A stretch of DNA of 64,000 nt from Rhodococcus sp. WMMA185 (GTDB taxonomy: Bacteria > Actinomycetota > Actinomycetes > Mycobacteriales > Mycobacteriaceae): positions 930,001-994,000 of the forward strand of contig NZ_CP017014.1 in assembly GCF_001767395.1 (NCBI RefSeq), given 5' to 3'. A model generated the notes under the pieces. The model was given only the letters and a program-made list of their open reading frames with translations, was not told the origin of the DNA and searched no databases. A program made the translations under genes and the position numbers. Shown here piece by piece: positions 1-64,000 of the stretch. Every line of letters starts with the position of its first letter. Positions within the stretch are counted from its first letter, which is position 1.

Positions 1-757
1 CGAGCCCGGCAACTACGGAATCGATCGACCCGAGGACTTCGAGTCTGCTGTCGTAGCCACGCGCGTTGTAGCGGGTGTTCGAAACAACTGCGAGGGCGCC
101 GCTGTCGAGGGTCAATACCGCAGCGGCAGTATCGACGTCGCCGGCTTCCGCGATCGCCGGATCGCCCTGGTTGGTGCCGGTGGCGAAGACTGAAACCACT
201 TCACGGCCACTGACCCAGCGGACGATGTCGAAGTCGTGTATAGCGCAGTCGCGGAAGATGCCGCCGGATTGGGCGATATACGACACGGGCGGGGGAGCAG
301 GATCGAGCGTGGTCGATCGCAGCGTGTGCAGCCACCCCACGTCGCCGGCACGAACCGCATCGTATGCGGCGACGAACGCCGGATCGAAGCGTCGTTGGAA
401 TCCGATCTGGACGGGTACCGTCGTCTGCTCGACCGCCCGCAGAACTCGCAGCGACGATTCGATGGACTCGGCGACCGGCTTCTCGCAGAACGTGGGGATA
501 CCGCGCTTTACCGCGGCCTCGATCAGCTCGGCATGCGAACCGGAGGACGCCGCGATGAGTACCGCGTCCACACCCGACTCGAACAGTGCGTCCTGGTCAG
601 GGGCGGCTGCGACGGCGAGTTCGGTTGTCACGTCACCGATTCGGTTCGCGTCGGCGTCGGTGACGACGAGCGCATCGACTCCGTCCATGCCGATCAGGTT
701 TCGGGCGTGGTAGCTCCCGATACGGCCGAGGCCGATCACTCCCATGCGAGCGCCCAT
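1..757 (-). CDS. Gfo/Idh/MocA-family oxidoreductase (inositol 2-dehydrogenase-like), C-terminus cut off by window edge
   Basis: The reverse strand encodes an N-terminal Rossmann dinucleotide-binding stretch (GVIGLGRIG) followed about 90 residues later by PTFCEKPVAES, which holds the EKP motif typical of Gfo/Idh/MocA dehydrogenases. These enzymes oxidise or reduce sugars and cyclitols with NAD(P). The reading frame is open to base 1, so the C-terminal part lies outside the window. Two in-frame ATGs, at 757 and 745, can serve as start; neither has a strong ribosome site. The gene diverges from a LacI-type regulator, an arrangement common for sugar or inositol catabolism. That suggests, but does not prove, an IolG-type role. 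The family is confident, the substrate is not. Confidence 0.8.
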   Translation of the reverse strand, partial: MGARMGVIGLGRIGSYHARNLIGMDGVDALVVTDADANRIGDVTTELAVAAAPDQDALFESGVDAVLIAASSGSHAELIEAAVKRGIPTFCEKPVAESIESSLRVLRAVEQTTVPVQIGFQRRFDPAFVAAYDAVRAGDVGWLHTLRSTTLDPAPPPVSYIAQSGGIFRDCAIHDFDIVRWVSGREVVSVFATGTNQGDPAIAEAGDVDTAAAVLTLDSGALAVVSNTRYNARGYDSRLEVLGSIDSVVAGL

Positions 758-798
758 CAGCGCAAACCGTCGATCATGTTTTGGTCCCTAGGGAATCC

Positions 799-849
799 AT
801 GGGTTTAGTCTGGCTCTCACGAACACCTCGAGCAACAGTTGAAACCCAT
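799..849. promoter_or_regulatory. Inverted half-sites in the divergent promoter region (possible LacI operator)
   Basis: The 118-bp gap between the oxidoreductase and the LacI gene carries ATGGGTTT at 799-806 and its exact inverse AAACCCAT at 842-849. LacI-type repressors bind inverted repeats and often autoregulate divergent promoters. The 35-bp spacing is wide for one dimer site, so this could be two half-operators or chance. Confidence 0.3.
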
Positions 850-875
850 CAAATATCCATCATTGCGAGGTACTT

Positions 876-1898
876 GTGTCGCGCCGGTTCAAGGTACGAG
901 AGATTGCGCAGCAGTCGGGCCTCAGCGAAGCCACTGTGGATCGGGTGCTCAACGACCGACCCGGGGTGCGGGAGGGGACCAGGGCCGAGGTCGCGCAGGC
1001 GATCACCGATCTCGAGCGTCAACGCACGCAGCTCAAATTGGTCGGGCGCAAGTTCATCGTCGACGTCGTACTGCAGGCGCCGGTCAGGTTCACCGATGCA
1101 GTCAGGGATGCGCTCGAGAGGGAACTACCCACACTTGCCCCAGCGGTGGTGCGATCGAGGTTTCATTTCCGCGAAACCGGGTCGGTGGATGCGATGACGT
1201 CGACACTCGAGAAGATCCGTAGCCGGGGTTCGCACGGCGTAATCATGAAGGCTCCCGACACCCCCGAGGTGTCAGCGGCGATCGACAGATTGGTCGGCGC
1301 CAAGATTCCAGTGGTCACGTTGGCAACCGATGTTCCTGGCAGTCGCCGCGCCTCGTACATCGGTATCGACAATCGTGCAGCCGGAGCCACCGCGGCGTAT
1401 CTGATCGATCAATGGCTCGGCGATCGTCGCGGCACCGTACTGGTCAGCATGAGTAGTGGGTTCTTCCGCAACGAGGAGGAGCGCGAGATGGGGTTTCGCT
1501 CCGCCATCCGCATGTGCGCCGCGCCCAGGCGCCTGATCGACATCCCGAACAGTGACGGTCTGGACGAGACCAGCGGGCAATTGGTTCGACTCGCTCTCGA
1601 GTCCGATCCGGACATATGCGCCGTGTACTCGATTGGTGGCGGAAATCTGGCGACGGTGGACGCGTTCGATTCGGTGGGCCGCGAGTGCGCAGTGTTCATC
1701 GCGCATGATCTGGACGAGGACAATCGGAAACTGCTGGGGGAAAGGAAGATCTCAGCGGTTCTCTACCATGATCTTCGGGCCGATCTTCGTCAGGCGTGCC
1801 AGGTTGTCATGAACGAGCACGGGGCCATGGGTGCACGTTTCGCCTCCACGCCGTCGCCGGTTCAGGTCGTGACGCCGCTCAACATGCCGCCCATCTGA
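876..1898 (+). CDS. LacI-family transcriptional regulator
   Basis: This 340-residue protein begins with a LacI-type helix-turn-helix (VREIAQQSGLSEATVDRVL, residues about 7-25), followed by a periplasmic-binding-protein-like effector domain (IGIDNRAAGATAAYL near 165, then YSIGGGNLATVDAF and FIAHDLDEDNR). The start is GTG at 876, with GCGAGG a few bases upstream. It diverges from the Gfo/Idh/MocA gene and probably represses that catabolic unit until a sugar or cyclitol binds. The effector cannot be read from sequence. A strong hairpin follows the stop codon. Confidence 0.9.
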   Translation: MSRRFKVREIAQQSGLSEATVDRVLNDRPGVREGTRAEVAQAITDLERQRTQLKLVGRKFIVDVVLQAPVRFTDAVRDALERELPTLAPAVVRSRFHFRETGSVDAMTSTLEKIRSRGSHGVIMKAPDTPEVSAAIDRLVGAKIPVVTLATDVPGSRRASYIGIDNRAAGATAAYLIDQWLGDRRGTVLVSMSSGFFRNEEEREMGFRSAIRMCAAPRRLIDIPNSDGLDETSGQLVRLALESDPDICAVYSIGGGNLATVDAFDSVGRECAVFIAHDLDEDNRKLLGERKISAVLYHDLRADLRQACQVVMNEHGAMGARFASTPSPVQVVTPLNMPPI

Positions 1899-1903
1899 CA
1901 AAC

Positions 1904-1935
1904 AAGTGGCCCTCCCGTGAACGGGAGGGCCACTT
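1904..1935. terminator. Bidirectional terminator between lacI-type gene and sdhB
   Basis: A perfect 15-bp stem (AAGTGGCCCTCCCGT and its complement) with a 2-base centre sits between two convergent genes, 5 bp after the regulator stop and 17 bp before the sdhB stop. It can terminate transcription from both sides. Confidence 0.85.
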
Positions 1936-1951
1936 GCTTGTCAACAAACGT

Positions 1952-2731
1952 CTACCGCGCGAACAGCAGTGCGCGCTTGACCTCTTGGATTGCCTTGGTC
2001 ACCTGGATGCCGCGGGGGCATGCGTCGGTGCAGTTGAACGTGGTGCGGCAGCGCCACACACCCTCCTTGTCGTTGAGGATGTCGAGGCGCTCGGAAGCCC
2101 CCTCGTCGCGGCTGTCGAAAATGAACCGGTGAGCGTTCACGATCGCTGCCGGACCGAAGTAGCTACCGTCGCTCCAGTACACGGGGCACGACGTCGTGCA
2201 GCACGCACACAGGATGCACTTGGTGGTGTCGTCGAAACGTGCCCGGTCTTGCTGGCTCTGGATGCGCTCGCGGGTGGGCTCGTTGCCACTGGTGATGAGG
2301 AACGGCTTCACGGCACGGAACGCGTCGAAGAACGGTTCCATGTCGACGACGAGGTCCTTCTCCACCGGCAGGCCCTTGATCGGCTCGACGGTGATCGTGA
2401 CCGGCTTGCCGTCCTTGGGCAGCATGTCCTTCATGAGGATCTTGCAGGCCAGGCGGTTCACGCCGTTGATCCGCATGGCGTCCGAACCGCACACTCCGTG
2501 GGCGCAGCTACGCCGGAACGTGAGGGTGCCGTCGAGGTAGCCCTTCACATACAGGAGCAGGTTCAGCATGCGGTCGGTCGGCAGGGCCGGAACCTGGAAG
2601 CTGTCCCAGTACTGACCCTGGCCGGACTCCGGATTCATCCGTGCGATCTTGAGGGTGACCATGACGGCGCCCTCGGGGACCGGGGGAAGGCTCGCCGTGT
2701 TCTCGCTCTTGTCGACTACAGGTGCGCTCAT
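1952..2731 (-). CDS. sdhB: Succinate dehydrogenase iron-sulfur subunit
   Basis: This 259-residue subunit passes electrons from the flavoprotein to the membrane anchor in complex II of the TCA cycle and respiratory chain. It has the ferredoxin-like N-terminal cluster ligands (CAHGVCGSDAM) and two C-terminal ferredoxin motifs (CILCACCTTSCPVYW and CTDACPRGI) that hold the [4Fe-4S] and [3Fe-4S] centres. The ATG overlaps the sdhA stop by one base, so the two are translationally coupled. It is the last gene of the sdhC-sdhD-sdhA-sdhB operon. Confidence 0.97.
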   Translation of the reverse strand: MSAPVVDKSENTASLPPVPEGAVMVTLKIARMNPESGQGQYWDSFQVPALPTDRMLNLLLYVKGYLDGTLTFRRSCAHGVCGSDAMRINGVNRLACKILMKDMLPKDGKPVTITVEPIKGLPVEKDLVVDMEPFFDAFRAVKPFLITSGNEPTRERIQSQQDRARFDDTTKCILCACCTTSCPVYWSDGSYFGPAAIVNAHRFIFDSRDEGASERLDILNDKEGVWRCRTTFNCTDACPRGIQVTKAIQEVKRALLFAR

Positions 2732-4482
2732 CAGTACTTACGCTCCATCGGCTCGTAGCGGGTCTGGACCACCGGCTTGTAGTCGAGACGGATGTCGGAG
2801 AGCAGGCCGTCGCCCTCCTTGTAGGCCATCGTGTGCTTCATGTATTCGGCATCGTTGCGGTCCGGGTAGTCCTCGCGTGCGTGGCCGCCGCGCGATTCCT
2901 TGCGGTTGAGCGCGCCGACTACGGTCACCTCCGCCATCTCGAGAAGGAATCCGAGTTCGACGGCCTCGAGAAGGTCGCTGTTGTAGCGCTTGCCCTTGTC
3001 TTGCACCGTGATGTGGTTGTAGCGCTCCTTGAGCGCGCGAACGTCCTTCAGTGCCTGGGTCAGACGCTCCTCGGTGCGGAACACGGAGGCGTTGTTGTCC
3101 ATGGACTGTTGCAGCTCGGTGCGGATGTCCGCGACGCGCTCGTGGCCGTGCTCCGACAAGATCGTGGCCATCCACTCCTCGACCATCGTCGCGGGCGATT
3201 CCGGCAGGTCCACGAACTCGGTGCTGTTCGCGTGCTCGGCCGCGGCGATGCCGGCACGACGGCCGAAGACGTTGATGTCGAGCAGCGAGTTGGTGCCGAG
3301 ACGGTTCGCGCCGTGTACCGAGACGCAGGCGCACTCACCGGCGGCGTAGAGCCCCTGCACGATCTCGTCGTTGTTGCGCAAGACCTCGCCGTTGATCCGG
3401 GTCGGGATACCGCCCATGACATAGTGGCAGGTTGGGTACACCGGAACGGGTTCGGTGACCGGGTCCACACCGAGGTAGGTGCGGGAGAACTCCATGATGT
3501 CGGGGAGCTTCTCGTCGAGGACTTCTTCGGAGATGTGGGTGACGTCGATGTAGACGTAGTCCTTGTTCGGGCCGGCTCCGCGCCCCTCGAGAACCTCGAG
3601 CACCATCGACCGGGCGACGATGTCGCGGGGCGCGAGATCCTTGATGGTCGGGGCATAACGCTCCATGAACCGCTCGCCGTCGGCATTGCGGAGGATGCCG
3701 CCCTCACCACGAACGGCCTCGGAGATGAGGATGCCGAGCCCTGCCAGCCCTGTCGGGTGGAACTGGTGGAACTCCATGTCCTCGAGCGGAAGACCCTTGC
3801 GGAAAATGATGCCCATGCCGTCGCCGGTGAGGGTGTGGGCGTTGGACGTCGTCTTGTACATCCGGCCCGAGCCGCCCGTGGCGAACACGATTGACTTCGC
3901 GTGGAAGACGTGAATCTCGCCGGTCGCCAGCTCGTACGCGATGACACCCGTCGCGACGGGGCCGTTCTCCGTTTCGGTGATCGCGATGTCGAGAGCGTAG
4001 AACTCGTTGAAGAACTCGACGTCGTGCTTTACGCAGTTCTGGTACAGGGTCTGCAGGATCATGTGGCCGGTACGGTCCGCCGCGTAGCATGCGCGGCGCA
4101 CCGGCGCCTTACCGTGATCGCGGGTGTGACCACCGAAACGACGCTGGTCGATCTTTCCCTCGGGCGTGCGGTTGAACGGCAGGCCCATCTTCTCGAGGTC
4201 GAGTACGGCGTCGATGGCTTCCTTGGCCATGATCTCGACCGCGTCCTGGTCGGCGAGGTAGTCGCCGCCCTTGACCGTGTCGAAGGTGTGCCACTCCCAG
4301 TTGTCTTCCTCCACGTTCGCCAGCGCGGCGCACATACCGCCCTGAGCCGCGCCGGTGTGGCTGCGGGTGGGGTAGAGCTTGGTCAGTACCGCGGTGCGCG
4401 CGCGGGGACCGGCTTCGATCGCTGCGCGCATACCGGCACCGCCGGCACCGACGATGACCACGTCATAACGGTGTTCCTGCAT
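2731..4482 (-). CDS. sdhA: Succinate dehydrogenase flavoprotein subunit
   Basis: This 583-residue catalytic subunit oxidises succinate to fumarate. It has the N-terminal FAD-binding motif (VIVGAGGAGMRAAIEA) and SHTGAAQGG, where His42 is the expected site of covalent FAD attachment. Length and the downstream substrate-site block (HQFHPTGLAG) fit SdhA. It starts 15 bp after the sdhD stop and ends in a one-base overlap with sdhB. The order sdhC-D-A-B is the usual actinobacterial one. Confidence 0.97.
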   Translation of the reverse strand: MQEHRYDVVIVGAGGAGMRAAIEAGPRARTAVLTKLYPTRSHTGAAQGGMCAALANVEEDNWEWHTFDTVKGGDYLADQDAVEIMAKEAIDAVLDLEKMGLPFNRTPEGKIDQRRFGGHTRDHGKAPVRRACYAADRTGHMILQTLYQNCVKHDVEFFNEFYALDIAITETENGPVATGVIAYELATGEIHVFHAKSIVFATGGSGRMYKTTSNAHTLTGDGMGIIFRKGLPLEDMEFHQFHPTGLAGLGILISEAVRGEGGILRNADGERFMERYAPTIKDLAPRDIVARSMVLEVLEGRGAGPNKDYVYIDVTHISEEVLDEKLPDIMEFSRTYLGVDPVTEPVPVYPTCHYVMGGIPTRINGEVLRNNDEIVQGLYAAGECACVSVHGANRLGTNSLLDINVFGRRAGIAAAEHANSTEFVDLPESPATMVEEWMATILSEHGHERVADIRTELQQSMDNNASVFRTEERLTQALKDVRALKERYNHITVQDKGKRYNSDLLEAVELGFLLEMAEVTVVGALNRKESRGGHAREDYPDRNDAEYMKHTMAYKEGDGLLSDIRLDYKPVVQTRYEPMERKY

Positions 4483-4497
4483 GAAAACTGTGCTCCC

Positions 4498-4956
4498 CTA
4501 GCTCGCCGAGATATTGGGGTCGAATGTGAAGATGACGTACGTGCCGAGGCCCATGATCAGGATCATCGACAAAGCGAGGATCGTGTTGAGCCAGAAGCGT
4601 GTGGAGTCCTTGCGGGCATAGTCCGCGATGACTGTGCGGAGCCCGTTTCCGCCGTGCAACTGGGCGAGCCAGAGCATTGTCAGATCCCAGACCTGCCAGA
4701 ACGGGCTGGACCAGCGGCCGGCGACGAATGCGAAGTTGATGCGCTGCACTCCGTCGTCGAGCATCAGCATGATGAAAAGGTGGCCGAGCACCAAGAAGAT
4801 CAGCGCGAGCCCGGAGAATCGCATGAACAGCCAGGCATAGAGCTCGAAGTTGTTTTTCGAGGCTCGGCGCGGGGAGCGCGGGTTGTCCAGGCTGGCGGGC
4901 CGGTCGTAGGTCTTGCCCAGCGTCTTGGCTTCGGGGCCGTGGGTAGATGCAGTCAT
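4498..4956 (-). CDS. sdhD: Succinate dehydrogenase membrane anchor subunit
   Basis: This 152-residue hydrophobic protein has three predicted membrane segments (around LFMRFSGLALIFLVLGHLF, WQVWDLTMLWLAQLHGG and LNTILALSMILIMGLGTYV). RFSGLALIFLVLGHLF places a His in the region expected for haem b ligation. It sits between sdhC and sdhA with only 2 bp to sdhC, which fits the anchor role in complex II. Sequence conservation in this family is low, so the call rests on operon position, size and topology. Confidence 0.93.
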   Translation of the reverse strand: MTASTHGPEAKTLGKTYDRPASLDNPRSPRRASKNNFELYAWLFMRFSGLALIFLVLGHLFIMLMLDDGVQRINFAFVAGRWSSPFWQVWDLTMLWLAQLHGGNGLRTVIADYARKDSTRFWLNTILALSMILIMGLGTYVIFTFDPNISAS

Positions 4957-4958
4957 GG

Positions 4959-5363
4959 TCAGTGCCCCGCAAACATGTTGTAGAAGATGCGGCCTGCCCC
5001 CGGAATCATCACCAGGAACCAGATCGCGAGGATTACCCAGAGCATCAGGCGCTGGTACTGCGGTCCCTTGGACCAGAAATCCACCAGCATCACCCGCACG
5101 CCGTTCAGTGCGTGATACAGCACTGCGGCGACGAGCGCGATTTCCATGAGGCCGACGATCGGGTTCTTATAGGTCTCGATGACGCTGTCGTACGTATCGG
5201 GGTTCACGCGCACCAGTGCGGTATCGAGCACGTGCACAAAAAGGAAGAAGAACGTCAATACGCCCGTGATCCGGTGTAGTACCCAGGACCACATTCCGGG
5301 GTCGCCCCGGTAAAGCGACCGCGTGCGCTCCTTGGCCGGAGCGGCTTCAGTCGTAGTACTCAT
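4959..5363 (-). CDS. sdhC: Succinate dehydrogenase cytochrome b556 subunit
   Basis: This 134-residue membrane anchor has the family signature WSWVLHRITGVLTFFFLFVH near its N-terminus, with conserved Ser and His residues for quinone and haem, then two more hydrophobic helices. An upstream in-frame ATG at 5426 exists, but ATG 5363 is preferred: GGAGG lies 11 bases before it, and MSTTTEAAPAKERTRSLYRGDPG is a typical SdhC beginning. It is the first gene of the operon and diverges from cdd. The 250-bp gap up to cdd must hold both promoters. Confidence 0.93.
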   Translation of the reverse strand: MSTTTEAAPAKERTRSLYRGDPGMWSWVLHRITGVLTFFFLFVHVLDTALVRVNPDTYDSVIETYKNPIVGLMEIALVAAVLYHALNGVRVMLVDFWSKGPQYQRLMLWVILAIWFLVMIPGAGRIFYNMFAGH

Positions 5364-5613
5364 CGAGTGCTGTGCCTCCAAGGTCATTGGTGGACGGGGC
5401 CGAGTCTGCGCAGCTTCTGCGTTCAACGTGGGACTCGACGTGATCCTGAACCGACTTCTGTGACTCTAAACCCAACCAAAAGGGGGGAACTAATTCACCT
5501 CCGAGTTCGTACCGCCCGGTGCGAAGAAAGTTAGGTTTGCCTGTCCATTGCAGGCTCGGCGATCCAGAGTGAATCTCTGCATCCATTCAGTGCGCGTGAT
5601 TGGATGGAGAACT

Positions 5614-6018
5614 ATGGTCGAGATCGATTGGAAATTGTTGCGCGACAACGCGCGTGGGGCGGTGAGCCGGGCCTACGCTCCGTACTCGGGATTTGTGGTG
5701 GGGTCGGCGGCGTTGGTGGACGATGGGCGAATCGTCGTCGGATGCAATGTGGAAAATGTCTCACACGGCCTGGGCCTGTGCTCGGAGTGTGTACTTGTCG
5801 GTAACTTCATGGCGGGTGGCGGAGGAAGGTTGGTCGCAATCACCTGCTGTGGTGAGGGTGGCGAGATCCTCGTACCGTGTGGCCGCTGCCGCCAGATCCT
5901 CTTCGAGCACGGCGGCCCCGGATTGCTCGTCGACCACAAGGCGGGCCCGCGTCGAATGGAGCAACTGCTGCCGGATGCGTTCGGTCCGGAGGAGGAGGAA
6001 AGGCTCCGCCATGCATGA
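5614..6018 (+). CDS. cdd: Cytidine deaminase
   Basis: This enzyme deaminates cytidine and deoxycytidine to uridine and deoxyuridine in pyrimidine salvage. The protein (134 residues from ATG 5614) has the zinc site of the homotetrameric class: Cys56 and catalytic Glu58 in LGLCSECVLVG, and Cys89/Cys92 in PCGRCRQ. The longer frame from 5548 is not needed, because GGATGGAGA precedes ATG 5614. The stop overlaps the deoA start by 8 bp, so the two are coupled. cdd-deoA-add form one salvage operon. Confidence 0.95.
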   Translation: MVEIDWKLLRDNARGAVSRAYAPYSGFVVGSAALVDDGRIVVGCNVENVSHGLGLCSECVLVGNFMAGGGGRLVAITCCGEGGEILVPCGRCRQILFEHGGPGLLVDHKAGPRRMEQLLPDAFGPEEEERLRHA

Positions 6019-7306
6019 TGCCGCGTCGATCATCGCCGCCAAGCGGGACGGCAGAGAACTGTCCGGCGCAGAGATCGACTGGGTCGTCGAGTCATTCACC
6101 CGCGGGGTCGTGGCCGACGAACAGATGTCGGCACTGGCCATGGCGATCTACTTCCGCGGGATGACGCGCGCCGAGGTGAGCTGTTGGACCACCGCGATGA
6201 TTTCCTCCGGCCGGCGCATGGATTTCACCCACCTCGGCCGTCCCACCGTGGACAAACACTCGACGGGCGGTGTGGGCGACAAGATCACGCTCCCGCTCGC
6301 GCCGCTCGTCGCCGCGTGCGGTGCGGCCGTACCTCAGCTGTCGGGACGGGGGCTCGGGCATACCGGCGGGACCCTCGACAAACTCGAGTCGATCCCCGGT
6401 TGGCGCGCCGACCTCGACACCACAGAGATGGTCGAGATCCTGTCCGACCGCGCTGTCGGTGCCGTGGTCTGCGCGGCGGGAGCAGACCTCGCGCCGGCTG
6501 ATCGGCGGTTGTATGCGCTCCGCGACGTAACCGGGACGGTCGAATCGATCCCGTTGATAGCCAGCTCGATCATGAGCAAGAAGATCGCCGAGGGCACCGG
6601 TGCGCTCGTGCTGGACGTCAAGGTTGGATCGGGCGCGTTCATGAAGAAGTTCGACGACGCGCGGGAACTCGCCCAGACGATGGTCGATCTCGGAAACGAC
6701 GCCGGCGTGGCGACGACGGCGCTGCTGACCGCGATGGACGCACCTCTCGGTCGCACCGCGGGCAACGCCCTCGAGGTTCGGGAATCGCTCGACGTGCTCG
6801 CCGGAGGCGGTCCGTCCGATGTTGTGGAACTCACCCTCGTGCTGGCACGAGAAATGTTGAATGCAGCCGGAATCGACGGAATCGACCCTGCCGACAAGCT
6901 CAGGGATGGGTCTGCCATGGACCACTGGCGGAAGATGATCGGTGCCCAGGGCGGCGACCCCGAGGCCCCGTTGCCGCAGGCCCGGCACACCGAAGTGCTG
7001 GTGTCCGAATCGGACGGTGTGGTGTGTGGGCTCGACGCCATGGCGGTGGGGGTGGCCGCGTGGCGCCTCGGCGCCGGACGCACCCGTCAGGGTGATTCAG
7101 TGCAGGCTGGGGCAGGTGTGGAGTGGCACGCCAAGCCAGGGCAGGAGGTATCCGCGGGAACCCCCCTCGCCACACTCCACACCGACACACCCGAACAGTT
7201 CGCGGCGGCGAAAGCCGCGCTTACCGACGCATGGACCATTTCCGAGGGCGCGGCGTCGGCAAATCAATCACTCGTCATCGAGCGGATCGACATTCCGTCG
7301 GGATAA
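6011..7306 (+). CDS. deoA: Thymidine phosphorylase
   Basis: This 431-residue enzyme cleaves thymidine or deoxyuridine to the base and deoxyribose 1-phosphate. The signature KHSTGGVGDK (residues 82-91, phosphate binding) is exact, with the glycosyltransferase family alpha/beta body (SGRGLGHTGGTLDKLES) and a C-terminal pyrimidine phosphorylase domain. It starts at ATG 6011 inside the end of cdd, and add begins 9 bp after its stop. Confidence 0.96.
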   Translation: MHDAASIIAAKRDGRELSGAEIDWVVESFTRGVVADEQMSALAMAIYFRGMTRAEVSCWTTAMISSGRRMDFTHLGRPTVDKHSTGGVGDKITLPLAPLVAACGAAVPQLSGRGLGHTGGTLDKLESIPGWRADLDTTEMVEILSDRAVGAVVCAAGADLAPADRRLYALRDVTGTVESIPLIASSIMSKKIAEGTGALVLDVKVGSGAFMKKFDDARELAQTMVDLGNDAGVATTALLTAMDAPLGRTAGNALEVRESLDVLAGGGPSDVVELTLVLAREMLNAAGIDGIDPADKLRDGSAMDHWRKMIGAQGGDPEAPLPQARHTEVLVSESDGVVCGLDAMAVGVAAWRLGAGRTRQGDSVQAGAGVEWHAKPGQEVSAGTPLATLHTDTPEQFAAAKAALTDAWTISEGAASANQSLVIERIDIPSG

Positions 7307-7315
7307 CGTCGACGC

Positions 7316-8401
7316 ATGACCGCACTGGATCTGTCGGCCCTGCGCCGAGCGCCGAAGGTGTTGCTGCACGACCATCTCGACGGGGGTCTGAGGCCTGCGA
7401 CGGTTCTCGAGCTCGCCCGTGACACCGGCTACGATGCGCTGCCCGCAACAACTGCGCCGGCACTTGCGGAGTGGTTTCGGGAAGCCGCAGGCAGTGGCTC
7501 GCTCGAGCGATATCTCGAGACGTTCGTACACACTGTCGCCGTCATGCAGACACCCGCCGGGCTCGAACGGGTAGCCCGTGAGTGCGCCGAGGATCTCGCC
7601 GAGGACGGCGTCATCTATGCAGAGATCCGCTTCGCGCCCGAGCTGCATCTCGAGGAGGGCCTCACCCTGGACGAGGTCGTCGAGCAGGTCCTGCTCGGCT
7701 TTCGAGCGGGTGAGTCCGCGGCCGAATCCGATGGCCGGCGGATTCGGATCGGGGTGCTCCTCACCGCGATGAGGCACGCGGCACGCTCCCGGGAGATCGC
7801 GGAACTGGCGGTTCGGTTCCGCGACCGCGGCGTCGTCGGTTTCGACATCGCCGGGGCCGAAGCCGGAAATCCGCCCAGCCGCCATCTCGATGCCTTCGAG
7901 TACATGCGGGGAAGCAACGCGCACTTCACCATCCACGCGGGGGAGGCATTCGGTCTGCCCTCCATCCACGAGGCCATCGCATTCTGTGGGACGGATCGAC
8001 TCGGCCACGGGGTCCGCATCGCCGATGACATTCATATCGGCGAAGACGGCATCCCCGTGCTGGGCAGGCTGGCGAACTATCTGCGGGACAAGAGGATTCC
8101 CTTGGAGCTGTGTCCGAGCTCCAACGTCCAGACCGGTGCGGTCGACGCGCTCGAGAACCATCCGTTCGACCTGCTGGCCCGGCTGCGCTTCCGGGTCACC
8201 GTGAACACCGACAACCGCCTGATGAGCGATACCAGCATGAGCCGCGAGATGCTGCGACTGGTCGACACGTTCGGATACGGCTGGACGGATCTCGAGCGCT
8301 TCACCATCAACGCCATGAAGTCGGCGTTCATCCCCTTCGACCAGCGACTTCAGTTGATCGATGAGGTCATCAAGCCGGGGTTCGCCGTCCTCGTGGGCTG
8401 A
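7316..8401 (+). CDS. add: Adenosine deaminase
   Basis: This enzyme converts adenosine and deoxyadenosine to the inosines. The protein is 361 residues, with the metal-binding HDHLDG motif (His18 and His20), then [19 protein letters not shown], the CPSSNVQT region and a late NTDNR block, in the order of the ADA fold. It is last in the cdd-deoA-add run. The 3' end runs into a 25-bp tandem repeat that also invades the convergent gene. Confidence 0.95.
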
Positions 8402-8412
8402 TTCTCGTTCCA

Positions 8413-8500
8413 CGCAGGCGGGCCTGCTCATTCCTCCCGCAGGCGGGCCTGCTCATTCCTCCCGCAGGCGGGCCTGCTCATTCCTCCCGCAGGCGGGCCT
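8413..8500. repeat. 25-bp tandem repeat, 3.5 copies, at the 3' end of the convergent gene
   Basis: The unit CGCAGGCGGGCCTGCTCATT plus CCTCC occurs at 8413, 8438 and 8463, with a 13-base partial copy at 8488. Copies are identical. The rightmost part is the coding end of the reverse-strand gene (ArgLeuArgGluGlu-stop), so the repeat arose by duplicating that gene's last codons and stop into the gap after add. Confidence 0.95.
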
Positions 8501-9731
8501 CGAACTCGCGTTCGAGTGCTCGCCACGCCTCGGCTTCGGTGTCGTAAGGTGCGCTCGGCGCCAACCGCGTCGGGTCCTGGTCCAGGACGAACGACACGTA
8601 CCAGCCGAGCGGATTGGAGACGGCGAGTGCGGCTTCCACCGATTCGTCGCCGGCGAACCCGGCTGCATCGGTGAACAACTCGACGGCGAGATCGAGCTGG
8701 TCGGGGTCGACCGATTTGGGCCCGGCGGCCAAGTCGTCGGCGAGGCCCGGCAGGACGTAGACATTGCCGTCGGTGACCTCGACCTCGAGTGACCCGTCGA
8801 CCGCCGCCACCTGAATCTGTTCGTACGTGCTGACCTTGGCGAGCGCGTGCTCATGGTTGTCGGCCAGGAATCGGGCGAGCGCACGCTCGGAGGTGAACAC
8901 GAATATCGTCCCCTCACGACCGAGGAAGATCGGATCGTCGCCCAGATAGCAGCGGAGGGTGAAGTACGTTTCTCCTGAGGTGATGATCTTGATGGGGTCG
9001 ACACCCACCTCGCTCCAGAACGAATCCTCTTCCTCGTCGCTCTCGTCCTCTTCCTCGTCGGCATCGAGGGAGACGAATTCCGCGTCGTCTTCGGCTTCCT
9101 CGACGACGTCGTCCACATCGACGGTGTTCTCGTCGGCTGCCACCAATTCAGCCTCGGCTACGGCTACCGCCTCGGCGTCCACCTCGGGGGTCGCCACGAC
9201 GGCATCGACGGCGTCGAGCACCTCGTCCCAGCTCTTGGCGATGGCGGTGCCGATCTGGCCCCACCGCTCCTCGCCCTCGCGCCCCTCGAACACGCTGACG
9301 CCTGCGGCGAGCGCGCCGAGAATGGGGTTCGCGTTGAAGAACTTGGTAACCGGGTCCAGGTCGCAGACCTCGCCGATGTTGCGCACCATGTTGAGCGTGT
9401 CTTCGAGTTTGCTGACGATCAGGTCCTCGGGGTCGCTCGCGGCAAGCTCGGGAACGCCGATCAGGTCGAAGGAGAAGCTCTCCTCGGGTTCGAGCTCGGC
9501 GGCGGACAGCCCCGACACGACGCTCCATGCGGGGTGCTCGGCCAAATCGTTGTCGGTGTTCGTGCGGATGAAGGCAGCTAACTCCGCCACTGATTCGAAC
9601 CCGTAAAGGTCGTCTTCGTGGCCTAGGAATGCTTCCCACTCGTCGTCGCCTTCACGCCACAGTGGTGCCCACAGTGTCACGAGGTCGCCGTCGGTGAGAC
9701 CGAGCTCGATAGGGACGATGTCTCCAGCCAT
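8478..9731 (-). CDS. Conserved acidic protein of unknown function (Rv3311-like)
   Basis: This 417-residue protein has no signal peptide or membrane segment. Residues about 1-190 form one globular part with many Asp/Glu. A very acidic linker (EEEDESDEEEDSFW) follows around 225-240. The C-terminal half (GETYFTLRCYLGDDPIFLGR, then FVFTSERALARFLADN) looks like a second globular domain. Size and position, between add and upp, match M. tuberculosis Rv3311 as I recall it; relatives are sometimes labelled primosomal protein, without support here. Function is unknown. The stop codon lies inside the tandem repeat. Confidence 0.85.
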   Translation of the reverse strand: MAGDIVPIELGLTDGDLVTLWAPLWREGDDEWEAFLGHEDDLYGFESVAELAAFIRTNTDNDLAEHPAWSVVSGLSAAELEPEESFSFDLIGVPELAASDPEDLIVSKLEDTLNMVRNIGEVCDLDPVTKFFNANPILGALAAGVSVFEGREGEERWGQIGTAIAKSWDEVLDAVDAVVATPEVDAEAVAVAEAELVAADENTVDVDDVVEEAEDDAEFVSLDADEEEDESDEEEDSFWSEVGVDPIKIITSGETYFTLRCYLGDDPIFLGREGTIFVFTSERALARFLADNHEHALAKVSTYEQIQVAAVDGSLEVEVTDGNVYVLPGLADDLAAGPKSVDPDQLDLAVELFTDAAGFAGDESVEAALAVSNPLGWYVSFVLDQDPTRLAPSAPYDTEAEAWRALEREFEARLREE

Positions 9732-9778
9732 GGCGCGAGCCTATCGACACGGCGCAGAAACTAGTAGCCAGGGCAGGC

Positions 9779-10084
9779 TTACACCTTGCTGAAGGCGTCC
9801 TGAAGTGCCCGCATGACTTGCGCACGTTGTTCGGTGGCGAGGCGGGCGGCCTCGTGAGTCGTGCTCGTGATCAGTGCCGCGAGTGTGCGGGCGTCGAGGG
9901 TGGAGATGGAATCGTCCATCCAGAGTCCCGTCAGATTGCCGTTCCCGTCCACCTCTGCGGTGACCTGGTCGGACTCACTCGACGCACGCGCCTTGATCGA
10001 CTGGAGACCGGAAAGGGCTTCTTCTAATAGGTTCACCTTTTCGGTTGCTCGACCGACAACCGCATCCATGTCATGCTCGCTCAC
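9779..10084 (-). CDS. Small YbaB/EbfC-like protein in an ESX-associated group
   Basis: This 101-residue protein has helix - short strands - helix order: a coiled N-terminus (VVGRATEKVNLLEEALSGLQ), strands containing VTAEVDGNGNLTGLWMDD, and a helix (EAARLATEQRAQVMRALQDA). This is the YbaB/EbfC layout found in nucleoid proteins and in small proteins of mycobacterial ESX loci. GTG 10084 is chosen as start because it overlaps the upstream stop as GTGA; a TTG 15 bases earlier is also possible. It probably works with its upstream neighbour. Role is unknown. Confidence 0.75.
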   Translation of the reverse strand: MSEHDMDAVVGRATEKVNLLEEALSGLQSIKARASSESDQVTAEVDGNGNLTGLWMDDSISTLDARTLAALITSTTHEAARLATEQRAQVMRALQDAFSKV

Positions 10085-10425
10085 ACTTGCCTCATCCAAC
10101 TGGTCGGGGTGGGTTCTTCCACGTCTTCGATCACCTGCGCCGCGGCTACGTCGGCCCGCGTAGGAAGGCCGAGTTTGTCAAGCAGCTGGGCGGGCATGCC
10201 GTCGTAGGCGAGTTCGTCGCGGCGCCGTGCCCCGGCCTCGGCTGCCGACCGACGGCACAGCGTCAGGATCTCGTCGGCGAGGCGCTGCCCCCCGTAGCGG
10301 AGTTCGCGCGGATCGATGCGGAGTTCGACCGGAAGGCCGTACTCGGTGGTCTTGACCGAGATCGTGCCGGAGCGGTTGGTCACTGCGGCCGTCGTTCCGG
10401 CCGAGGGCGGGGTGGGCGGAAACAT
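10081..10425 (-). CDS. Small YbaB-like hypothetical protein upstream of and coupled to the gene at 9779
   Basis: This 114-residue protein starts at ATG 10425, with GAGAGG six bases upstream; the longer frame to 10488 lacks this support. It has a Pro/Thr-rich N-terminus, strands (GTISVKTTEYGLPVELRID), then a helix (RLADEILTLCRRSAAEAGARR) and a Pro-containing tail. The pattern is YbaB-like but weaker than in its neighbour. It overlaps the next start by GTGA. Before the 1.7-kb insert it would have directly followed the NlpC/P60 gene. Confidence 0.7.
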   Translation of the reverse strand: MFPPTPPSAGTTAAVTNRSGTISVKTTEYGLPVELRIDPRELRYGGQRLADEILTLCRRSAAEAGARRRDELAYDGMPAQLLDKLGLPTRADVAAAQVIEDVEEPTPTSWMRQV

Positions 10426-10448
10426 GATTCCTCTCGTTGGGTTGGTCT

Positions 10449-10475
10449 CACGGGGTTGGTCGGTAGAAGCCGTAG
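10449..10475 (-). pseudogene. Remnant of an NlpC/P60 gene 3' end
   Basis: The reverse strand reads LeuTyrGlyPheTyrArgProThrPro-stop. This repeats the final residues YGFYRPT-stop of the intact NlpC/P60 protein that ends at 12139. The frame upstream shows no NlpC similarity. The remnant sits exactly where the end of the NlpC gene would lie if the ESX-type operon were uninterrupted. Confidence 0.55.
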
Positions 10476-10657
10476 AGACACGAGTCACGACACTTTAAGG
10501 ATCGCTGGATTTCTGGGGACTGTACCCACTGGATCCGGCTCCGGATTGCTCGCGCCGAAAGTCGAGGTGTGCCGTTCTCCTCGAATTCCTCGCCGCACTC
10601 GGAGGGACGGCTGCTGAGGCCTCGGACCGGCCCGGACCGTCGAGGTTTCCAGTCCCG

Positions 10658-10882
10658 GTGACACTGCAGCTCCAAGCGGATGGCGTCCTCGAGGTGCGGG
10701 CATTTCGGATCGATGGCCATATGTGGTTGGACGCGCGCTGTTGGTTATCGGTTCCCGTGCTGTTGGACGGATCGAGTCAAGACATGCACGGTTACCCGGA
10801 CGCCCCACCCAAGTTCACGTTGGATCTTCGATGGACAGCTCCGCTACGGGGGGCTTGCAACACCGAGGGAGAAGAGCGCTGA
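10658..10882 (+). CDS. Possible small ORF of unknown function
   Basis: A GTG-initiated frame of 74 residues (begins VTLQLQADGVLEVRAFRID) has fairly high third-position GC and no clear homology. GAGG lies ten bases before the GTG. It may be a real small gene or the start of a broken one, inside a stretch that otherwise looks foreign to the operon it interrupts. Confidence 0.25.
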   Translation: MTLQLQADGVLEVRAFRIDGHMWLDARCWLSVPVLLDGSSQDMHGYPDAPPKFTLDLRWTAPLRGACNTEGEER

Positions 10883-11369
10883 AGCCTGAGAACCGAATAG
10901 TGTTCGATGTGATATTCGACGTGTCGGCGGGTGCTGAGCTTGTGGTCCGATGGGGTGGATGGTCGTATGCGCCGCATGAAACGGACCATGCTCGCTTTTC
11001 CCTCCTCTCGTGCTCCTTCTCGCTGGATGCAGGACTCAACTTTGGGAACACAGCTTGCCGCTGCTTGGTGGTTCGCGATCGGCGCGATGTCGATCCGGGC
11101 AGCACCTCACCAACTTGTACTGTACGAGTGACAACAGATTTCGGATATTCGAACTGCGACGCGATATCCGGTGGGTATGAGAGACTCGCATCTGCGAGAT
11201 GCCCCTTCGTTGTGAAGGAATGCGATCCTATGGAATCCTATTCTTTCACTACGACAGGGCATTTCGTGTCTTCACCCGATTTGTCATCGGTTCGATTCAT
11301 CAAGGATAAGAGCCTCGACGCATGTCGAATGGTTCTGCAGTTATCAGCCTGATAGAAAGAGGCTCAACA
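10883..11369 (+). other. Gene-poor insert with one weak ORF of atypical codon use
   Basis: The only sizeable frame here (open from 10723 to 11352) has about half A/T at third positions in its second half, well below the neighbouring genes, and shows no recognisable motif. I see no convincing ribosome site. The stretch may be transferred DNA or decayed sequence. Confidence 0.35.
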
Positions 11370-11984
11370 TTGTCTGAACAACCCGATACCGTACCCGCGG
11401 GGTGGTACCCAGCGCCGGATGGCGGGCAACGCTACTGGGACGGAACCAAGTGGCTGGACATTCCGGAACCCGAGACGAAGTCGTCGAGTGTGTCACGCAA
11501 AAGGCCGTCCAAGAAAGTGCTCATCGCGATCGCAGTAGTGGGTCTTGTCGCCGTGGGTGGTGGAACGATCTGGAAGGTTTCGCACGACGCGAGCGTGCGA
11601 GCAGAGCAGGAGGCGGTAGCCCTCGCAGCGCAGATTGCCGCGGATGAGGAGGCCGCGCGCCTTGCCAATGAGCGGGCCGCGCAGGAAGCTGAGGATGAGA
11701 ACGAACGCGCATTGCGCGCGCGAGCGGTGACCGGTATCGAGTCCAGCGTCCAGGAGATGGCAGAGGAGCACGTGGAGAAGGGCTTCATGACCGGCCCGGT
11801 GCTCGACGTATCCTGCTCACCGGTTGGTGGAGGCTCTACTGACGACCTCACAGAGGTGACTACGGTCTTCCAGTGTTTTGCCGCGACCAAGGACAACGGC
11901 GATGGCTCGATGAGCGGATTCAACTACCACGCCACCATGAACTGGAACACCGGGGAGTACACCTACGGTCGGGGTGCGCCGTGA
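11370..11984 (+). CDS. DUF2510-domain single-pass membrane protein
   Basis: The protein starts at TTG 11370, with GAAAGAGG eight bases upstream. It begins with the DUF2510 signature PAGWYPAPDG...RYWDGTKW (residues 9-28). Next come a basic linker, one membrane helix (KVLIAIAVVGLVAVGGGTIW, about 49-68), an Ala/Glu coiled coil to about residue 118, and an extracytoplasmic domain with two cysteines (LDVSCSP and VFQCFA). In total 204 residues. DUF2510 proteins are common in actinobacterial envelopes, with unknown role. It lies inside the insert that splits the ESX-type operon. Confidence 0.85.
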   Translation: MSEQPDTVPAGWYPAPDGGQRYWDGTKWLDIPEPETKSSSVSRKRPSKKVLIAIAVVGLVAVGGGTIWKVSHDASVRAEQEAVALAAQIAADEEAARLANERAAQEAEDENERALRARAVTGIESSVQEMAEEHVEKGFMTGPVLDVSCSPVGGGSTDDLTEVTTVFQCFAATKDNGDGSMSGFNYHATMNWNTGEYTYGRGAP

Positions 11985-12061
11985 CAAGTGTTAGTTGACT
12001 TCACACTCGCGTAGCGCTGGTACGGAATGGGTGCGGTTCCACCCGGTCGATGTCTGCGGTG

Positions 12062-12092
12062 TTCTGGCGGCCCAGCTTGGAGGCTGCCAGAA
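12062..12092. terminator. Hairpin between two convergent genes
   Basis: TTCTGGC at 12062-12068 pairs with GCCAGAA at 12086-12092, with further partial pairing inside. It lies 78 bp after the DUF2510 gene and 47 bp before the NlpC/P60 stop, so it can serve either strand. Confidence 0.55.
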
Positions 12093-12138
12093 CCACTAGA
12101 GGGTCCAGAACCACGGCGCTTCCGTGTAGCTTGCAACG

Positions 12139-13299
12139 TCAGGTCGGCCGATAGAACCCGTAGAAGGCCATTCCGGTGGTACTGGTACGAATCGGGCCGA
12201 CCTGCACGGGATCTCCGGCCTCCACGAGTAGGCCGTTGCCGATCACCATCGCCACGTGGCCGTCCCAGACGGCGAGGTCACCGGGCATGAGGTCGCCCGG
12301 ATTCACAGCCATACCGACGTTCTGCTCCTGCGCCAAGCGCGGAATGCTCACGCCCGCTTCGCCGTACGCCCATTGTGTCAGTCCGCTGCAATCGAGTCCT
12401 ACGCCGGGTGACGTTCCACCCCAGACGTAGGGGACGCCCTGTTGCGACAGCGCGTTACGGACAGCTTCGGCTGCCTCCCTGGTCGGGGCGAGCGCGGTGC
12501 TGCCGTCAGGCAACGTCACTTCGACGCCGTCACCGCTGTACGAGGAATCCGGCGAGGATGGTCCGCGAGCGGTACCCCAGGACGTGCCGTGGACGGCGTG
12601 CGTCCACCTCCCGCCCCCGCTCGGAGACAGGACGCTCGACACCGGCCTCATCAGGCCGAGCATCGGCGACATGGCCTGTGGAGGAGTCATACCCGCCGCT
12701 ACGCGGCTCGCCCCACCGGAACTTGCGGGTGAAACGGCTGTGGCCGACGCGGCCCCGGTGCAAGCGGGCATGGTCGCGGACGGTGCGTTTGGAACATCTT
12801 CCGCAGACGCCAGGGCAATCAGCGCGCCGGTCTGCTCGCGGAGTTCGGCCCGCACCGACTCGACGACTGCGGCGGCTCGCTCGAGGTGATCGAGAGCGGC
12901 CGCGATGATCATTGCTTGGCCGGAAGGGGTGACCACGGTCGGGCCTGCCGAGACTGCAAGGGACATGAACGACTGCAGAATCTCCCTGAGCCGCAGCCTG
13001 CCTGTCCGCACGAGCTCGGAGGCCTCGGTCACAACGGCAGCCAACTCGTTGCCGCGGTCGGAGACCGCGATCAGGGACCGCTGAGCCTCCTCGGTCTTCG
13101 TGATCGCGGCGGTGCCGACGCTGCCTTGCCAGGCGCCATGGATCGAGCTGATAGCGGTCCGTCCGGTGTCATGGACGGCGTCGATGACTTCTGATGACGC
13201 GCGCAGAGTATCGGCAGGCCCACCGGTTGCGGGAATGTCCGTGCCTAATGCCCCGAGCAGGTCGATTATCGGGCGGGTGAGCTGATCAAGGGGAATCAC
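12139..13299 (-). CDS. NlpC/P60 peptidoglycan endopeptidase with ESX-type N-terminus
   Basis: This 386-residue protein ends in an NlpC/P60 domain (about 275-386) with catalytic Cys304 in GLDCSGLTQWA and His348 in WDGHVAMVIGN. NlpC/P60 enzymes cut stem-peptide bonds in peptidoglycan. There is no classical signal peptide. The N-terminal 160 residues are helical and carry a WQG turn (residues 57-59) like WXG100 proteins, which suggests export by a type VII system. A Ser/Pro/Gly-rich linker joins the halves. The GTG start overlaps the upstream stop as GTGA, so it is coupled to the EspC-like gene. Confidence 0.88.
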   Translation of the reverse strand: MIPLDQLTRPIIDLLGALGTDIPATGGPADTLRASSEVIDAVHDTGRTAISSIHGAWQGSVGTAAITKTEEAQRSLIAVSDRGNELAAVVTEASELVRTGRLRLREILQSFMSLAVSAGPTVVTPSGQAMIIAAALDHLERAAAVVESVRAELREQTGALIALASAEDVPNAPSATMPACTGAASATAVSPASSGGASRVAAGMTPPQAMSPMLGLMRPVSSVLSPSGGGRWTHAVHGTSWGTARGPSSPDSSYSGDGVEVTLPDGSTALAPTREAAEAVRNALSQQGVPYVWGGTSPGVGLDCSGLTQWAYGEAGVSIPRLAQEQNVGMAVNPGDLMPGDLAVWDGHVAMVIGNGLLVEAGDPVQVGPIRTSTTGMAFYGFYRPT

Positions 13300-13625
13300 G
13301 ACCAGACGTCCAGTCCGGCGGCGTTCGCTGCGAGTGCGGCCGCGGTGGCGGTGTCGGCGCGTTGGTAGTCGGCGCAGTTCGCCAGGGCCACGGCACTGAT
13401 CGCGTCGAGCACGCCGGACAGCTTCTCGATCGAAGCCAGATGCGCGGCATGCGCGGCGGAGAACGCTGCGACAAACTCGCCGCCGATCACTCCGAAGACC
13501 GGCCCGAGCAGCGACGGCCCCGTAGCCGCGATACCGATCCCCGCCGCTTGCATCTGCGCCGACATCACAGCGGTGGTTGCGGAAAAATCGCTGATGCTCA
13601 TGGTGTCCGCTGTCAAGTCCTGCAT
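13296..13625 (-). CDS. EspC-like type VII secretion target
   Basis: This 109-residue helical, Ala-rich protein (AAGIGIAATGPSLLGPVFGVIGG, broken at GP) has the two-helix layout of ESX secretion-associated EspC/WXG100-type proteins. ATG 13625 is chosen because GGGGGG lies six bases upstream; an ATG two codons earlier is also possible. It is the first gene of the unit with the NlpC/P60 hydrolase. No ESX core genes (EccA-EccE) are in the window, so secretion would rely on a system elsewhere. Confidence 0.7.
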   Translation of the reverse strand: MQDLTADTMSISDFSATTAVMSAQMQAAGIGIAATGPSLLGPVFGVIGGEFVAAFSAAHAAHLASIEKLSGVLDAISAVALANCADYQRADTATAAALAANAAGLDVWS

Positions 13626-13760
13626 CGTCATCCCCCCAGTCGGATTTGATCCCCGCATCATCCTAATTGGACGTCGCCGAGCCCCAATCGGTTCCACCCA
13701 CGTCTTACAGAACGTCACTCTCCTATGAGTCTTCGCTAACGTGCCCCTATTCTTTCGCCC

Positions 13761-14384
13761 ATGAATACCCTCGTCGTCGACCACCCGCTCGCAGCGGCCC
13801 TCCTGACCACCATGCGCGATGAGCGCAGCGACAATGCCACGTTTCGCGCGGCGTTGCGAAGGCTGACATACATGTTGGTGTACGAGGCGACGCGCGAAGC
13901 ACCGGTCGAGACATTCGACGTGGTCACACCGATTACCACCACTAAAGGTGTCCGGCTTGCCCATCCGCCCCTGCTCGTCCCGGTCCTGCGCGCGGGGCTT
14001 GGCATGGTGGAGCCGGCAAGCATGCTGATACCGAACGCGCGCGTCGGTTTCGTGGGTATGGCCCGGGACGAGCAGACTTATCTTCCGAAGCCATACATGG
14101 AGTCGCTTCCTGAAGACCTTTCGGACATCCCGGTCTACGTCCTGGACCCGATGCTGGCGACCGGCGGTTCGATGATTCACACGATCGAGCTACTCGTCGC
14201 CCGAGGTGCCACGGACGTTACTGCCGTGTGCGTCGTCGCTGCGCCCGAAGGTGTTGCTGCACTTTCGGAATCGGGACTTCCCGTGCGGTTTGTCACGGCT
14301 GCGGTCGACGAGCGACTCGACGAGGACGCCTTCATCGTGCCCGGTCTCGGCGACGCGGGAGATCGTCAGTTCGGTCCACGCTGA
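13761..14384 (+). CDS. upp: Uracil phosphoribosyltransferase
   Basis: This 207-residue enzyme makes UMP from uracil and PRPP. It carries PVLRAGLGM (residues 74-82) and the PRPP-binding loop [14 protein letters not shown] (125-138), and ends with the uracil-binding block [15 protein letters not shown]. It diverges from the EspC-like gene and converges on the secreted-protein array across a shared terminator. It works with cdd, deoA and deoD in nucleobase salvage. Confidence 0.97.
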
Positions 14385-14431
14385 GGGGATCCGGTCGGGG
14401 ACTGGCCTGTCACTAGTTGACAACATTGTGC

Positions 14432-14471
14432 CAACGAGGGAAGGCCCCGCCGACCGGCGGGGCCTTCGTTG
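14432..14471. terminator. Bidirectional terminator between upp and the secreted-protein array
   Basis: The stem AAGGCCCCGCC/GGCGGGGCCTT with a 4-base loop is extended by outer CAACG/CGTTG pairing. It ends 9 bp before the secreted gene stop. The same core stem recurs after three other array genes. Confidence 0.85.
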
Positions 14472-14479
14472 CCTCTGGA

Positions 14480-14926
14480 TCAACTGAACAAGCGCTTCAA
14501 CAGGTCGGCCAAACTGCCTGAGCCGCCGTGTTGCTGCCCGACAGTGAACTCTTCCGGCTCAGTTGTCGGAGAGTCAGCGAAATCGGGGGTACCCCACTGC
14601 TCCTCGGGGGCAAACATCTTGTCGCACACCCAGTTGACCAGGTAGCTGCCATCTGCGACGGTCTGCGCGTCGAAGACCTTGCCGTTCTCCCCGACGAGTC
14701 CGCCGTCTGTGTACTGGTTCTGGGGTGACGTCTCACTCGCCGCGGTCCAGTTGCACGTCAACTGGAATTGGGTGTTGTTGACGATACTGACGGTGACATC
14801 GTTGCCGTCGACCGAAGTCGAGAGTGTGACGTCGCTGGGGTCTGCGCTGGCCGGCGCCGCGAACACGGCAGCGAGGAGGGGGGCAGTAAGTACCGCGGTT
14901 GCACCGGTGCGAGCAAAGTTCTTCAT
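14480..14926 (-). CDS. Secreted two-cysteine protein, array member 1
   Basis: This 148-residue protein has a signal peptide ending APASA (residues about 1-28, MKNFARTGATAVLTAPLLAA). The mature part begins DVTLSTSVDGNDVTVSIVN and contains a CNW site and a NWVCD site, giving one likely disulfide, then WGTPDFADSP and EFTVGQQ. The tail SLADLLKRLFS is an amphipathic helix shared in type with other members. The start at 14926 follows GAAAGGAAGATCT; the ten upstream in-frame codons lack a ribosome site. No function is known; the look is of a small beta-sandwich envelope protein. Confidence 0.85.
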   Translation of the reverse strand: MKNFARTGATAVLTAPLLAAVFAAPASADPSDVTLSTSVDGNDVTVSIVNNTQFQLTCNWTAASETSPQNQYTDGGLVGENGKVFDAQTVADGSYLVNWVCDKMFAPEEQWGTPDFADSPTTEPEEFTVGQQHGGSGSLADLLKRLFS

Positions 14927-15232
14927 AGATCTTCCTTTCGGTTCGTGTGAACGCACGCGGCAGCGTGCGGGCAGGGCTATGGAGAAAGGGGTGGCACGGG
15001 CCGTGAGTCCGTCCGAAATAACTGGTCAGAACCCTGCGGGCGTCTGTCGCCGCCGTGAATCCGGCATCGATGGTGTGGGTTCGTCGTGGCGGATTCGATG
15101 CCGCCGACGCAACCGGGCTGTTCGTCGTCGCGGCGTCCGAGAACGCCTTTGCGCGTGCGGAACAGCCCCGGCGAAGCAGCTCGTCAAAGCTCTGGCAGAC
15201 GCGGGGTGATTTTCTCGTTCCTGGGTTCAGGC
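14927..15232. other. Intergenic leader and promoter region of array member 1
   Basis: About 300 bp without a credible gene. It contains the 5' leader hairpin at 14952-14969 and, at the far end, the terminator hairpin of the next gene. No further structure was recognised. Confidence 0.6.
14952..14969 (-). promoter_or_regulatory. Conserved 5' leader hairpin, array member 1
   Basis: CGCACGC and GCGTGCG form a perfect 7-bp stem around a 4-base loop, 25 nt upstream of the start codon and just before the ribosome site. Equivalent hairpins stand before the other four array genes. Confidence 0.6.
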
Positions 15233-15261
15233 AGCGCGGGGCCAGTTCGGCGCCGCGCTGA
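15233..15261 (-). terminator. Terminator hairpin after array member 2
   Basis: CAGCGCGG pairs with CCGCGCTG across a 13-base loop, 14 bp past the stop codon of the gene at 15276. It lacks the GGCCCCGCC core shared by the other array terminators. Confidence 0.5.
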
Positions 15262-15275
15262 TGGCGCCCGGAAGA

Positions 15276-15722
15276 TTAGCGACCGAAACCCAAGCTACCC
15301 ATGCCGCCTGGGTTACCCGGGTTGCCGGGGTTGCCGGGGTTGCCCGACCCGACAGTGAAGTCTTCCGGCGAGTCTGTCGGAGGATTGGCCTCCGTTCCCC
15401 ACTGGTTGCCACCGTTGTCCGTGCAAAGCCAGGTGACGCGGTAGTCGCCGTCGGCGACGCCTGACACCGAGATAGGGGACTGACTGCCGGCCTCGACGAT
15501 CACGTGCTCATTGTGGTACCGAGACGTGGCGCTTCTTGCCAGCCAATCACACTCCACCCGGCTCTGGCTGTCGTTGACGAAAGTGATGGAGAAGTCGTTG
15601 TCGTTGAGGACAGTAGAGAGCCTGACGTCATTGGGTGCCGCACTCGCTGGTGCGGCAAACACTGCCGCAACGAGAGGGGCGGCGAGCGCTGCCGTCAGAC
15701 CGGTGCGAACAGACTTCTTCAT
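15276..15722 (-). CDS. Secreted two-cysteine protein, array member 2
   Basis: This 148-residue protein has a signal peptide (MKKSVRTGLTAALAAPLVAA, cleaved after APASA) and the same mature plan as member 1: DVRLSTVLNDNDFSITFVN, then VECDW, VADGDYRVTWLCTD, WGTEANPPTDSPEDFTVG. The tail is a Gly-Asn-Pro run (GNPGNPGNPGNPGG) ending GSLGFGR, instead of the helical tail. The start at 15722 follows GAAAGAGGATCC. Function is unknown. Confidence 0.85.
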   Translation of the reverse strand: MKKSVRTGLTAALAAPLVAAVFAAPASAAPNDVRLSTVLNDNDFSITFVNDSQSRVECDWLARSATSRYHNEHVIVEAGSQSPISVSGVADGDYRVTWLCTDNGGNQWGTEANPPTDSPEDFTVGSGNPGNPGNPGNPGGMGSLGFGR

Positions 15723-15745
15723 GGATCCTCTTTCGTTCAAGTGGC

Positions 15746-15759
15746 CGCAGGTCTCTGCG
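15746..15759 (-). promoter_or_regulatory. Conserved 5' leader hairpin, array member 2
   Basis: CGCAG and CTGCG form a 5-bp stem around GTCT, 23 nt upstream of the start codon, the same place as in the other array members but shorter. Confidence 0.5.
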
Positions 15760-15970
15760 TGTGGGCGGTAGTGCAGCCAGGGTGGCCACGATCAACCAGG
15801 GGTCCATGTGGGATTCCCGGCCGGATGTTGCCGACGCCTGTTGTGCGAGGCCAAATTTAGCAGTAGTTGACAACACCGCGCTTATCTAGAGGGTGCGATG
15901 CCGGGGATGTGAACGACGCATTCGTCGTCGGCGCCCGAAAGTGGTGCTGCCGTCTCAGGATAGGTATCAG

Positions 15971-15986
15971 TGTGAGCCTCGTCACA
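15971..15986. promoter_or_regulatory. CRP/GlxR-type operator
   Basis: TGTGAGCCTCGTCACA fits the TGTGA-N6-TCACA consensus of CRP/FNR-family regulators exactly. It lies 248 bp upstream of array member 2, in a 448-bp gap with no gene. A matching site stands about as far upstream of array member 5, and similarity extends ten bases beyond the palindrome. Confidence 0.6.
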
Positions 15987-16097
15987 ACTACGATTGCGCA
16001 TATCCGAACACCGACGGCGCATTGCGTCTTCGATCTGATCGGCGCTGTCTTGTCATCGGCCACTACTGAGGTGGCACGACCGGAAGTTGCCCCAACA

Positions 16098-16130
16098 AGG
16101 AAAGGCCCCGCCAATGGGCGGCGCCTTCCT
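16098..16130 (-). terminator. Terminator after array member 3
   Basis: AGGAAAGGCCCCGCC pairs with GGGCGGCGCCTTCCT with one mismatch around a 3-base loop. It lies 40 bp past the stop of the gene at 16170 and has the array-type core. Confidence 0.75.
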
Positions 16131-16169
16131 CGTCTTGGATCAGCTACCGGAATCCGAGCTGTCCGCTGT

Positions 16170-16688
16170 CTACTCTTGTCCGGCGGAGCCGTCGTCCTGG
16201 TTATCGGAGCCCAGGCTTCCGAGGAAATCAAGGTTGCCGATCAGATTGCCGAAGTCGAAGTCACTGAGGGAGCCCCAGCTGCCTGTGCCCCCACCATCAT
16301 TGTCGTCGCCGATGGTGAACTCAGTTGGCGCGGCCGTGCCGTCATCGCCTGTTCCCCAACTGTTGTCACGCTGGGAGCAGTTCCAGGTGAGGGTGTAGCT
16401 ACCTTCGGCGACGTTCTCTTCGGTGAACGTCTCAGTCTTGTTCTTCTTAACCTTTTCGTCGGCAATTCCGAACGAGTTCTCGGGTGCTGACTCGTGCTCC
16501 GCGTTCCAGCTGCACGTCACATCCTTGTTGTGGTCGTTGACGATGTTGACGGTAACGGTCGTACCGTCGTGATCAGCCGTGAGCGTGACCAGGTCGTGCT
16601 CCTCTGCGCTTGCCGGAGCTGCGAACACGGCGGCAATGAGGGGAGCGGCGAGTATGGCCGTTGCTGCGGCGCGAACAGACTTCTTCAT
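16170..16688 (-). CDS. Secreted two-cysteine protein, array member 3
   Basis: This 172-residue protein has the signal peptide MKKSVRAAATAILAAPLIAA (cleaved after APASA). The mature domain matches members 1 and 2: LVTLTADHDGTTVTVNIVN, VTCSWNAEH, VAEGSYTLTWNCSQ, SWGTG and PTEFTIG. The long tail is Gly/Asp/Ser-rich with SLSDFDFGNLIGNLDFLGSL and an acidic, Asp/Gln-rich end. The start at 16688 follows GAAAGAGGATCA. Function is unknown. Confidence 0.85.
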   Translation of the reverse strand: MKKSVRAAATAILAAPLIAAVFAAPASAEEHDLVTLTADHDGTTVTVNIVNDHNKDVTCSWNAEHESAPENSFGIADEKVKKNKTETFTEENVAEGSYTLTWNCSQRDNSWGTGDDGTAAPTEFTIGDDNDGGGTGSWGSLSDFDFGNLIGNLDFLGSLGSDNQDDGSAGQE

Positions 16689-16710
16689 TGATCCTCTTTC
16701 GTTCAACTGG

Positions 16711-16730
16711 CCGCATGCAGATGCGTGCGG
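16711..16730 (-). promoter_or_regulatory. Conserved 5' leader hairpin, array member 3
   Basis: CCGCACGC and its near complement form an 8-bp stem with one mismatch and a 4-base loop. Relative to members 4 and 5, loop and stem bases differ while pairing is mostly kept. Confidence 0.55.
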
Positions 16731-17019
16731 ATACCGCAAGAGCGCCAAGCGATTACCCGCTCGTAGAGTCCGGTTGGATACCCCAGCGGATACGGCTGGT
16801 CTTGCGTGCCGGGAGAACCTAACACCGAAGTGTGGAGCCTCGCCGGGCGAACAAAGCCGACGAAAAGGATGTGAACAAGGAGTCCGCTACCGCGGTACCC
16901 GAAGGTGCTGCTGCACGGAAGAAAGGGACCCTTCTGTGGGACTCATCACAGCGTGGATGGTGAACTCCCGCAGTCGGTTCGACCGAATTCGGTACGAGTA
17001 GAAGTTGCTCTGAATGAGG
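16731..17019. other. Intergenic region upstream of array member 3
   Basis: About 290 bp between the leader hairpin of member 3 and the terminator of member 4. I see no gene, no repeat and no recognisable operator; it should contain the member 3 promoter. Confidence 0.5.
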
Positions 17020-17050
17020 CGAGGGCCCCGCCGGACTGGCGGGGCCCTCG
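17020..17050 (-). terminator. Terminator after array member 4
   Basis: CGAGGGCCCCGCC pairs perfectly with GGCGGGGCCCTCG around a 5-base loop, 49 bp past the stop of the gene at 17100. Confidence 0.85.
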
Positions 17051-17099
17051 TTGTTCAGGGCTCAGTTAGCGAACTACAACTGGCCGTGTTTCAGTTCTC

Positions 17100-17633
17100 T
17101 CAGTCGTCGCCGCCATCATCGTCGCCGCCGTCACCGCTGCCGAGGTCGAGGTTCTCGAGCAGTTCACCGAGAATGTCCTCCAGGCTGCCTGCGCCCGGCT
17201 CATCGGCTCCGCCGTCGCCGCCATCGCCGCCGTCACCGCCGTCACCGCTGCCGAGGTCGAGGTTCTCGAGCAGTTCACCGAGAATGTCCTCCAGGCTGCC
17301 TGCGCCCGGCTCATCGGCTCCGCCGTCGCCGCCATCACCGCCAGCTCCGCCGTCGCCGCCGTCACCGTCGTCACCGCCGTCACCGCTGCCGAGGTCGAGG
17401 TTCTCGAGCAGTTCACCGAGAATGTCCTCCAGGCTGCCTGCGCCCGGCTCATCGGCTCCGCCGTCGCCGCCGTCACCGCCGTCACCGGCTTCTCCACCCA
17501 GGCTGCCGAGGATTGTATCCACCGAACCTGCGGTGTCGCCGCCGTCTTCGGCGTTGGCCGGCGCCACGAACGCGACGGCAATGAGAGGTGCGGCGAGTAG
17601 TGCTGTTGCAGTAGTGCGAACTGACTTCTTCAT
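17100..17633 (-). CDS. Secreted low-complexity repeat protein, array member 4
   Basis: This 177-residue protein has the family signal peptide ([20 protein letters not shown], cleaved after APANA) but lacks the two-cysteine domain altogether. The mature part is Gly/Asp-rich linker alternating with three identical copies of [19 protein letters not shown], each introduced by ADEPGA. The copies are acidic amphipathic helices resembling the C-terminal tails of other members. At DNA level the copies start at 17141, 17252 and 17400. This looks like a tail-only derivative of the family. Function is unknown. Confidence 0.8.
17141..17485. repeat. Three near-identical coding repeats in array member 4
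   Basis: A block of about 75-90 identical bases recurs at 17141, 17252 and 17400 (spacing 111 and 148), separated by variable GGN-GAC codon linkers. All spacings are multiples of 3 overall in coding terms, so the frame is kept. Confidence 0.85.
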
Positions 17634-17635
17634 CG

Positions 17636-17785
17636 GTCCTCTTTCACTCGACTCTCCGCACACGAACGCGTGCGGGTATCACAACACCTGGCGGTATTGG
17701 GCGTATTACGTGATCGAATCCCTCCGGCAGGTATCTCTGGCTCCTGTTGTGCCGGAGAAAAATTAACATGGATTCGCGTTCGTAG
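17636..17785 (-). repeat. Duplicated promoter/leader block, copy 1
   Basis: About 140 bp upstream of array member 4 is highly similar to the block upstream of member 5 (18866-19015), including AACACCTGGCGGTA, GTGATCGAATCCC and GGCTCCTGTTGTGCC. The two genes therefore share a promoter region derived from one duplication. Confidence 0.85.
17656..17675 (-). promoter_or_regulatory. Conserved 5' leader hairpin, array member 4
   Basis: CCGCACGC and GTGTGCGG form an 8-bp stem (one G-T pair) around GTTC, identical to the hairpin of member 5, 23 nt before the start codon. Confidence 0.6.
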
Positions 17786-18145
17786 GGCGAAAACAGAAAT
17801 CCGTTCACGTAGCGATACATCGTTAGTCGATGCGCGTTGGCTTTGGAAGGTGCGCAGTGTGTGCAGGACGGAAGACGATGACGCCCCTGACCTTGCGATG
17901 GGCGAGGTTGGCAGGGTATTCCGCGTAACAGGCTCAGCTGATTCAGCACCTATCTCATTGGCGCTGGGCTTGCCGAGCGAACCCGAATCGGGACGGTGAC
18001 GTCCAGACGGAGTTCGTGATGGGCTTGTTGTCTAGCAAACGGTATGGGCCGAAGGCCGTTGCGCGAGAACCGGTCACGTTTCGCCGGCAACTCTGGGATG
18101 GACCACCAGACTGTTGCCCGCTCCGCGCGGAACTCCCCAATACGA
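17786..18145. other. Intergenic stretch with no recognised gene
   Basis: About 360 bp between the promoter block of array member 4 and the terminator of member 5. Short frames exist on both strands but none has a ribosome site or family signal. Nothing further was recognised. Confidence 0.5.
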
Positions 18146-18175
18146 CGAAGGCCCCGCCAATCGGCGGGGCCTTCG
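18146..18175 (-). terminator. Terminator after array member 5
   Basis: CGAAGGCCCCGCC pairs perfectly with GGCGGGGCCTTCG around a 4-base loop, 10 bp past the stop of the gene at 18186. It has the array-type core stem. Confidence 0.85.
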
Positions 18176-18185
18176 CGGTATTGGA

Positions 18186-18863
18186 TCAGCTATCGCCGCC
18201 GTCGCCGGTGTCGTCGCCGGTGCTACCCAGGCTGCCGAAGATCGATTCCAGCGAACCGCCTTCGTTGTCGGCGTCGCCGTCGCCGGTGTCGTCGCCGGTG
18301 CTTCCCAGGCTGCCGAAGATCGATTCCAGCGAACCGCCTTCGTTGTCGGCGTCGCCGTCGCCGGTGTCGTCGCCGGTGCTACCCAGGCTGTCGAACAGGT
18401 TTCCGAACGCCTCCTTCACGCTGCCCAGAATATCCGCGCTGCCCAGGCTGCCCGTGTCAGCGTCTCCTACGGTGATGGTGAGCTCGCCAGCCCACGGCCC
18501 GCCTTCGCCGCCAGATGCCTCGCAGGTCCAGGGCGCGGTGTAGACGCCGTCGGCTACGCCTTCGAACGTGTAAGGCGTGGTGGCCAGCCTGGGGGCCGGG
18601 GCTTCGCCACCGAAGTCTTCTTCCTCGGTGCCGTTCGTCGCGGTCATGCTGCACTTGACCCTGTGGTCGTATCCGTTGACGATGCTCACAGTGACATCGT
18701 TGCCATCAACATCAGCCTTGAGCGTGACGAGTTCGTCTCCGCCCGACGAGCCCAACAGGTCCGACGAGCTACTTCCGGTTGCGTTGGCGGGCGCCGCGAA
18801 CATGGCGGCGGCGAGAGGTGCGGCGAGCAGTGCTGTAGCTGTGGTGCGAACTGACTTCTTCAT
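18186..18863 (-). CDS. Secreted two-cysteine protein with repeat tail, array member 5
   Basis: This 225-residue protein has the signal peptide [20 protein letters not shown] (cleaved after APANA). The mature domain is LVTLKADVDGNDVTVSIVN, VKCSMTATN, VADGVYTAPWTCEA and GELTITVG, the plan of members 1-3 but with CSM in place of CxW. After SVKEAFGNLFDSLGS the tail has two full 26-residue repeats (SLGSTGDDTGDGDADNEGG plus SLESIFG) and a third partial one. The start at 18863 follows GAAAGAGGATCG. Function is unknown. Confidence 0.85.
   Translation of the reverse strand: MKKSVRTTATALLAAPLAAAMFAAPANATGSSSSDLLGSSGGDELVTLKADVDGNDVTVSIVNGYDHRVKCSMTATNGTEEEDFGGEAPAPRLATTPYTFEGVADGVYTAPWTCEASGGEGGPWAGELTITVGDADTGSLGSADILGSVKEAFGNLFDSLGSTGDDTGDGDADNEGGSLESIFGSLGSTGDDTGDGDADNEGGSLESIFGSLGSTGDDTGDGGDS
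18205..18390. repeat. 78-bp coding tandem repeat in array member 5
   Basis: The unit begins CCGGTGTCGTCGCCGGTGCT at 18205, 18283 and 18361. The first two copies are full and nearly identical, the third is partial. Unit length is divisible by 3, so the tail grows by 26 residues per copy. Confidence 0.9.
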
Positions 18864-18865
18864 CG

Positions 18866-19015
18866 ATCCTCTTTCATTCGACTCACCGCACACGAACGCG
18901 TGCGGGCATGACAACACCTGGCGGTACCGGTCGTATTGCGTGATCGAATCCCCCCGACAGGCATTACTGGCTCCTGTTGTGCCAGAAGAAAGTTAACACG
19001 GTTCTTACGTTCGAG
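18866..19015 (-). repeat. Duplicated promoter/leader block, copy 2
   Basis: Counterpart of the block at 17636-17785. Here an AGGAG is followed six bases later by ATG (18964), opening a 34-codon frame that ends in an ATGA overlap with the secreted gene start. In copy 1 the ATG is ATA, so the peptide is not conserved. Confidence 0.8.
18886..18905 (-). promoter_or_regulatory. Conserved 5' leader hairpin, array member 5
   Basis: CCGCACGC and GTGTGCGG form an 8-bp stem around GTTC, 23 nt upstream of the start codon. Confidence 0.6.
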
Positions 19016-19100
19016 TGGGAGAACGACACGACAACTTCCGGCCGTGGCCGACGTGTGCCGGCACCGGAAAATGCGATTGCGCTCGCATAACGACAATCGC

Positions 19101-19116
19101 TGTGAGGCTCGTCACA
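19101..19116. promoter_or_regulatory. CRP/GlxR-type operator
   Basis: TGTGAGGCTCGTCACA fits TGTGA-N6-TCACA exactly, 238 bp upstream of array member 5 and 95 bp beyond the pmmB stop. With ten flanking bases it matches the site at 15971 at 22 of 26 positions. Confidence 0.6.
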
Positions 19117-19211
19117 ATTATGATCGACGAGTGACTTGACCGGGGCGCTTCGATCGTCGCGGCCTCATCGGTGCCGGAACAGTCAGTCCTGTTCGCGTTG
19201 AGGGCTTTCGG

Positions 19212-20801
19212 TCACAGCGCTTCGGCGAACTCGCGCAACAGGTTCAGTCGATTCGAAGCTATCTCGCGTGCGGCGGGCAATGCCGATCGGTCCGCAACCG
19301 GGACTACGACCTCGAGATAGCACTTGAGCTTCGGCTCCGTTCCAGAGGGACGCACGACCATTCGGACGGAGTTGCCGGAGAGGACGACGGCATCGGTCCG
19401 GGACTGGACATGCGCGTTTACCAGATCAGTTGCCACCACGGGTTCTTCGGCCAACACCGTCGGCAAGTTCGACCGCAGGCGATCCATGATCGAGGCGATG
19501 TCCGCGATGTCGGTGACGCGCCGCGATACCTGATCGCCGGTATGTAGCCCGAACTCGAGCGCGTAGTCATCGAGCTTGTCGAGCAGCGTGGACCCCTGGG
19601 CTTTCCTGGTCGCGGCGAGGTCGGCGACCAGCACGGCGGCGGAGATACCGTCCTTGTCGCGCACCGATTCCGGGTCGGCGCAGTATCCGATCGCCTCTTC
19701 GTAGGCGTATACCAGTCCTTCCCCCGCGCGGACGAGCCACTTGAATCCGGTGAGCGTTCGGGCGAAGCGTGCACCGCGAGCGGCCGCTAGTTTTCCAAGC
19801 AGTGCCGACGAGACGATCGTCGTCGCGACCAGAGAGTCTGGTGGTGCCGACTCCAGGACGTGCTCGCCGAGCAGTACTCCGGTCTCGTCACCGCGGAGCA
19901 TTCGCCAGCCGTCCGGGCCTCGGACGCCGACCGCGCACCGGTCGGCGTCGGGATCGAGAGCCAGCGCGAGGTCTGCCTCGATCTCTTCCGCGAGCGAAAG
20001 CAGTGCGTCGCACGCCCCCGGCTCCTCGGGGTTCGGGAACTCGACTGTCGGAAAGTCGGGGTCCGGTGGGAATTGTGATTGCACGGTGTGGATGTCGGTG
20101 AATCCGGCCGCCCTCAGCGCGGCCACGGCGGTGTCGCCGCCGACACCGTGCAGCGGTGTGAGCGCGATCCGCAGCGTCCGGGAGTTCCCTCTGGGAAGGG
20201 ACGCGACACGTTCGACATAGCGGTCGACGAGTTCGTCCGAGGTCGGTGTGACCGACGCGCGGGGTACCAGATTGGCCGGTCCGACTCGCGCGATGGATGC
20301 CTCGATCTCCCGGTCGCACGGCGAGACCAGCTGGGCGCCGTCGTCCAGGTAGACCTTGTATCCGTTGTCGGCGGCGGGGTTGTGTGAGGCGGTGATCTGG
20401 ACGCCCGCGACGGCTCCGAGCCTACGCACCGCGAACGCGATGATCGGGGTGGGGAGCGGGCGGGGGAGGAGGATCACGGAGAACCCGGCGGCGGCGAGGA
20501 CTTCTGCCGCAGCGCTCGCGAACTTCTCCGAGCCGTGCCGGGCGTCGCGGCCGACCACCACAGTCGATCCTTCCGGATGGCGGCCCTTCAGCCAGGTGCT
20601 CAGCCCGGCCGTCGTCCGGATCACCACGGCAACGTTCATGCCGTTCGGTCCAGCACGCACCGGGCCGCGCAGGCCTGCAGTGCCGAAACTCAGTGGTGCG
20701 GTGAAACGGTCGGCGAGTTCGTCGGGGGTCAGGGTCGCGAGTTCCGCTCTCGAAGCCGGGTCGGGGTCGGCGGCGATCCAGTCCGCGATCGGATCGCTCA
20801 C
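19212..20801 (-). CDS. pmmB: Phosphomannomutase/phosphoglucomutase family protein
   Basis: This 529-residue alpha-D-phosphohexomutase has the catalytic serine loop TASHNP (Ser139), the sugar-binding GLRGPVRAG start, the metal-binding loop DPDADRCAV and the C-terminal phosphate site RPSGTEPK. Members interconvert hexose or pentose 1- and 6-phosphates. The GTG start overlaps the deoD stop as GTGA. Coupling to a nucleoside phosphorylase suggests it may act as phosphopentomutase on ribose 1-phosphate, an inference; the name follows the M. tuberculosis homologue. Confidence 0.92.
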
Positions 20802-21580
20802 AGTCGCTCCACGAGTTCTCGCAGGAGTCTGCCCATGCGGTCTGCAGAGGCTTTGCCCGCAGCCAGTACCTCTTGGTGGTCCAGGTGCTGGCCTGTGACG
20901 CCGGCGGCAAGGTTGGTGACCAACGAGATCCCCAAGACACGAGCACCGAGTGCGCGGGCGGCAATCGTCTCGTGGACGGTGGACATGCCGACCAGGTCCG
21001 CGCCCAGCGTGCGCAGCATGCGGATCTCGGCAGGGGTCTCGTAGTGCGGGCCCGGCAGTCCCGCGTAGACGCCTTCGCTGAGCGAGCCGTCGATTTCGCG
21101 GGCGATGGCCCTCAGCTCGGGGTCGTACGCTCCGACGAGATCGACGAACTCAGCTCCGACCAGCGGGGACCGGGACGTGAGGTTGAGGTGATCACTGATG
21201 AGGACCGGTTGGCCGACGGCGTAGCCCTCGCGGATGCCCCCCGCCGCGTTGGTCAGGATGACGGTGTGTGCGCCTGCTGCGATCGCAGTGCGAACCGGGT
21301 GAACGACGGACGACAGCGGATGGCCCTCGTAGGCATGGGTCCGGCCGAGCAGGACGAGGACCCGCCGCCCACCCACGTCCACCGAACGGATCGTCCCGGC
21401 GTGGCCGACGGCGGACGGCGGGGCGAATCCCGGTAGATCATCCATCGACACCGTGGCGAGTGGTTCCCCGAACCGGTCCGCGGCGGCGTTCCATCCCGAT
21501 CCGAGGACGACGGCGATCGGATGTTCCGAGCAGTTCGTGTGCGCGGCGAGCGCGGCGGCCGCGGCGTCTGACGTTCCCAT
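20798..21580 (-). CDS. deoD: Purine nucleoside phosphorylase
   Basis: This 260-residue enzyme splits purine nucleosides into base and ribose 1-phosphate. It has the trimeric PNP features [42 protein letters not shown] and [14 protein letters not shown] 21580 is preferred because GGAAGA lies upstream; a GTG six codons earlier is possible. It diverges from the enoyl-CoA hydratase homologue and is coupled to pmmB, giving a purine salvage pair. Confidence 0.94.
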
Positions 21581-21600
21581 GAGGCGATAGTCTTCCACTC

Positions 21601-22299
21601 ATGCCATATCTCGATCGCAAAGGCGACGTATTCATCCTCTACCTCGGCAACGAGGGCGAAACGGACAACGAGAACCGCTTCAATCCGGACTGGATCGACG
21701 CCACCAATGCCGCGTTGGACGAAGTCGAAGCGCATGAGGGACCCGCCGCGCTGGTCACAACCGCTACCGGCAAGTTCTACACCAACGGCCTGGACACCAA
21801 TTGGATCTTCTCCAATGCGGACGCGCTGCCGGGATTCCTCGACCGGGTGAACGCGATCTACGGACGGCTCCTGACCTTTCCGATGGCCACGGTGGCGGCA
21901 GTGCAGGGCCACAGCTTCGGTGCGGGTGCCATGTTGGCGACGGCCCATGACTTTCGGGTGATGCGGGCAGACCGCGGGTTCTACTGCCTGCCCGAGGTGA
22001 CGCTGAACATGCCGTTCACGATCGGGATGTCGGCACTCGTGAACGGCAGGATGCCCAAGCAGACCGCGGTGGAAGCGATGACGACCGGGCGCAGGTATGG
22101 CGGCTCCGACGCGCTCGCCGCCGGGATCGTCGACGAGATTGCGGACGGTGAAGGTGTTCTCGAGGCTGCCGTGGCGAGGGCGTCCGCACTCACGGCGACC
22201 CGCGGCAACAACCTCGCGGGCATCAAGCGCGGCATCCACCACGAAGCCCTTGCGGCTCTCGCCACGGTGACAGACAAGAGCAACTTCAGTTTCGGGTGA
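21601..22299 (+). CDS. Enoyl-CoA hydratase/isomerase family protein
   Basis: This 232-residue crotonase-fold protein has GKFYTNGLD for the CoA site and the oxyanion-hole stretch VQGHSFGAGAML, followed by RADRGFYCLPEV. The position of Glu in CLPEVTLNMPF fits a catalytic acid of the isomerase or hydratase type. It has only 20 bp to deoD on the other strand and 12 bp to the next gene. The substrate is unknown. Confidence 0.85.
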   Translation: MPYLDRKGDVFILYLGNEGETDNENRFNPDWIDATNAALDEVEAHEGPAALVTTATGKFYTNGLDTNWIFSNADALPGFLDRVNAIYGRLLTFPMATVAAVQGHSFGAGAMLATAHDFRVMRADRGFYCLPEVTLNMPFTIGMSALVNGRMPKQTAVEAMTTGRRYGGSDALAAGIVDEIADGEGVLEAAVARASALTATRGNNLAGIKRGIHHEALAALATVTDKSNFSFG

Positions 22300-22311
22300 G
22301 AGAATGAGCAA

Positions 22312-23472
22312 GTGAATGCGGACATAGAGGCAGCGGTCAGGTCCATCGAAACGGACTTGACCGCGCTTTCGCATTCGATCCACAGCGAACCGGAGCTCGC
22401 GTTCGAGGAGTTCCGGAGCGCCGCGAAGGTCGCCGAGCTGCTGAAAACCAACGGGTTCGACGTGGTATCTGGGGTGGCCGAGCTGCCGACAGCGTTCGAC
22501 GCGAAATTCGGCAGCGGCGATCTCGTCATCGGCATCTGTGCCGAGTACGACGCACTGCCGGAGATCGGTCACGCATGCGGGCACAACATCATCGCGGCGT
22601 CCGCGGTCGGTGCGGGAGTCGCGCTTGCCGCGGTGGCAGACCGGCTCGGGATCACCGTGCGGGTGATCGGGACTCCCGCAGAGGAGAGCGGTGGCGGCAA
22701 GATCGCCATGCTCGAGCGGGGCGTCTTCGACGGCGTCGCGGCGGCCCTGATGGTGCATCCCGGTCCGGACGACATCACCGGGGCCACATCGCTCGCTCTG
22801 GCCGACTTCACGGTCACGTTCACCGGCCGAGAAGCGCATGCCTCGGCCTTTCCGGAGTTGGGGCGCAACGCCGCGGACGCGGCGACGCTGACCCAGGTCG
22901 GCATCGGCCTTCTCCGTCAGCACCTGTCGCCGGGGCAGCAGGTGCACGGGATCGTCTCGGACGGCGGTACCGCGCCCAACATCGTTCCCGCGCGCACCGA
23001 GATGCACTACTACCTGCGTGCCGAGACGACGGCCGCGCTGTCGGAACTGACCGAGCGAGCTCAGGCGTGCTTCGCGGCGGGGGCGCTCGGCACCGGCTGC
23101 ACGCACGAGATCCGCACGGTATCGCCGACCTATACGGAACTGACTCCGGATCCGTGGCTGGTGGCCGCCTATCGAGAGCAGATCGTCGACATGGGACGGG
23201 CACCAATTCCGCGCGAAGAGGAGGGTGCTCGCCCACTGGGCAGCACCGACATGGGCAACATCACCAACGTTCTGCCCGGAATTCATCCGGTCATCGGAAT
23301 CGAGACGGGGGGCGCGGTGCCGCATCAACCCGAGTTTGCGGCGGCATGCATCACGGAATCCGCTGATCGCGCCGTAATCGACGGTGCGATCGCGCTGGCT
23401 CGCACGGCGGTACGGGCGGCAACGGACGGTACGGAGAGGGAGCGGCTGTTGGAAGGAGTTGGTCGCCGGTGA
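22312..23472 (+). CDS. amiB1: M20-family amidohydrolase (AmiB1-like)
   Basis: This 386-residue metal-dependent amidohydrolase/peptidase has HACGHNIIAASAVG (metal His and Asp region), the catalytic GTPAEESGGGK, and a lid dimerisation domain with VTFTGREAHAS. The family hydrolyses N-acyl amino acids or small peptides. The start is GTG 22312. The stop overlaps the next start by GTGA. It has the place of amiB1 in M. tuberculosis gene order. The natural substrate is unknown. Confidence 0.9.
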   Translation: MNADIEAAVRSIETDLTALSHSIHSEPELAFEEFRSAAKVAELLKTNGFDVVSGVAELPTAFDAKFGSGDLVIGICAEYDALPEIGHACGHNIIAASAVGAGVALAAVADRLGITVRVIGTPAEESGGGKIAMLERGVFDGVAAALMVHPGPDDITGATSLALADFTVTFTGREAHASAFPELGRNAADAATLTQVGIGLLRQHLSPGQQVHGIVSDGGTAPNIVPARTEMHYYLRAETTAALSELTERAQACFAAGALGTGCTHEIRTVSPTYTELTPDPWLVAAYREQIVDMGRAPIPREEEGARPLGSTDMGNITNVLPGIHPVIGIETGGAVPHQPEFAAACITESADRAVIDGAIALARTAVRAATDGTERERLLEGVGRR

Positions 23473-24632
23473 ACGCGGCTGTCGACAAGTGGATTCTCGC
23501 CCACGCCGACGACCTGTCGGAGTGGCGTCGGCACATCCACTCCAACCCCGAATTGGCGCGCTATGAATACGCGACCACGGAGTTCGTGGCGACCCGACTT
23601 GCTGCGGCCGGTCTGTCTCCCGAACTGCTTCCCGGTGGCACAGGACTTACATGTGACCTCGGACCATCGAGCGGTCCACGCATCGCGTTGCGCGCCGATA
23701 TGGATGCGCTTCCACTCCAGGAACTCACCGGTGCCACATACTCGTCGACGGTGCCCGGTGTGTCCCACGCATGCGGTCACGATGCGCACACCGCCATCCT
23801 GCTCGGCACCGGCCTGGCACTGAGCGAGATTCCCGACCTTCCGGTGGGTGTTCGGCTCATATTCCAACCCGCCGAGGAGGTCATGCCCGGCGGCGCGCTC
23901 GACGTCGTCGCGGCCGGGTGGCTCGAGGGCGTGTCGCGGATCTTCGCTCTCCACTGCGATCCGCGGCTTCAGGTGGGACGGGTCGGGGTCCGACTCGGCG
24001 CGATCACATCTGCGGCGGACACGATCGAGGTGGTTCTGGACTCACCGGGCGGACACACATCGCGTCCGCACCTGACCACCGATCTGGTGTTCGCGCTCGG
24101 AACCGTCGTCACGGGATTGCCCGGAATGCTCAGTCGACGGATCGACCCGCGCACCGGCACCGTCATGGTGTGGGGTGCCGTCAGCGCCGGGCGGGCCCCC
24201 AACGCCATCCCGCAGACCGGCATGATGGCAGGCACCGTGCGAACGGGCGACCACGAGACGTGGCAGATGCTCGAGCCACTGGTCCGCGAGATCGTCCACG
24301 GATTGTTGGCGCCCACCGGAGTGAGTTATCAGCTCAATTACAGTCGCGGTGTCCCTCCCGTCGTCAACGACGAGGTGTCGACCCGCATGTTCGAGGACGC
24401 GATTCGCGCCGTGGGCCCCGACGCACTAGCCGACACTCCGCAGTCCGGCGGAGGTGAGGACTTCTCCTGGTATCTCGAAAAGGTTCCCGGAGCCATGGCC
24501 CGGCTAGGTGTCTGGTCAGGGGACGGCGAGCAGTTCGACATTCACCAGCCCACGTTCGACCTGGACGAGCGGGCGCTCGGCGTCGGTGTACGGGTGCTGT
24601 CGAACCTGGTGCTCGCCAGCGCTCCGGCCTAG
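23469..24632 (+). CDS. amiA1: M20-family amidohydrolase (AmiA1-like)
   Basis: This 387-residue paralogue of the upstream gene has RADMDALPLQEL, HACGHDAHTAILLG and FQPAEEVMPGGA (catalytic Glu), then GGHTSRP in the lid domain and GGGEDFSWYLEKVPG near the C-terminus. Both belong to the M20D aminoacylase/carboxypeptidase group. It is translationally coupled to the upstream gene, suggesting a pair of related specificity or a heteromer. Its stop codon overlaps the convergent next gene by CTAG. Confidence 0.92.
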   Translation: MNAAVDKWILAHADDLSEWRRHIHSNPELARYEYATTEFVATRLAAAGLSPELLPGGTGLTCDLGPSSGPRIALRADMDALPLQELTGATYSSTVPGVSHACGHDAHTAILLGTGLALSEIPDLPVGVRLIFQPAEEVMPGGALDVVAAGWLEGVSRIFALHCDPRLQVGRVGVRLGAITSAADTIEVVLDSPGGHTSRPHLTTDLVFALGTVVTGLPGMLSRRIDPRTGTVMVWGAVSAGRAPNAIPQTGMMAGTVRTGDHETWQMLEPLVREIVHGLLAPTGVSYQLNYSRGVPPVVNDEVSTRMFEDAIRAVGPDALADTPQSGGGEDFSWYLEKVPGAMARLGVWSGDGEQFDIHQPTFDLDERALGVGVRVLSNLVLASAPA

Positions 24633-25090
24633 TCCTTTCCGGGTCCGACGTTACGGCTGTTGCGGGTGCGCAGGTCATGCACGTAGTCGGCAGGTGCGCC
24701 GGCGATCTCCGCGGCGTCCGCCATCACCCCGAGATAGCGCGCGGACGGCAGGCCACCCTCGTAGGCGTCGAGAACGTACAGCCAGGCGAGTTCGGAGCTG
24801 CCGTCGACATCCACGCGTACACGGATCTTGCGGTGCAGGCCGAGTTCGGAGCCCTCCCATCGGTCGAGCCTCGTCTCGTCTTCCTCGGGCACGTCGTACA
24901 GGACGACGAACACCTTGGAATCGGGGTCCTCGACCACGGTGGCGAGGGCGCCCTCCCAGCCGAAGTCCTCACCGCTGAAGGTCAGGCGCCAGCCGTGTAA
25001 CCAACCCGTTCCTGCCATCGGCGAGTGCGGACAGCGTTGCAACATCTGCTCCGGATCCATGTTCGACCCGTAGGCGGCATAAATTGGCAC
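24629..25090 (-). CDS. Gamma-glutamylcyclotransferase-like protein
   Basis: This 153-residue protein starts MPIYAAYGSNMDP, with the YGSN substrate loop of the GGCT fold, and has FVVLYDVPEEDETRLDRWEG with acidic residues where the catalytic Glu is expected. The family cyclises gamma-glutamyl compounds to 5-oxoproline. Its position next to amiA1 matches Rv3304 in M. tuberculosis as I recall it. The exact substrate is unverified. Confidence 0.8.
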   Translation of the reverse strand: MPIYAAYGSNMDPEQMLQRCPHSPMAGTGWLHGWRLTFSGEDFGWEGALATVVEDPDSKVFVVLYDVPEEDETRLDRWEGSELGLHRKIRVRVDVDGSSELAWLYVLDAYEGGLPSARYLGVMADAAEIAGAPADYVHDLRTRNSRNVGPGKD

Positions 25091-25205
25091 GACGACAAGC
25101 CTAAACGTTGACTAGTAATCTGTTGCATGCGGTGCGTTACAAAAGTGCTGCATCTGCACGAATAGCCCGCCGGAGACCCCGGTCGAGCGTCGAATTGGAG
25201 GACAG

Positions 25206-26609
25206 ATGACCCGAATCGTGATCATTGGCGGCGGACCTGCCGGATACGAGGCAGCGCTGGTGGCCGCGCAGTACGGCGCCTCCGTCTCTCTGATCGATTC
25301 GGACGGGGTCGGTGGCGCCTGCGTCTTGTTCGATTGCGTGCCGTCCAAGACGTTCATCGCTTCCACTGGTGTCCGCACCGACATGCGCCGCGCGACCGAC
25401 CTGGGTATCGCTCTCGATCCGACACAGGCCACGGTTGCCTTGCCCAAGATCAACGCACGTGTGAAGAGCCTCGCACAGGCGCAGTCCTCCGATATCCGTA
25501 CGCGCCTGCAGACGGTCGGCGTCGAGTTGCTCTCGGGCACCGCCGAGATCACCGACCCGCGGCCCGGCATGGCTTCCCATCAGGTGTGTGCCACCCTCTC
25601 GACCGGCGAGAAGAAGACACTCGACGCGGATGTCGTGCTCGTCGCGACCGGTGCCAGCCCACGCATCATCCCGGGCGCGGAGCCGGACGGTGAGCGCATC
25701 CTCACCTGGCGTGACCTTTATGATCTCGAGGAATTGCCCTCACATCTCGTCGTCATCGGGTCCGGGGTGACCGGCGCCGAGTTCGTGTCCGCCTACACCG
25801 AGATGGGCGTCAAGGTAACCCTCGTATCCAGCCGCGACCGCGTCCTGCCCCACGAGGATGCGGACGCCGCCCTCGTGCTCGAGGACGTCCTCGCCGAACG
25901 GGGCGTGACCCTCGTCAAACACGCCAGGGCCGAATTCGTCAAGCGCACCGACGACGGCATCAACGTCATCCTCGCGGACGGTAGGACCGTCGAGGGCAGC
26001 CACGCCCTCATGACGGTCGGTTCTGTTCCGAACACGCGGGGCCTCGGGCTCGAGAAGGTGGGACTCGAACTGGACAAGGGCGGGTATCTGCGCGTCGACC
26101 GCGTGTCGCGGACGACGGTGTCCGGGATTTACGCCGCAGGAGACTGCACCGGCCTGCTTCCGCTGGCCTCCGTCGCCGCGATGCAGGGCAGGATCGCCAT
26201 GTACCACGCCCTCGGTGAAGGCGTCAGCCCGATCAAGCTGAAGACGGTGGCGTCGGCGGTATTCACCAGGCCCGAGATCGCCACGGTGGGCGTCAGCCAG
26301 GCGTCGATCGACGAGGGCGAGGTGCTGGCCCGGACCGTCATGCTCCCGCTCAACACCAACCCGCGCGCGAAAATGTCCGGGCTGCGCCGGGGCTTCGTCA
26401 AGATCTTCTGCCGTCCCGCTACCGGTGTGGTGATCGGCGGGGTGGTAGTGGCCCCCAACGGGTCGGAGTTGATCCTCCCGATTGCGATCGCGGTGCAGAA
26501 CAACCTCACCGTGAACGACCTGGCCGCGACGTTCTCGGTGTACCCGTCGCTGACGGGATCGATCACCGAGGCCGCCCGTCAGCTGATGCGGCACGACGAT
26601 CTGGGCTGA
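25206..26609 (+). CDS. lpdA: NAD(P)H-quinone dehydrogenase, flavoprotein disulfide reductase family (LpdA)
   Basis: This 467-residue protein has FAD and NAD sites (IIGGGPAGYEAALVA and VIGSGVTGAEF) and the C-terminal dimer domain. Residues 37-47 (GACVLFDCVPS) hold Cys39 and Cys44 in the CX4C spacing of a redox disulfide, but the C-terminal His-Glu pair of true lipoamide dehydrogenases is replaced (VYPSLTGS). From memory, the M. tuberculosis LpdA lacks the first Cys and acts as a quinone reductase. The gene follows AATTGGAGGACAG. Quinone reduction is the best guess; disulfide activity stays possible. Confidence 0.88.
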   Translation: MTRIVIIGGGPAGYEAALVAAQYGASVSLIDSDGVGGACVLFDCVPSKTFIASTGVRTDMRRATDLGIALDPTQATVALPKINARVKSLAQAQSSDIRTRLQTVGVELLSGTAEITDPRPGMASHQVCATLSTGEKKTLDADVVLVATGASPRIIPGAEPDGERILTWRDLYDLEELPSHLVVIGSGVTGAEFVSAYTEMGVKVTLVSSRDRVLPHEDADAALVLEDVLAERGVTLVKHARAEFVKRTDDGINVILADGRTVEGSHALMTVGSVPNTRGLGLEKVGLELDKGGYLRVDRVSRTTVSGIYAAGDCTGLLPLASVAAMQGRIAMYHALGEGVSPIKLKTVASAVFTRPEIATVGVSQASIDEGEVLARTVMLPLNTNPRAKMSGLRRGFVKIFCRPATGVVIGGVVVAPNGSELILPIAIAVQNNLTVNDLAATFSVYPSLTGSITEAARQLMRHDDLG

Positions 26610-26615
26610 TGGACC

Positions 26616-27904
26616 TCAGCGGGTGGTGTCGATCGAGACGTGCTTGCGTTGGGTGAAGCTCTGTTCGCCATCCCGATGACGTCGTCCTCGTCCTGCCACG
26701 GAATCACGCACATCACCGGGCCGAAGACCTCTTCCTGCGCGATGCGCCACTCGTTCTCCACACCGACGATGACGGTGGGCTCGACGTAGTACCCCTGAGA
26801 CAGGGGTCCGCGGGTAGGCGGCATGCCGCCGGTGACGGCAGTGGTGTCGCTGCGCGCAAGACCATCGTCGATATAGCCGCAGACGCGGTCGAACTGTTTC
26901 TTGCTGACGATTGCGCCGATGTCCGATTCTTCGTCGAGTGGGTCGCCGACCGTCAGCTTGGCCAGCTGGGCGGCGACCTTGTCGACGAAGGACTCGAGAA
27001 TGGTCTCGTGCACGAACAGCCTCGATCCAGCCGTGCAGGACTGTCCCTGGCGGACGAATCGCATGCCGGTGATGGTGCCCTGAGTCACCCAGTCCTCGTT
27101 GGCGTCCGGGTAGACGATCTGTGGGTTCTTGCCGCCGAGTTCGAGCGAAACCGGCACTATCCGTTCGGATGCCGCGGACATCACCCGCGAACCGACTGCC
27201 GTGCTCCCGGTGAACGACAACTTGCTTATGTGTGGATGCGTGATCAGGGCTTCACCGGCTTCGGTGCCGTACCCGACGATCACGTTCAGGACGCCGTGGG
27301 GGAGGAACCTGTCGGCGATCTCGGCCATCTCGAGAACGGCGAGACGCGCGTCCTCGGCGGCATTGAGTACCAACGTGTTTCCGGCAGCGAGCGCGGAGGC
27401 GATCTTCATGGACGCAAGCTGTACCGGGGCGTTCCAGGGAATGATTGCACCGACGACTCCGCGTGGTTCTCGGCGCGAATAGTCGAGCACCCGGGCATCG
27501 AGCGGGATGGTCTCGCCCTTGATCTCCCCGGCCACCGATCCGAAGTACCGGAACACGTCGATTGCGAAGCTCACTTCGCCCCGTGACTGCGTTCGCAGCG
27601 CGTTTCCGTTCTCCAATGAGATGATTCGGGCGATGCGCTCGACCTAGGATTCGAGGGCGTCGGCGATCTGCTGAAGCTGACGTCCGCGTGCGCGAGGGGC
27701 GGTGTCCCGCCAGTCGGGAAACGCTCGTCGGGCGGCATCGACCGCATCCGAAATGTCCTTCTCGCCGCCGCGAGGCACGCGAGCGATCGTCCGACGATCC
27801 CGCGGGCTCTCGACGGGGATCCATTCCTCACTTCGTGCAGAGACCCATTGGCCGTCTACCAAGTTCAGATGCTCTTCGTTGAGTTCGACAGCTACTGCAG
27901 CCAT
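26616..27904 (-). pseudogene. Aldehyde dehydrogenase pseudogene (nonsense codon plus internal deletion)
   Basis: The frame starts at ATG 27904 behind GGAGATG and reads as an NAD-dependent aldehyde dehydrogenase. An in-frame TAG stands at 27644-27646 (codon 87), after which the same frame continues with VERIARIIS. The catalytic region is intact (LELGGKNPQ, RQGQSCTAGSRLF). After DVIGMAN the frame shifts at a deletion, and the true C-terminus QSFTQRKHVSIDTTR-stop resumes in another frame at 26616. Roughly 55-60 codons are missing by comparison with family length. Two independent lesions make it non-functional. Confidence 0.9.
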
Positions 27905-28052
27905 TGCTTACATCTCCATGCATGCTCGACTGGTACCGGTGTGCTCGACTGGTGCCGGGATGCCGCTTCAGTGCTCGAGTCGGTGATGCGGGTCAGCCTA
28001 CTCGTGGACGAATGGCTCCAGAACCCCTGCGTGGAAGAGAAATCCGGACATT

Positions 28053-28100
28053 CGGTGCACTGAAGTCGGCGACACAGACGCCGCCGAACTCAGTGCACCG
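28053..28100 (-). terminator. Terminator after the secreted protein gene at 28111
   Basis: CGGTGCACTGA pairs with TCAGTGCACCG, with further inner pairing of GTCGGCG and CGCCG. It lies 10 bp past the stop codon. Confidence 0.75.
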
Positions 28101-28110
28101 ATGGAAGCGA

Positions 28111-28500
28111 TCAGTTCATGCCGCCGCCGAGTGAGCCGAAGAGTCCGGGGCTCGTCCAGGCCGCGCAGCGGAAGGTCTCGAAGAAGGTGTCGGTTGGCCT
28201 GATCGTCACAGTCTGCTGGTCTTGCTCCGAGTCGGTCTGGCCTTGATCTCGAATAGCGTTGTTGGCGTCGATGACTCGCCAGCGGCAGAACGTTCCTGGG
28301 TCTGCTTCTTCCGCTAGGCCGGTCGTGGTGTAGGTGCCGGGCCTTATTCCACTACCTACCGCCAGGGTCTCGTCTGCATTAGATGGGATCGCCTCGCCAC
28401 CAAGGGATCCCATTGGGGAGGCGGCAAAGGCAGCGGGGGCGAGCATCGCCGTTGCAGCGATCGTTGCGGCAGCGATGACTACGGGGTTGAGAATACGCAT
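28111..28500 (-). CDS. Small secreted protein of the PGxY two-cysteine family (single domain)
   Basis: This 129-residue protein has a signal peptide (IAAATIAATAMLAPAAFA) and one mature domain: SGIRPGTYTTTG, then TFCRWRVID, then VTIRPTDTFFETFRCAAW. The same order (PGxY, CxW, PTDxxFxTxxCAxW) occurs twice in each secreted protein at 37327 and 38256. It also has GSLGG near both ends. The start ATG at 28500 has GAGG three bases upstream, a short spacing; longer in-frame starts would hide the signal peptide. Function is unknown. Confidence 0.8.
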   Translation of the reverse strand: MRILNPVVIAAATIAATAMLAPAAFAASPMGSLGGEAIPSNADETLAVGSGIRPGTYTTTGLAEEADPGTFCRWRVIDANNAIRDQGQTDSEQDQQTVTIRPTDTFFETFRCAAWTSPGLFGSLGGGMN

Positions 28501-28856
28501 GGCCTCGAGAGTAGCCGTGATGCCTACGCTGTCAACGGGTTCGGTGTCGAGCATTCGGGCAGTGGAAGTAGCAGGAACTTGTCCGGGCTCACGTGGGATA
28601 TCGAGGTGACGATTCCTTGCCGGATTCGTACCATTCGGTAGGTGTGAACCGTCCGCTGGCACCGCGCCGACGGCAAAGTTGGCGATGAAGGGCCCGAAGA
28701 GTCGTCGGCGTGAACGTCGATGCTCACGGCTGACCGCGTTACTCGGAAGTACTCAACGGCGATTACTGCGGAGTATTCAATAATGCGATGTACTGAATCA
28801 CACGCAGGAAGCTACTAGCCTGAAGTTAACCCGTTGCGATCTCACAGGAGTCCGCG
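28501..28856. other. Intergenic region before glpD
   Basis: About 356 bp between the divergent secreted gene and glpD. No gene was recognised. It must hold both promoters; glpD has its ribosome site ACAGGAG at 28844-28850. Confidence 0.55.
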
Positions 28857-30599
28857 TTGAGCAATCAGCCAGGTGTGCAATTCCTCGGTCCCGAGCAGCG
28901 CGATGCCGCGTGGGACCAGTTGCAGATCGAGCAATTCGATGTCGTCGTGATCGGGGGCGGCGTGGTCGGTGCCGGTGCGGCGCTCGATGCGGCCACCCGC
29001 GGGCTCAAGGTGGCACTGGTGGAGGCACGAGACTATGCCTCTGGAACGTCGAGTCGCTCGTCGAAGATGTTCCACGGCGGCCTGCGCTACCTCGAGCAAC
29101 TCGAGTTCGGGTTGGTGCGTGAAGCACTGCGAGAGCGTGAACTGTCGCTGACCACCCTCGCGCCACACCTGGTGAAGCCGTTGAAGTTCCTGTTCCCGAT
29201 TACCCACCGGATCTGGGAGCGGCCCTATCTGGCTGCGGGGATCTTCCTCTACGACCGGATGGGCGGGGCCAAATCGGTTCCAGCGCAGAAACACCTGACC
29301 CGAGCGGGTGCGCTGCGCATGGCCCCTGGGCTCAAGCGCAATTCGCTGGTCGGTGGCATCGAGTACTTCGACACGGTAGTCGATGACGCCCGGCACACCA
29401 TGACGGTTGCCCGCACGGCCGCACATTTCGGGGCGGTGGTGCGGACATCGTCGCAGGTAGTCGGATTCCTGCGGGAGTCGGATCGGGTATCGGGTGTGCG
29501 AGTGCGAGACTCCGAGGACGGGCGCACCGCAGAGGTCAAGGCCCACGTTGTCATCAATGCGACCGGGGTATGGACGGACGAGATCCAGTCGCTGTCCCGT
29601 CAGCGTGGCAGATTCCGGGTGCGCGCGTCCAAGGGTGTGCACATCGTGGTCCCGAGGGATCGAATCGTCAGCGACGCCGCGATCATCCTCCGCACCGAGA
29701 AATCGGTGCTGTTCGTGATTCCGTGGGGTACTCATTGGATCATCGGGACCACCGACACGGAGTGGAATCTCGATCTCGGACATCCGGCTGCGACCAAGGC
29801 TGACATCGACTACATACTCGGTCGCGTGAACGAGGTGCTGGTCACCTCGCTGACCCACGCGGACATCGACGGGGTCTATGCGGGCCTTCGCCCGTTGCTC
29901 GAGGGGGAGAGCGATGAGACATCGAAGCTCTCACGCGAACACGCCGTCGCGCGCGTCGCTCCAGGCTTGGTCGCCATCGCAGGCGGAAAATACACCACCT
30001 ATCGCGTCATGGCGAAGGATGCGGTAGACATCGCAGCGGACGACATCCCGGCCAGAGTGGCGCCGTCCATCACGCAGAAGGTGCGATTGGTGGGTGCGGA
30101 CGGCTACTTCGCTCTGATGAACCAGACCGTCCATCTCGGCGACACCTACGGTCTGCATCCCTACCGAGTCAAACATCTGCTCAACCGCTACGGCTCGCTG
30201 ATCAGCCAGGTCCTCGAGCAGGCTGCCGGCAGACCCGAACTTCTGCAGCCGCTGACCGATGCACCGGCCTATCTGCAGGTCGAGGCAGTGTACGCGGCGG
30301 TCGCAGAAGGAGCCCTGCACCTCGACGACATTCTGGCCAGGCGGACGAGGATCTCGATCGAGTACCCGCATCGAGGTGTGAACTGCGCCGAGCAGGTGGC
30401 GCAACTGGTGGCCCCGATCCTGGGCTGGGACAGCGACGCGGTTGACCGCGAGGTGAGGACCTACCGGGCGCGCGTAGAGGCGGAGGTGAAGTCGCAGACC
30501 CAGCCTGATGACCTGTCCGCCGATGCGCTGCGTGCCGCAGCCCCCGAGTCGCGGGTGGAACTGCTCGAGCCGCCGGTCAGTGTGTCAGAAATACCTTGA
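28857..30599 (+). CDS. glpD: Glycerol-3-phosphate dehydrogenase (FAD, respiratory)
   Basis: This 580-residue enzyme oxidises glycerol 3-phosphate to dihydroxyacetone phosphate and feeds electrons to the quinone pool. It has the FAD motif VVVIGGGVVGAGAALDAA, TSSRSSKMFHGGLRYLEQ, and a later IAGGKYTTYR block, all typical of GlpD, plus the C-terminal helical domain. The start is TTG 28857, six bases after AGGAG. The last 23 bp overlap the convergent gene at 30577. The location matches glpD2 in M. tuberculosis. Confidence 0.96.
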   Translation: MSNQPGVQFLGPEQRDAAWDQLQIEQFDVVVIGGGVVGAGAALDAATRGLKVALVEARDYASGTSSRSSKMFHGGLRYLEQLEFGLVREALRERELSLTTLAPHLVKPLKFLFPITHRIWERPYLAAGIFLYDRMGGAKSVPAQKHLTRAGALRMAPGLKRNSLVGGIEYFDTVVDDARHTMTVARTAAHFGAVVRTSSQVVGFLRESDRVSGVRVRDSEDGRTAEVKAHVVINATGVWTDEIQSLSRQRGRFRVRASKGVHIVVPRDRIVSDAAIILRTEKSVLFVIPWGTHWIIGTTDTEWNLDLGHPAATKADIDYILGRVNEVLVTSLTHADIDGVYAGLRPLLEGESDETSKLSREHAVARVAPGLVAIAGGKYTTYRVMAKDAVDIAADDIPARVAPSITQKVRLVGADGYFALMNQTVHLGDTYGLHPYRVKHLLNRYGSLISQVLEQAAGRPELLQPLTDAPAYLQVEAVYAAVAEGALHLDDILARRTRISIEYPHRGVNCAEQVAQLVAPILGWDSDAVDREVRTYRARVEAEVKSQTQPDDLSADALRAAAPESRVELLEPPVSVSEIP

Positions 30600-31113
30600 A
30601 CACCACGATGGCGGCTGCGATGACCGCAAGTGTGATGGCTGCCCAATGGGTACCTAGAGTCACTTTCTCTCGGCGTAGTCGGCTGATGACGTAGCTGGTC
30701 GAGCTGATACGGACGATTATCACGATCTCGGCGATCAGCTGTGCGGTGGTGGGTTGGAGCCAACCCAGGAACGCGGTCGCGAGGATTGCACACGGCACGG
30801 CTGCGGACGTCAGGATCGGTAGCCCGTCGCGGAGTTCTTTTCTACGTTCGGTACTCGTCAGGGATCTGTTCAGACGGAGTGTCTGCCCGACGGACTCGGC
30901 GAACGTGTGGGCGAGATAGGTCGACAGGGCTGTGCCGACCACGATGGCGATACCCAGTGTTTCCTGTGATTGAGTCACGGGAATGAGGGCCGCCAGCACC
31001 AGAATATTGCCGTAGATGTAGGCGCTGATGCGGCTTGCCGCATGCTCTGGAGTAAGTGATTCCTTGCCACCGACAGCTGGACGGTTGAAGAGACTCGGAG
31101 GATCCCACGCCAT
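30577..31113 (-). CDS. Hypothetical integral membrane protein
   Basis: This 178-residue protein has about five hydrophobic segments (ISAYIYGNILVLAALIPV, TLGIAIVVGTALSTYLAHTF, ILTSAAVPCAILATAFLGWL, LIAEIVIIVRISSTSYVI, AITLAVIAAAIVVFKVFL). A short cytoplasmic stretch SLTSTERRKEL lies between helices 2 and 3. The N-terminus (GGKESLTPEHAASRISAYIYG) is the most conserved-looking part. I do not recognise a family. Its 3' end overlaps glpD by 23 bp. Confidence 0.75.
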   Translation of the reverse strand: MAWDPPSLFNRPAVGGKESLTPEHAASRISAYIYGNILVLAALIPVTQSQETLGIAIVVGTALSTYLAHTFAESVGQTLRLNRSLTSTERRKELRDGLPILTSAAVPCAILATAFLGWLQPTTAQLIAEIVIIVRISSTSYVISRLRREKVTLGTHWAAITLAVIAAAIVVFKVFLTH

Positions 31114-31141
31114 GTCTGAAGAGCATTACACAGGCGGTGCG

Positions 31142-31234
31142 TCAGTGGGTGCGGACCAGCGATTTCGGGGCGTGGGCGGCGACGACCTTCGAGATCGCCA
31201 TGACGATGAGGGTTGAAACAGCGATGACTTCCAT
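31142..31234 (-). CDS. Possible 30-residue membrane peptide
   Basis: A frame from ATG 31234 encodes MEVIAVSTLIVMAISKVVAA followed by a basic HAPKSLVRTH tail, a plausible single-pass microprotein. No good ribosome site is present, but a perfect 8-bp inverted repeat (31244-31266) stands directly upstream. A small gene or chance; low confidence. Confidence 0.3.
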   Translation of the reverse strand: MEVIAVSTLIVMAISKVVAAHAPKSLVRTH

Positions 31235-31243
31235 GTGATCGAG

Positions 31244-31266
31244 TATTCACGTGCAACCCGTGAATA
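31244..31266. promoter_or_regulatory. Inverted repeat, possible operator or leader hairpin
   Basis: TATTCACG and CGTGAATA are exact inverse arms separated by 7 bases, just upstream of the small frame at 31234. Confidence 0.4.
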
Positions 31267-31437
31267 TCGTTGGGGGTTTCTGTGAGTTTCCTGGGAATTG
31301 ACCGAGCCTGGCTCTACAGGGCCGAGATAGGCGCTCTCTTGCCCGGGCACATAGCATCAAAGACCTGCGTGGGAGCGTTCGGGAACCTGCCGAGGGGTGT
31401 CGGAGACGAGTTCGCCAAAGAGTTGCTCACCACGACC

Positions 31438-31456
31438 CCGGTCCGTGTGGGACCGG
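31438..31456 (-). terminator. Hairpin after the acyl-CoA dehydrogenase remnant
   Basis: CCGGTCC and GGACCGG pair across 5 bases, 20 bp past the remnant's stop. It may be that gene's old terminator. The surrounding 31270-31475 holds no recognised gene. Confidence 0.4.
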
Positions 31457-31475
31457 TGACTGCAGGGGGAGGAAA

Positions 31476-31772
31476 TCAGCCGCTAGCCGATTGTGGTTCT
31501 CCGTGTATCCGCATCGCTTCCAGAGAGCAGTACAGCGCCGTCTCGGAGGCCATTACTTTGGCCATGCCGGTTTCGCCGTCGGCCCGATCTCCGGCGTCCA
31601 GGCGTGACGCTGCCCAAAAGGTCAACAGCCGAGCACTCTGCACGCGGGTTGCCATCTCCACCAATTGCAGTTGGATGGCCTGGAATTCGGCGATGGCCCG
31701 CGCCGCCACGTTGATCCGCCCTGTCTCCAACGCAGACAGCGCTTGCTGCATGCCCTTGCCTTCGACCGCAAC
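31476..31772 (-). pseudogene. Acyl-CoA dehydrogenase remnant
   Basis: The frame reads VEGKGMQQALSALETGRINV followed by FQAIQLQLVEMATRVQSARL and later ETGMAKVMASETALYCSLEA with MRIHG. This is unmistakably the C-terminal half of an acyl-CoA dehydrogenase. About 30 residues expected between NVAARA and FQAIQ are missing, the end after MRIHG is replaced, and the whole N-terminal half is gone, with a TGA just upstream. It cannot encode a working enzyme. Confidence 0.85.
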
Positions 31773-31858
31773 TCAGGACCGTTTCGGGCCTTGACGCCGT
31801 CCAGGCTCTGTTGCGAGGTCGCGGGCCGAGCAGGCTCGGAGACTGGCCGGTGAGGGGG

Positions 31859-32614
31859 TCAAGAAGTGCGGGCAGGACTGCGTTGGCAGTAAGTGCAGAA
31901 ACAGATGCGCTGTAGGCCGAGGTGGTGCTCTTCGATCACTGTCCCGCATCGGCGGCAGGGCCTTCGAGCTCGCCCGTAAACCCACGGACGTCGCCTGTGG
32001 GGACTGTTCTTATCAGCGTTGATCATCCGATGGGCGAGGTGAACCATCGCGGGTAGGTCGGCCACCGCGCTCGCGGGAGTGAACGGATGGACGCCGCGCA
32101 GAAAGCACACTTCGGTGCGGTAGAAGTTGCCGAGGCCCGCGAGGTTGCGTTGGTCGACCAAGGCGAGGCCGATCGGTTGTTCGTCGGCCTTGCGTAGATT
32201 GTCGACCGCGGTGTCGGCATCCCAGTCGGGACCGAGGAGATCGGGGCCGAGGTGCCCGACTGCCGAGTCCTCGCCGGCGCGGTTGAGCACTTCAGCGATG
32301 CCGAGTGAGAATCCCACGGCCACTCGATGTTCGGTAGCGAGGACGATCCGCGCCTGATGCCCGGGCCTCCGCCAGGGGGAGCCGGGCGCATAGATGTGCC
32401 ATGCGCCCTCCATCTTCAGGTGGGTGTGTATGGAGTGGTCGCCCACACGGATCAGCAGATGTTTACCCCGGCTGACCACCTCGTCGATCTCCTGCCCGGA
32501 CAGATCGATCACGGCGTACCGCGGGACCCGGATGTCGCACCGGGTGAGAACGTGCCCGGCAAGGGCTTTGTGCAGTGCGTTGGCGGTGCGCCAGACGGTG
32601 TCACCCTCGGGCAT
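31859..32614 (-). CDS. nei: Fpg/Nei-family DNA glycosylase/AP lyase (endonuclease VIII)
   Basis: This 251-residue base-excision repair enzyme begins MPEGDTVWR, where Pro2 and Glu3 (after Met removal, the catalytic pair) are conserved. It has the helix-two-turn-helix region (VDQRNLAGLGNFYRTEV) and a C-terminal zinc finger with CRRCG and CTYCQ pairs. It removes oxidised bases and nicks the strand. It starts 1 bp after the lhr stop, so both form one operon with a repair helicase. The longer in-frame extension into lhr is not used. Confidence 0.93.
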   Translation of the reverse strand: MPEGDTVWRTANALHKALAGHVLTRCDIRVPRYAVIDLSGQEIDEVVSRGKHLLIRVGDHSIHTHLKMEGAWHIYAPGSPWRRPGHQARIVLATEHRVAVGFSLGIAEVLNRAGEDSAVGHLGPDLLGPDWDADTAVDNLRKADEQPIGLALVDQRNLAGLGNFYRTEVCFLRGVHPFTPASAVADLPAMVHLAHRMINADKNSPHRRRPWVYGRARRPCRRCGTVIEEHHLGLQRICFCTYCQRSPARTS

Positions 32615-32615
32615 G

Positions 32616-35600
32616 TCAGGCTCGTAGCCGGAATCCGCGCGGGGTGGGGGAGAAGCCGGCCTCGGTGAGTACGGGTGCGAAGTCGCTACCGTGAATGGTG
32701 TGGCCGTCGACCTTCTCGACGACGATCTTGTCGATCCCGCCTCGCTTGACGATGCCAGCGAGAGCCGTTGCCGCCGTTCGTAACACACCTGGGTTGTCGC
32801 TGAACGTCAGCACCGTCCGCCCGCCTCGCTCCACGAACAGGACTAGCTCGCCCTCCAGGAGAACCACTAGTCCGCCCGCCTTGCGGCCTGGGCGGTGTCC
32901 GGCCGAATCGTCGCCCCGCTTGGGCCAGGGCAAAGCCGCACCGTAGGGGTTGGCGGGATCGCTCGCGGCCAGCGTGACGGCGGGAAGACTGGTGTACCTG
33001 GCTTCGAGGGAATCGGCGTAGCTGCGCAGACGGTCAACCACTGGCGGGGTCGAGAACTGTGCGCCACCGAGGGTGTCGACGAAGTGCCCGCGGCGGGCAC
33101 GTCCGTTGTCCTCGAAGGTGCCGAGCACCTTGTACATCAGCGCGAATCCGCCCCGCACGTTCTCCGACATCACCGATCCTCGTGTAACCACCCCGTACCG
33201 TTCGAGCAGCAGTTCGGCGGTGGCGCTCGCATGCAGAGTTGGATCCTGTTCGGACTCGGGCAGAATCGACCACCGACCGCCGACCGTCGGCGGCGCAGTT
33301 CTCACCGGAACCGCAAGGCTCCGGTACACCCGGGCGCGGGGAGGTCGTCGTGGCGAACGATGGCTGGTGGTGGTGCGGGAGGTGTCGGAGAGGAGGGCGC
33401 GCAGTGGAGCAAGGGTGTCGTTCCCTATTCGCCCGAGCCACACCAGTTCCCACAGCGCCGCCACCAGTGCGCTGTCATCGATACCGTCGAGCGTGTCGGA
33501 CAGCTGCCGGAAGAAATAGGCCCCGCCGCCGGCCAGGGTCTCGAGAATGCGTTGCTGGACATCCGAGAGCTCCATCTCCGCGGGTGCCGCGAGAGTACGC
33601 GGTGCCGAGTCGGCGGGATGCAGGCACACCCATCCGTCCTTGCGGGAGATGTTGCCCGCGCCGGACCACAGCACCTCACCGGTGGATGTGAGCTCGTCCA
33701 GCATGGCGGGGGAGTAGTCGGCCACGCGTGACGGCAGGACCAGTGATTCGAGCGCGGACGCCGGCACCGGGAATCCGGCGAGCTGGTCGACGACCGCGGC
33801 GACCCCGTCGATTCCTCGGAGCGTGCCGCCCACGTGCTGCCAGCTCGGAAGGAAACGGCCGAAGGCCGCGGTGCTGACGGGCTCGATTTCTTGCCTGGCC
33901 GCGGCGAGCGAACGCCTACGGAGGCGGCGTAAGACCTCAGTGTCGCACCATTCGCTCCCTGTTGCCGCGGGCCGGAATTCGCCTTCCACCACACGTTTGT
34001 CGAGGGCGAAGCGCTGGAGGACGTCACGGACGACCGCGGCACCGAGGCCGAACCGAGCGGCGGCATCAGCGAGAGTGAACGGTCCGTGGGTGCGGGCGTA
34101 GCGGCTGATCAGGTCGCCGAGGGGATCGTCGACTGGTTCGATGAACGCCGCCGGGGTGCCGATCGGCACGGGTACACCCAGGCCGTCCCGCAGGCGCGGC
34201 GCGTCCTCGATCGCTGTCCACCAGTCGATTCCGGCGAAGGACACCGACAGCGCTCGCTTGGCGCTGACCAGTTCCTCGAGCCACGCGACTGGATCTGCGC
34301 CGGTGCGCTCGGCGACCTCCGCCGTTGTGAGTGGGCCGAGCATCCGGAGGAGATCTGCGACCCCCTCGATGTCGCGGGCCTTACGTTCGGGGAGGAGTCG
34401 CTGCAGTTCCTTCTCGGTCTGGGTGATGACATCGGCGTCGAGCAACTCCCGCAGTTCGACCCGCCCGAGGAGTTCGGCGAGGAGCGTCGAATCGAGGGAC
34501 AGCGCCGCCGCACGCCGTTCGGCGAGGGGACTGTCGCCCTCATACATGAACTCGCCGACGTAGTTGAACAGCAGAGCGCCGGCGAACGGGGACGGTGACT
34601 GCGTTTCCACCTCGATGATGCGGATCTGGCGCCGCTGTAGGCGGCCGAACAGGTCCTTCAGCGCCGGGAGGTCGTACACATCTTGGAGGCACTCGCGGAC
34701 CGTCTCGAGCAGGATCGGGAAGGTCGGATACTTCCGCGCCACGTCGAGGAGTTGAGCCGAGCGCTGCCGCTGCTGCCATAACGGCGCGCGCTTTCCGGGA
34801 GTTCTGCGGGGCAGGAGCAGCGCGCGCGCTGCGCATTCCCGGAACCGCGATGCGAACAGGGCCGATCCGCCGACCTGCTCGCTGACGACATCTTCGATCT
34901 CCTCTTGATCGAAGGCGAACAGGTCGGCACCGGGAGGGGCGTCCTCGGTATCGGGAAGTCGTACGATGATGCCGTCGTCAGACGCGCTGGCGTTGGCGTC
35001 GAGTCCGTGCCGCTCGGCGAGCCGGGCGCTCACTGCGAGAGCCCAAGGCGCATGTACTCGTTGCCCGTACGGAGAGTGCAGGATCAGCCGCCAGTCGCCG
35101 AGCTCGTCGCGGAAGCGTTCTACCACCATCGTGCGATCGGTGGGTACCTGGCCCGTCGCGGTCTTCTGTTCGGCAACGAGTTGAACGAGGTTGCTGGTGG
35201 CATATTCGTCGAGCCCCCCGGTACCGCAGCGCTCGTGGACCTCCGTCTCGTGCCCGAGCGAAACCTCCCGCAGGAACTGCCCCAGCGCCTCGCCGAGTTC
35301 CGCCGGTCTGCCGAGGGTGTCTCCGTGCCAGAACGGCAGCCGTCCAGGCAGTCCGTAGGCGGGGCTGACCAGCACACGGTCGAAGGTGATCTCCTCGATG
35401 CGCCAACTGGTGGCGCCGAGCGCGAACACGTCGCCCACACGCGACTCATACACCATCTCTTCGTCCAGTTCGCCCACGCGAGAAGTATTTTCGCCGACCA
35501 TGTACACCGCGAACAATCCCCGATCGGGGATTGCGCCACCCGACGTCACCGCAAGCCGCTGCGCACCGGGACGCCCGGTGAGCGTGTTCGCCTCTCGGTC

Positions 35601-37124
35601 CCACACGAGACGGGGGCGGAGTTCCGCGAACTCGTCGGAAGGGTACCGGCCGGCAAGTAAATCGAGGGTTGCCTCGAAGGCGGACCGTGGCAGGGTCGCG
35701 AACGAACCGCTGCGCCTTACCGTCTCGAACCAGTCGTCGACATCAAGGGGTTCGAGGGCGGTAGCTGCCACGGTGTGCTGCGCCAGGATATCCAGCGGAT
35801 TGGCAGGGACGGCGAGTGCCTCGATCTTGCCCGTCACCATGCGTTCGACGGTGACCGCGCAGTGCACCAGATCGGTGCGGTGTTTGGGGAATATGACGCC
35901 GCGAGATATCTCGCCGACCTGGTGTCCGGCGCGACCGACTCGCTGAAGGCCGTTGGCCACAGATGGCGGAGCCTCCACTTGGACCACGAGATCGACTGCA
36001 CCCATATCGATTCCGAGTTCGAGACTGCTTGTCGCGACCACGCAGCGCAGTCGGCCCGATTTGAGGTCGTCCTCGATCAACGCCCGTTGGTCCTTGCTGA
36101 CCGAGCCGTGGTGGGCACGTGCCAACAGGGGATCGGCGCCGAAACTGACGTCCGACGGTATCCCGATCTGCGAGGCCGGCTTCGGGTGCCTGTCGACGGC
36201 GTTCCCGCCGCGTTCGGCGTAGATCTCGTTGAGGCGAGCGGTCAACCGCTCGGCGAGGCGCCGTGAATTGGCGAAGACAATAGATGAACGGTGGGCGGTG
36301 ACGAGGTCGACGATCTGTTCTTCGACATGCGGCCAGATCGAACCCGCTTGCGGAGTAGCCGAAGCCGAACCCTCGGCGGGCTCGGCGAGGCCGAGCTCGG
36401 TCATGTCCTCGACCGGTACCCGGACCGTGAGGTCGAACGTTTTCGGTGATGGCGGTGCCACGATGCGGACGGGCGCCGATCCGGACAGGAACCGGGCCAC
36501 CTCGTCGTGGGGCCTCACCGTCGCGGACAGCCCGATGCGCTGCGCGGGGGTGTCGACAAGCCGATCGAGACGCTCGAGCGACAGAGCCAGATGTGCACCG
36601 CGCTTGGTGCCCGCCACGGCATGCACCTCGTCGACGATGACGGTGTCCACCCGAGCCAGCGTCTCGCGTGCTGCGGAAGTGAGCATGAGAAAGAGTGATT
36701 CGGGCGTGGTGATGAGAATGTCGGGCGGATTCTTGATCAGCGCGCGTCGGCCGCCGGGTGGTGTGTCACCGGACCGCACGCCCACCGAGATTTCCGGAGG
36801 TGTGAGTCCGAGGCGCTTCGCGGTCTGGGTGATGCCGACGAGCGGTGCCCGCAGGTTGCGCTCGACATCCACACCGAGGGCCTTCAATGGCGAGACGTAG
36901 AGAACCTTGGTCTTGCGGTCCTTCTCCTCGGTGGCGGTGAGCTGGTCGAGGGACCACAGGAACGCGGACAGGGTCTTCCCCGAACCGGTGGGTGCGACGA
37001 CGAGAGTGTGGCTTCCGCTGGCGATAGATTCCCACGCGCCCAGTTGCGCGTCCGTCGGCGCGGGAAACGCGCCATTGAACCACTCGCGTGTGGCGGCGGA
37101 GAAGCTGGCCAGGATATCGCTCAC
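32616..37124 (-). CDS. lhr: Large helicase-related protein Lhr (ATP-dependent 3'-5' helicase)
   Basis: This 1502-residue superfamily 2 helicase has Walker A APTGSGKTLSAFLW, DEVH box (VIVDEVHAVAGTKRG), motif III SATVRP, and motif VI with QRVGRAGHQVG. A winged helix, the Lhr core beta-barrel and a large C-terminal Lhr-CTD fill the rest. Lhr unwinds DNA and RNA-DNA duplexes in DNA repair and is damage-induced in mycobacteria. The length fits full-size actinobacterial Lhr. Coupling with nei suggests a shared repair response. Confidence 0.95.
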   Translation of the reverse strand: MSDILASFSAATREWFNGAFPAPTDAQLGAWESIASGSHTLVVAPTGSGKTLSAFLWSLDQLTATEEKDRKTKVLYVSPLKALGVDVERNLRAPLVGITQTAKRLGLTPPEISVGVRSGDTPPGGRRALIKNPPDILITTPESLFLMLTSAARETLARVDTVIVDEVHAVAGTKRGAHLALSLERLDRLVDTPAQRIGLSATVRPHDEVARFLSGSAPVRIVAPPSPKTFDLTVRVPVEDMTELGLAEPAEGSASATPQAGSIWPHVEEQIVDLVTAHRSSIVFANSRRLAERLTARLNEIYAERGGNAVDRHPKPASQIGIPSDVSFGADPLLARAHHGSVSKDQRALIEDDLKSGRLRCVVATSSLELGIDMGAVDLVVQVEAPPSVANGLQRVGRAGHQVGEISRGVIFPKHRTDLVHCAVTVERMVTGKIEALAVPANPLDILAQHTVAATALEPLDVDDWFETVRRSGSFATLPRSAFEATLDLLAGRYPSDEFAELRPRLVWDREANTLTGRPGAQRLAVTSGGAIPDRGLFAVYMVGENTSRVGELDEEMVYESRVGDVFALGATSWRIEEITFDRVLVSPAYGLPGRLPFWHGDTLGRPAELGEALGQFLREVSLGHETEVHERCGTGGLDEYATSNLVQLVAEQKTATGQVPTDRTMVVERFRDELGDWRLILHSPYGQRVHAPWALAVSARLAERHGLDANASASDDGIIVRLPDTEDAPPGADLFAFDQEEIEDVVSEQVGGSALFASRFRECAARALLLPRRTPGKRAPLWQQRQRSAQLLDVARKYPTFPILLETVRECLQDVYDLPALKDLFGRLQRRQIRIIEVETQSPSPFAGALLFNYVGEFMYEGDSPLAERRAAALSLDSTLLAELLGRVELRELLDADVITQTEKELQRLLPERKARDIEGVADLLRMLGPLTTAEVAERTGADPVAWLEELVSAKRALSVSFAGIDWWTAIEDAPRLRDGLGVPVPIGTPAAFIEPVDDPLGDLISRYARTHGPFTLADAAARFGLGAAVVRDVLQRFALDKRVVEGEFRPAATGSEWCDTEVLRRLRRRSLAAARQEIEPVSTAAFGRFLPSWQHVGGTLRGIDGVAAVVDQLAGFPVPASALESLVLPSRVADYSPAMLDELTSTGEVLWSGAGNISRKDGWVCLHPADSAPRTLAAPAEMELSDVQQRILETLAGGGAYFFRQLSDTLDGIDDSALVAALWELVWLGRIGNDTLAPLRALLSDTSRTTTSHRSPRRPPRARVYRSLAVPVRTAPPTVGGRWSILPESEQDPTLHASATAELLLERYGVVTRGSVMSENVRGGFALMYKVLGTFEDNGRARRGHFVDTLGGAQFSTPPVVDRLRSYADSLEARYTSLPAVTLAASDPANPYGAALPWPKRGDDSAGHRPGRKAGGLVVLLEGELVLFVERGGRTVLTFSDNPGVLRTAATALAGIVKRGGIDKIVVEKVDGHTIHGSDFAPVLTEAGFSPTPRGFRLRA

Positions 37125-37163
37125 TCCTCCATACTGCCCCTGAGGTGTGACAGATCCCTGCGC

Positions 37164-37184
37164 GATTGGCGCTAATTGCCAATC
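37164..37184. promoter_or_regulatory. Inverted repeat upstream of lhr
   Basis: GATTGGC and GCCAATC are exact 7-bp arms around GCTAATT, 40 bp upstream of the lhr start. It may be an operator; no known consensus is matched. Confidence 0.35.
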
Positions 37185-37270
37185 CCCAATCGCTGATCAG
37201 AGTCGATGAGTGCCGATTTCCTTTTCCGACGCGCGCTGTGTCTTGTGCAGTGTCGACGAACTCTGACGGT

Positions 37271-37284
37271 ACGGTTCTTACCGT
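37271..37284. promoter_or_regulatory. Inverted repeat in the promoter of secreted gene copy 1
   Basis: ACGGT-TCTT-ACCGT lies 43 bp upstream of the start codon. The paralogous gene has ACGGT-TTC-ACCGT at the same place, so the motif survived duplication with a changed spacer. Confidence 0.35.
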
Positions 37285-37326
37285 TGGCGTCCAGGAAGTC
37301 TCATCCTCAACCTAGGAGAAGACGAC

Positions 37327-38082
37327 GTGCGTAACAGAACCAGGAGTATTGTCGCAGCACTCTCGGCCCTCACACTGGCTACCGCCGCGGGTGGGGTCGC
37401 GTCCGCCCAAGGATTGTTCGGAAGTGCCGGTGAGGTCGGAAGTTCAGGAATCCTAGGAAGTCTTGGTGACTTCGGGTCTTTGGGCAGTCTCGGGAAGCCC
37501 ACGATCCCCGGAGATGGCACCTTCCCCGTCGGCAACGGGTTCGACGGCACCGTCAAACCGGGCATCTATCAGAACCCCGGCCTCCCGGACGTGACCTGCC
37601 AATGGGAGCGCACCAGCCCCCTGATCTTTGGATTTTCCAGATTCACCAGCCCCCTGCCGCCGTACCAGTTCGCAACGGCGGTGATCATCGAACCCACCGA
37701 CACCGAATTCGAGACGAACGACTGCGCAGAGTGGAAGTGGGTTGCGCCGGTGCCGCAGTCGACGCGGTCGGCTGGGTCGACGGGATCGGCCGGCAGCTTC
37801 GAGAAGCCCACCATTCCCGGCAACGGCACCTTCGACCCGAGTGCGGGTGAGGTCGAACCGGGTATCTACCAGAACCCCGGGATCACTGACCTGAGCTGTG
37901 AGTGGGAGCGAGTAGGGCCGAACTTCGAAACAGGTTACGAACTCGATCCAGCACCCGGCCAACAGGTGGCGTCGGCGGTGATCATCGAACCCACCGACAC
38001 CGAATTCACCACGACCGACTGCGCAGAGTGGGAGTGGGTTGCCCCGGTCCCGGGCTCGACCGGGTCGCTGGGTTCGTCCTAG
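37327..38082 (+). CDS. Secreted two-domain protein of the PGxY two-cysteine family, copy 1
   Basis: This 251-residue protein starts at GTG 37327, behind CTAGGAGAAGACGAC. It has a signal peptide ending VASA (residues 1-25), a Gly/Ser/Leu run (GSLGDFGSLGSLGKP), then two repeats of one domain: TVKPGIYQNPG, TCQWER, AVIIEPTDTEF, NDCAEWKWVAPVP; and EVEPGIYQNPG, SCEWER, AVIIEPTDTEF, TDCAEWEWVAPVP. Each repeat has two Cys, so one disulfide per domain is likely. It was duplicated as the gene at 38256. Function is unknown. Confidence 0.88.
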   Translation: MRNRTRSIVAALSALTLATAAGGVASAQGLFGSAGEVGSSGILGSLGDFGSLGSLGKPTIPGDGTFPVGNGFDGTVKPGIYQNPGLPDVTCQWERTSPLIFGFSRFTSPLPPYQFATAVIIEPTDTEFETNDCAEWKWVAPVPQSTRSAGSTGSAGSFEKPTIPGNGTFDPSAGEVEPGIYQNPGITDLSCEWERVGPNFETGYELDPAPGQQVASAVIIEPTDTEFTTTDCAEWEWVAPVPGSTGSLGSS

Positions 38083-38095
38083 CCGAGGTCTGCAC

Positions 38096-38139
38096 GGCCG
38101 GGATGGGGCACTCCTCGCTGGGTGCGCTCCATCCCGGCC
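38096..38139 (+). terminator. Terminator after secreted gene copy 1
   Basis: GGCCGGGATGG pairs perfectly with CCATCCCGGCC around a 22-base loop that pairs further, 14 bp past the stop. Confidence 0.75.
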
Positions 38140-38200
38140 CGTCCGATCCCCGGCTCCGACACGTGCGGTGTCTTGCGGGCTGACAGCGGATTGAGACTGT

Positions 38201-38213
38201 ACGGTTTCACCGT
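38201..38213. promoter_or_regulatory. Inverted repeat in the promoter of secreted gene copy 2
   Basis: ACGGT-TTC-ACCGT, 43 bp upstream of the GTG start, is the counterpart of the site at 37271. Confidence 0.35.
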
Positions 38214-38255
38214 TGGCGTCCAGGAAGTCTCATCCTCAATCTAGGAGAAGACGAC

Positions 38256-39005
38256 GTGCGTAACGGAATCAGGAGCATTATCGCAACACTCTCAGCCCTT
38301 ACACTGGCTACCACCGCGGGTGGGGTCGCGTCCGCCCAAGGATTGTTCGGAAGCGCCGGTGAGTTCGGAAGTCTTGGAGGGTTTGGAAGCCTCGGTGACT
38401 TCGGGTCGTCGGGCAGCCTCGGGAAGCCCACCATTCCGGGAAACGGTGGTTTCTTCGACGTGGGTAACGGGTTGGACGGCACCGTCAAGCCGGGCATCTA
38501 CCAGAATCCCGGACTGCCGGACGAGGGCTGCAGTTGGGGGCGCACAGGACCGGCGATCGCATTTGAGAACGAGTTTCAATTCCTCAATATCCCCTTTCAG
38601 TTCGCAAGTGCGGCGATCATTGAACCCACCGACACCACCTTCAGCACGTTCGGTTGCGCAGACTGGAAGTGGGTCGCCCCCGTGCCGCATTCGACGGGAT
38701 CGGCTGGGTCGGCTGGCAGCCTTGGGAAGCCCACCATTCCCGGCGACGGCAGTTTCGACCCGAGTGCCGGTGACGTCGAGCCGGGGATCTACCAGAACCC
38801 GGGAATCATCGACCAGGGCTGTGCATGGGAACGGGAAGGGCCGAACTTCGAGCTAGGTTCCGAATTCGTGCCGAACCCTGGCGAGCAGGTGGCGTCGGCG
38901 GTGATCATCGAACCGACTGACACCGACTTCACCACGGCCGACTGCGCAGAGTGGAAGTGGGTTGCCCCGATCCCGGGCTCGACGGGATCGCTGGGTTCGT
39001 CATAG
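38256..39005 (+). CDS. Secreted two-domain protein of the PGxY two-cysteine family, copy 2
   Basis: This 249-residue paralogue of the gene at 37327 has the same signal peptide, Gly/Ser-rich run and two domains (TVKPGIYQNPG, GCSWGR, AAIIEPTDTTF, FGCADWKWVAPVP; then DVEPGIYQNPG, GCAWER, AVIIEPTDTDF, ADCAEWKWVAPIP). The ribosome site and 50 bp of leader are almost identical to copy 1. The loop between the Cys-Trp site and the PTD motif differs most between copies. Function is unknown. Confidence 0.88.
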   Translation: MRNGIRSIIATLSALTLATTAGGVASAQGLFGSAGEFGSLGGFGSLGDFGSSGSLGKPTIPGNGGFFDVGNGLDGTVKPGIYQNPGLPDEGCSWGRTGPAIAFENEFQFLNIPFQFASAAIIEPTDTTFSTFGCADWKWVAPVPHSTGSAGSAGSLGKPTIPGDGSFDPSAGDVEPGIYQNPGIIDQGCAWEREGPNFELGSEFVPNPGEQVASAVIIEPTDTDFTTADCAEWKWVAPIPGSTGSLGSS

Positions 39006-39020
39006 GAGAGGTCTATCCGT

Positions 39021-39060
39021 CCGAGAGGGGACACGCCTCGTGTCGGCGTGCCCCTCTCGG
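39021..39060. terminator. Bidirectional terminator between convergent genes
   Basis: CCGAGAGGGG pairs with CCCCTCTCGG, extended by ACACG/CGTG. It lies between the secreted gene and the convergent dehydrogenase gene. Confidence 0.8.
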
Positions 39061-39075
39061 CTACAGCGGGGTCGC

Positions 39076-40011
39076 CTATATTCCGGTGCCGAACTCGACA
39101 CCGGCGGCCTCGAGGGGCTCCCGCAGATCGTCTAGCTTGATCCAGTCGTGAATCCAGGTCGGTGACTCGATCGGATTGTCCAGTAGACGCTTCACTACCT
39201 CGGCGGTGAGAACCGCCGTTGCCCGGTACAGGCCATGACCTGCAGCCCAGTGGCATTGTCCAGTGTCGCCATACGCCGCGACAACCCAGCCGCTACCGCC
39301 GGGCATGTCGGGGATTATCGTCGCGAGTCGCGGAATCAATGTGAACGCGGCCAGCTTGACGGTGGCAAGTCGCGAGTCGAGTCGTAGGTAGCTGCGTACC
39401 GGGACGCCGAGGTCTGCGGTGAGCTTGTTCTGGTCGCCGAAGTCTGTTCGCAGCGCCGGGAATCGCGCATATCCCGCCTGCGCGGGAAGCTTGAAAAGCT
39501 TGGGGCGGGTGTAGTTCCGCACCTGCGATCCGTCCGGGTCCGTGAAGCTCTTGCCGCTCAGCCCGTCGAAGAACTCCGCGGATGCCGGCCCACCCAGCTC
39601 GCCCGCCCCGAACCCGATCACCACGTCCACTGGCCCACCGCCCCGAGCTGCCTCGACAGCGAGCAGGGTGGTCAGCCCGGGCGCGATCCCAGCGCAGAGC
39701 AGGATCGGGCCATCCACTTGCTCGAGTTGCTGGAAGTAGTTGTAGTCGGAGGCGATGTCCGTGAACGCGATCCCTCGCGTGGCGGCCGCCGCCGCCACGG
39801 TGGGATCCTCGATGCCGGAGCAGTTCACCACTACGGACACCCCGTCCAAACCGGCCGACAGGGATGAGGGGTCGGATAGGTCGATCACCCGGTCCGCGCG
39901 CGCCCGGTTCCGGCCCGCCGCCAGCGCTTCGACGCCCGCTGCCCGCAGTATTTTGACCAGGTGCTTTCCCGCTGCCCCGGACCCACCGAGGACCAACACC
40001 GATTCCGTCAT
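39076..40011 (-). CDS. Saccharopine dehydrogenase-like NAD(P)-binding protein, copy 1
   Basis: This 311-residue protein has an N-terminal Rossmann motif (VLVLGGSGAAGKHLVKILRA) and the saccharopine dehydrogenase-like layout: VVVNCSGIEDP, then ITFTDIASDYNYF-type and CAGIAPGLTTLLAVEA stretches and a long C-terminal substrate half. It is closely similar to the gene at 40243 over the full length, so one arose by duplication. ATG 40011 is chosen to match the paralogue. A decayed TetR start lies just upstream. The substrate is unknown. Confidence 0.82.
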   Translation of the reverse strand: MTESVLVLGGSGAAGKHLVKILRAAGVEALAAGRNRARADRVIDLSDPSSLSAGLDGVSVVVNCSGIEDPTVAAAAATRGIAFTDIASDYNYFQQLEQVDGPILLCAGIAPGLTTLLAVEAARGGGPVDVVIGFGAGELGGPASAEFFDGLSGKSFTDPDGSQVRNYTRPKLFKLPAQAGYARFPALRTDFGDQNKLTADLGVPVRSYLRLDSRLATVKLAAFTLIPRLATIIPDMPGGSGWVVAAYGDTGQCHWAAGHGLYRATAVLTAEVVKRLLDNPIESPTWIHDWIKLDDLREPLEAAGVEFGTGI

Positions 40012-40065
40012 CCCGACCGCCTCCGAGCGCACCAGAGGATAACTCCGGTGCGAATTCTAGACCTC

Positions 40066-40167
40066 GGCTTCAGGACGTGACAACGGCGAGTGAGGACCAC
40101 CGAGTGAGGGCTACAAGACGCCGACGCGGCGCGGCAGAAGATCCTGAACCCTACCCGCACCCGCTCA
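40066..40167 (+). pseudogene. Decayed 5' end of a TetR gene
   Basis: This stretch aligns with the first 80 bases of the TetR gene at 41266 (shared CTTCAGGACGTG, GTGAGGAC, ACAAGACGCCG, CAGAAGATCCTGA, CCCGCACCC), with short insertions that break the frame. Like the intact gene, it lies directly upstream of a divergent dehydrogenase gene. The palindromic operator is degraded here (CCAGAGGATAACTCCGG). Confidence 0.8.
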
Positions 40168-40195
40168 CTATGGGGGAGCCCTGCGAGCACGATTG

Positions 40196-40241
40196 AGCGA
40201 CTTGGGAGTGGGTTGCCCTTGTCCCAGCTCGAACGGGCTCG
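40196..40241 (+). pseudogene. Remnant of a PGxY-family secreted gene 3' end
   Basis: GAGTGGGTTGCCC, then GTCCC and CTCGA/ACGGG, match the last codons of the secreted genes at 37327 and 38256 (WKWVAPVPGSTGS). It lies just before the second dehydrogenase gene, exactly where a secreted gene stands before the first. It marks the junction of a duplicated block. Confidence 0.65.
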
Positions 40242-40242
40242 C

Positions 40243-41199
40243 CTACTCGGCCGTCACGGATAGTCCGGTTCCGAACTCGACACCAGCATCCTCGAGGGGC
40301 TCGCGCAGATCGCCGAGTTTGATCCAGTCGTGTATCCAGATCGGTGATTCGATCGGATCGCGCAGCAGCCGCTGCACAATTTCCGCGACGATGGCCGCCG
40401 TCGCTCGGCACTGGCCGTGGCCGGTGGCCCAGTGGCATTGCCCGGAGCCGCCATGCGCCGCGACTACCCAGCCGTCACCGCCGGGCATGTCACCGTCCGG
40501 CAGCAGCGCCGCGAGCCGCGGGACCCATGTAAGCGCGGCCAGCCCGACCGTGGCAAGCCGGGAGTCGAGCCGCAGGTAGCTGCGGACCGGCACCCCGAGG
40601 TCGGCGGTGAGCCGGTGCTGATCACCAAAGTCCGCTCGCAGTGACGGGAAGCGCGGGTATCTCGCTTGCGCGGGAAGCTCGAAACTCTTGGGGCGGGTGT
40701 AGTTCCGCACCTGCGATCCGTCCGGGTCGGTGAAACGCTTGCCGAACAGACCGTATGTGAACTCCGTGGATGCCGGCCCGCCGCCCTCGCCTGCCCCGAA
40801 CCCGATCGCCACATCCACCGGTCCGCCGCCGCGGGCTGCCTCGACAGCGAGCAGGGTGGTCAGCCCGGGCGCGATTCCGACACCGAGCAGAACCGGACCA
40901 TCTACCTGCTCGAGGTGCTGCAGGTACTCGTAGGTGGAGGTGATGTCCATGAACGGGATCCCTCGCGCGGCTGCGGTCGCAGCAACGGCGGGGTCCTCGG
41001 TGCCAGAGCAGTTCACGACCACGGATACCCCGTCCAACCCGGTGGACAAGGAGGTGGGATCCGTCAGGTCGATCACCCGGTCCGCGCGCGCCGGGTCGCG
41101 GCCCGCTGCCAGCGCCCCGACCCCCGCCGCCCGCAGATTCTCGACCAGGTGCTTTCCGACCGCGCCGTATCCACCGAGGACCAACACCGATTCCGTCAT
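40243..41199 (-). CDS. Saccharopine dehydrogenase-like NAD(P)-binding protein, copy 2
   Basis: This 318-residue paralogue of the gene at 39076 has VLVLGGYGAVGKHLVENLRA, VVVNCSGTEDPAVAATAAAR and GIAPGLTTLLAVEAARGGGP in the same order. It diverges from the TetR gene across 66 bp holding two palindromes, so it is probably the regulator's target. Family members act on amino-acid conjugates or lipids; the substrate is not evident here. Confidence 0.85.
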   Translation of the reverse strand: MTESVLVLGGYGAVGKHLVENLRAAGVGALAAGRDPARADRVIDLTDPTSLSTGLDGVSVVVNCSGTEDPAVAATAAARGIPFMDITSTYEYLQHLEQVDGPVLLGVGIAPGLTTLLAVEAARGGGPVDVAIGFGAGEGGGPASTEFTYGLFGKRFTDPDGSQVRNYTRPKSFELPAQARYPRFPSLRADFGDQHRLTADLGVPVRSYLRLDSRLATVGLAALTWVPRLAALLPDGDMPGGDGWVVAAHGGSGQCHWATGHGQCRATAAIVAEIVQRLLRDPIESPIWIHDWIKLGDLREPLEDAGVEFGTGLSVTAE

Positions 41200-41219
41200 T
41201 CCGCCCGCCTTTCAGGGAA

Positions 41220-41252
41220 CTAGAGTAATACTCTAGTGCGTCACTCTAGAGT
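41220..41252. promoter_or_regulatory. TetR operator (two palindromes)
   Basis: CTAGAGTA-A-TACTCTAG (41220-41236) and ACTCTAGAGT (41243-41252) are perfect palindromes sharing the half-site ACTCTAG. They lie between the divergent dehydrogenase and TetR genes, the classical place for an autoregulated TetR operator. Confidence 0.75.
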
Positions 41253-41265
41253 TAGACTTCAGGAC

Positions 41266-41877
41266 GTGGCAACACCCAGTGAGGACGACAAGACGCCGGC
41301 ACGTCAGAAGATCCTGACCGCCGCCCGCACCCTGTTCACCACGACCGGCTATGCATCGACCACGATGAAGGCCATCGCCGCCGAGGCGAGCGTTGCCGTA
41401 CAGACGGTGTACTTCGTGTTCGGAAACAAGCGCAGCGTGCTCGAAGCCCTGCTCGACGTCTCCATTGCCGGCGACGACGAGCCGACTCCGACGCTGACGA
41501 GACCGTGGGTTGCCGAGGCGCTCTCGGAACCGGACCCACTGACCCAGTTGCGCATTCAGGTACACGGTGCGCGGCTGATACTCGATCGGGCAGCGCCTGT
41601 ATTGCTCGCGGTGCGGGCCGCTGCTGGAGCGGATCCTGAAGTCGCACAACTGTGGGCGAGCACCTGCGAGCACCACGAAATGGTGCTCCGGCATCTGACG
41701 ACCGCTCTCGCCGGCAAGGTCGATCACCTCGACATCGACCGGACTATCGACGTGGGGCTGGCACTGCTGACCCCCGAGACCCATATCCTGCTCATCGACG
41801 AGCGGGGCTGGAGCCCAGAGGAATACGAGACCTGGGTGGTCGGCGTGCTTGCCCGCACGGCGGGTCTCCGTGTCTAA
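41266..41877 (+). CDS. TetR-family transcriptional regulator
   Basis: This 203-residue protein has an N-terminal helix-turn-helix (TTTGYASTTMKAIAAEASVA and VQTVYFVFGNK) and an all-helical ligand domain. GTG 41266 is chosen as start, since the frame above it overlaps the operator. It likely represses the divergent dehydrogenase gene until a small ligand binds. A decayed copy of its 5' end lies near 40100. Confidence 0.88.
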   Translation: MATPSEDDKTPARQKILTAARTLFTTTGYASTTMKAIAAEASVAVQTVYFVFGNKRSVLEALLDVSIAGDDEPTPTLTRPWVAEALSEPDPLTQLRIQVHGARLILDRAAPVLLAVRAAAGADPEVAQLWASTCEHHEMVLRHLTTALAGKVDHLDIDRTIDVGLALLTPETHILLIDERGWSPEEYETWVVGVLARTAGLRV

Positions 41878-41915
41878 GCGGCACCCGCGGTGGAACGGTC
41901 GGCTACAGTCTCGCT

Positions 41916-42452
41916 ATGACTGCCGCACGAGACAGCCACGAAATCGATCGACTCCGTGAATCCGCACAAGCCCGCCTCGAAAAGGCCGTCGGAGATGGCC
42001 GGCTGACCCTCGAGGAGTACTCGCAGCAGGCCGCGATCGTGTGGTCACGCGACGTCAGTGTCGAGGTTCTGAGCGGGTTGGCCCCCGTTGATGCACCAGT
42101 GGCGCCGGTATCGCAACCTCAATCGACCATTGTCGGAATCTTCGGCGACATCAAGCGTTCCGGTCGCTGGTCACTTGCCGTGAAGACGCTGGTAATGCTC
42201 GTGTTCGGGGATGTGAAGCTCAATCTCGGAACGGCGGTGATCGGTGCTCGGGTCTCTACGATCACCCTCTTCTCGGTGTTCGGGGACAGCACCGTCATCG
42301 TTCCGAAGGGCGTGTTCGTCGACTTGGCCGGGTTCAATCTGTTCGGTGACCGCGAACTCGATGCCGGTGCACAAGCCCCTGGTCCCGGTGCGCCGATTAT
42401 CCGGGTCGTGTCGTACTCGCTCTTCGGTGACCTGCAGGTGCGCACCCGCTAG
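41916..42452 (+). CDS. DUF1707 / LiaF-like C-terminal domain protein
   Basis: This 178-residue protein has an N-terminal DUF1707 segment (residues about 8-60, LEKAVGDGRLTLEEYSQQAA) and a C-terminal beta-helix-like region with recurring FGD triplets (GIFGDIKR, VFGDVKLNLG, VFGDSTVIVP, LFGDRELDAG, LFGDLQVRTR), as in cell-wall-active antibiotic response (LiaF/DUF2154) proteins. No membrane helix is evident. A role in envelope stress sensing is inferred only from the family. Confidence 0.85.
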   Translation: MTAARDSHEIDRLRESAQARLEKAVGDGRLTLEEYSQQAAIVWSRDVSVEVLSGLAPVDAPVAPVSQPQSTIVGIFGDIKRSGRWSLAVKTLVMLVFGDVKLNLGTAVIGARVSTITLFSVFGDSTVIVPKGVFVDLAGFNLFGDRELDAGAQAPGPGAPIIRVVSYSLFGDLQVRTR

Positions 42453-43453
42453 TCGCGGCTGAGCCGTTCGAGCAGTGCCGTCTTGATCGCTGGTCGGCCG
42501 AATGCGACCAGAGTGAACGTGGCCTCGCGCATGAGGCGTTCGGCCGTGTTCCCGGCGATGAGCGACGAACTGCCCTTTGCGGTGACCAGGGCCGATGCGG
42601 TGCGGATGGCGAGTTCCGATGTGCGTGCTCGTGCTTCGGCCATATCCGCGCGTCCATCGAGGGCCGCATCCAGCTCATGGCGCGCCCGTGCCGCCTTCAC
42701 TCTGTACGGATCGGCATCGACGCCGAGAGCCTCGAGTTCGGTGATGGCACGGCGCGTGAGGCCCATGGCCATGCACGCATTTCTCCAGGAAGCCAATAGT
42801 TGGCTGTTCATGAACTCCTCTGGGGTGATGATGGTGCTCACGAGGTCTCGGGACACAGCCACCCCGTCGAACTGCAAACGCACGGTGTTGGAGCCGCGCG
42901 CAGCGATCAGCGGCAGGAACTCCGCGGTCAGGCCACGGCGCGGCTTGGCGGGAATGAGCACGTTCACGATGGAGTCGTCGGACTTGTCGCGCGCCGACAC
43001 CTGGATCACGTCGACGATGCCCCACCCGGTGACGAACGGCGAGACCCCGTCGAGCACGTATCCGTCGTCGACACGGCGGGCCCACAGCAGCGGTGGCACC
43101 GGAATCGCGCCGGCCATCGAGACACCCGCGCGGGTGGTGCCGGCGACCAGGCCCTCGAGATACCGGTCGCGCAACTGCGAGTTGGGAGAGCGGGAAAGCC
43201 CCTTGACTGCACCGAAATGCTGGAGCCACGTGAAGGTCGTGGCTAGGCACCCACCGCCGAGCGTCTCGTATACCTCGACGAGTCCGGACGGCGTTACATC
43301 GGCCTCGTCGGCCACGGCGAGACCGTAGAGGCCGCCCGCGGCGAGAGCCTCGAAATGGCTGTCCGGGATCTGACCTTCGGCGTCGACACGGTTGGCAACC
43401 GGGAAAAGGATGTTGTCGGCGATCTCGTGCGCCATCTCGGTCCAGTTCGTCAC
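42449..43453 (-). CDS. Acyl-CoA dehydrogenase family protein
   Basis: This 334-residue protein has an N-terminal helical domain (AHEIADNILFPVANRVDAEG), the middle beta-domain (GVSPFVTGWGIVDVIQVSA), and a C-terminal helical bundle. It is shorter than the usual 380 residues, mainly at the C-terminus, and I see no obvious catalytic Glu, as in divergent members of this superfamily. Its stop overlaps that of the preceding convergent gene by CTAG. The substrate is unknown. Confidence 0.82.
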   Translation of the reverse strand: MTNWTEMAHEIADNILFPVANRVDAEGQIPDSHFEALAAGGLYGLAVADEADVTPSGLVEVYETLGGGCLATTFTWLQHFGAVKGLSRSPNSQLRDRYLEGLVAGTTRAGVSMAGAIPVPPLLWARRVDDGYVLDGVSPFVTGWGIVDVIQVSARDKSDDSIVNVLIPAKPRRGLTAEFLPLIAARGSNTVRLQFDGVAVSRDLVSTIITPEEFMNSQLLASWRNACMAMGLTRRAITELEALGVDADPYRVKAARARHELDAALDGRADMAEARARTSELAIRTASALVTAKGSSSLIAGNTAERLMREATFTLVAFGRPAIKTALLERLSRD

Positions 43454-43483
43454 CTCCTCGAGGATAGCGCGCGGCCGGATCCG

Positions 43484-45007
43484 TCAGGTGAACTCGACAC
43501 CCTGGGCAAGCGGTAGTTCGTCGGAGTAGTTGACGGTGTTGGTGGCCCGGCGCATATAGGCCTTCCATGCGTCGGAACCGGATTCACGGCCGCCGCCGGT
43601 CTCCTTCTCGCCGCCGAATGCGCCACCGATTTCGGCGCCAGAAGTGCCGATGTTGACGTTCGCGATACCGCAGTCCGAACCGTCGGAGGAGAGGAACCGC
43701 TCGGCTTCGCGCTGATCCGTCGTGAAGATAGCGGACGAAAGTCCTTGCGGCACAGCGTTGTGCAGTGCGATCGCTTCGTCGAAATCGTTGTAGGTGAGGA
43801 CGTAGAGGATGGGGGCGAAGGTCTCTTCCTGAACCACCGACGTCTGTGCGGGCATGCGCACCAACGCCGGCGAGACGTAGTAGCCGCCATCGCCGCACTC
43901 GATGTTGCGCTCACCCCCGCACACCACGGTTCCGCCGTCTGCCCGCGCCTTGTCCAAGGCGCTCTGCATCGCGTCGTAGGCGACCTTGTTCACCAGCGGG
44001 CCGACAAGGACACCGTCCTCGAACGGGTTTCCGACCTTCAGCTGGTTGTATGCAGAAGCGACGCGTTCCACCACGTCGTCGGCGACCGAATCGTGCACGA
44101 TCAGCCGGCGCAGCGACGTGCAGCGCTGGCCTGCCGTACCCGCCGCCGAGAAGACGATGCCCCGAATGGCGAGATCGAGGTCGGCCGACGGGGCAACGAT
44201 CGCGGCGTTGTTGCCTCCGAGTTCGAGCAGGCACTTGCCGAATCGGGCGGCAACCCGCGGCCCCACGGTACGTCCCATGCGCACCGATCCGGTAGCGCTG
44301 ACGAGAGCGACTCGCGGGTCGTCCACGAGCTGTTCACCCACATCCGCCGAACCCTGGATCAGTGCGTGGATTCCGGCGGGCGCACCGACGTCGCGAGCGG
44401 CCCGGGCGAGCAGTGCGTCGCAGGCTGTGGCGGTCAACGGGGTTTGGTCGGACGGCTTCCAGACGACCGTGTCGCCGCACACCAGTGCTATGGCGGTGTT
44501 CCAGGACCACACCGCGACGGGGAAATTGAACGCGGAGATCACTCCGACGACCCCCAGCGGGTGCCAGGTCTCCATCAGACGGTGCCCGGGCCGCTCCGAT
44601 GCCATCGTCTTGCCGTACAGCTGACGCGACAGTCCGACCGCGAACTCGCAGATGTCGATCATCTCCTGCACTTCGCCCAGTGCCTCCGACGGGATCTTGC
44701 CCGCTTCGAGGGTGACGAGCTCGGCCAGATCATCTTTGTGCTCGGAAAGCAGCTGCCCTAGCCGGCGAACGACGGCGCCGCGCTGGGGTGCGGGCACCGC
44801 CCGCCAGCGTACGAAGGCTTCGTGCGCCGCCGTGATCGCTCGATCGACGTCGTCCGCACTGCTCGTTGCGACAGTGCGCAATTCGGTGCCGGTGATCGGT
44901 GTGCGCGCGACGAGCGCACCTCCAGCGTCGCCGAGGTCGGCACCACACCTGACCAGTGCTTCCTCGGTGCGTCGACGTAGAGCCTCGGGGGCGGGAAGGT
45001 TCACCAT
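43484..45007 (-). CDS. pcd: Piperideine-6-carboxylate / aminoadipate semialdehyde dehydrogenase
   Basis: This 507-residue NAD-dependent aldehyde dehydrogenase has FNFPVAVWSWN, the catalytic Glu stretch LELGGNNAAIVAP and the nucleophile in GTAGQRCTSLRRLIV. The ending GGAFGGEKETGGGRESGSDA is typical of the ALDH7 (alpha-aminoadipic semialdehyde) group. It oxidises the product of lysine 6-transaminase, matching the neighbouring lat. It starts at ATG 45007, behind AGAGAGGACATC. lrpA diverges from it across 84 bp. Confidence 0.92.
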   Translation of the reverse strand: MVNLPAPEALRRRTEEALVRCGADLGDAGGALVARTPITGTELRTVATSSADDVDRAITAAHEAFVRWRAVPAPQRGAVVRRLGQLLSEHKDDLAELVTLEAGKIPSEALGEVQEMIDICEFAVGLSRQLYGKTMASERPGHRLMETWHPLGVVGVISAFNFPVAVWSWNTAIALVCGDTVVWKPSDQTPLTATACDALLARAARDVGAPAGIHALIQGSADVGEQLVDDPRVALVSATGSVRMGRTVGPRVAARFGKCLLELGGNNAAIVAPSADLDLAIRGIVFSAAGTAGQRCTSLRRLIVHDSVADDVVERVASAYNQLKVGNPFEDGVLVGPLVNKVAYDAMQSALDKARADGGTVVCGGERNIECGDGGYYVSPALVRMPAQTSVVQEETFAPILYVLTYNDFDEAIALHNAVPQGLSSAIFTTDQREAERFLSSDGSDCGIANVNIGTSGAEIGGAFGGEKETGGGRESGSDAWKAYMRRATNTVNYSDELPLAQGVEFT

Positions 45008-45091
45008 GATGTCCTCTCTCGGGTGTGGTGAGGTGGTGCGGTGCTTCGACGTTTCAACCATCATGCACCGCGGCTGGGTTAATCTGCGCTG

Positions 45092-45556
45092 GTGGTGGAA
45101 TCTTCTCGCGGCGACACAACACAACCCTCTCTCGACGACATCGATCGGGTCCTGATGCGGGAACTGGTCGCAGACGGTCGGGCGACCCTGGCGACCCTGG
45201 CGGACAAGTCGGGGCTGTCGATCTCCGCGGTGCAGACGAGGGTGCGCAGGCTCGAGGCGCGGAACGTGATTCGCGGGTACTCCGCGAAGGTCGATCCGGA
45301 TGCGCTCGGGCGCGGCCTTTCTGCGTTCGTCGCCATCACCCCTCTCGATCCGTCGCAACCCGACGATGCGCCCGCTCGCTTGCAACACCTATCCGAAATC
45401 GAGGAGTGTCACTCCGTGGCAGGGGATGAGAGCTATGTGCTGCTCGTTCGCGTCTCGTCACCGCTGGCGCTCGAACACCTCTTGCAGGAGATTCGTGCCA
45501 CCGCCAACGTACACACCCGCAGCACTATCATCCTGCAAACATTCTATGAAAAGTGA
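45092..45556 (+). CDS. lrpA: Lrp/AsnC-family regulator
   Basis: This 154-residue protein has an N-terminal helix-turn-helix (TLATLADKSGLSISAVQTRV) and the C-terminal RAM ligand-binding domain (HSVAGDESYVLLVRVSS). It lies between divergent pcd and downstream lat, so it likely senses lysine or another amino acid and controls both. In M. tuberculosis the homologue next to lat is induced in starvation and represses lat. Confidence 0.92.
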   Translation: MVESSRGDTTQPSLDDIDRVLMRELVADGRATLATLADKSGLSISAVQTRVRRLEARNVIRGYSAKVDPDALGRGLSAFVAITPLDPSQPDDAPARLQHLSEIEECHSVAGDESYVLLVRVSSPLALEHLLQEIRATANVHTRSTIILQTFYEK

Positions 45557-45620
45557 TCTTCTGCCGTATATCTTGTGGAAGGTCGGGCGCTTGCCAGGAA
45601 GTTTGACGTAATATTCCTGT

Positions 45621-46964
45621 ATGAGTACCGCAATTCGACCCTCCGGAAGTGAAGGCGGGCTCCCCGCGAGCCGAGTGCTCGGCCTGCTGCGCGAACATAT
45701 CCTCGTCGACGGTTTCGATCTGGTGCTCGACCTGGAACGTTCGCGCGGGACGCGCCTTGTCGACCAGCGGGACGGCACGACCTATCTGGACATGTTCGGG
45801 TTCTTTGCCTCGTCGGCTTTGGGGATGAACCATCCCGAACTCGTCGGCGACGATGCGTTCCGCTGCGAACTGGCGGCGGCGGCGATCAACAAGCCGAGCA
45901 ACTCGGACATCTACACCGTCCCGATGGCGCGATTCGTCGAGACGTTCGCTCGTGTTCTCGGGGATCCCGCATTGCCGCACCTCTTCTTCGTGGACGGCGG
46001 CGCACTTGCGGTCGAGAACGCGCTCAAGGTTGCCTTTGACTGGAAGAGCAGACGCAACGAACGCCGGGGACTCGACCCGGCACTCGGGACGAAGGTTCTC
46101 CACCTGACCGAGGCGTTCCATGGGCGCAGTGGTTACACCATGTCGCTTACCAACACCGAACCGGGCAAGGTTGCCCGATTCCCCAAGTTCGATTGGCCGC
46201 GCATCGACGCTCCTTACCTTGCCGACGGTCGAGACGTAGAAGAGGCCGAGCGTCGCGCGCTCGATCAGGCGCGGCGCGCATTCGCCGAGAACCCCGCGGA
46301 CATAGCATGTTTCATTGCGGAGCCGATCCAGGGGGAGGGTGGCGACCATCACTTCCGTCCGGAGTTCTTCCAGGCGATGGAAGTCATGTGTCACGAAAAT
46401 GACGCCCTGTTCGTGTTCGACGAGGTGCAGACCGGGTGCGGTCTGACCGGCACCGCGTGGGCCTATCAACAAATGGGTGTGCATCCCGACGTGGTGGCCT
46501 TCGGCAAGAAGACGCAGGTCTGCGGAATCATGGCGGGCGGGCGCGTCGACGAGGTCTCGGACAACGTCTTTGCCGTCAGTTCGCGAATCAATTCCACCTG
46601 GGGTGGAAACCTCACCGATATGGTTCGGTCCCGGCGGATCCTCGAAGTGATCGAGCAGGATCGACTAGTCGATCGGGCGAGGCTGACCGGAGCTCACCTC
46701 CTGCGGCGACTGCGGGAACTCTCACTCTCCCATCCTGACGTCACCGAGCCGAGAGGGCGTGGCCTGATGTGTGCGATCACGCTCCCGACGGCGCAAAGAC
46801 GGGACCGTGTGGTTGCGCGACTGCGTGAGCGCGAACACGTACTGATTCTGCCGACCGGTAAGCGCGGGATCAGGTTCCGGCCTCCCCTGACGGTGACGGA
46901 GGCCGACCTCGATGCCGTGGTGGATGCATTGGCTCGTGTGCTTGACGGTACCGTCGACGCATGA
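45621..46964 (+). CDS. lat: L-lysine 6-transaminase
   Basis: This 447-residue class III PLP aminotransferase moves the epsilon-amino group of lysine to 2-oxoglutarate, giving the semialdehyde used by Pcd. It has the PLP-binding Lys in VAFGKKTQVCGIM, the cofactor Asp in FDEVQTGCG, and GRGLMCAITLP near the C-terminus. It starts 64 bp after lrpA. Its stop overlaps the next start by ATGA. Confidence 0.95.
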   Translation: MSTAIRPSGSEGGLPASRVLGLLREHILVDGFDLVLDLERSRGTRLVDQRDGTTYLDMFGFFASSALGMNHPELVGDDAFRCELAAAAINKPSNSDIYTVPMARFVETFARVLGDPALPHLFFVDGGALAVENALKVAFDWKSRRNERRGLDPALGTKVLHLTEAFHGRSGYTMSLTNTEPGKVARFPKFDWPRIDAPYLADGRDVEEAERRALDQARRAFAENPADIACFIAEPIQGEGGDHHFRPEFFQAMEVMCHENDALFVFDEVQTGCGLTGTAWAYQQMGVHPDVVAFGKKTQVCGIMAGGRVDEVSDNVFAVSSRINSTWGGNLTDMVRSRRILEVIEQDRLVDRARLTGAHLLRRLRELSLSHPDVTEPRGRGLMCAITLPTAQRRDRVVARLREREHVLILPTGKRGIRFRPPLTVTEADLDAVVDALARVLDGTVDA

Positions 46965-47749
46965 CACCGATTCCGCTCACGTCCGTACCCAACCTTCGAG
47001 ACGTCGGTGGCATCCGAACACAAGACGGTGCGAAGGTGCGCTCGGGTGTCTATTACCGCTCGACCGATCTGAGTCGGCTCGTGGACTCAGACATGGCCAT
47101 GCTCGCCAACCTCGGAATCCGGACGGTATACGACCTGCGTACCGCGAGCGAGCGTGAGGCGGCGCCCGACGTACTTCCCGAGGGGGCTCACGCCGTCGCG
47201 CTGGACGTGCTCGCCGACAAGGGGATACGGTCTGTCCCCGCGAAATTGCTCCAGGTGATGACCGATCCGACGATCGCCGAGCGTGAACTCGGGGGCGGAC
47301 GTGCCATCGAGTACTTCGAAGGCAGCTACCGAGACTTCGTGCTGATGCCGAGTGCGGTGTCGTCGTACCGGGAACTGTTCGAGGGTCTCGCATCGACCGG
47401 CGACACACCAGTTCTCGTGCACTGCACCACGGGCAAGGACCGAACAGGGTGGGCCACGGCGGCGCTGCTTTTGCTTCTCGGTGTCAGCGAAGAGGACGTT
47501 TTTCACGACTACTTGCTGACCAACGAATTGCTGCTCCCGGCACTGTCCGGTGTGTTCGAAGCCTTCGTCGAGGCCGGTGGGGACCGGGAGTTGCTCGAAC
47601 CGGTGCTCGGGGTCCGGAGGCAGTATCTGGAGGTGTCCTTGGCCGCTGTGCGGGAACGGCACGGAACCATCGAGAACTACTTCAGCGACGGCCTCGGACT
47701 CGACTCGAGGGTTCAGGCTCTGCTGCGCGAGCGCATGATTGCGGACTGA
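46961..47749 (+). CDS. Tyrosine/serine protein phosphatase (PtpB-like)
   Basis: This 262-residue protein has the P-loop active site HCTTGKDRTGWA, with nucleophile Cys155 and Arg161, and the N-terminal NLRDVGG signature of this phosphatase group (DUF-type tyrosine phosphatases that include M. tuberculosis PtpB). It is coupled to lat by an ATGA overlap, although a link to lysine breakdown is unclear. It has no signal peptide. Confidence 0.9.
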   Translation: MTPIPLTSVPNLRDVGGIRTQDGAKVRSGVYYRSTDLSRLVDSDMAMLANLGIRTVYDLRTASEREAAPDVLPEGAHAVALDVLADKGIRSVPAKLLQVMTDPTIAERELGGGRAIEYFEGSYRDFVLMPSAVSSYRELFEGLASTGDTPVLVHCTTGKDRTGWATAALLLLLGVSEEDVFHDYLLTNELLLPALSGVFEAFVEAGGDRELLEPVLGVRRQYLEVSLAAVRERHGTIENYFSDGLGLDSRVQALLRERMIAD

Positions 47750-48051
47750 GCGGTCAACCCGATCGCCACACCCACGACATCGGCGAAGAGGTCCCACAGC
47801 GAACCCTGCCGTCCGATCGGCAGTACTCCTTGCAGTATTTCGGTGATCGCACCGAACGCGGCGAGCCAGAGCACCGTAATCTGCGGCGTCATGCGCGCAT
47901 ACCTAGAGGCGACCGCGAGGGCTGCGAACAAGAGTGCGTGGACGACCTTGTCGGCATGTTCGGGTCCCGACGGTGTCGCCGAAGCCGGAGAAAGCAGCAT
48001 GACCAGTGCCACTACGGTGAGCGCCGTCACCGGAATCCATCGTGTCCTCAT
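47713..48051 (-). CDS. VanZ-like membrane protein
   Basis: This 112-residue protein has an N-terminal helix and the VanZ-type pattern DKVVHALLFAALAVASRYA, ITVLWLAAFGAITEILQGVL and a GSLWDLFADVVGVAIGL end. The H-x-I-E-x-x-Q arrangement is typical of the family. VanZ-type proteins are linked to glycopeptide tolerance in some hosts, but most members have unknown roles. The 3' end overlaps the convergent phosphatase gene by 37 bp. Confidence 0.85.
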   Translation of the reverse strand: MRTRWIPVTALTVVALVMLLSPASATPSGPEHADKVVHALLFAALAVASRYARMTPQITVLWLAAFGAITEILQGVLPIGRQGSLWDLFADVVGVAIGLTAQSAIMRSRSRA

Positions 48052-48395
48052 CTGTGGACCGTCAACCCCAGAGCGCCTTCCGCAAAGCGTTGCACGGCAT
48101 CGGATCCGGCCTCCAGTGCGTCGTGGTGGCCAGTGCGAGCCCAGCCCGACAGCCTGGCCGACTCAGCGGACGGTGTGAGTCCGACCTCGGCTAGCAGCTC
48201 ACCGGTATTGGGCTGACAGATCGCCCACGAATAGTGCTCGTCGCTCAACCACTGTGCGGCGCGGCGCGTTACGTACTCGGCGTCGTCGATTCCGCCGTCA
48301 GTGAGTGCGGGCCGATCGTCCACCCGCTCGTCGGCGCGTAGTGCGCGCAGATACCAGCCGCCGGCATTGATTTCGACAGGCTCCACGTCAGCCAC
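48048..48395 (-). CDS. GNAT-like acetyltransferase domain protein (short)
   Basis: This 115-residue protein resembles the RimJ/RimL-type N-acetyltransferase pattern (GWYLRALRADERVDDRPAL, YSWAICQPNTGELLAEVGLT, and a short HHDALEAGSDAVQRFAEGAL helix). It lacks a clear acetyl-CoA P-loop and is shorter than usual, so it may be a degenerate or accessory member. It overlaps both neighbours by a few bases. Confidence 0.6.
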   Translation of the reverse strand: MADVEPVEINAGGWYLRALRADERVDDRPALTDGGIDDAEYVTRRAAQWLSDEHYSWAICQPNTGELLAEVGLTPSAESARLSGWARTGHHDALEAGSDAVQRFAEGALGLTVHR

Positions 48396-48774
48396 CCGTG
48401 CGGTTGTCGCGGGTGCCGAAGAGGATCGCTCCCGCAGCGGGAATCATCAGGAAGAACAACCAGCTGTTGTCTATCGGGACGACGAAGAACAGCACGAGGG
48501 CGAGGAACGGCGTCAACGACATCACGACACCACGCCAGTTCTGATCGGCGGCTGTGCCGGGGGCTTCCGCCCTAGCGGGCGTGTCGGGTGTGGTCTCGGG
48601 AAGGTCGGTGAACACACGGTCGAGTTCGCCGCGTGTCGTCGCGTTCGTCACCGCGAGACTGCGTCCGTCGAACTCGGGGACCGTCAAACGGCCCGCCGCC
48701 AAATGATCGCTCAGCCGTTTCAGCGCCTGCTCGCGTTCGGCAGTGCCGATACGGATCTCGGGAGTATCAGACAT
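48388..48774 (-). CDS. DUF1707-domain membrane protein
   Basis: This 128-residue protein has an N-terminal DUF1707 domain (IRIGTAEREQALKRLSDHLA, then GRLTVPEFDGR), a Pro/Ala linker, and two C-terminal membrane helices (VVMSLTPFLALVLFFVVPI and SWLFFLMIPAAGAILFG). ATG 48774 is preferred, since earlier ATGs lie in the terminator region. DUF1707 proteins are common in actinobacteria; the role is unknown. Confidence 0.82.
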   Translation of the reverse strand: MSDTPEIRIGTAEREQALKRLSDHLAAGRLTVPEFDGRSLAVTNATTRGELDRVFTDLPETTPDTPARAEAPGTAADQNWRGVVMSLTPFLALVLFFVVPIDNSWLFFLMIPAAGAILFGTRDNRTGG

Positions 48775-48787
48775 ATCGGACAGACTA

Positions 48788-48828
48788 CTGTGGCGCTTGT
48801 CATCCGGCGAAAATGACAAGCGCCACAG
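48788..48828 (-). terminator. Terminator after accA3
   Basis: CTGTGGCGCTTGTCAT pairs perfectly with its complement around a 9-base loop, 28 bp past the accA3 stop. Confidence 0.85.
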
Positions 48829-48855
48829 AGCCTCCGAGTGTGGCCGCCGAGTGTG

Positions 48856-50643
48856 CTACTTCAGTTCCGCGAGAACGGTGCCCTGCGTGATGGCAGCGCC
48901 GGGCTCGACCGTAAGGCCCGTGACGGTCCCGGCCTTGTGAGCGTTGACGGGGTTTTCCATTTTCATCGCTTCGAGGACGGCGATGAGGTCGCCTTCGGCG
49001 ACTTCCTGTCCTTCCTCGACGGCAACCTTGACCACGGTGCCCTGCATGGGCGCGGTGACGGCGTCACCGGATGCGGCCCCGCCGGCCCCACCACCACGGG
49101 TACGGGGCGTCGGCTTCTTGCGAACGGCACCCTGGCCGCCACCGCTCGTGCCGAGGGTGAACTGCCCGGGCAGAGAGACCTCGACCCGTCGGCCGCCGAC
49201 CTCGACAACCACATTCTGCCTCGGAAGAGCCTCGTCCTCGTCGGCGGATTGACCATCGGTGAAGGGCTCGATGTGGTTTTCCCAGTCGTTCTCGATCCAC
49301 TTGGTGTAAACGTCGAAGCTCTTCCCGTCGCCGATGAACGCGGGGTGCTCGACGATGGCCCGGTGGAACGGGATCACCGTCGCCAAGCCCTCGACGTGGA
49401 ACTCGGCCAGGGCCCGGCGGGCGCGGGCAAGAGCCTGGTCGCGGGTGGCGCCCGAAACGATCAGTTTGGCCAGCATGGAGTCGAACTGCCCGCCGATCAC
49501 GCTGCCGGATTCGACGCCGGAGTCCATCCGGACCCCGGGGCCGGTGGGCGGGACGAATTTGGTGACCGGGCCGGGGGCGGGCAGGAACCCGCGTCCGGCG
49601 TCCTCACCGTTGATGCGGAACTCGAATGAGTGCCCACGCGGGGTGGGGTCCTCGGTGATGTCGAGGCGCTCGCCGTTGGCGATCTTGAATTGCTCGAGCA
49701 CCAGGTCGAGGCCGGAGGTCTCCTCGGTGACCGGATGCTCGACCTGCAGGCGGGTGTTGACCTCGAGGAAGGAGATGGTGTCGCCCTGCACCAAGTATTC
49801 GACGGTGCCGGCGCCGTAATAGCCGGACTCTCGGCAGATGGCCTTTGCGCTCGAGTGGATGCGGGCTCGCTGTTCGTCGGTCAGGAAGGGCGCCGGGGCC
49901 TCCTCGACCAGCTTCTGGAAGCGGCGTTGCAGGGAGCAGTCGCGGGTGCCTGCAACGATCACATTGCCGTGCTTGTCCGCGATGACCTGGGCCTCTACGT
50001 GGCGAGCCTTGTCCAGGTACTGCTCGACGAAGCACTCGCCGCGTCCGAACGCCGCGACCGCTTCGCGGGTGGCGGAGTCGAACAGTTCGGGGATCTCTTC
50101 GATGGTATGGGCGACCTTCATCCCGCGGCCTCCGCCGCCGAACGCGGCTTTGATGGCGACGGGAACACCAAACTCTTTCGCGAAGGCTACAACCTCGTCG
50201 GCGCTGCCCACCGGCTCCTTGGTGCCTGCGGCCATCGGAGCCTTCGCTCTCTCGGCGATGTGGCGGGCCGTGACTTTGTCACCGAGGTCGCGGATGGACT
50301 GAGGGGAGGGGCCGATCCAGTTGAGGCCGGCATCGATAACGGCCTGCGCGAAGTCCGCGTTCTCGGAAAGGAAGCCGTAACCAGGGTGGATCGCGTCGGC
50401 ACCGGACTTGCGCGCGGCATCGAGGATCTTGTCGAACACCAGATAGGATTCCGCGGAGGTCTGGCCCCCCAGGGCGAATGCCTCGTCGGCCAAGCGCACG
50501 AATGGCGCGTTCGCGTCGGGTTCGGCATACACGGCGACGCTGGCGAGCCCGGCATCGGCGGCGGCCCGGATCACCCGCACTGCAATCTCACCGCGGTTCG
50601 CGACGAGAACCTTCGTGATGTGCGTGCTGGTTTGACTGGGCAC
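48856..50643 (-). CDS. accA3: Acetyl/propionyl-CoA carboxylase alpha subunit (biotin carboxylase and biotin carrier)
   Basis: This 595-residue protein has the biotin carboxylase domain ([17 protein letters not shown]-grasp with [30 protein letters not shown]) and a C-terminal carrier domain with the biotinyl Lys in [11 protein letters not shown]. It makes carboxybiotin for beta subunits such as AccD5, supporting fatty, mycolic and methyl-branched lipid synthesis. GTG 50643 is chosen: AGGAGG lies four bases upstream, and the length then matches the 600-residue mycobacterial protein. Confidence 0.95.
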
Positions 50644-50772
50644 TGAGCCTCCTGATGTTCGCGTGGCCGATTCCGTGGTGATTCCCGGAGTATTGCCAGC
50701 GGTCGGTTTGGGGATCACAACGGATTCTAAGCACTTAATCGATCCGCGCGGTCACCGGATCGCGTTTTCCAA

Positions 50773-52149
50773 TCAGGACTGGCTGATGCTGCCAAACCCT
50801 ACTGGTAGGTAGCTGGTTGAAACCTGATCCAGGTGTCGGCGGAGCGCCGCGACCCAGGTGTGCACATTCGCGGAAGCGATGTCGTTGCCGGGATAGCGGA
50901 CCGCGAGATTCACTCCCTGGGGGGTCCGGTTGATCCACGCGTAGACGTCGTGGGTGTACTGCCTGCTCCGCAGTGCCCGAGCGTTGCGTTGGGGCCAGCT
51001 CCCTGATTCCGGTACGAACCTGACATCCATGTACGACACGACGAAGCGGGGCCTGGCGGGGGTGCCCAGTTCGTTTCCAATGCGATCGAACGGTACGACC
51101 GAAACCGGTTTTGTGCGGGACAGGCTCGCGTCCGCCTCACGTGCAACTGCGCCGAAGTCGCTGGATCGGACCTCGAAGTCGATCGGACTCAGGCTGACGA
51201 ACCATCCGAGTGCGGATGTCCATTGCGGAGCACGCCTGGTGTGGACCGGGGTGATCGTCCGGAAACGTTGCTGACCAGCTACTTCCACGCCAGCTAGGCC
51301 GAGGCATGCGAGCAGGCCGGGAAAGAAGCCTACCTCCGCTTCGCTGCATGCCCGGTTGAACGCGGCAGCCTGGTCGGCGTCGAGGATCCAGGCAGAGAGG
51401 TTCTGCTGGGGGAGCTGGGTGCGCGGACCGATATCGAGCGGGAACTCGGGCGGTCCGGATTCCTCGAGGGTGGAACGCCAAAGGTCGAGCGCCTTGCGCT
51501 CGGCCTCGGGATCGGTGGAGGCCTCCCGCTCTTCGTGACCGAAATCTATGTAGCTGCCGACGGGGAACAGATCGACCGTGCGGCCGGAAACGGACTCCTC
51601 GTACAGAGCGGACAATTCGTGGGCGACCAGCACGATCGAATACCCGTCGATGATCGAATGATCCGCTGCGAAGAACACGATGAATCGATCGCGTTCGACG
51701 ATTTCGAGGGTCGCGAAGACGTACGACGGCCAACTGTGCGGCGAGGCGTACTCGTCGAACAGTTGCTGCAGGTGCGCGAAGTTGTCTCCTCCCGCGGCGT
51801 CGTATCCGTGGCTCACGACTCCGACATGCAGGCCGCCACGGGGCACGGTGTATCGCCGCACGAGCTCGGTCTCTGCATCCAAGGTCGTGTGCGACCGCAG
51901 CACTTCATGGCGGTCGGTCCACTTCTCGAGGGCCGACCGGAATGCGTCGGCGTCGAGGGCACCCGGGATCTCGAAGGCGGTGCCCAGCCACGATTCTCGG
52001 CTACCTGACTTTGCGGTCCGGCGAAGGTGTGCTTCGTGGACATAGGAGGCCGGCCGCGGATCGTCCACCCAGTCGGACTGGGCGCAGAGCAACCATTCGG
52101 TGAGCGCACCGACCGGGACGGGATAGTCGGCGAGTTCAGTGAATTCCAT
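50773..52149 (-). CDS. PapA-like condensation-domain acyltransferase 1
   Basis: This 458-residue protein of the condensation/polyketide-associated acyltransferase superfamily has the catalytic motif ADHSIIDGY (His164, Asp168, Gly169), a WTDRHEVLRSH-type early block and a late FVVSYMDVRFVPES block. PapA enzymes in mycobacteria esterify trehalose or phthiocerol lipids. Two more paralogues lie at 53621 and 55067. This copy sits between accA3 and the sufE-like gene, which are adjacent in M. tuberculosis. The substrate is unknown. Confidence 0.85.
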   Translation of the reverse strand: MEFTELADYPVPVGALTEWLLCAQSDWVDDPRPASYVHEAHLRRTAKSGSRESWLGTAFEIPGALDADAFRSALEKWTDRHEVLRSHTTLDAETELVRRYTVPRGGLHVGVVSHGYDAAGGDNFAHLQQLFDEYASPHSWPSYVFATLEIVERDRFIVFFAADHSIIDGYSIVLVAHELSALYEESVSGRTVDLFPVGSYIDFGHEEREASTDPEAERKALDLWRSTLEESGPPEFPLDIGPRTQLPQQNLSAWILDADQAAAFNRACSEAEVGFFPGLLACLGLAGVEVAGQQRFRTITPVHTRRAPQWTSALGWFVSLSPIDFEVRSSDFGAVAREADASLSRTKPVSVVPFDRIGNELGTPARPRFVVSYMDVRFVPESGSWPQRNARALRSRQYTHDVYAWINRTPQGVNLAVRYPGNDIASANVHTWVAALRRHLDQVSTSYLPVGFGSISQS

Positions 52150-52170
52150 CAGTGCGTTGTCGAACCCTGA

Positions 52171-52587
52171 CTAGTCTTGGAGATGGCGTTTGATTCGCGC
52201 GAGCATTGCGGACATGCCGCGCAGGCGCAGCGGACTGACGGCGTCCGCGAGACCGAGTGCGGAGTAGAAATCATCCGGAACATCGAGAATTGTTGCGGCA
52301 CTGTGTCCGTCGAGTCCCTGATGCAGGATCGAAGCGAACCCCCGCGTGGTCGGCGCCTCCGGGGGTGCGCTGAAGTGCAGTCGCACGTGCGCCGGATCGG
52401 AGTCGTCTACCGACATGAAGAGCGGGGACTGGCACTCGGGTACCGGTTCCATCGCATCCTTCTCGAGTTCGGCAGGGAGCGGTGCCAATTCGCGGCTGAA
52501 CTCGAGAAGGAGCTGTAGCTTGTCGGAGCCGTCGACCGCAGCGAAATCATCGACGATCTCGGCAAGGGAATCGGGCAGTCCGGTCAT
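52171..52587 (-). CDS. SufE-like sulfur acceptor protein
   Basis: This 138-residue protein has the SufE fold order, with the acceptor Cys52 in [12 protein letters not shown] and the ending [17 protein letters not shown]. SufE takes sulfur from a cysteine desulfurase or rhodanese. The ATG overlaps the sseA stop, so it is translationally coupled to the sulfurtransferase, which may hand sulfur to it. It matches the Rv3284 position. Confidence 0.9.
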
Positions 52588-53483
52588 GACGATGCGCCGG
52601 GAACGTCGCCGGGCTCCTCGCCCTTGACGATGGGAACGCGCACCATGTTGCCCCACTCTGTCCACGAGCCGTCGTAGTTGCGGACGTTCGGGTAACCGAG
52701 CAGATAGGTGAGAACGAACCAGGTGTGGCTCGAACGCTCACCGATTCGGCAATACGCGACGATGTCGTCGTCGGCGGAAACCCCGCCGTAGATCTCGTTC
52801 AGCTCGCTGCGTGAGCGGAAGCGGCTGTCGGGGGCGGCGGCTTTGGCCCACGGAATGGACTGCGCGCTCGGAATGTGACCCCCGCGAAGAGCGCCCTCTT
52901 CCGGGTAGTCGGGCATGTGGGTGCGTTCTCCGGTGTACTCCTGGGGTGAGCGCACGTCGATCAGCGGACCCCTGCCGAGGTGAGCGAGGACGTCGTCCTT
53001 GAAGGCGCGGATGGGAGCGTCGTTGCGCTCGACCACCGGGTAGTCGGTGGGGGTTGTCACGGGAACGTCGAACGCGGTGGCCCGATCTTCGGCGATCCAG
53101 GCATCGCGGCCGCCGTCGAGGAGTCGGACGTCTTCGTGTCCGAACAGGGTGAACACCCAGAGTGCGTACGCCGCCCACCAGTTGCTCTTGTCGCCGTAGA
53201 TGACGACTGTGTCGTCACGGCTGATTCCCTTGCGGCTCATCAGGTCGGCGAACTGCTTGCCGTTGATGTAGTCGCGGGTCACGGGGTCATTGAGGTCGAG
53301 GTGCCAGTCGATCTTCACTGCACCTGGAATGTGCCCGACATCGTAGAGGAGCACGTCCTCGTCCGACTCCACCACCTTGAGGCCGGGCGCGCCCAGATTC
53401 GCGGAGAGCCACTCTGTCGACACGAGCCGACCGGGGTTGGCGTAGTCGGCAAAGGACTTGGTGGGATCGGGTGCTACGGGCAC
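52584..53483 (-). CDS. sseA: Thiosulfate sulfurtransferase (rhodanese)
   Basis: This 299-residue protein has two rhodanese domains. The first is inactive; the second has the active Cys245 in [12 protein letters not shown]. The linker holds CH2-type motifs ([11 protein letters not shown]). It transfers sulfane sulfur from thiosulfate to cyanide or thiols. It is coupled to the sufE-like gene, suggesting a sulfur relay, as in M. tuberculosis. Confidence 0.93.
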
Positions 53484-53620
53484 GGGTGGGCTCCTGGTAC
53501 AGATGTGGTGCGGACGGTAATGATTCTATGCGGACGCCGCGCCCTCATTCGACCCGCGTTCGCGCGCACGCTCCGCGGGCATCGAGCCACTTGGCCCGGT
53601 GCCCGCGTAGCAGCCGGAGA

Positions 53621-55063
53621 CTACACGACCGGAGTGCCCTCCAGGTTCAGCTGATTGGTGAGTTCCGCGATCGGGGTGACGCCCTGTTCGCAGATTTCTC
53701 GCAAGATCTGCTCCAACCGTACGAGGAACTCCGTGACCGCCAGTCGCGCCGTCGGGGTCTCGGGGAACCGCGAGCGCAGCGCGAGCCCCCGGTGAGTACG
53801 TGAGATCCAGAACTGGGCATCGTCGGCGACCGTCACGTTGCTGATGTGGTGAGCGTTCAACTCGACGTGATCTTCCGTGCCGGGCAACCTGCGGTAGTCG
53901 ATGTAGGACACCATGAATACATCTGTGCGGGTTCTGCGGTACCCGTCGCCGAGTGCCTCACGTACCTGAGCCATCGATACTCCCTTGAGCGTCAAAGCAG
54001 TCCGGAAGGAGGCGTGAGTGTGGGCGAGTGAAGACTGGAAGTCACCGTCCGGCGTCAACTCGACGGTCAACGGTGCGCTGGTCGTGAGCCATCCGATCGC
54101 GTTGGACCACTGAGGATCCTGTCGGATATGCAATGGGAACTGCAACGGCATCCGGGAGACACCGTTGATCGACTGCACGGCCATGCCCATCGCGGTGAGC
54201 GCGCCGGTGAACAGACTGCCGCCCGACTCGAGGCATATTTCCTCGAAGCGCTCGGTGTCGGCGGCATCGAGGAGGGGACGGACGTCGGCGCCCTGGGGTG
54301 CCGGATGGCCCCCTTCGACGCCAAGATCGATCGGGAAACTCGGTGCGGTACCGCCGCAGCGCTCGTAGAACCGTGCCCACTCGCGCACACGTGGGTCACT
54401 GAGGGCGGTTACGGGTGCGTCGGCCTCGAGTTCGCAGTACCGCAGGAAGCTTCCCGGATCGCCGAACTCCCTGGTCAGATCTTCCTCGGTAACCTCCGCG
54501 GAATCGCCGAGCATGACCAGTTTCTCGTAGATCTGGCGAAGTTCGCCCAACGCGATGACCAGCGAGTAGCCGTCGACGAGCGTGTGGTCGAACGCACTGA
54601 TCACGGTGTAATGCGAATCGCGCTCGACGGTGGCGAACAGATAGGCGGGAAAGGTCAGCGGATCGCAGGCCAGGGTGAAGCGTGAGCGCAGATGATCGCG
54701 AAGTTCGTCCGGCGACGATGTCGTGACGGGCTCGGACGAAGAGACGGTGATGTCTTCGGGGTCGAGGTCGACGCGCTGCATGTAGTCCGCGCTCACGTCG
54801 AAACCGGATTGCAGTGTGTCGTGGCGTCGGATGAAGTGCACCAGCGCCTGTCGGAGAGCTTTGTGATCGAGTTGACCGGGCAGATCGAAAGCTGCTGCCA
54901 TCCAGACGCTTCGACCCATGCCGTGCGTACGTGCGGTGTCGAGATGGAACTGTTGATTGTAGGACGGCGGTATCACGGACCGAGAGACCGCACCGGGCGC
55001 GACGGACCATTCCGTCACCGTGCCGGGTTCGAGCATGTACCGATCGATAGATGTGACGTGCAC
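53621..55063 (-). CDS. PapA-like condensation-domain acyltransferase 2
   Basis: This 480-residue protein has catalytic FDHTLVDGY (His160, Asp164, Gly165), early LVHFIRRHDTLQSGFDV and late VFMVSYIDYRRLPGTEDH blocks. The GTG start lies 3 bp after the stop of the gene at 55067, with no separate ribosome site, so translation is probably coupled. It belongs to the same family as the genes at 50773 and 55067. The acyl donor and acceptor are unknown. Confidence 0.87.
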   Translation of the reverse strand: MHVTSIDRYMLEPGTVTEWSVAPGAVSRSVIPPSYNQQFHLDTARTHGMGRSVWMAAAFDLPGQLDHKALRQALVHFIRRHDTLQSGFDVSADYMQRVDLDPEDITVSSSEPVTTSSPDELRDHLRSRFTLACDPLTFPAYLFATVERDSHYTVISAFDHTLVDGYSLVIALGELRQIYEKLVMLGDSAEVTEEDLTREFGDPGSFLRYCELEADAPVTALSDPRVREWARFYERCGGTAPSFPIDLGVEGGHPAPQGADVRPLLDAADTERFEEICLESGGSLFTGALTAMGMAVQSINGVSRMPLQFPLHIRQDPQWSNAIGWLTTSAPLTVELTPDGDFQSSLAHTHASFRTALTLKGVSMAQVREALGDGYRRTRTDVFMVSYIDYRRLPGTEDHVELNAHHISNVTVADDAQFWISRTHRGLALRSRFPETPTARLAVTEFLVRLEQILREICEQGVTPIAELTNQLNLEGTPVV

Positions 55064-55066
55064 TAC

Positions 55067-56584
55067 TTAAACCCCTGTGGCGTTGGCGGCTGTCAAGCTT
55101 GCCGGTTTTGAGGAGGACAACGCAAAGTCACCATCGCGGGCAACAGTTTTGATGATCGTTCTCAGTTGGTCGGCATACGTCGCGACCGATCGGTGTGCCT
55201 CCTCTGTGTCGGGGTGCGAGATCGCGATCCACGTGCCCTCGAGGACGCGGTTGATCCAGATCGATGCGATCTGTGTGGCCTTTCCGCCCACGATCATGGT
55301 TGCCCGGGTGGATACGTAGTCTTCGGTTTGCGGCAGTCTGCGTCCGTCGATGTACGACACGATCGGCGGTGGCGTCAGCGTTGTAGGTTGCGCGACCGCA
55401 TTGCGGCCCCCGTGCGCGAGGACCGTCTCGATCACCTGCTGCACCGATACCTGGCCGAGCGACTTGCCGGAGTGGTAGGCCTCCTGGGCGCGCTGGGCGA
55501 GGTCGGTGAACGTGGTGGAGTCGCTGAGTTCGAATCCGACCGGAATGAGATTGATGAACCATCCCTGAGACCACTCGAACCGTGGGTCGTTGCGGGTGCC
55601 GACGGGCGACAGCGCAATGTATCGCTCGCGTCCGACGAGTTCGTGCTCGGTGATGGCGAGGGCCGCGAACATTCCTCCGATGAAGTTGGAACCATTCGCC
55701 TTGCAGACGGCTCCGAAGCGCTCGCACTCGTCGGCGTCGGCAAGGTCGAAGCGGCTGCCGATGGCCGGTTTGGGGGCATCTGAGGCGCCCAGATCAAGAG
55801 GAAAGCTCGGGAATGTTCCACCGTTACGGGAGAGATGGCCTATCCAGCCCTGCACCTCGGGGGAGGCGAGGGTCAGCGCGGCCGCTCTCTCACGCTCGAG
55901 CCGGCTGTACTCGACGTAGCTTCCCGGGGCGGGTAGTTCGGGTTCGGTACCGGCGAGTTCGGCCTCGTAGATCGTCCGAGTCTCGGCAAACATCAAGACC
56001 AGCGACTGCAGGTCGCTGTGTGCGTGATCAACCGCGTGGTAGAGGGTGAAGCTGTCGCCGGCGACGCTGGGTTGCGTCGTGTCGTAGTGCTCGATGACGC
56101 CGAACACGAACGAAGGCCAGCCCAGCGCGCTCGTGTCGTTCGCGAATCGCGCGGCGACGTGGTCTCGGACTTGCTCGGGCGAGTCGAAGATCTCGCCCAC
56201 GTGCGCGGCGAACTCGATGTCATCGCTGGGCACCACGTGCCGCCGAATGCGATTGGAAGGGTCTGTCGGGTCAGCCTCGGGGTCCTCGAACGAGAACCAG
56301 CTGTGCAGCGTGTCGTGACGCAGGATGTAACGCTCGAGTGTCCGCGTCATGGCTTCGGTGTCGAGCCTGCCCGGGAAGTCGAACGCAATGCCGATCCACG
56401 GTGACTGCGGCTCGCCCTTGTTCGCAGTCTGTTGCGCCCGCCGCAGGTGCCGTTCCTGCATCGTGGTGGGCAGTGCCGGATCGACAGGGGCCTCTGCGGC
56501 CGCGCGTGCGCTCGCGTCGGTGGCCCTCCACTCGACGACCCTTCCAGACTCTGGAATCCAATGGGTGATCAAGTTCAAGTCCAT
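55067..56584 (-). CDS. PapA-like condensation-domain acyltransferase 3 (variant active site)
   Basis: This 505-residue protein resembles mycobacterial PapA1-type proteins (begins MDLNLITHWIPESGRVVEWR; ILRHDTLHSWFSFEDP). The motif reads AVDHAHSDLQS: His187 and Asp191 are in place, but the usual Gly after Asp is Leu192. The late block PPIVSYIDGRRLPQTEDYVS matches the other two. The start is behind GGGAG. It is first in the pair with the gene at 53621 and divergent from the exporter. Confidence 0.87.
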   Translation of the reverse strand: MDLNLITHWIPESGRVVEWRATDASARAAAEAPVDPALPTTMQERHLRRAQQTANKGEPQSPWIGIAFDFPGRLDTEAMTRTLERYILRHDTLHSWFSFEDPEADPTDPSNRIRRHVVPSDDIEFAAHVGEIFDSPEQVRDHVAARFANDTSALGWPSFVFGVIEHYDTTQPSVAGDSFTLYHAVDHAHSDLQSLVLMFAETRTIYEAELAGTEPELPAPGSYVEYSRLERERAAALTLASPEVQGWIGHLSRNGGTFPSFPLDLGASDAPKPAIGSRFDLADADECERFGAVCKANGSNFIGGMFAALAITEHELVGRERYIALSPVGTRNDPRFEWSQGWFINLIPVGFELSDSTTFTDLAQRAQEAYHSGKSLGQVSVQQVIETVLAHGGRNAVAQPTTLTPPPIVSYIDGRRLPQTEDYVSTRATMIVGGKATQIASIWINRVLEGTWIAISHPDTEEAHRSVATYADQLRTIIKTVARDGDFALSSSKPASLTAANATGV

Positions 56585-56838
56585 CGATCGGCTCCCGGGG
56601 TGTGAATATCAATATTTGCGGGTTCGGTCAGGTGTGGCTTGGGCTTCACGCAACAGCATGAGGCTTCGAGCGCTTCGCCGGTAGGAGTAAAGAGAAGTAA
56701 AGGTGTGAGAATGAGTACAGGTTAGATTCGGCACAGTCAAGTATTCGGGACTGAAGGAGTGCAGCCCGACGGCCTACTGTATATTCCGGCGCTCGTAATC
56801 CATCCCCCGCCTTCGCAACTGCGGGTTGCCGCTAACCT

Positions 56839-58635
56839 GTGCGGATGCCTGCAACTCTGCGTGACGCGCCCGTGAGCGGCGAACTCGGAAAATGGGTCCC
56901 GTGGCTCGGCTTGGCGACGAGTCTTGCCGCGGTGTTCATGCAACTGCTCGACGCCACCATCGTCAACGTCGCCCTGCCCAGCATTGCGTTCGATCTAGGC
57001 GCATCAGTTTCTGCACAGCTATTGATGGTCAGCGTCTACACGTTGTCCTTTGCCTGTTCGCTGATCACTGCGGCGCGGCTGGGAGACCTGCTCGGCAGGC
57101 GCCGGGTCTTTCTGACCGCGTTGGCCGTGTTCGTAGTTGCGTCCCTGCTCTGTGGGCTCGCTCAGTCGCCCATGGCTCTCGTCCTGGCCCGGGTGTTGCA
57201 AGGTCTCGCGGCGGGCTCTATGTCGGCCCAGACGTTCGCGATCATCTCGAGCCTGTTCCCTAAACGCCTCCATGCCCGCGTCCTCGGCATCTACGGAGCA
57301 ACCATCGGGTTAGCCACAATCTCCGGGCCGTTGGTCGGTGGCCTTCTCATCGAGTGGAATCTCTACGACTGGGGTTGGCGGCTGATCTTCTTCGTCAATC
57401 TTCCGCTCGGCATTGCCGCCCTGATACTCGGGTACTTTCACCTCGTCGATGCGAAACCGGAGGAAGTCCGGCGACTAGACCTCGGCGGCGCCGTCCTGTC
57501 GGCGGTGGGGCTGTTCCTGCTCATCTTCCCACTCGCCGAGGGGCGCGAGCGTGGATGGCCCACCCCGATGGTGGTGATGCTGGTCTGTTCGGTGCCTGTG
57601 CTGATCGGGTTCGTCGTCTACGAATACCGGCTCGGTCGCCGCGGTGGTGACCCAGTCCTGCGCCTCGAGTTGTTCAGCGACCGCGCCTTCGCGTTGGGAG
57701 CTGCGATCGCGTTCGTGTTTTTCGGAACCCTCACGTCGTTGATCTTCACCATCTCCTTGACCCTGCAGTTCGGATTTGGCTTCTCGGCGTTGCGGGCGGG
57801 CGTGATGACGCTGCCATGGGCGTTGGGGACAGGTCTCGCCGCGTTGGTTTCGTCGATTGTGTATCGGCGCATCGGCAACCTCGTCCTGCCCCTGGGGATG
57901 CTTCTGTTCGGCGGCTCCCTCATCGTGCTGGCTGCTCTGTTGCAGCACGAGGGCACCGACCCACGATGGTCTGTGCTTGCCGGACCGCTGTTCGTGGGGG
58001 GTGCGGGTCTCGGATTGTTTGTCGCACCGCTCCAGACGGCGATCCTCGCGACGGTCGAGCCGCGGAACGCCGGATCGGTGTCAGGCCTGCTTCCGACCGT
58101 CCAGCAGGTGGGCAGTTCGATCGGACTCGCAGTGATCGGCGTCGTGTTCTTCAACCTCGTCGCATCCCAGTCGACGGCCGCGGTCCAGGCGGAAAGGCCT
58201 GCATTGACGGCTCAGCTCGCGGATGCCGGCGTGCCGTCCGCTCTGATTCCGCGCGCGGAGGAGACGTTCGTGCGTTGTGCAACCGAGCAACTCGGCTCGA
58301 CCTCGCCGATGAAGGTGCCTGAGGAATGCCGCTCCCTGGGATCTGGCGGGGCGGCGCTCGGTGCGTCGGGGCAACTGATCGCGGACTCGGCGGTAGTCGC
58401 CGCCACGGAATCGACACGCAACGCGGCCGGTGAGGCGTTCCTACAGGCCGAACGCAGGATTCTCTGGATCATCGCTGCGGTTGCGGCCGCAATCGGTGTG
58501 GCATCGCTGACGTTGCCCCGCCGGAACCCATCGGTCGAGGACGAATCGGTCGAGGACGAATCAGTCGACGCGGTCCGATACCGCCCACAGATCGGCGACA
58601 CCGACTCCGACTTGCTCGAGCAAGGTCCGCAATAG
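56839..58635 (+). CDS. DHA2-type MFS exporter (14 helices)
   Basis: This 598-residue protein has fourteen hydrophobic segments and the DHA2 signature LDATIVNVALPSIAFDLG in helix 1, motif A GDLLGRRRVF, and LGIYGATIGLATISGPLVGG. The family exports drugs, and in actinobacteria also lipids and cell-wall precursors. GTG 56839 or ATG 56845 may start it. It diverges from the acyltransferase pair and may export their product. The last 75 bp overlap the convergent maf gene and end in a repeated SVEDE motif. Confidence 0.88.
   Translation: MRMPATLRDAPVSGELGKWVPWLGLATSLAAVFMQLLDATIVNVALPSIAFDLGASVSAQLLMVSVYTLSFACSLITAARLGDLLGRRRVFLTALAVFVVASLLCGLAQSPMALVLARVLQGLAAGSMSAQTFAIISSLFPKRLHARVLGIYGATIGLATISGPLVGGLLIEWNLYDWGWRLIFFVNLPLGIAALILGYFHLVDAKPEEVRRLDLGGAVLSAVGLFLLIFPLAEGRERGWPTPMVVMLVCSVPVLIGFVVYEYRLGRRGGDPVLRLELFSDRAFALGAAIAFVFFGTLTSLIFTISLTLQFGFGFSALRAGVMTLPWALGTGLAALVSSIVYRRIGNLVLPLGMLLFGGSLIVLAALLQHEGTDPRWSVLAGPLFVGGAGLGLFVAPLQTAILATVEPRNAGSVSGLLPTVQQVGSSIGLAVIGVVFFNLVASQSTAAVQAERPALTAQLADAGVPSALIPRAEETFVRCATEQLGSTSPMKVPEECRSLGSGGAALGASGQLIADSAVVAATESTRNAAGEAFLQAERRILWIIAAVAAAIGVASLTLPRRNPSVEDESVEDESVDAVRYRPQIGDTDSDLLEQGPQ
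58531..58560. repeat. 15-bp tandem repeat in the MFS gene tail
   Basis: TCGGTCGAGGACGAA occurs twice in a row at 58531 and 58546, with a third partial copy starting TCAGTCGA at 58561. It encodes SVEDE SVEDE and lies at the end of the overlap with maf. Confidence 0.9.
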
Positions 58636-59205
58636 GGGTAGGCCGATCCCGATCACACTGGAGGGATCGCCCTCGATCCGGTCGACGAACCACCCACCGA
58701 GGCTGTCGATGGTGAACGCACCCGCGACCTGGAGGGGTTCGCCGGTCGCCAGATACGCCTCGAGGTCTGAGTGGGCGGGATTCGCGAAGTGGACGACGGT
58801 CGCGCTCTGATCGTGCACATCGGCTACCACCGAGTTGTTCACGAGTCGAAGAACACTGTGTCCCGTCAACAGGGTTGCACTGCGTCCGGCCATCGACGAC
58901 CAGCGATCCCGCGCCACCTCGACACTGTGCGGTTTGCCCTGCAGTGATCCGTCGATCAACAGCATGGAGTCGCACCCGACGACCACCGCATCCGAGATCT
59001 TCTCCCGCGCCAGGGCGGGAAGTACGTCTTTGGCCTTGGCGCGGGCCAGTTCGGTGACAACGTGTTCGGGGGCCGCATCGGTACCGAGCGCCGCGATGAC
59101 CGCGTCCTCGTCGACTCCCGAGACACGCACGATCGGCTCGACCCCTGCGCTACGCAGCACAGCCAGCCGCGCAGGGGAAGCAGAGGCGAGGACGAAGGAA
59201 ATCAC
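58561..59205 (-). CDS. maf: Maf-type nucleoside triphosphate pyrophosphatase
   Basis: This 214-residue enzyme has the Maf start FVLASASPARLAVLRSAGV, the catalytic Asp region VVVGCDSMLLIDG and GAFTIDSLGGWFVDRIEGD. Maf proteins hydrolyse dTTP, UTP and modified nucleotides to monophosphates. The gene lies 35 bp upstream of the accE5 stop side and converges on the MFS gene, with 75 bp of shared coding sequence. Confidence 0.93.
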   Translation of the reverse strand: MISFVLASASPARLAVLRSAGVEPIVRVSGVDEDAVIAALGTDAAPEHVVTELARAKAKDVLPALAREKISDAVVVGCDSMLLIDGSLQGKPHSVEVARDRWSSMAGRSATLLTGHSVLRLVNNSVVADVHDQSATVVHFANPAHSDLEAYLATGEPLQVAGAFTIDSLGGWFVDRIEGDPSSVIGIGLPLLRTLLEQVGVGVADLWAVSDRVD

Positions 59206-59239
59206 CGGTTGCTGATCAGTGCCGGCACGTCGCAGCGCT

Positions 59240-59607
59240 TCATGGTCGCAGCGCCGGCACGCTGGTGAACGAGTAGGGCGAGAACGGAATTCTGACCCGG
59301 TGCATCGAGGTCGGGGCGCCCCAGTTTTCCGGGGGGAGGTTCGAAGCCGGATCGGTGCTGCCGGACGCGGCCATCGCCGAGAGCACCGCGACCAGTGCCG
59401 CGACCTCCTCGGGGGAAGGAGAGCCCTTGACTACCTTCAGAAACGTCTCGCCGCTGTCCACTGAACCATTCTCGCTGCCGCTCGGCAGGTCCACGAGTGC
59501 GCTGTCGGCCTGGGTTGCATCAGCTGCGAAACCGTCGACTGACTGCGCCACGGTGTCCGCCGCGTCCGAATCGGTCTCGGGGGTCCCGAGTTCTTCGGTG
59601 ATGGCTG

Positions 59608-59611
<4 letters not shown>
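59240..59611 (-). CDS. accE5: Acyl-CoA carboxylase epsilon subunit
   Basis: This 123-residue protein has a long acidic N-terminus (residues 1-65, rich in Asp/Ala/Ser) and the short C-terminal motif [20 protein letters not shown] of AccE/PccE epsilon subunits, then [10 protein letters not shown]. Epsilon binds and stabilises the alpha-beta carboxylase complex. It overlaps the accD5 stop by 4 bp. Confidence 0.88.
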
Positions 59612-61248
<1,637 letters not shown>

Positions 61249-61358
61249 GACAGGTCAGCTTAACGAGAGCGGGCAAGTCCCTGACAAGGGAGGTGGTCAG
61301 GCGGCGGGTCGACCAGACCCGGCTACTGACCAGTACCTTTCGGCGAGCGTTCTAGGCT

Positions 61359-62204
61359 GTGATGATGTGGACTGACCTGAACCGGCCCCCTCTCTGTGCT
61401 GACAATCTTCGCGCGGCACTTGTGCGCGGCGACGAAGACAGCGATCCGCGCAAGTTCTGGGCGCGACTGGATGTCGTGCAGGAGACCGGGTCCACGAATG
61501 CCGACCTTCTCGATCGTGCAGCTCGATCGGAATGCGACCGGCACGTGTTGCTGGCGGAGTTCCAGGGAAGCGGCCGCGGTCGGCACTCGCGGGTCTGGGT
61601 GAGTCCGCCGCAGGCGCAAATCGCGGTTTCGGTGCTGCTGACGATGCCCGGGATGAGCGTGGGTGCGATGGGCTGGCTGCCGCTGCTCACAGGTGTCGCC
61701 GTGGTCGACTCACTACGTGATGTCGCGAAGGTAGCCGCCGAAATGAAGTGGCCGAACGACGTGCTGATCGACGGCCGTAAGGTTGCCGGGATTCTCGCCG
61801 AGGTCGCCACGACGACGCCGGATCCCAAGGTGGTGGTCGGGATCGGGCTCAACGTGAGCCTCACGCGAGAGGAACTTCCAGTCGAACATGCCACGTCCCT
61901 CGTGCTCGAAGACGCAGAGGTCAGCGACCGGGACACCCTGGTGCGTGCCGTTTTGCGCGCGATCGCCCACCGCTGGCAGCAGTGGCACGACTCGAATTGG
62001 GATGTTGCCGATCTCGCCGAGGCGTACCGCGCCCGCTGTGGAACTCTCGGCCGCCGCGTACGGGTCGAACTACCCGGTGGCCGTGAACTGAGCGGGGTCG
62101 CAACCGACGTCGATCGGGAGGGCCGCCTGGTGATCACGCCGGACGGTCAAGGCGAACCGGTCTCCGTTTCCGCAGGTGATATCACGCATTTGCGCCCGGT
62201 GTGA
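61359..62204 (+). CDS. birA: Biotin-[acetyl-CoA-carboxylase] ligase
   Basis: This 281-residue enzyme attaches biotin to the carrier Lys, here AccA3. It has the GSTNADLLDRAA start of the catalytic domain, the biotinyl-AMP loop GSGRGRHSRVWVSPP, and MKWPNDVLIDGRKVAGILAE, with a C-terminal SH3-like domain. There is no N-terminal helix-turn-helix, so it is not a biotin repressor. It diverges from accD5. Confidence 0.95.
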   Translation: MMMWTDLNRPPLCADNLRAALVRGDEDSDPRKFWARLDVVQETGSTNADLLDRAARSECDRHVLLAEFQGSGRGRHSRVWVSPPQAQIAVSVLLTMPGMSVGAMGWLPLLTGVAVVDSLRDVAKVAAEMKWPNDVLIDGRKVAGILAEVATTTPDPKVVVGIGLNVSLTREELPVEHATSLVLEDAEVSDRDTLVRAVLRAIAHRWQQWHDSNWDVADLAEAYRARCGTLGRRVRVELPGGRELSGVATDVDREGRLVITPDGQGEPVSVSAGDITHLRPV

Positions 62205-62229
62205 ATCGAGCGGTGCGACACTGAGGGGT

Positions 62230-62787
62230 ATGAGTACCTCAACTCCCGAGTCGGTTGAAATATCTGCCCGGCGCACGTTGACCGGTCTCACCGTAGCGCT
62301 CGGCCTGCTCACCCTCGGCGTCGGTATCGCGGTTCTCGTCTGGCCGCAAGTCACCCTCACCGTGCTGGCCGTGCTGATCGCAATTCAGTTCTTTGCGTTC
62401 GGCATCGCCTCGATCATCCGTGCTTTTGCCGACATCGACGCCGGCGGAACGAGGCGGACGCTCGTGGGCGTATCCGGAGCCCTGGCAATACTCGTAGGGT
62501 TCCTCGTGTTGCGGAGTCCCCTGCAGACCGTCGTGATCATCGCGCTCGTGGTAGGTGCGTGGTGGGTGTTCCGGGGTGTGCTCGACATCGTCGACGGCGC
62601 CTCGGGCTCGACGGCGGATCGCGGCCTGAGCATCACGCTCGGCGTGATCAGTGTGGTCGCGGGCGCCATCGTGCTGTTGCAGCCCGAACTGTCGCTCGGG
62701 GTGTTCGTGATCGTGGTCGGCGTGTGGATGGTGCTGTACGGCATCATCATCACCATCAGCCCGATCGTGCTCAGCCGCATGCGATAA
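62230..62787 (+). CDS. HdeD/DUF308-type membrane protein
   Basis: This 185-residue protein has six hydrophobic segments in three helical hairpins (LTVALGLLTLGVGIAVLVWP, LTVLAVLIAIQFFAFGIASI, LVGVSGALAILVGFLVL, VVIIALVVGAWWVFRGVLDI, and two more), with the repeating G-x-x-x-V-x-x-G pattern of DUF308/HdeD. HdeD proteins are linked to acid tolerance in enterics; here the role is unknown. ATG 62230 follows GAGGGG. Confidence 0.85.
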   Translation: MSTSTPESVEISARRTLTGLTVALGLLTLGVGIAVLVWPQVTLTVLAVLIAIQFFAFGIASIIRAFADIDAGGTRRTLVGVSGALAILVGFLVLRSPLQTVVIIALVVGAWWVFRGVLDIVDGASGSTADRGLSITLGVISVVAGAIVLLQPELSLGVFVIVVGVWMVLYGIIITISPIVLSRMR

Positions 62788-62799
62788 GCTCACCGCTCG

Positions 62800-63357
62800 A
62801 TGGGATATCCCGAGGACGCTCTCGCTTCGGACGAGGAACTTCTACTTCACAGTCATCCGCACTGGAAAATACTGCTGCTCCCAGCCCTGATCTTGTTGGC
62901 GGCGACGGCTGCGGCGGGGTTTGCGGCCGGAGTCGCGGAAAAGGAACTCGACGACTCCTCGTTGAACATGGTTCGCGTTGTCCTCCTCGTGCTGTGGCTG
63001 GCCGTCGTCACATGGCGCACCCTGCCGCCATTTCTCAGATGGAAATCCACGCACTTCGTCGTCACCGACCGGCGCGTGCTCGTTCGCGAGGGCGTGGTCA
63101 CGCATGTCGGAATCGATATTCCGATGGGACGCATCAGCAACGTCCAGTTCCGGCACGGACTGCTCGACAGACTGCTGCGTACCGGGACGCTGGTCATCGT
63201 CTCATCCTCCGACGACCCCCTGGAGTTCGACGACATACCTAATATCCAGCGCGTTCACTCGTTGCTCTATTACCAGGTATTTGACGCTGTAGACCCCCAC
63301 CGCGAACACGACTACGACGACCTGCGAGGCGAGGTCGAAACCGGCAAAGACCGATAA
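62800..63357 (+). CDS. PH-domain (bPH2) membrane protein
   Basis: This 185-residue protein has two membrane helices near residues 24-45 and 58-76, then a bacterial PH-like domain (WKSTHFVVTDRRVLVREGVV, MGRISNVQFRHGLLDRLLRT, GTLVIVSSSDDPLEFDDI). The family is widespread in actinobacteria, and M. tuberculosis has one at the same place (Rv3278c). The role is unknown. Confidence 0.87.
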   Translation: MGYPEDALASDEELLLHSHPHWKILLLPALILLAATAAAGFAAGVAEKELDDSSLNMVRVVLLVLWLAVVTWRTLPPFLRWKSTHFVVTDRRVLVREGVVTHVGIDIPMGRISNVQFRHGLLDRLLRTGTLVIVSSSDDPLEFDDIPNIQRVHSLLYYQVFDAVDPHREHDYDDLRGEVETGKDR

Positions 63358-63396
63358 TCGGACACAGTAGCCCGCGCATCTCCGTAGGCTGTGGAG

Positions 63397-64000
63397 GTGA
63401 CCGCTGTATTGCTTGCCGAAGACGACGAAGCCATTGCCGCGCCATTGTCGCGCGCATTGGGCAGGGAAGGGTATGACGTCACCATCGAGGAGACCGGCCC
63501 GGCAGCGCTGGAGCAGGCACTCGCAGGGGACTACGACCTCCTGATCCTGGATCTCGGGCTGCCGGGAATCGACGGCCTCGAGGTGTGCAGGCAAGTGCGG
63601 GCGCATAGCTCTGAGCTTGCTGTGCTCATGCTCACGGCCCGCACCGATGAAGTCGATTTCGTGGTGGGACTCGACGCGGGCGCCGACGACTACGTGGGCA
63701 AGCCCTTCCGCCTGGCAGAACTGATGGCCCGTGTGCGTGCGCTGCTGCGCCGACGTAGCGGCAGCGAGGACTCGGTCGTAGAGGTAGGTGGCATCCGACT
63801 CGAGCCTGCGGCCCGCCGTGTTCTCGTGAACGGCACGGAGATCTCACTCGCGAACAAGGAATACGAGTTGCTTCGGGTTTTGCTCGAACACGCAGGGCAG
63901 GTGGTCTCCCGCGACACCATCCTCTCGGAGGTATGGGGTGGTGTGGATCTGCGTGGCTCCAAGACCCTCGACATGCACATGTCATGGCTGCGCCGAAAAA
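63397..64000 (+). CDS. OmpR/PhoB-type response regulator (truncated by window edge)
   Basis: The frame from GTG 63397 has a receiver domain with acidic pocket AEDDEA, the phosphoacceptor Asp in LLILDLGLPGIDGLEVC and the switch Lys in DYVGKPFRLAEL. It then has a winged-helix DNA-binding domain starting VVEVGGIRLEPAARRVLVNG, with ANKEYELLRVLLEHAGQVVS. It is open to base 64000; the last few residues lie outside. A cognate sensor kinase is expected just after the window. GTG 63391 is an alternative start. Confidence 0.9.
   Translation, partial: MTAVLLAEDDEAIAAPLSRALGREGYDVTIEETGPAALEQALAGDYDLLILDLGLPGIDGLEVCRQVRAHSSELAVLMLTARTDEVDFVVGLDAGADDYVGKPFRLAELMARVRALLRRRSGSEDSVVEVGGIRLEPAARRVLVNGTEISLANKEYELLRVLLEHAGQVVSRDTILSEVWGGVDLRGSKTLDMHMSWLRRK

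Follow-up and report, generated by a model that had tools for sequence, protein, structure and literature searches.

A five-gene tandem array of an unnamed family of small secreted proteins in Rhodococcus sp. WMMA185

In Rhodococcus sp. WMMA185, five copies of one gene family, whose products are small, secreted and probably displayed at the surface, lie between housekeeping genes that are adjacent in relatives. The copies have their own control signals, and a putative new envelope protein family thereby becomes directly testable, as does its role.

The array and its protein family

The five genes, P0001 to P0005, are arranged in tandem on the reverse strand at positions 14480–18863 of the window, the whole 64,000-nucleotide stretch of DNA that was analysed; their number, place and strand are those given in the first-pass annotation. 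All five reading frames are open. The left border is a forward-strand gene (13761..14384, +) that we take to be upp, and the right border is presumably a pmmB-type phosphohexomutase gene (19212..20801, −). Each product is predicted to be exported by means of its signal peptide, in line with the earlier claim of secretion. The near-identity of the signal peptides outside the first member was also borne out: four start with MKKSVRT/A, while P0001 (14480..14926, −) starts with MKNFART and consists further of a two-Cys domain and a short tail ending in SLADLLKRLFS. In P0002 (15276..15722, −) the signal peptide and domain are followed by an NPG-repeat tail ending in GSLGFGR, and in P0003 (16170..16688, −) by a G/D/S-rich tail. 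P0004 (17100..17633, −) is composed of a signal peptide and a repetitive tail without the domain, as had been noticed before. P0005 (18186..18863, −) combines a signal peptide, a diverged domain and a tail repeat of 26 amino acids (78 nt).

The four other proteins have the domain in common; when aligned, they are 40–45 % identical to P0001. The motif order proposed for it (VTL..DG.DVTVSIVN, CxW, VAdGxY..xWxC, WGT, EFTVG) holds in outline, but two members depart from it: P0005 has CSM instead of CxW, WAG instead of WGT and ITVG instead of EFTVG, and in P0002 the domain starts with VRL and ends with DFTVG. A search with P0003 alone recovered P0005 with an E value of 6.8e-18. Among 42 aligned sequences, four columns (C30, G66, W72, and C74) are invariant.

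Every match of the five array proteins in Pfam and NCBIfam was far under the curated cut-off. The 42 diverse domains gave no NCBIfam match at E 0.01 and no Pfam family matching more than one member, the best E value being 0.0021 (PapD_C). Nothing was obtained under E 0.05 in PHROGs, none of the five array proteins matched an anti-phage model of PADLOC, and Rfam gave no match. The earlier statement that the pattern belongs to no named family thus stands for Pfam, NCBIfam, PHROGs and PADLOC, and the array encodes members of an unnamed family of predicted secreted proteins for which Pfam and NCBIfam hold no fitting model.

The two invariant cysteines probably form a single Cys-Cys pair in what may be an Ig-like β-sandwich. 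In size and strand-like pattern the domain is similar to Ig-like proteins secreted by bacteria (Big domains, CopC), and its DGxYxVxWxC segment resembles a tyrosine corner. Designed Ig proteins were matched weakly in PDB profile searches: a whole-sequence E value of 5e-6 was made up of two weak repeats; single-domain E values were 0.045 to 0.49 in one search and 1.6 to 2 in another. Other PDB profile matches listed had E values of 0.15 or worse. MPT63 of M. tuberculosis, presumably also an Ig-like secreted protein, had no entry among the PDB matches listed for the array domain. Unlike Big domains and CopC, the array domain has no significant match to a family of that kind.

Distribution and origin of the array

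The genome contains 17 family genes, six of which (P0004 and five others) have no recognisable domain. Of 401 genomes sampled from the GTDB family Mycobacteriaceae, which holds the mycolate bacteria, a profile count placed the protein family in 100; a secreted family without a fitting Pfam or NCBIfam model is therefore present in a quarter of them. The domain profile was matched in 16 of the 31 sampled genera, many members being short-tailed. At least eight scored matches, with no more than nine candidates per genome scored, were found only in WMMA185, R. marinonascens, R. spongiicola, and R. xishaensis, and this high copy number agrees with the expansion seen on first reading.

In 20 of 20 other genomes of the genus that were fetched, the upp–pmmB junction is empty (2–84 bp), so the array is not a single gene conserved in all relatives; this emptiness and the high copy number in four genomes leave the argument from expansion in place. 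R. marinonascens carries two family genes at the same upp–pmmB position. In a weakly resolved family tree (29 of 65 inner branches starred), P0005 groups with the first of these (98/87) and P0002 with the second (83/77, below star). Because of the empty junctions and the two R. marinonascens genes, it is proposed that the array goes back to an insertion at the upp–pmmB junction older than the split from R. marinonascens, and that the number of genes changed later. A junction shared with relatives but unoccupied in them marks the array as a clear-cut natural gain.

The suspected diversification of the mature proteins is reflected in the two syntenic R. marinonascens genes, which share 88 % in the leader (last 60 nt), 95 % in the signal sequence and 64 % in the mature part. 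The value for the mature part is close to the level of unrelated DNA in the same comparison. At least one other family member may have been exchanged among rhodococci belonging to different GTDB genera. A search of 72,556 plasmid records with P0001 found nothing.

Leaders, inverted repeats and CRP/GlxR-type sites

The 4.44 Mb genome has five occurrences of a leader hairpin pattern, each 23–25 nt before a family gene. In the array it was found by pattern scan on the reverse strand before P0001 (14952..14970; genome 944952-944970), P0003 (16712..16730), P0004 (17657..17675) and P0005 (18887..18905). The claim of shared leader hairpins consequently applies to four of the five genes; the hairpin of P0002, read from the sequence, is shorter and shifted. 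A ribosome-binding site of the GAAAGAGGA type is common to the array, as had been pointed out, although the version of P0001 is slightly altered. The likeness among the array genes goes beyond chance: they are homologous in leader, signal sequence and domain, and genome-wide the hairpin pattern is restricted to family genes. The hairpin is conserved but unproven by covariation, since no pair was altered on both sides and shuffled alignments pair equally well (pairing in 89.1 % of cells, vs at most 65.6 % when slid and 89.0 % in shuffles). Compensatory changes that had first been seen by eye were overturned by this count.

GC-rich inverted repeats with the arms GGCCCCGCC...GGCGGGGCC, or one base off, were read from the reverse strand 3' of four of the five genes: after P0001 (14440..14468, terminator-like), P0003 (16099..16129), P0004 (17021..17049) and P0005 (18146..18175), those after P0001, P0003 and P0005 with shared-core matches; none follows P0002. 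The shared cores described earlier are thus present, but their role as terminators is putative, since a scan requiring a T-run listed none of the four repeats and returned one site vs 4.3 in shuffles.

Palindromes resembling binding sites of CRP or GlxR precede three of the five cassettes at about 240 bp from the start codon and may be bound by a cAMP-CRP/GlxR-type protein. Two on the reverse strand are strict, TGTGACGAGGCTCACA 248 bp upstream of P0002 (15971..15986) and TGTGACGAGCCTCACA 237 bp upstream of P0005 (19101..19116); a third, with one mismatch, lies 246 bp upstream of P0003 (16935..16950, −). The genome of 4.44 Mb contains nine strict palindromes, vs one for a control pattern. Three of the nine are located 237–248 bp upstream of family genes (binomial 1.3e-7; 17 genes x 300 bp). 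In a scan of 16 family genes, 450 bp each with up to two mismatches allowed, twelve lacked a CRP-like site, P0001 and P0004 among them. In R. marinonascens a palindrome lies 254 bp before the first array gene, and strict sites preceding a known family gene numbered 1 of 13 in R. spongiicola and 0 of 9 in R. xishaensis. With a control module as strict as this, co-regulation of the array is open to testing.

TGTGA-N6-TCACA sites are shared with the CRP (Rv3676) regulon of Mycobacteriales, whose targets in M. tuberculosis include rpfA (accessible part of PMC4117774), and with that of GlxR. Strict sites are carried by rpf genes in WMMA185 too, two of the nine preceding genes with an Rpf transglycosylase domain. 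The array differs from that regulon in that the target is an unnamed family and the putative site is 237–248 bp away from the start codon. The link with rpf genes points to growth or nutrition and, together with the PADLOC and PHROGs results, argues against defence or conflict proteins such as phage receptors, decoys or contact-dependent factors; that role, which would fit the expansion, the divergent mature parts and the exchange between lineages, is considered very unlikely. Nothing found here speaks for the binding of partners, phage or environmental ligands that was suggested on first reading. A functionless, decaying array, as the domain-less P0004 and the two members without CRP-like sites could suggest, is scarcely credible in view of five open frames, retained ribosome-binding sites and hairpins, and counterparts kept in R. 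marinonascens.

Tails, C-terminal ends and possible O-mycoloylation

The array tails are Ser/Gly-rich (17–39 % Gly, 5–17 % Ser) and contain repeats of 78 nt and of 111–138 nt. Gly and Asp are abundant in P0003–P0005, and the tail of P0004 is mostly Gly/Asp, with 5 % Ser. Repeats of the GSLEGILGTLDAG type are present in R. xishaensis. Such repeats, and the signal-plus-tail proteins without a recognisable domain, could mean that the tail is the working part, its Gly-rich, partly amphipathic repeats forming an envelope or extracellular matrix with the domain optional. This is judged unlikely, since the domain extends to 16 genera and many of its carriers have short tails. Rather doubtful is a soluble state, with the proteins binding, for example, small molecules or partners outside the cell and the tails serving as non-anchoring spacers or solubility sequences. 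By eye, neither a membrane segment nor an LPXTG-like signal is present at the C-terminus of the five array proteins, and the Gly/Asp-rich tails of P0003–P0005 would suit it; the retention of a domain-less tail in six of 17 family genes and the excess of C-terminal Ser in the family speak against it.

We prefer, with a probability somewhat above 0.4, the reading that the array consists of lineage-specific, CRP-controlled cassettes of one gene each for an unnamed secreted envelope family, whose tails, presumably flexible and rich in Gly, Ser and Asp, would hold the proteins in or on the mycomembrane, possibly through O-mycoloylated serines in the tail, leaving the small variable domain displayed outside. 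Four of the five cassettes also have the family-specific hairpin beside the ribosome-binding site.

In C. glutamicum, the O-mycoloylated residue is Ser or, more rarely, Thr, in a neighbourhood of Ser and small residues; the authors report no strict consensus, and the enzyme has orthologues in Rhodococcus (accessible part of PMC11066868). The modified PorH, PorB and ProtX have Ser/Gly-rich flexible stretches, as in the array tails, and carry Ser at the C-terminus or beside it: PorH and PorB end in NFSS, and ProtX is modified at the penultimate Ser (PMC5310785; PMC11066868, as far as accessible). This resembles the [F/L]GS(S) end of many family members. No sequence relation to these proteins is evident, however, and of the five array proteins just two, P0001 and P0005, have a terminal Ser, while P0002, P0003 and P0004 end in FGR, GQE and GDD; the array proteins are candidates for protein O-mycoloylation in Rhodococcus. 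A possible modification of an R. corynebacteroides channel has been mentioned (PMC9233653, accessible part), no proven Rhodococcus substrate was found in the accessible open-licence literature, and Rhodococcus was not found in the accessible text of PMC11927696. Twelve strong PF00756 matches in this genome say little on mycoloyltransferases, as this broad esterase family was also matched in 12 of 14 control genomes.

C-terminal Ser was found in 36 of 59 non-redundant relatives (98 matches, of which five were removed by hand and 93 kept) vs 17 of 127 secreted-looking ORFs from outside the family. In a first, biased set of sequences, [FLY]GS(S) in its strict form ended 37 of 96 family ORFs, as against 6 of 127 secreted-looking ORFs not in the family and 2 of 2963 remaining ORFs. 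Secreted-looking refers to a home-made signal-peptide rule on naive ORFs, which makes the rates rough; the Fisher tests on these counts ignore kinship, and the family models included the tails. A bolder version, in which the Gly/Ser-rich tail with [F/L]GS(S) is a mycomembrane anchor recognised by a mycoloyltransferase and marine rhodococci display diversified domains through expanded, CRP-controlled, horizontally shared cassettes, appears improbable to us; if true, such tails would be a recognisable substrate class for a consensus-less modification outside Corynebacterium. No paper on GSLGS in Rhodococcus was found in the open-licence literature.

As a general sorting signal of secreted proteins of mycolate bacteria, [FLY]GS(S) was rejected, being nearly absent from unbiased samples: it ended 2 of 63 secreted-looking ORFs (one tandem pair) and 0 of 378 others in the own genome (464 kb, array excluded), 0 of 50 and 1 of 307 in seven other genomes of the genus (400 kb), and 0 of 59 and 0 of 274 in other families of the order (400 kb), which are not known to make mycolates. 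Terminal Ser of any kind was similarly frequent in secreted-looking ORFs across these samples (9/63 in the own genome, 7/50 in the genus, 10/59 in the other families).

The array family and its distribution

Five consecutive genes on the reverse strand, P0001 to P0005, occupy positions 14480-18863, as the first-pass annotation had described. In four of the five products, a signal peptide is combined with a domain of ~100 residues, in which two cysteines are invariant, and with a low-complexity tail; the P0004 product has a signal and a tail, the domain being absent. P0005 is a diverged family member (E 6.8e-18 with P0003 as the query). The tails of P0005 and P0004 contain tandem repeats of 78 nt and 111-138 nt, respectively.

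The family is real and has no name in the libraries searched. The five array proteins gave no family match above cut-off in Pfam or NCBIfam, zero matches in PADLOC and two PHROGs matches at chance level only (E 0.067 and 0.082), in agreement with the earlier remark that no named family with this pattern was known. With 42 diverse domains, none matched NCBIfam at E 0.01, and no Pfam family had more than one matching member (best E 0.0021). Designed Ig proteins were the best matches of a 21-member profile, with a whole-sequence E of 5e-6 from two weak repeats and single-domain values of 0.045 to 0.49; a 42-member profile gave 1.2e-4 (single domains 1.6 to 2). Judged from its sequence, the domain could be a sandwich of the Ig type that contains a Cys-Cys link. 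The array may function in the display of variable small domains on the mycomembrane.

The WMMA185 genome (4.44 Mb, single contig, of which the window covers 930001-994000) carries 17 family genes, a count that takes in weak members in the 480994 and 1744892 regions and omits a chance match at 1075382. The domain is present in 11 of these genes, twice in the one at 3146452, and the other six encode a signal and tail without recognisable domain. The family profile, A2, matched 21 of 28 genus genomes, with 16 matches in WMMA185, 9 in R. marinonascens (G011) and 0-5 elsewhere. Across the GTDB family, 100 of 401 genomes and 16 of 31 genera were matched; as at most nine candidates were scored per genome, the counts in this survey are lower bounds. 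Eight or nine matches were obtained in WMMA185, R. marinonascens, R. spongiicola (G151) and R. xishaensis (G163), and at most five in every other genome. The latter three species are marine or sponge isolates. A family branch with a two-Cys tail end of the CFGSVCLPPG type was seen in other genus genomes (stretches L039-L042, L044-L046, L048 and L049).

The upp-pmmB junction and exchange between lineages

The array is lineage-specific and probably co-regulated in part. Its bordering genes, upp and pmmB, are tail-to-tail neighbours with a gap of 2-84 bp in 20/20 other genus genomes fetched (drawn from 24 with a upp match, WMMA185 and R. marinonascens excluded), and no family ORF was found at the junction in these 20 (7.9-8 kb each, E 0.01). 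In WMMA185, upp and pmmB are 4827 bp apart and enclose five genes; in R. marinonascens (L065), they are 2322 bp apart and enclose two. In the family tree, the first of the R. marinonascens junction genes groups with P0005 (98/87), the second with P0002 (83/77); the insertion is therefore probably older than the split from R. marinonascens, the gene number having been altered afterwards. The two R. marinonascens genes are 88% identical in the last 60 nt of the leader, 95% in the signal and 64% in the mature part; for P0004 and P0005, identity is 92% at the leader end and 85% in the signal. An NlpC/P60 protein with an EspA/EspE-like N-terminus below threshold is encoded near upp (12139-13299, reverse strand) and has a counterpart near upp in R. 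marinonascens.

Over 730 bp, the member at 555204 shares 87.8% identity with R. spongiicola DNA, and its upstream non-coding DNA matches at 218/252 bases (86.5%), as against 74.9% for upp DNA of the two genomes. The same member is 90.1% identical to R. marinonascens DNA over 507 bp, and that at 3710806 is nested inside the R. spongiicola/xishaensis group. Horizontal transfer of single cassettes would be the simplest account. Near family genes, a further 1.1 kb is 85% identical between WMMA185 (L028 818-1960) and R. spongiicola (L070 18475-19617).

Leader hairpins and candidate CRP/GlxR sites

The hairpin pattern CCGCAYGC-N4-GYRTGCG occurs at five places in the WMMA185 genome (six strand matches, one place being counted twice), four inside the array and one at 3146452, all 23-25 nt before family genes (control 0); as the pattern was derived from these genes themselves, the informative part is that it occurs nowhere else in the genome. 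Both R. marinonascens junction genes have a near form. Covariation in the hairpin was looked for and none was found.

The strict CRP/GlxR-type palindrome TGTGA-N6-TCACA has nine occurrences in the genome (control pattern: one). Three lie upstream of family genes, at 248 bp (P0002), 237 bp (P0005) and 243 bp (3146452 gene); a site with one mismatch lies 246 bp upstream of P0003. Among the 16 family genes scanned (480994 left out), P0001, P0004 and ten others had no site at ≤2 mismatches within 450 bp upstream. Because two-mismatch sites in the window were no commoner than in shuffles (18 vs 20.4), weight is placed on strict sites only. Genes with an Rpf transglycosylase domain have two of the other strict sites upstream of them, at 316 and 442 bp; M. 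tuberculosis rpfA is a CRP target according to PMC4117774. Inspection of the four remaining strict sites gave no assignment. Strict sites before family genes of known coordinates number 1/8 in R. marinonascens (254 bp from the first array gene), 1/13 in R. spongiicola (118 bp) and 0/9 in R. xishaensis. The two-domain gene at 3146452 (L029 1914-2843), with both strict site and hairpin, also encodes a hydrophobic C-terminal stretch, by eye a possible membrane anchor.

Tails and O-mycoloylation

A C-terminal Ser is found in 57/93 family ORFs (36/59 non-redundant), compared with 17/127 other secreted-looking ORFs and 245/2963 others, and [F/L]GS(S) is a frequent end. This resembles the NFSS end of C. 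glutamicum PorH and PorB and the penultimate Ser on which ProtX is mycoloylated (PMC5310785). The array itself fits this Ser-end pattern poorly, its proteins ending in LFS, FGR, GQE, GDD and GDS (P0001 to P0005). According to PMC11066868, mycoloylation sites mapped across the proteome fall among Ser and small residues with no strict consensus, and the mycoloylating enzyme has orthologues in Rhodococcus. WMMA185 has 12 strong PF00756 proteins, a broad family also matched in 12/14 control genomes. In unbiased samples, no [F/L]GS(S)-type end signal was found among secreted proteins at large. The analogy is a lead rather than a test. The value of the system would lie in the family itself, its control module and a test case for protein O-mycoloylation.

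Similar ends were seen in other proteins. A tandem pair of larger secreted-looking proteins on the forward strand (37267-38082 and 38184-39005) both end in GSTGSLGSS, with no Pfam match above cut-off. Elsewhere in WMMA185 (L169), the tandem secreted-looking ORFs 14248-15429, a beta-propeller and the sole one of the pair scanned, and 15613-16866 have tails of the form CLGSLC..DFGSLTGSGSG..GSTFS. Of two secreted-looking proteins that are borderline to the family matches or lie beyond them, L071 11121-11921 (no Pfam match) ends in GSLGSLSFGS and L068 18724-19287 in GSLDNVFGS.
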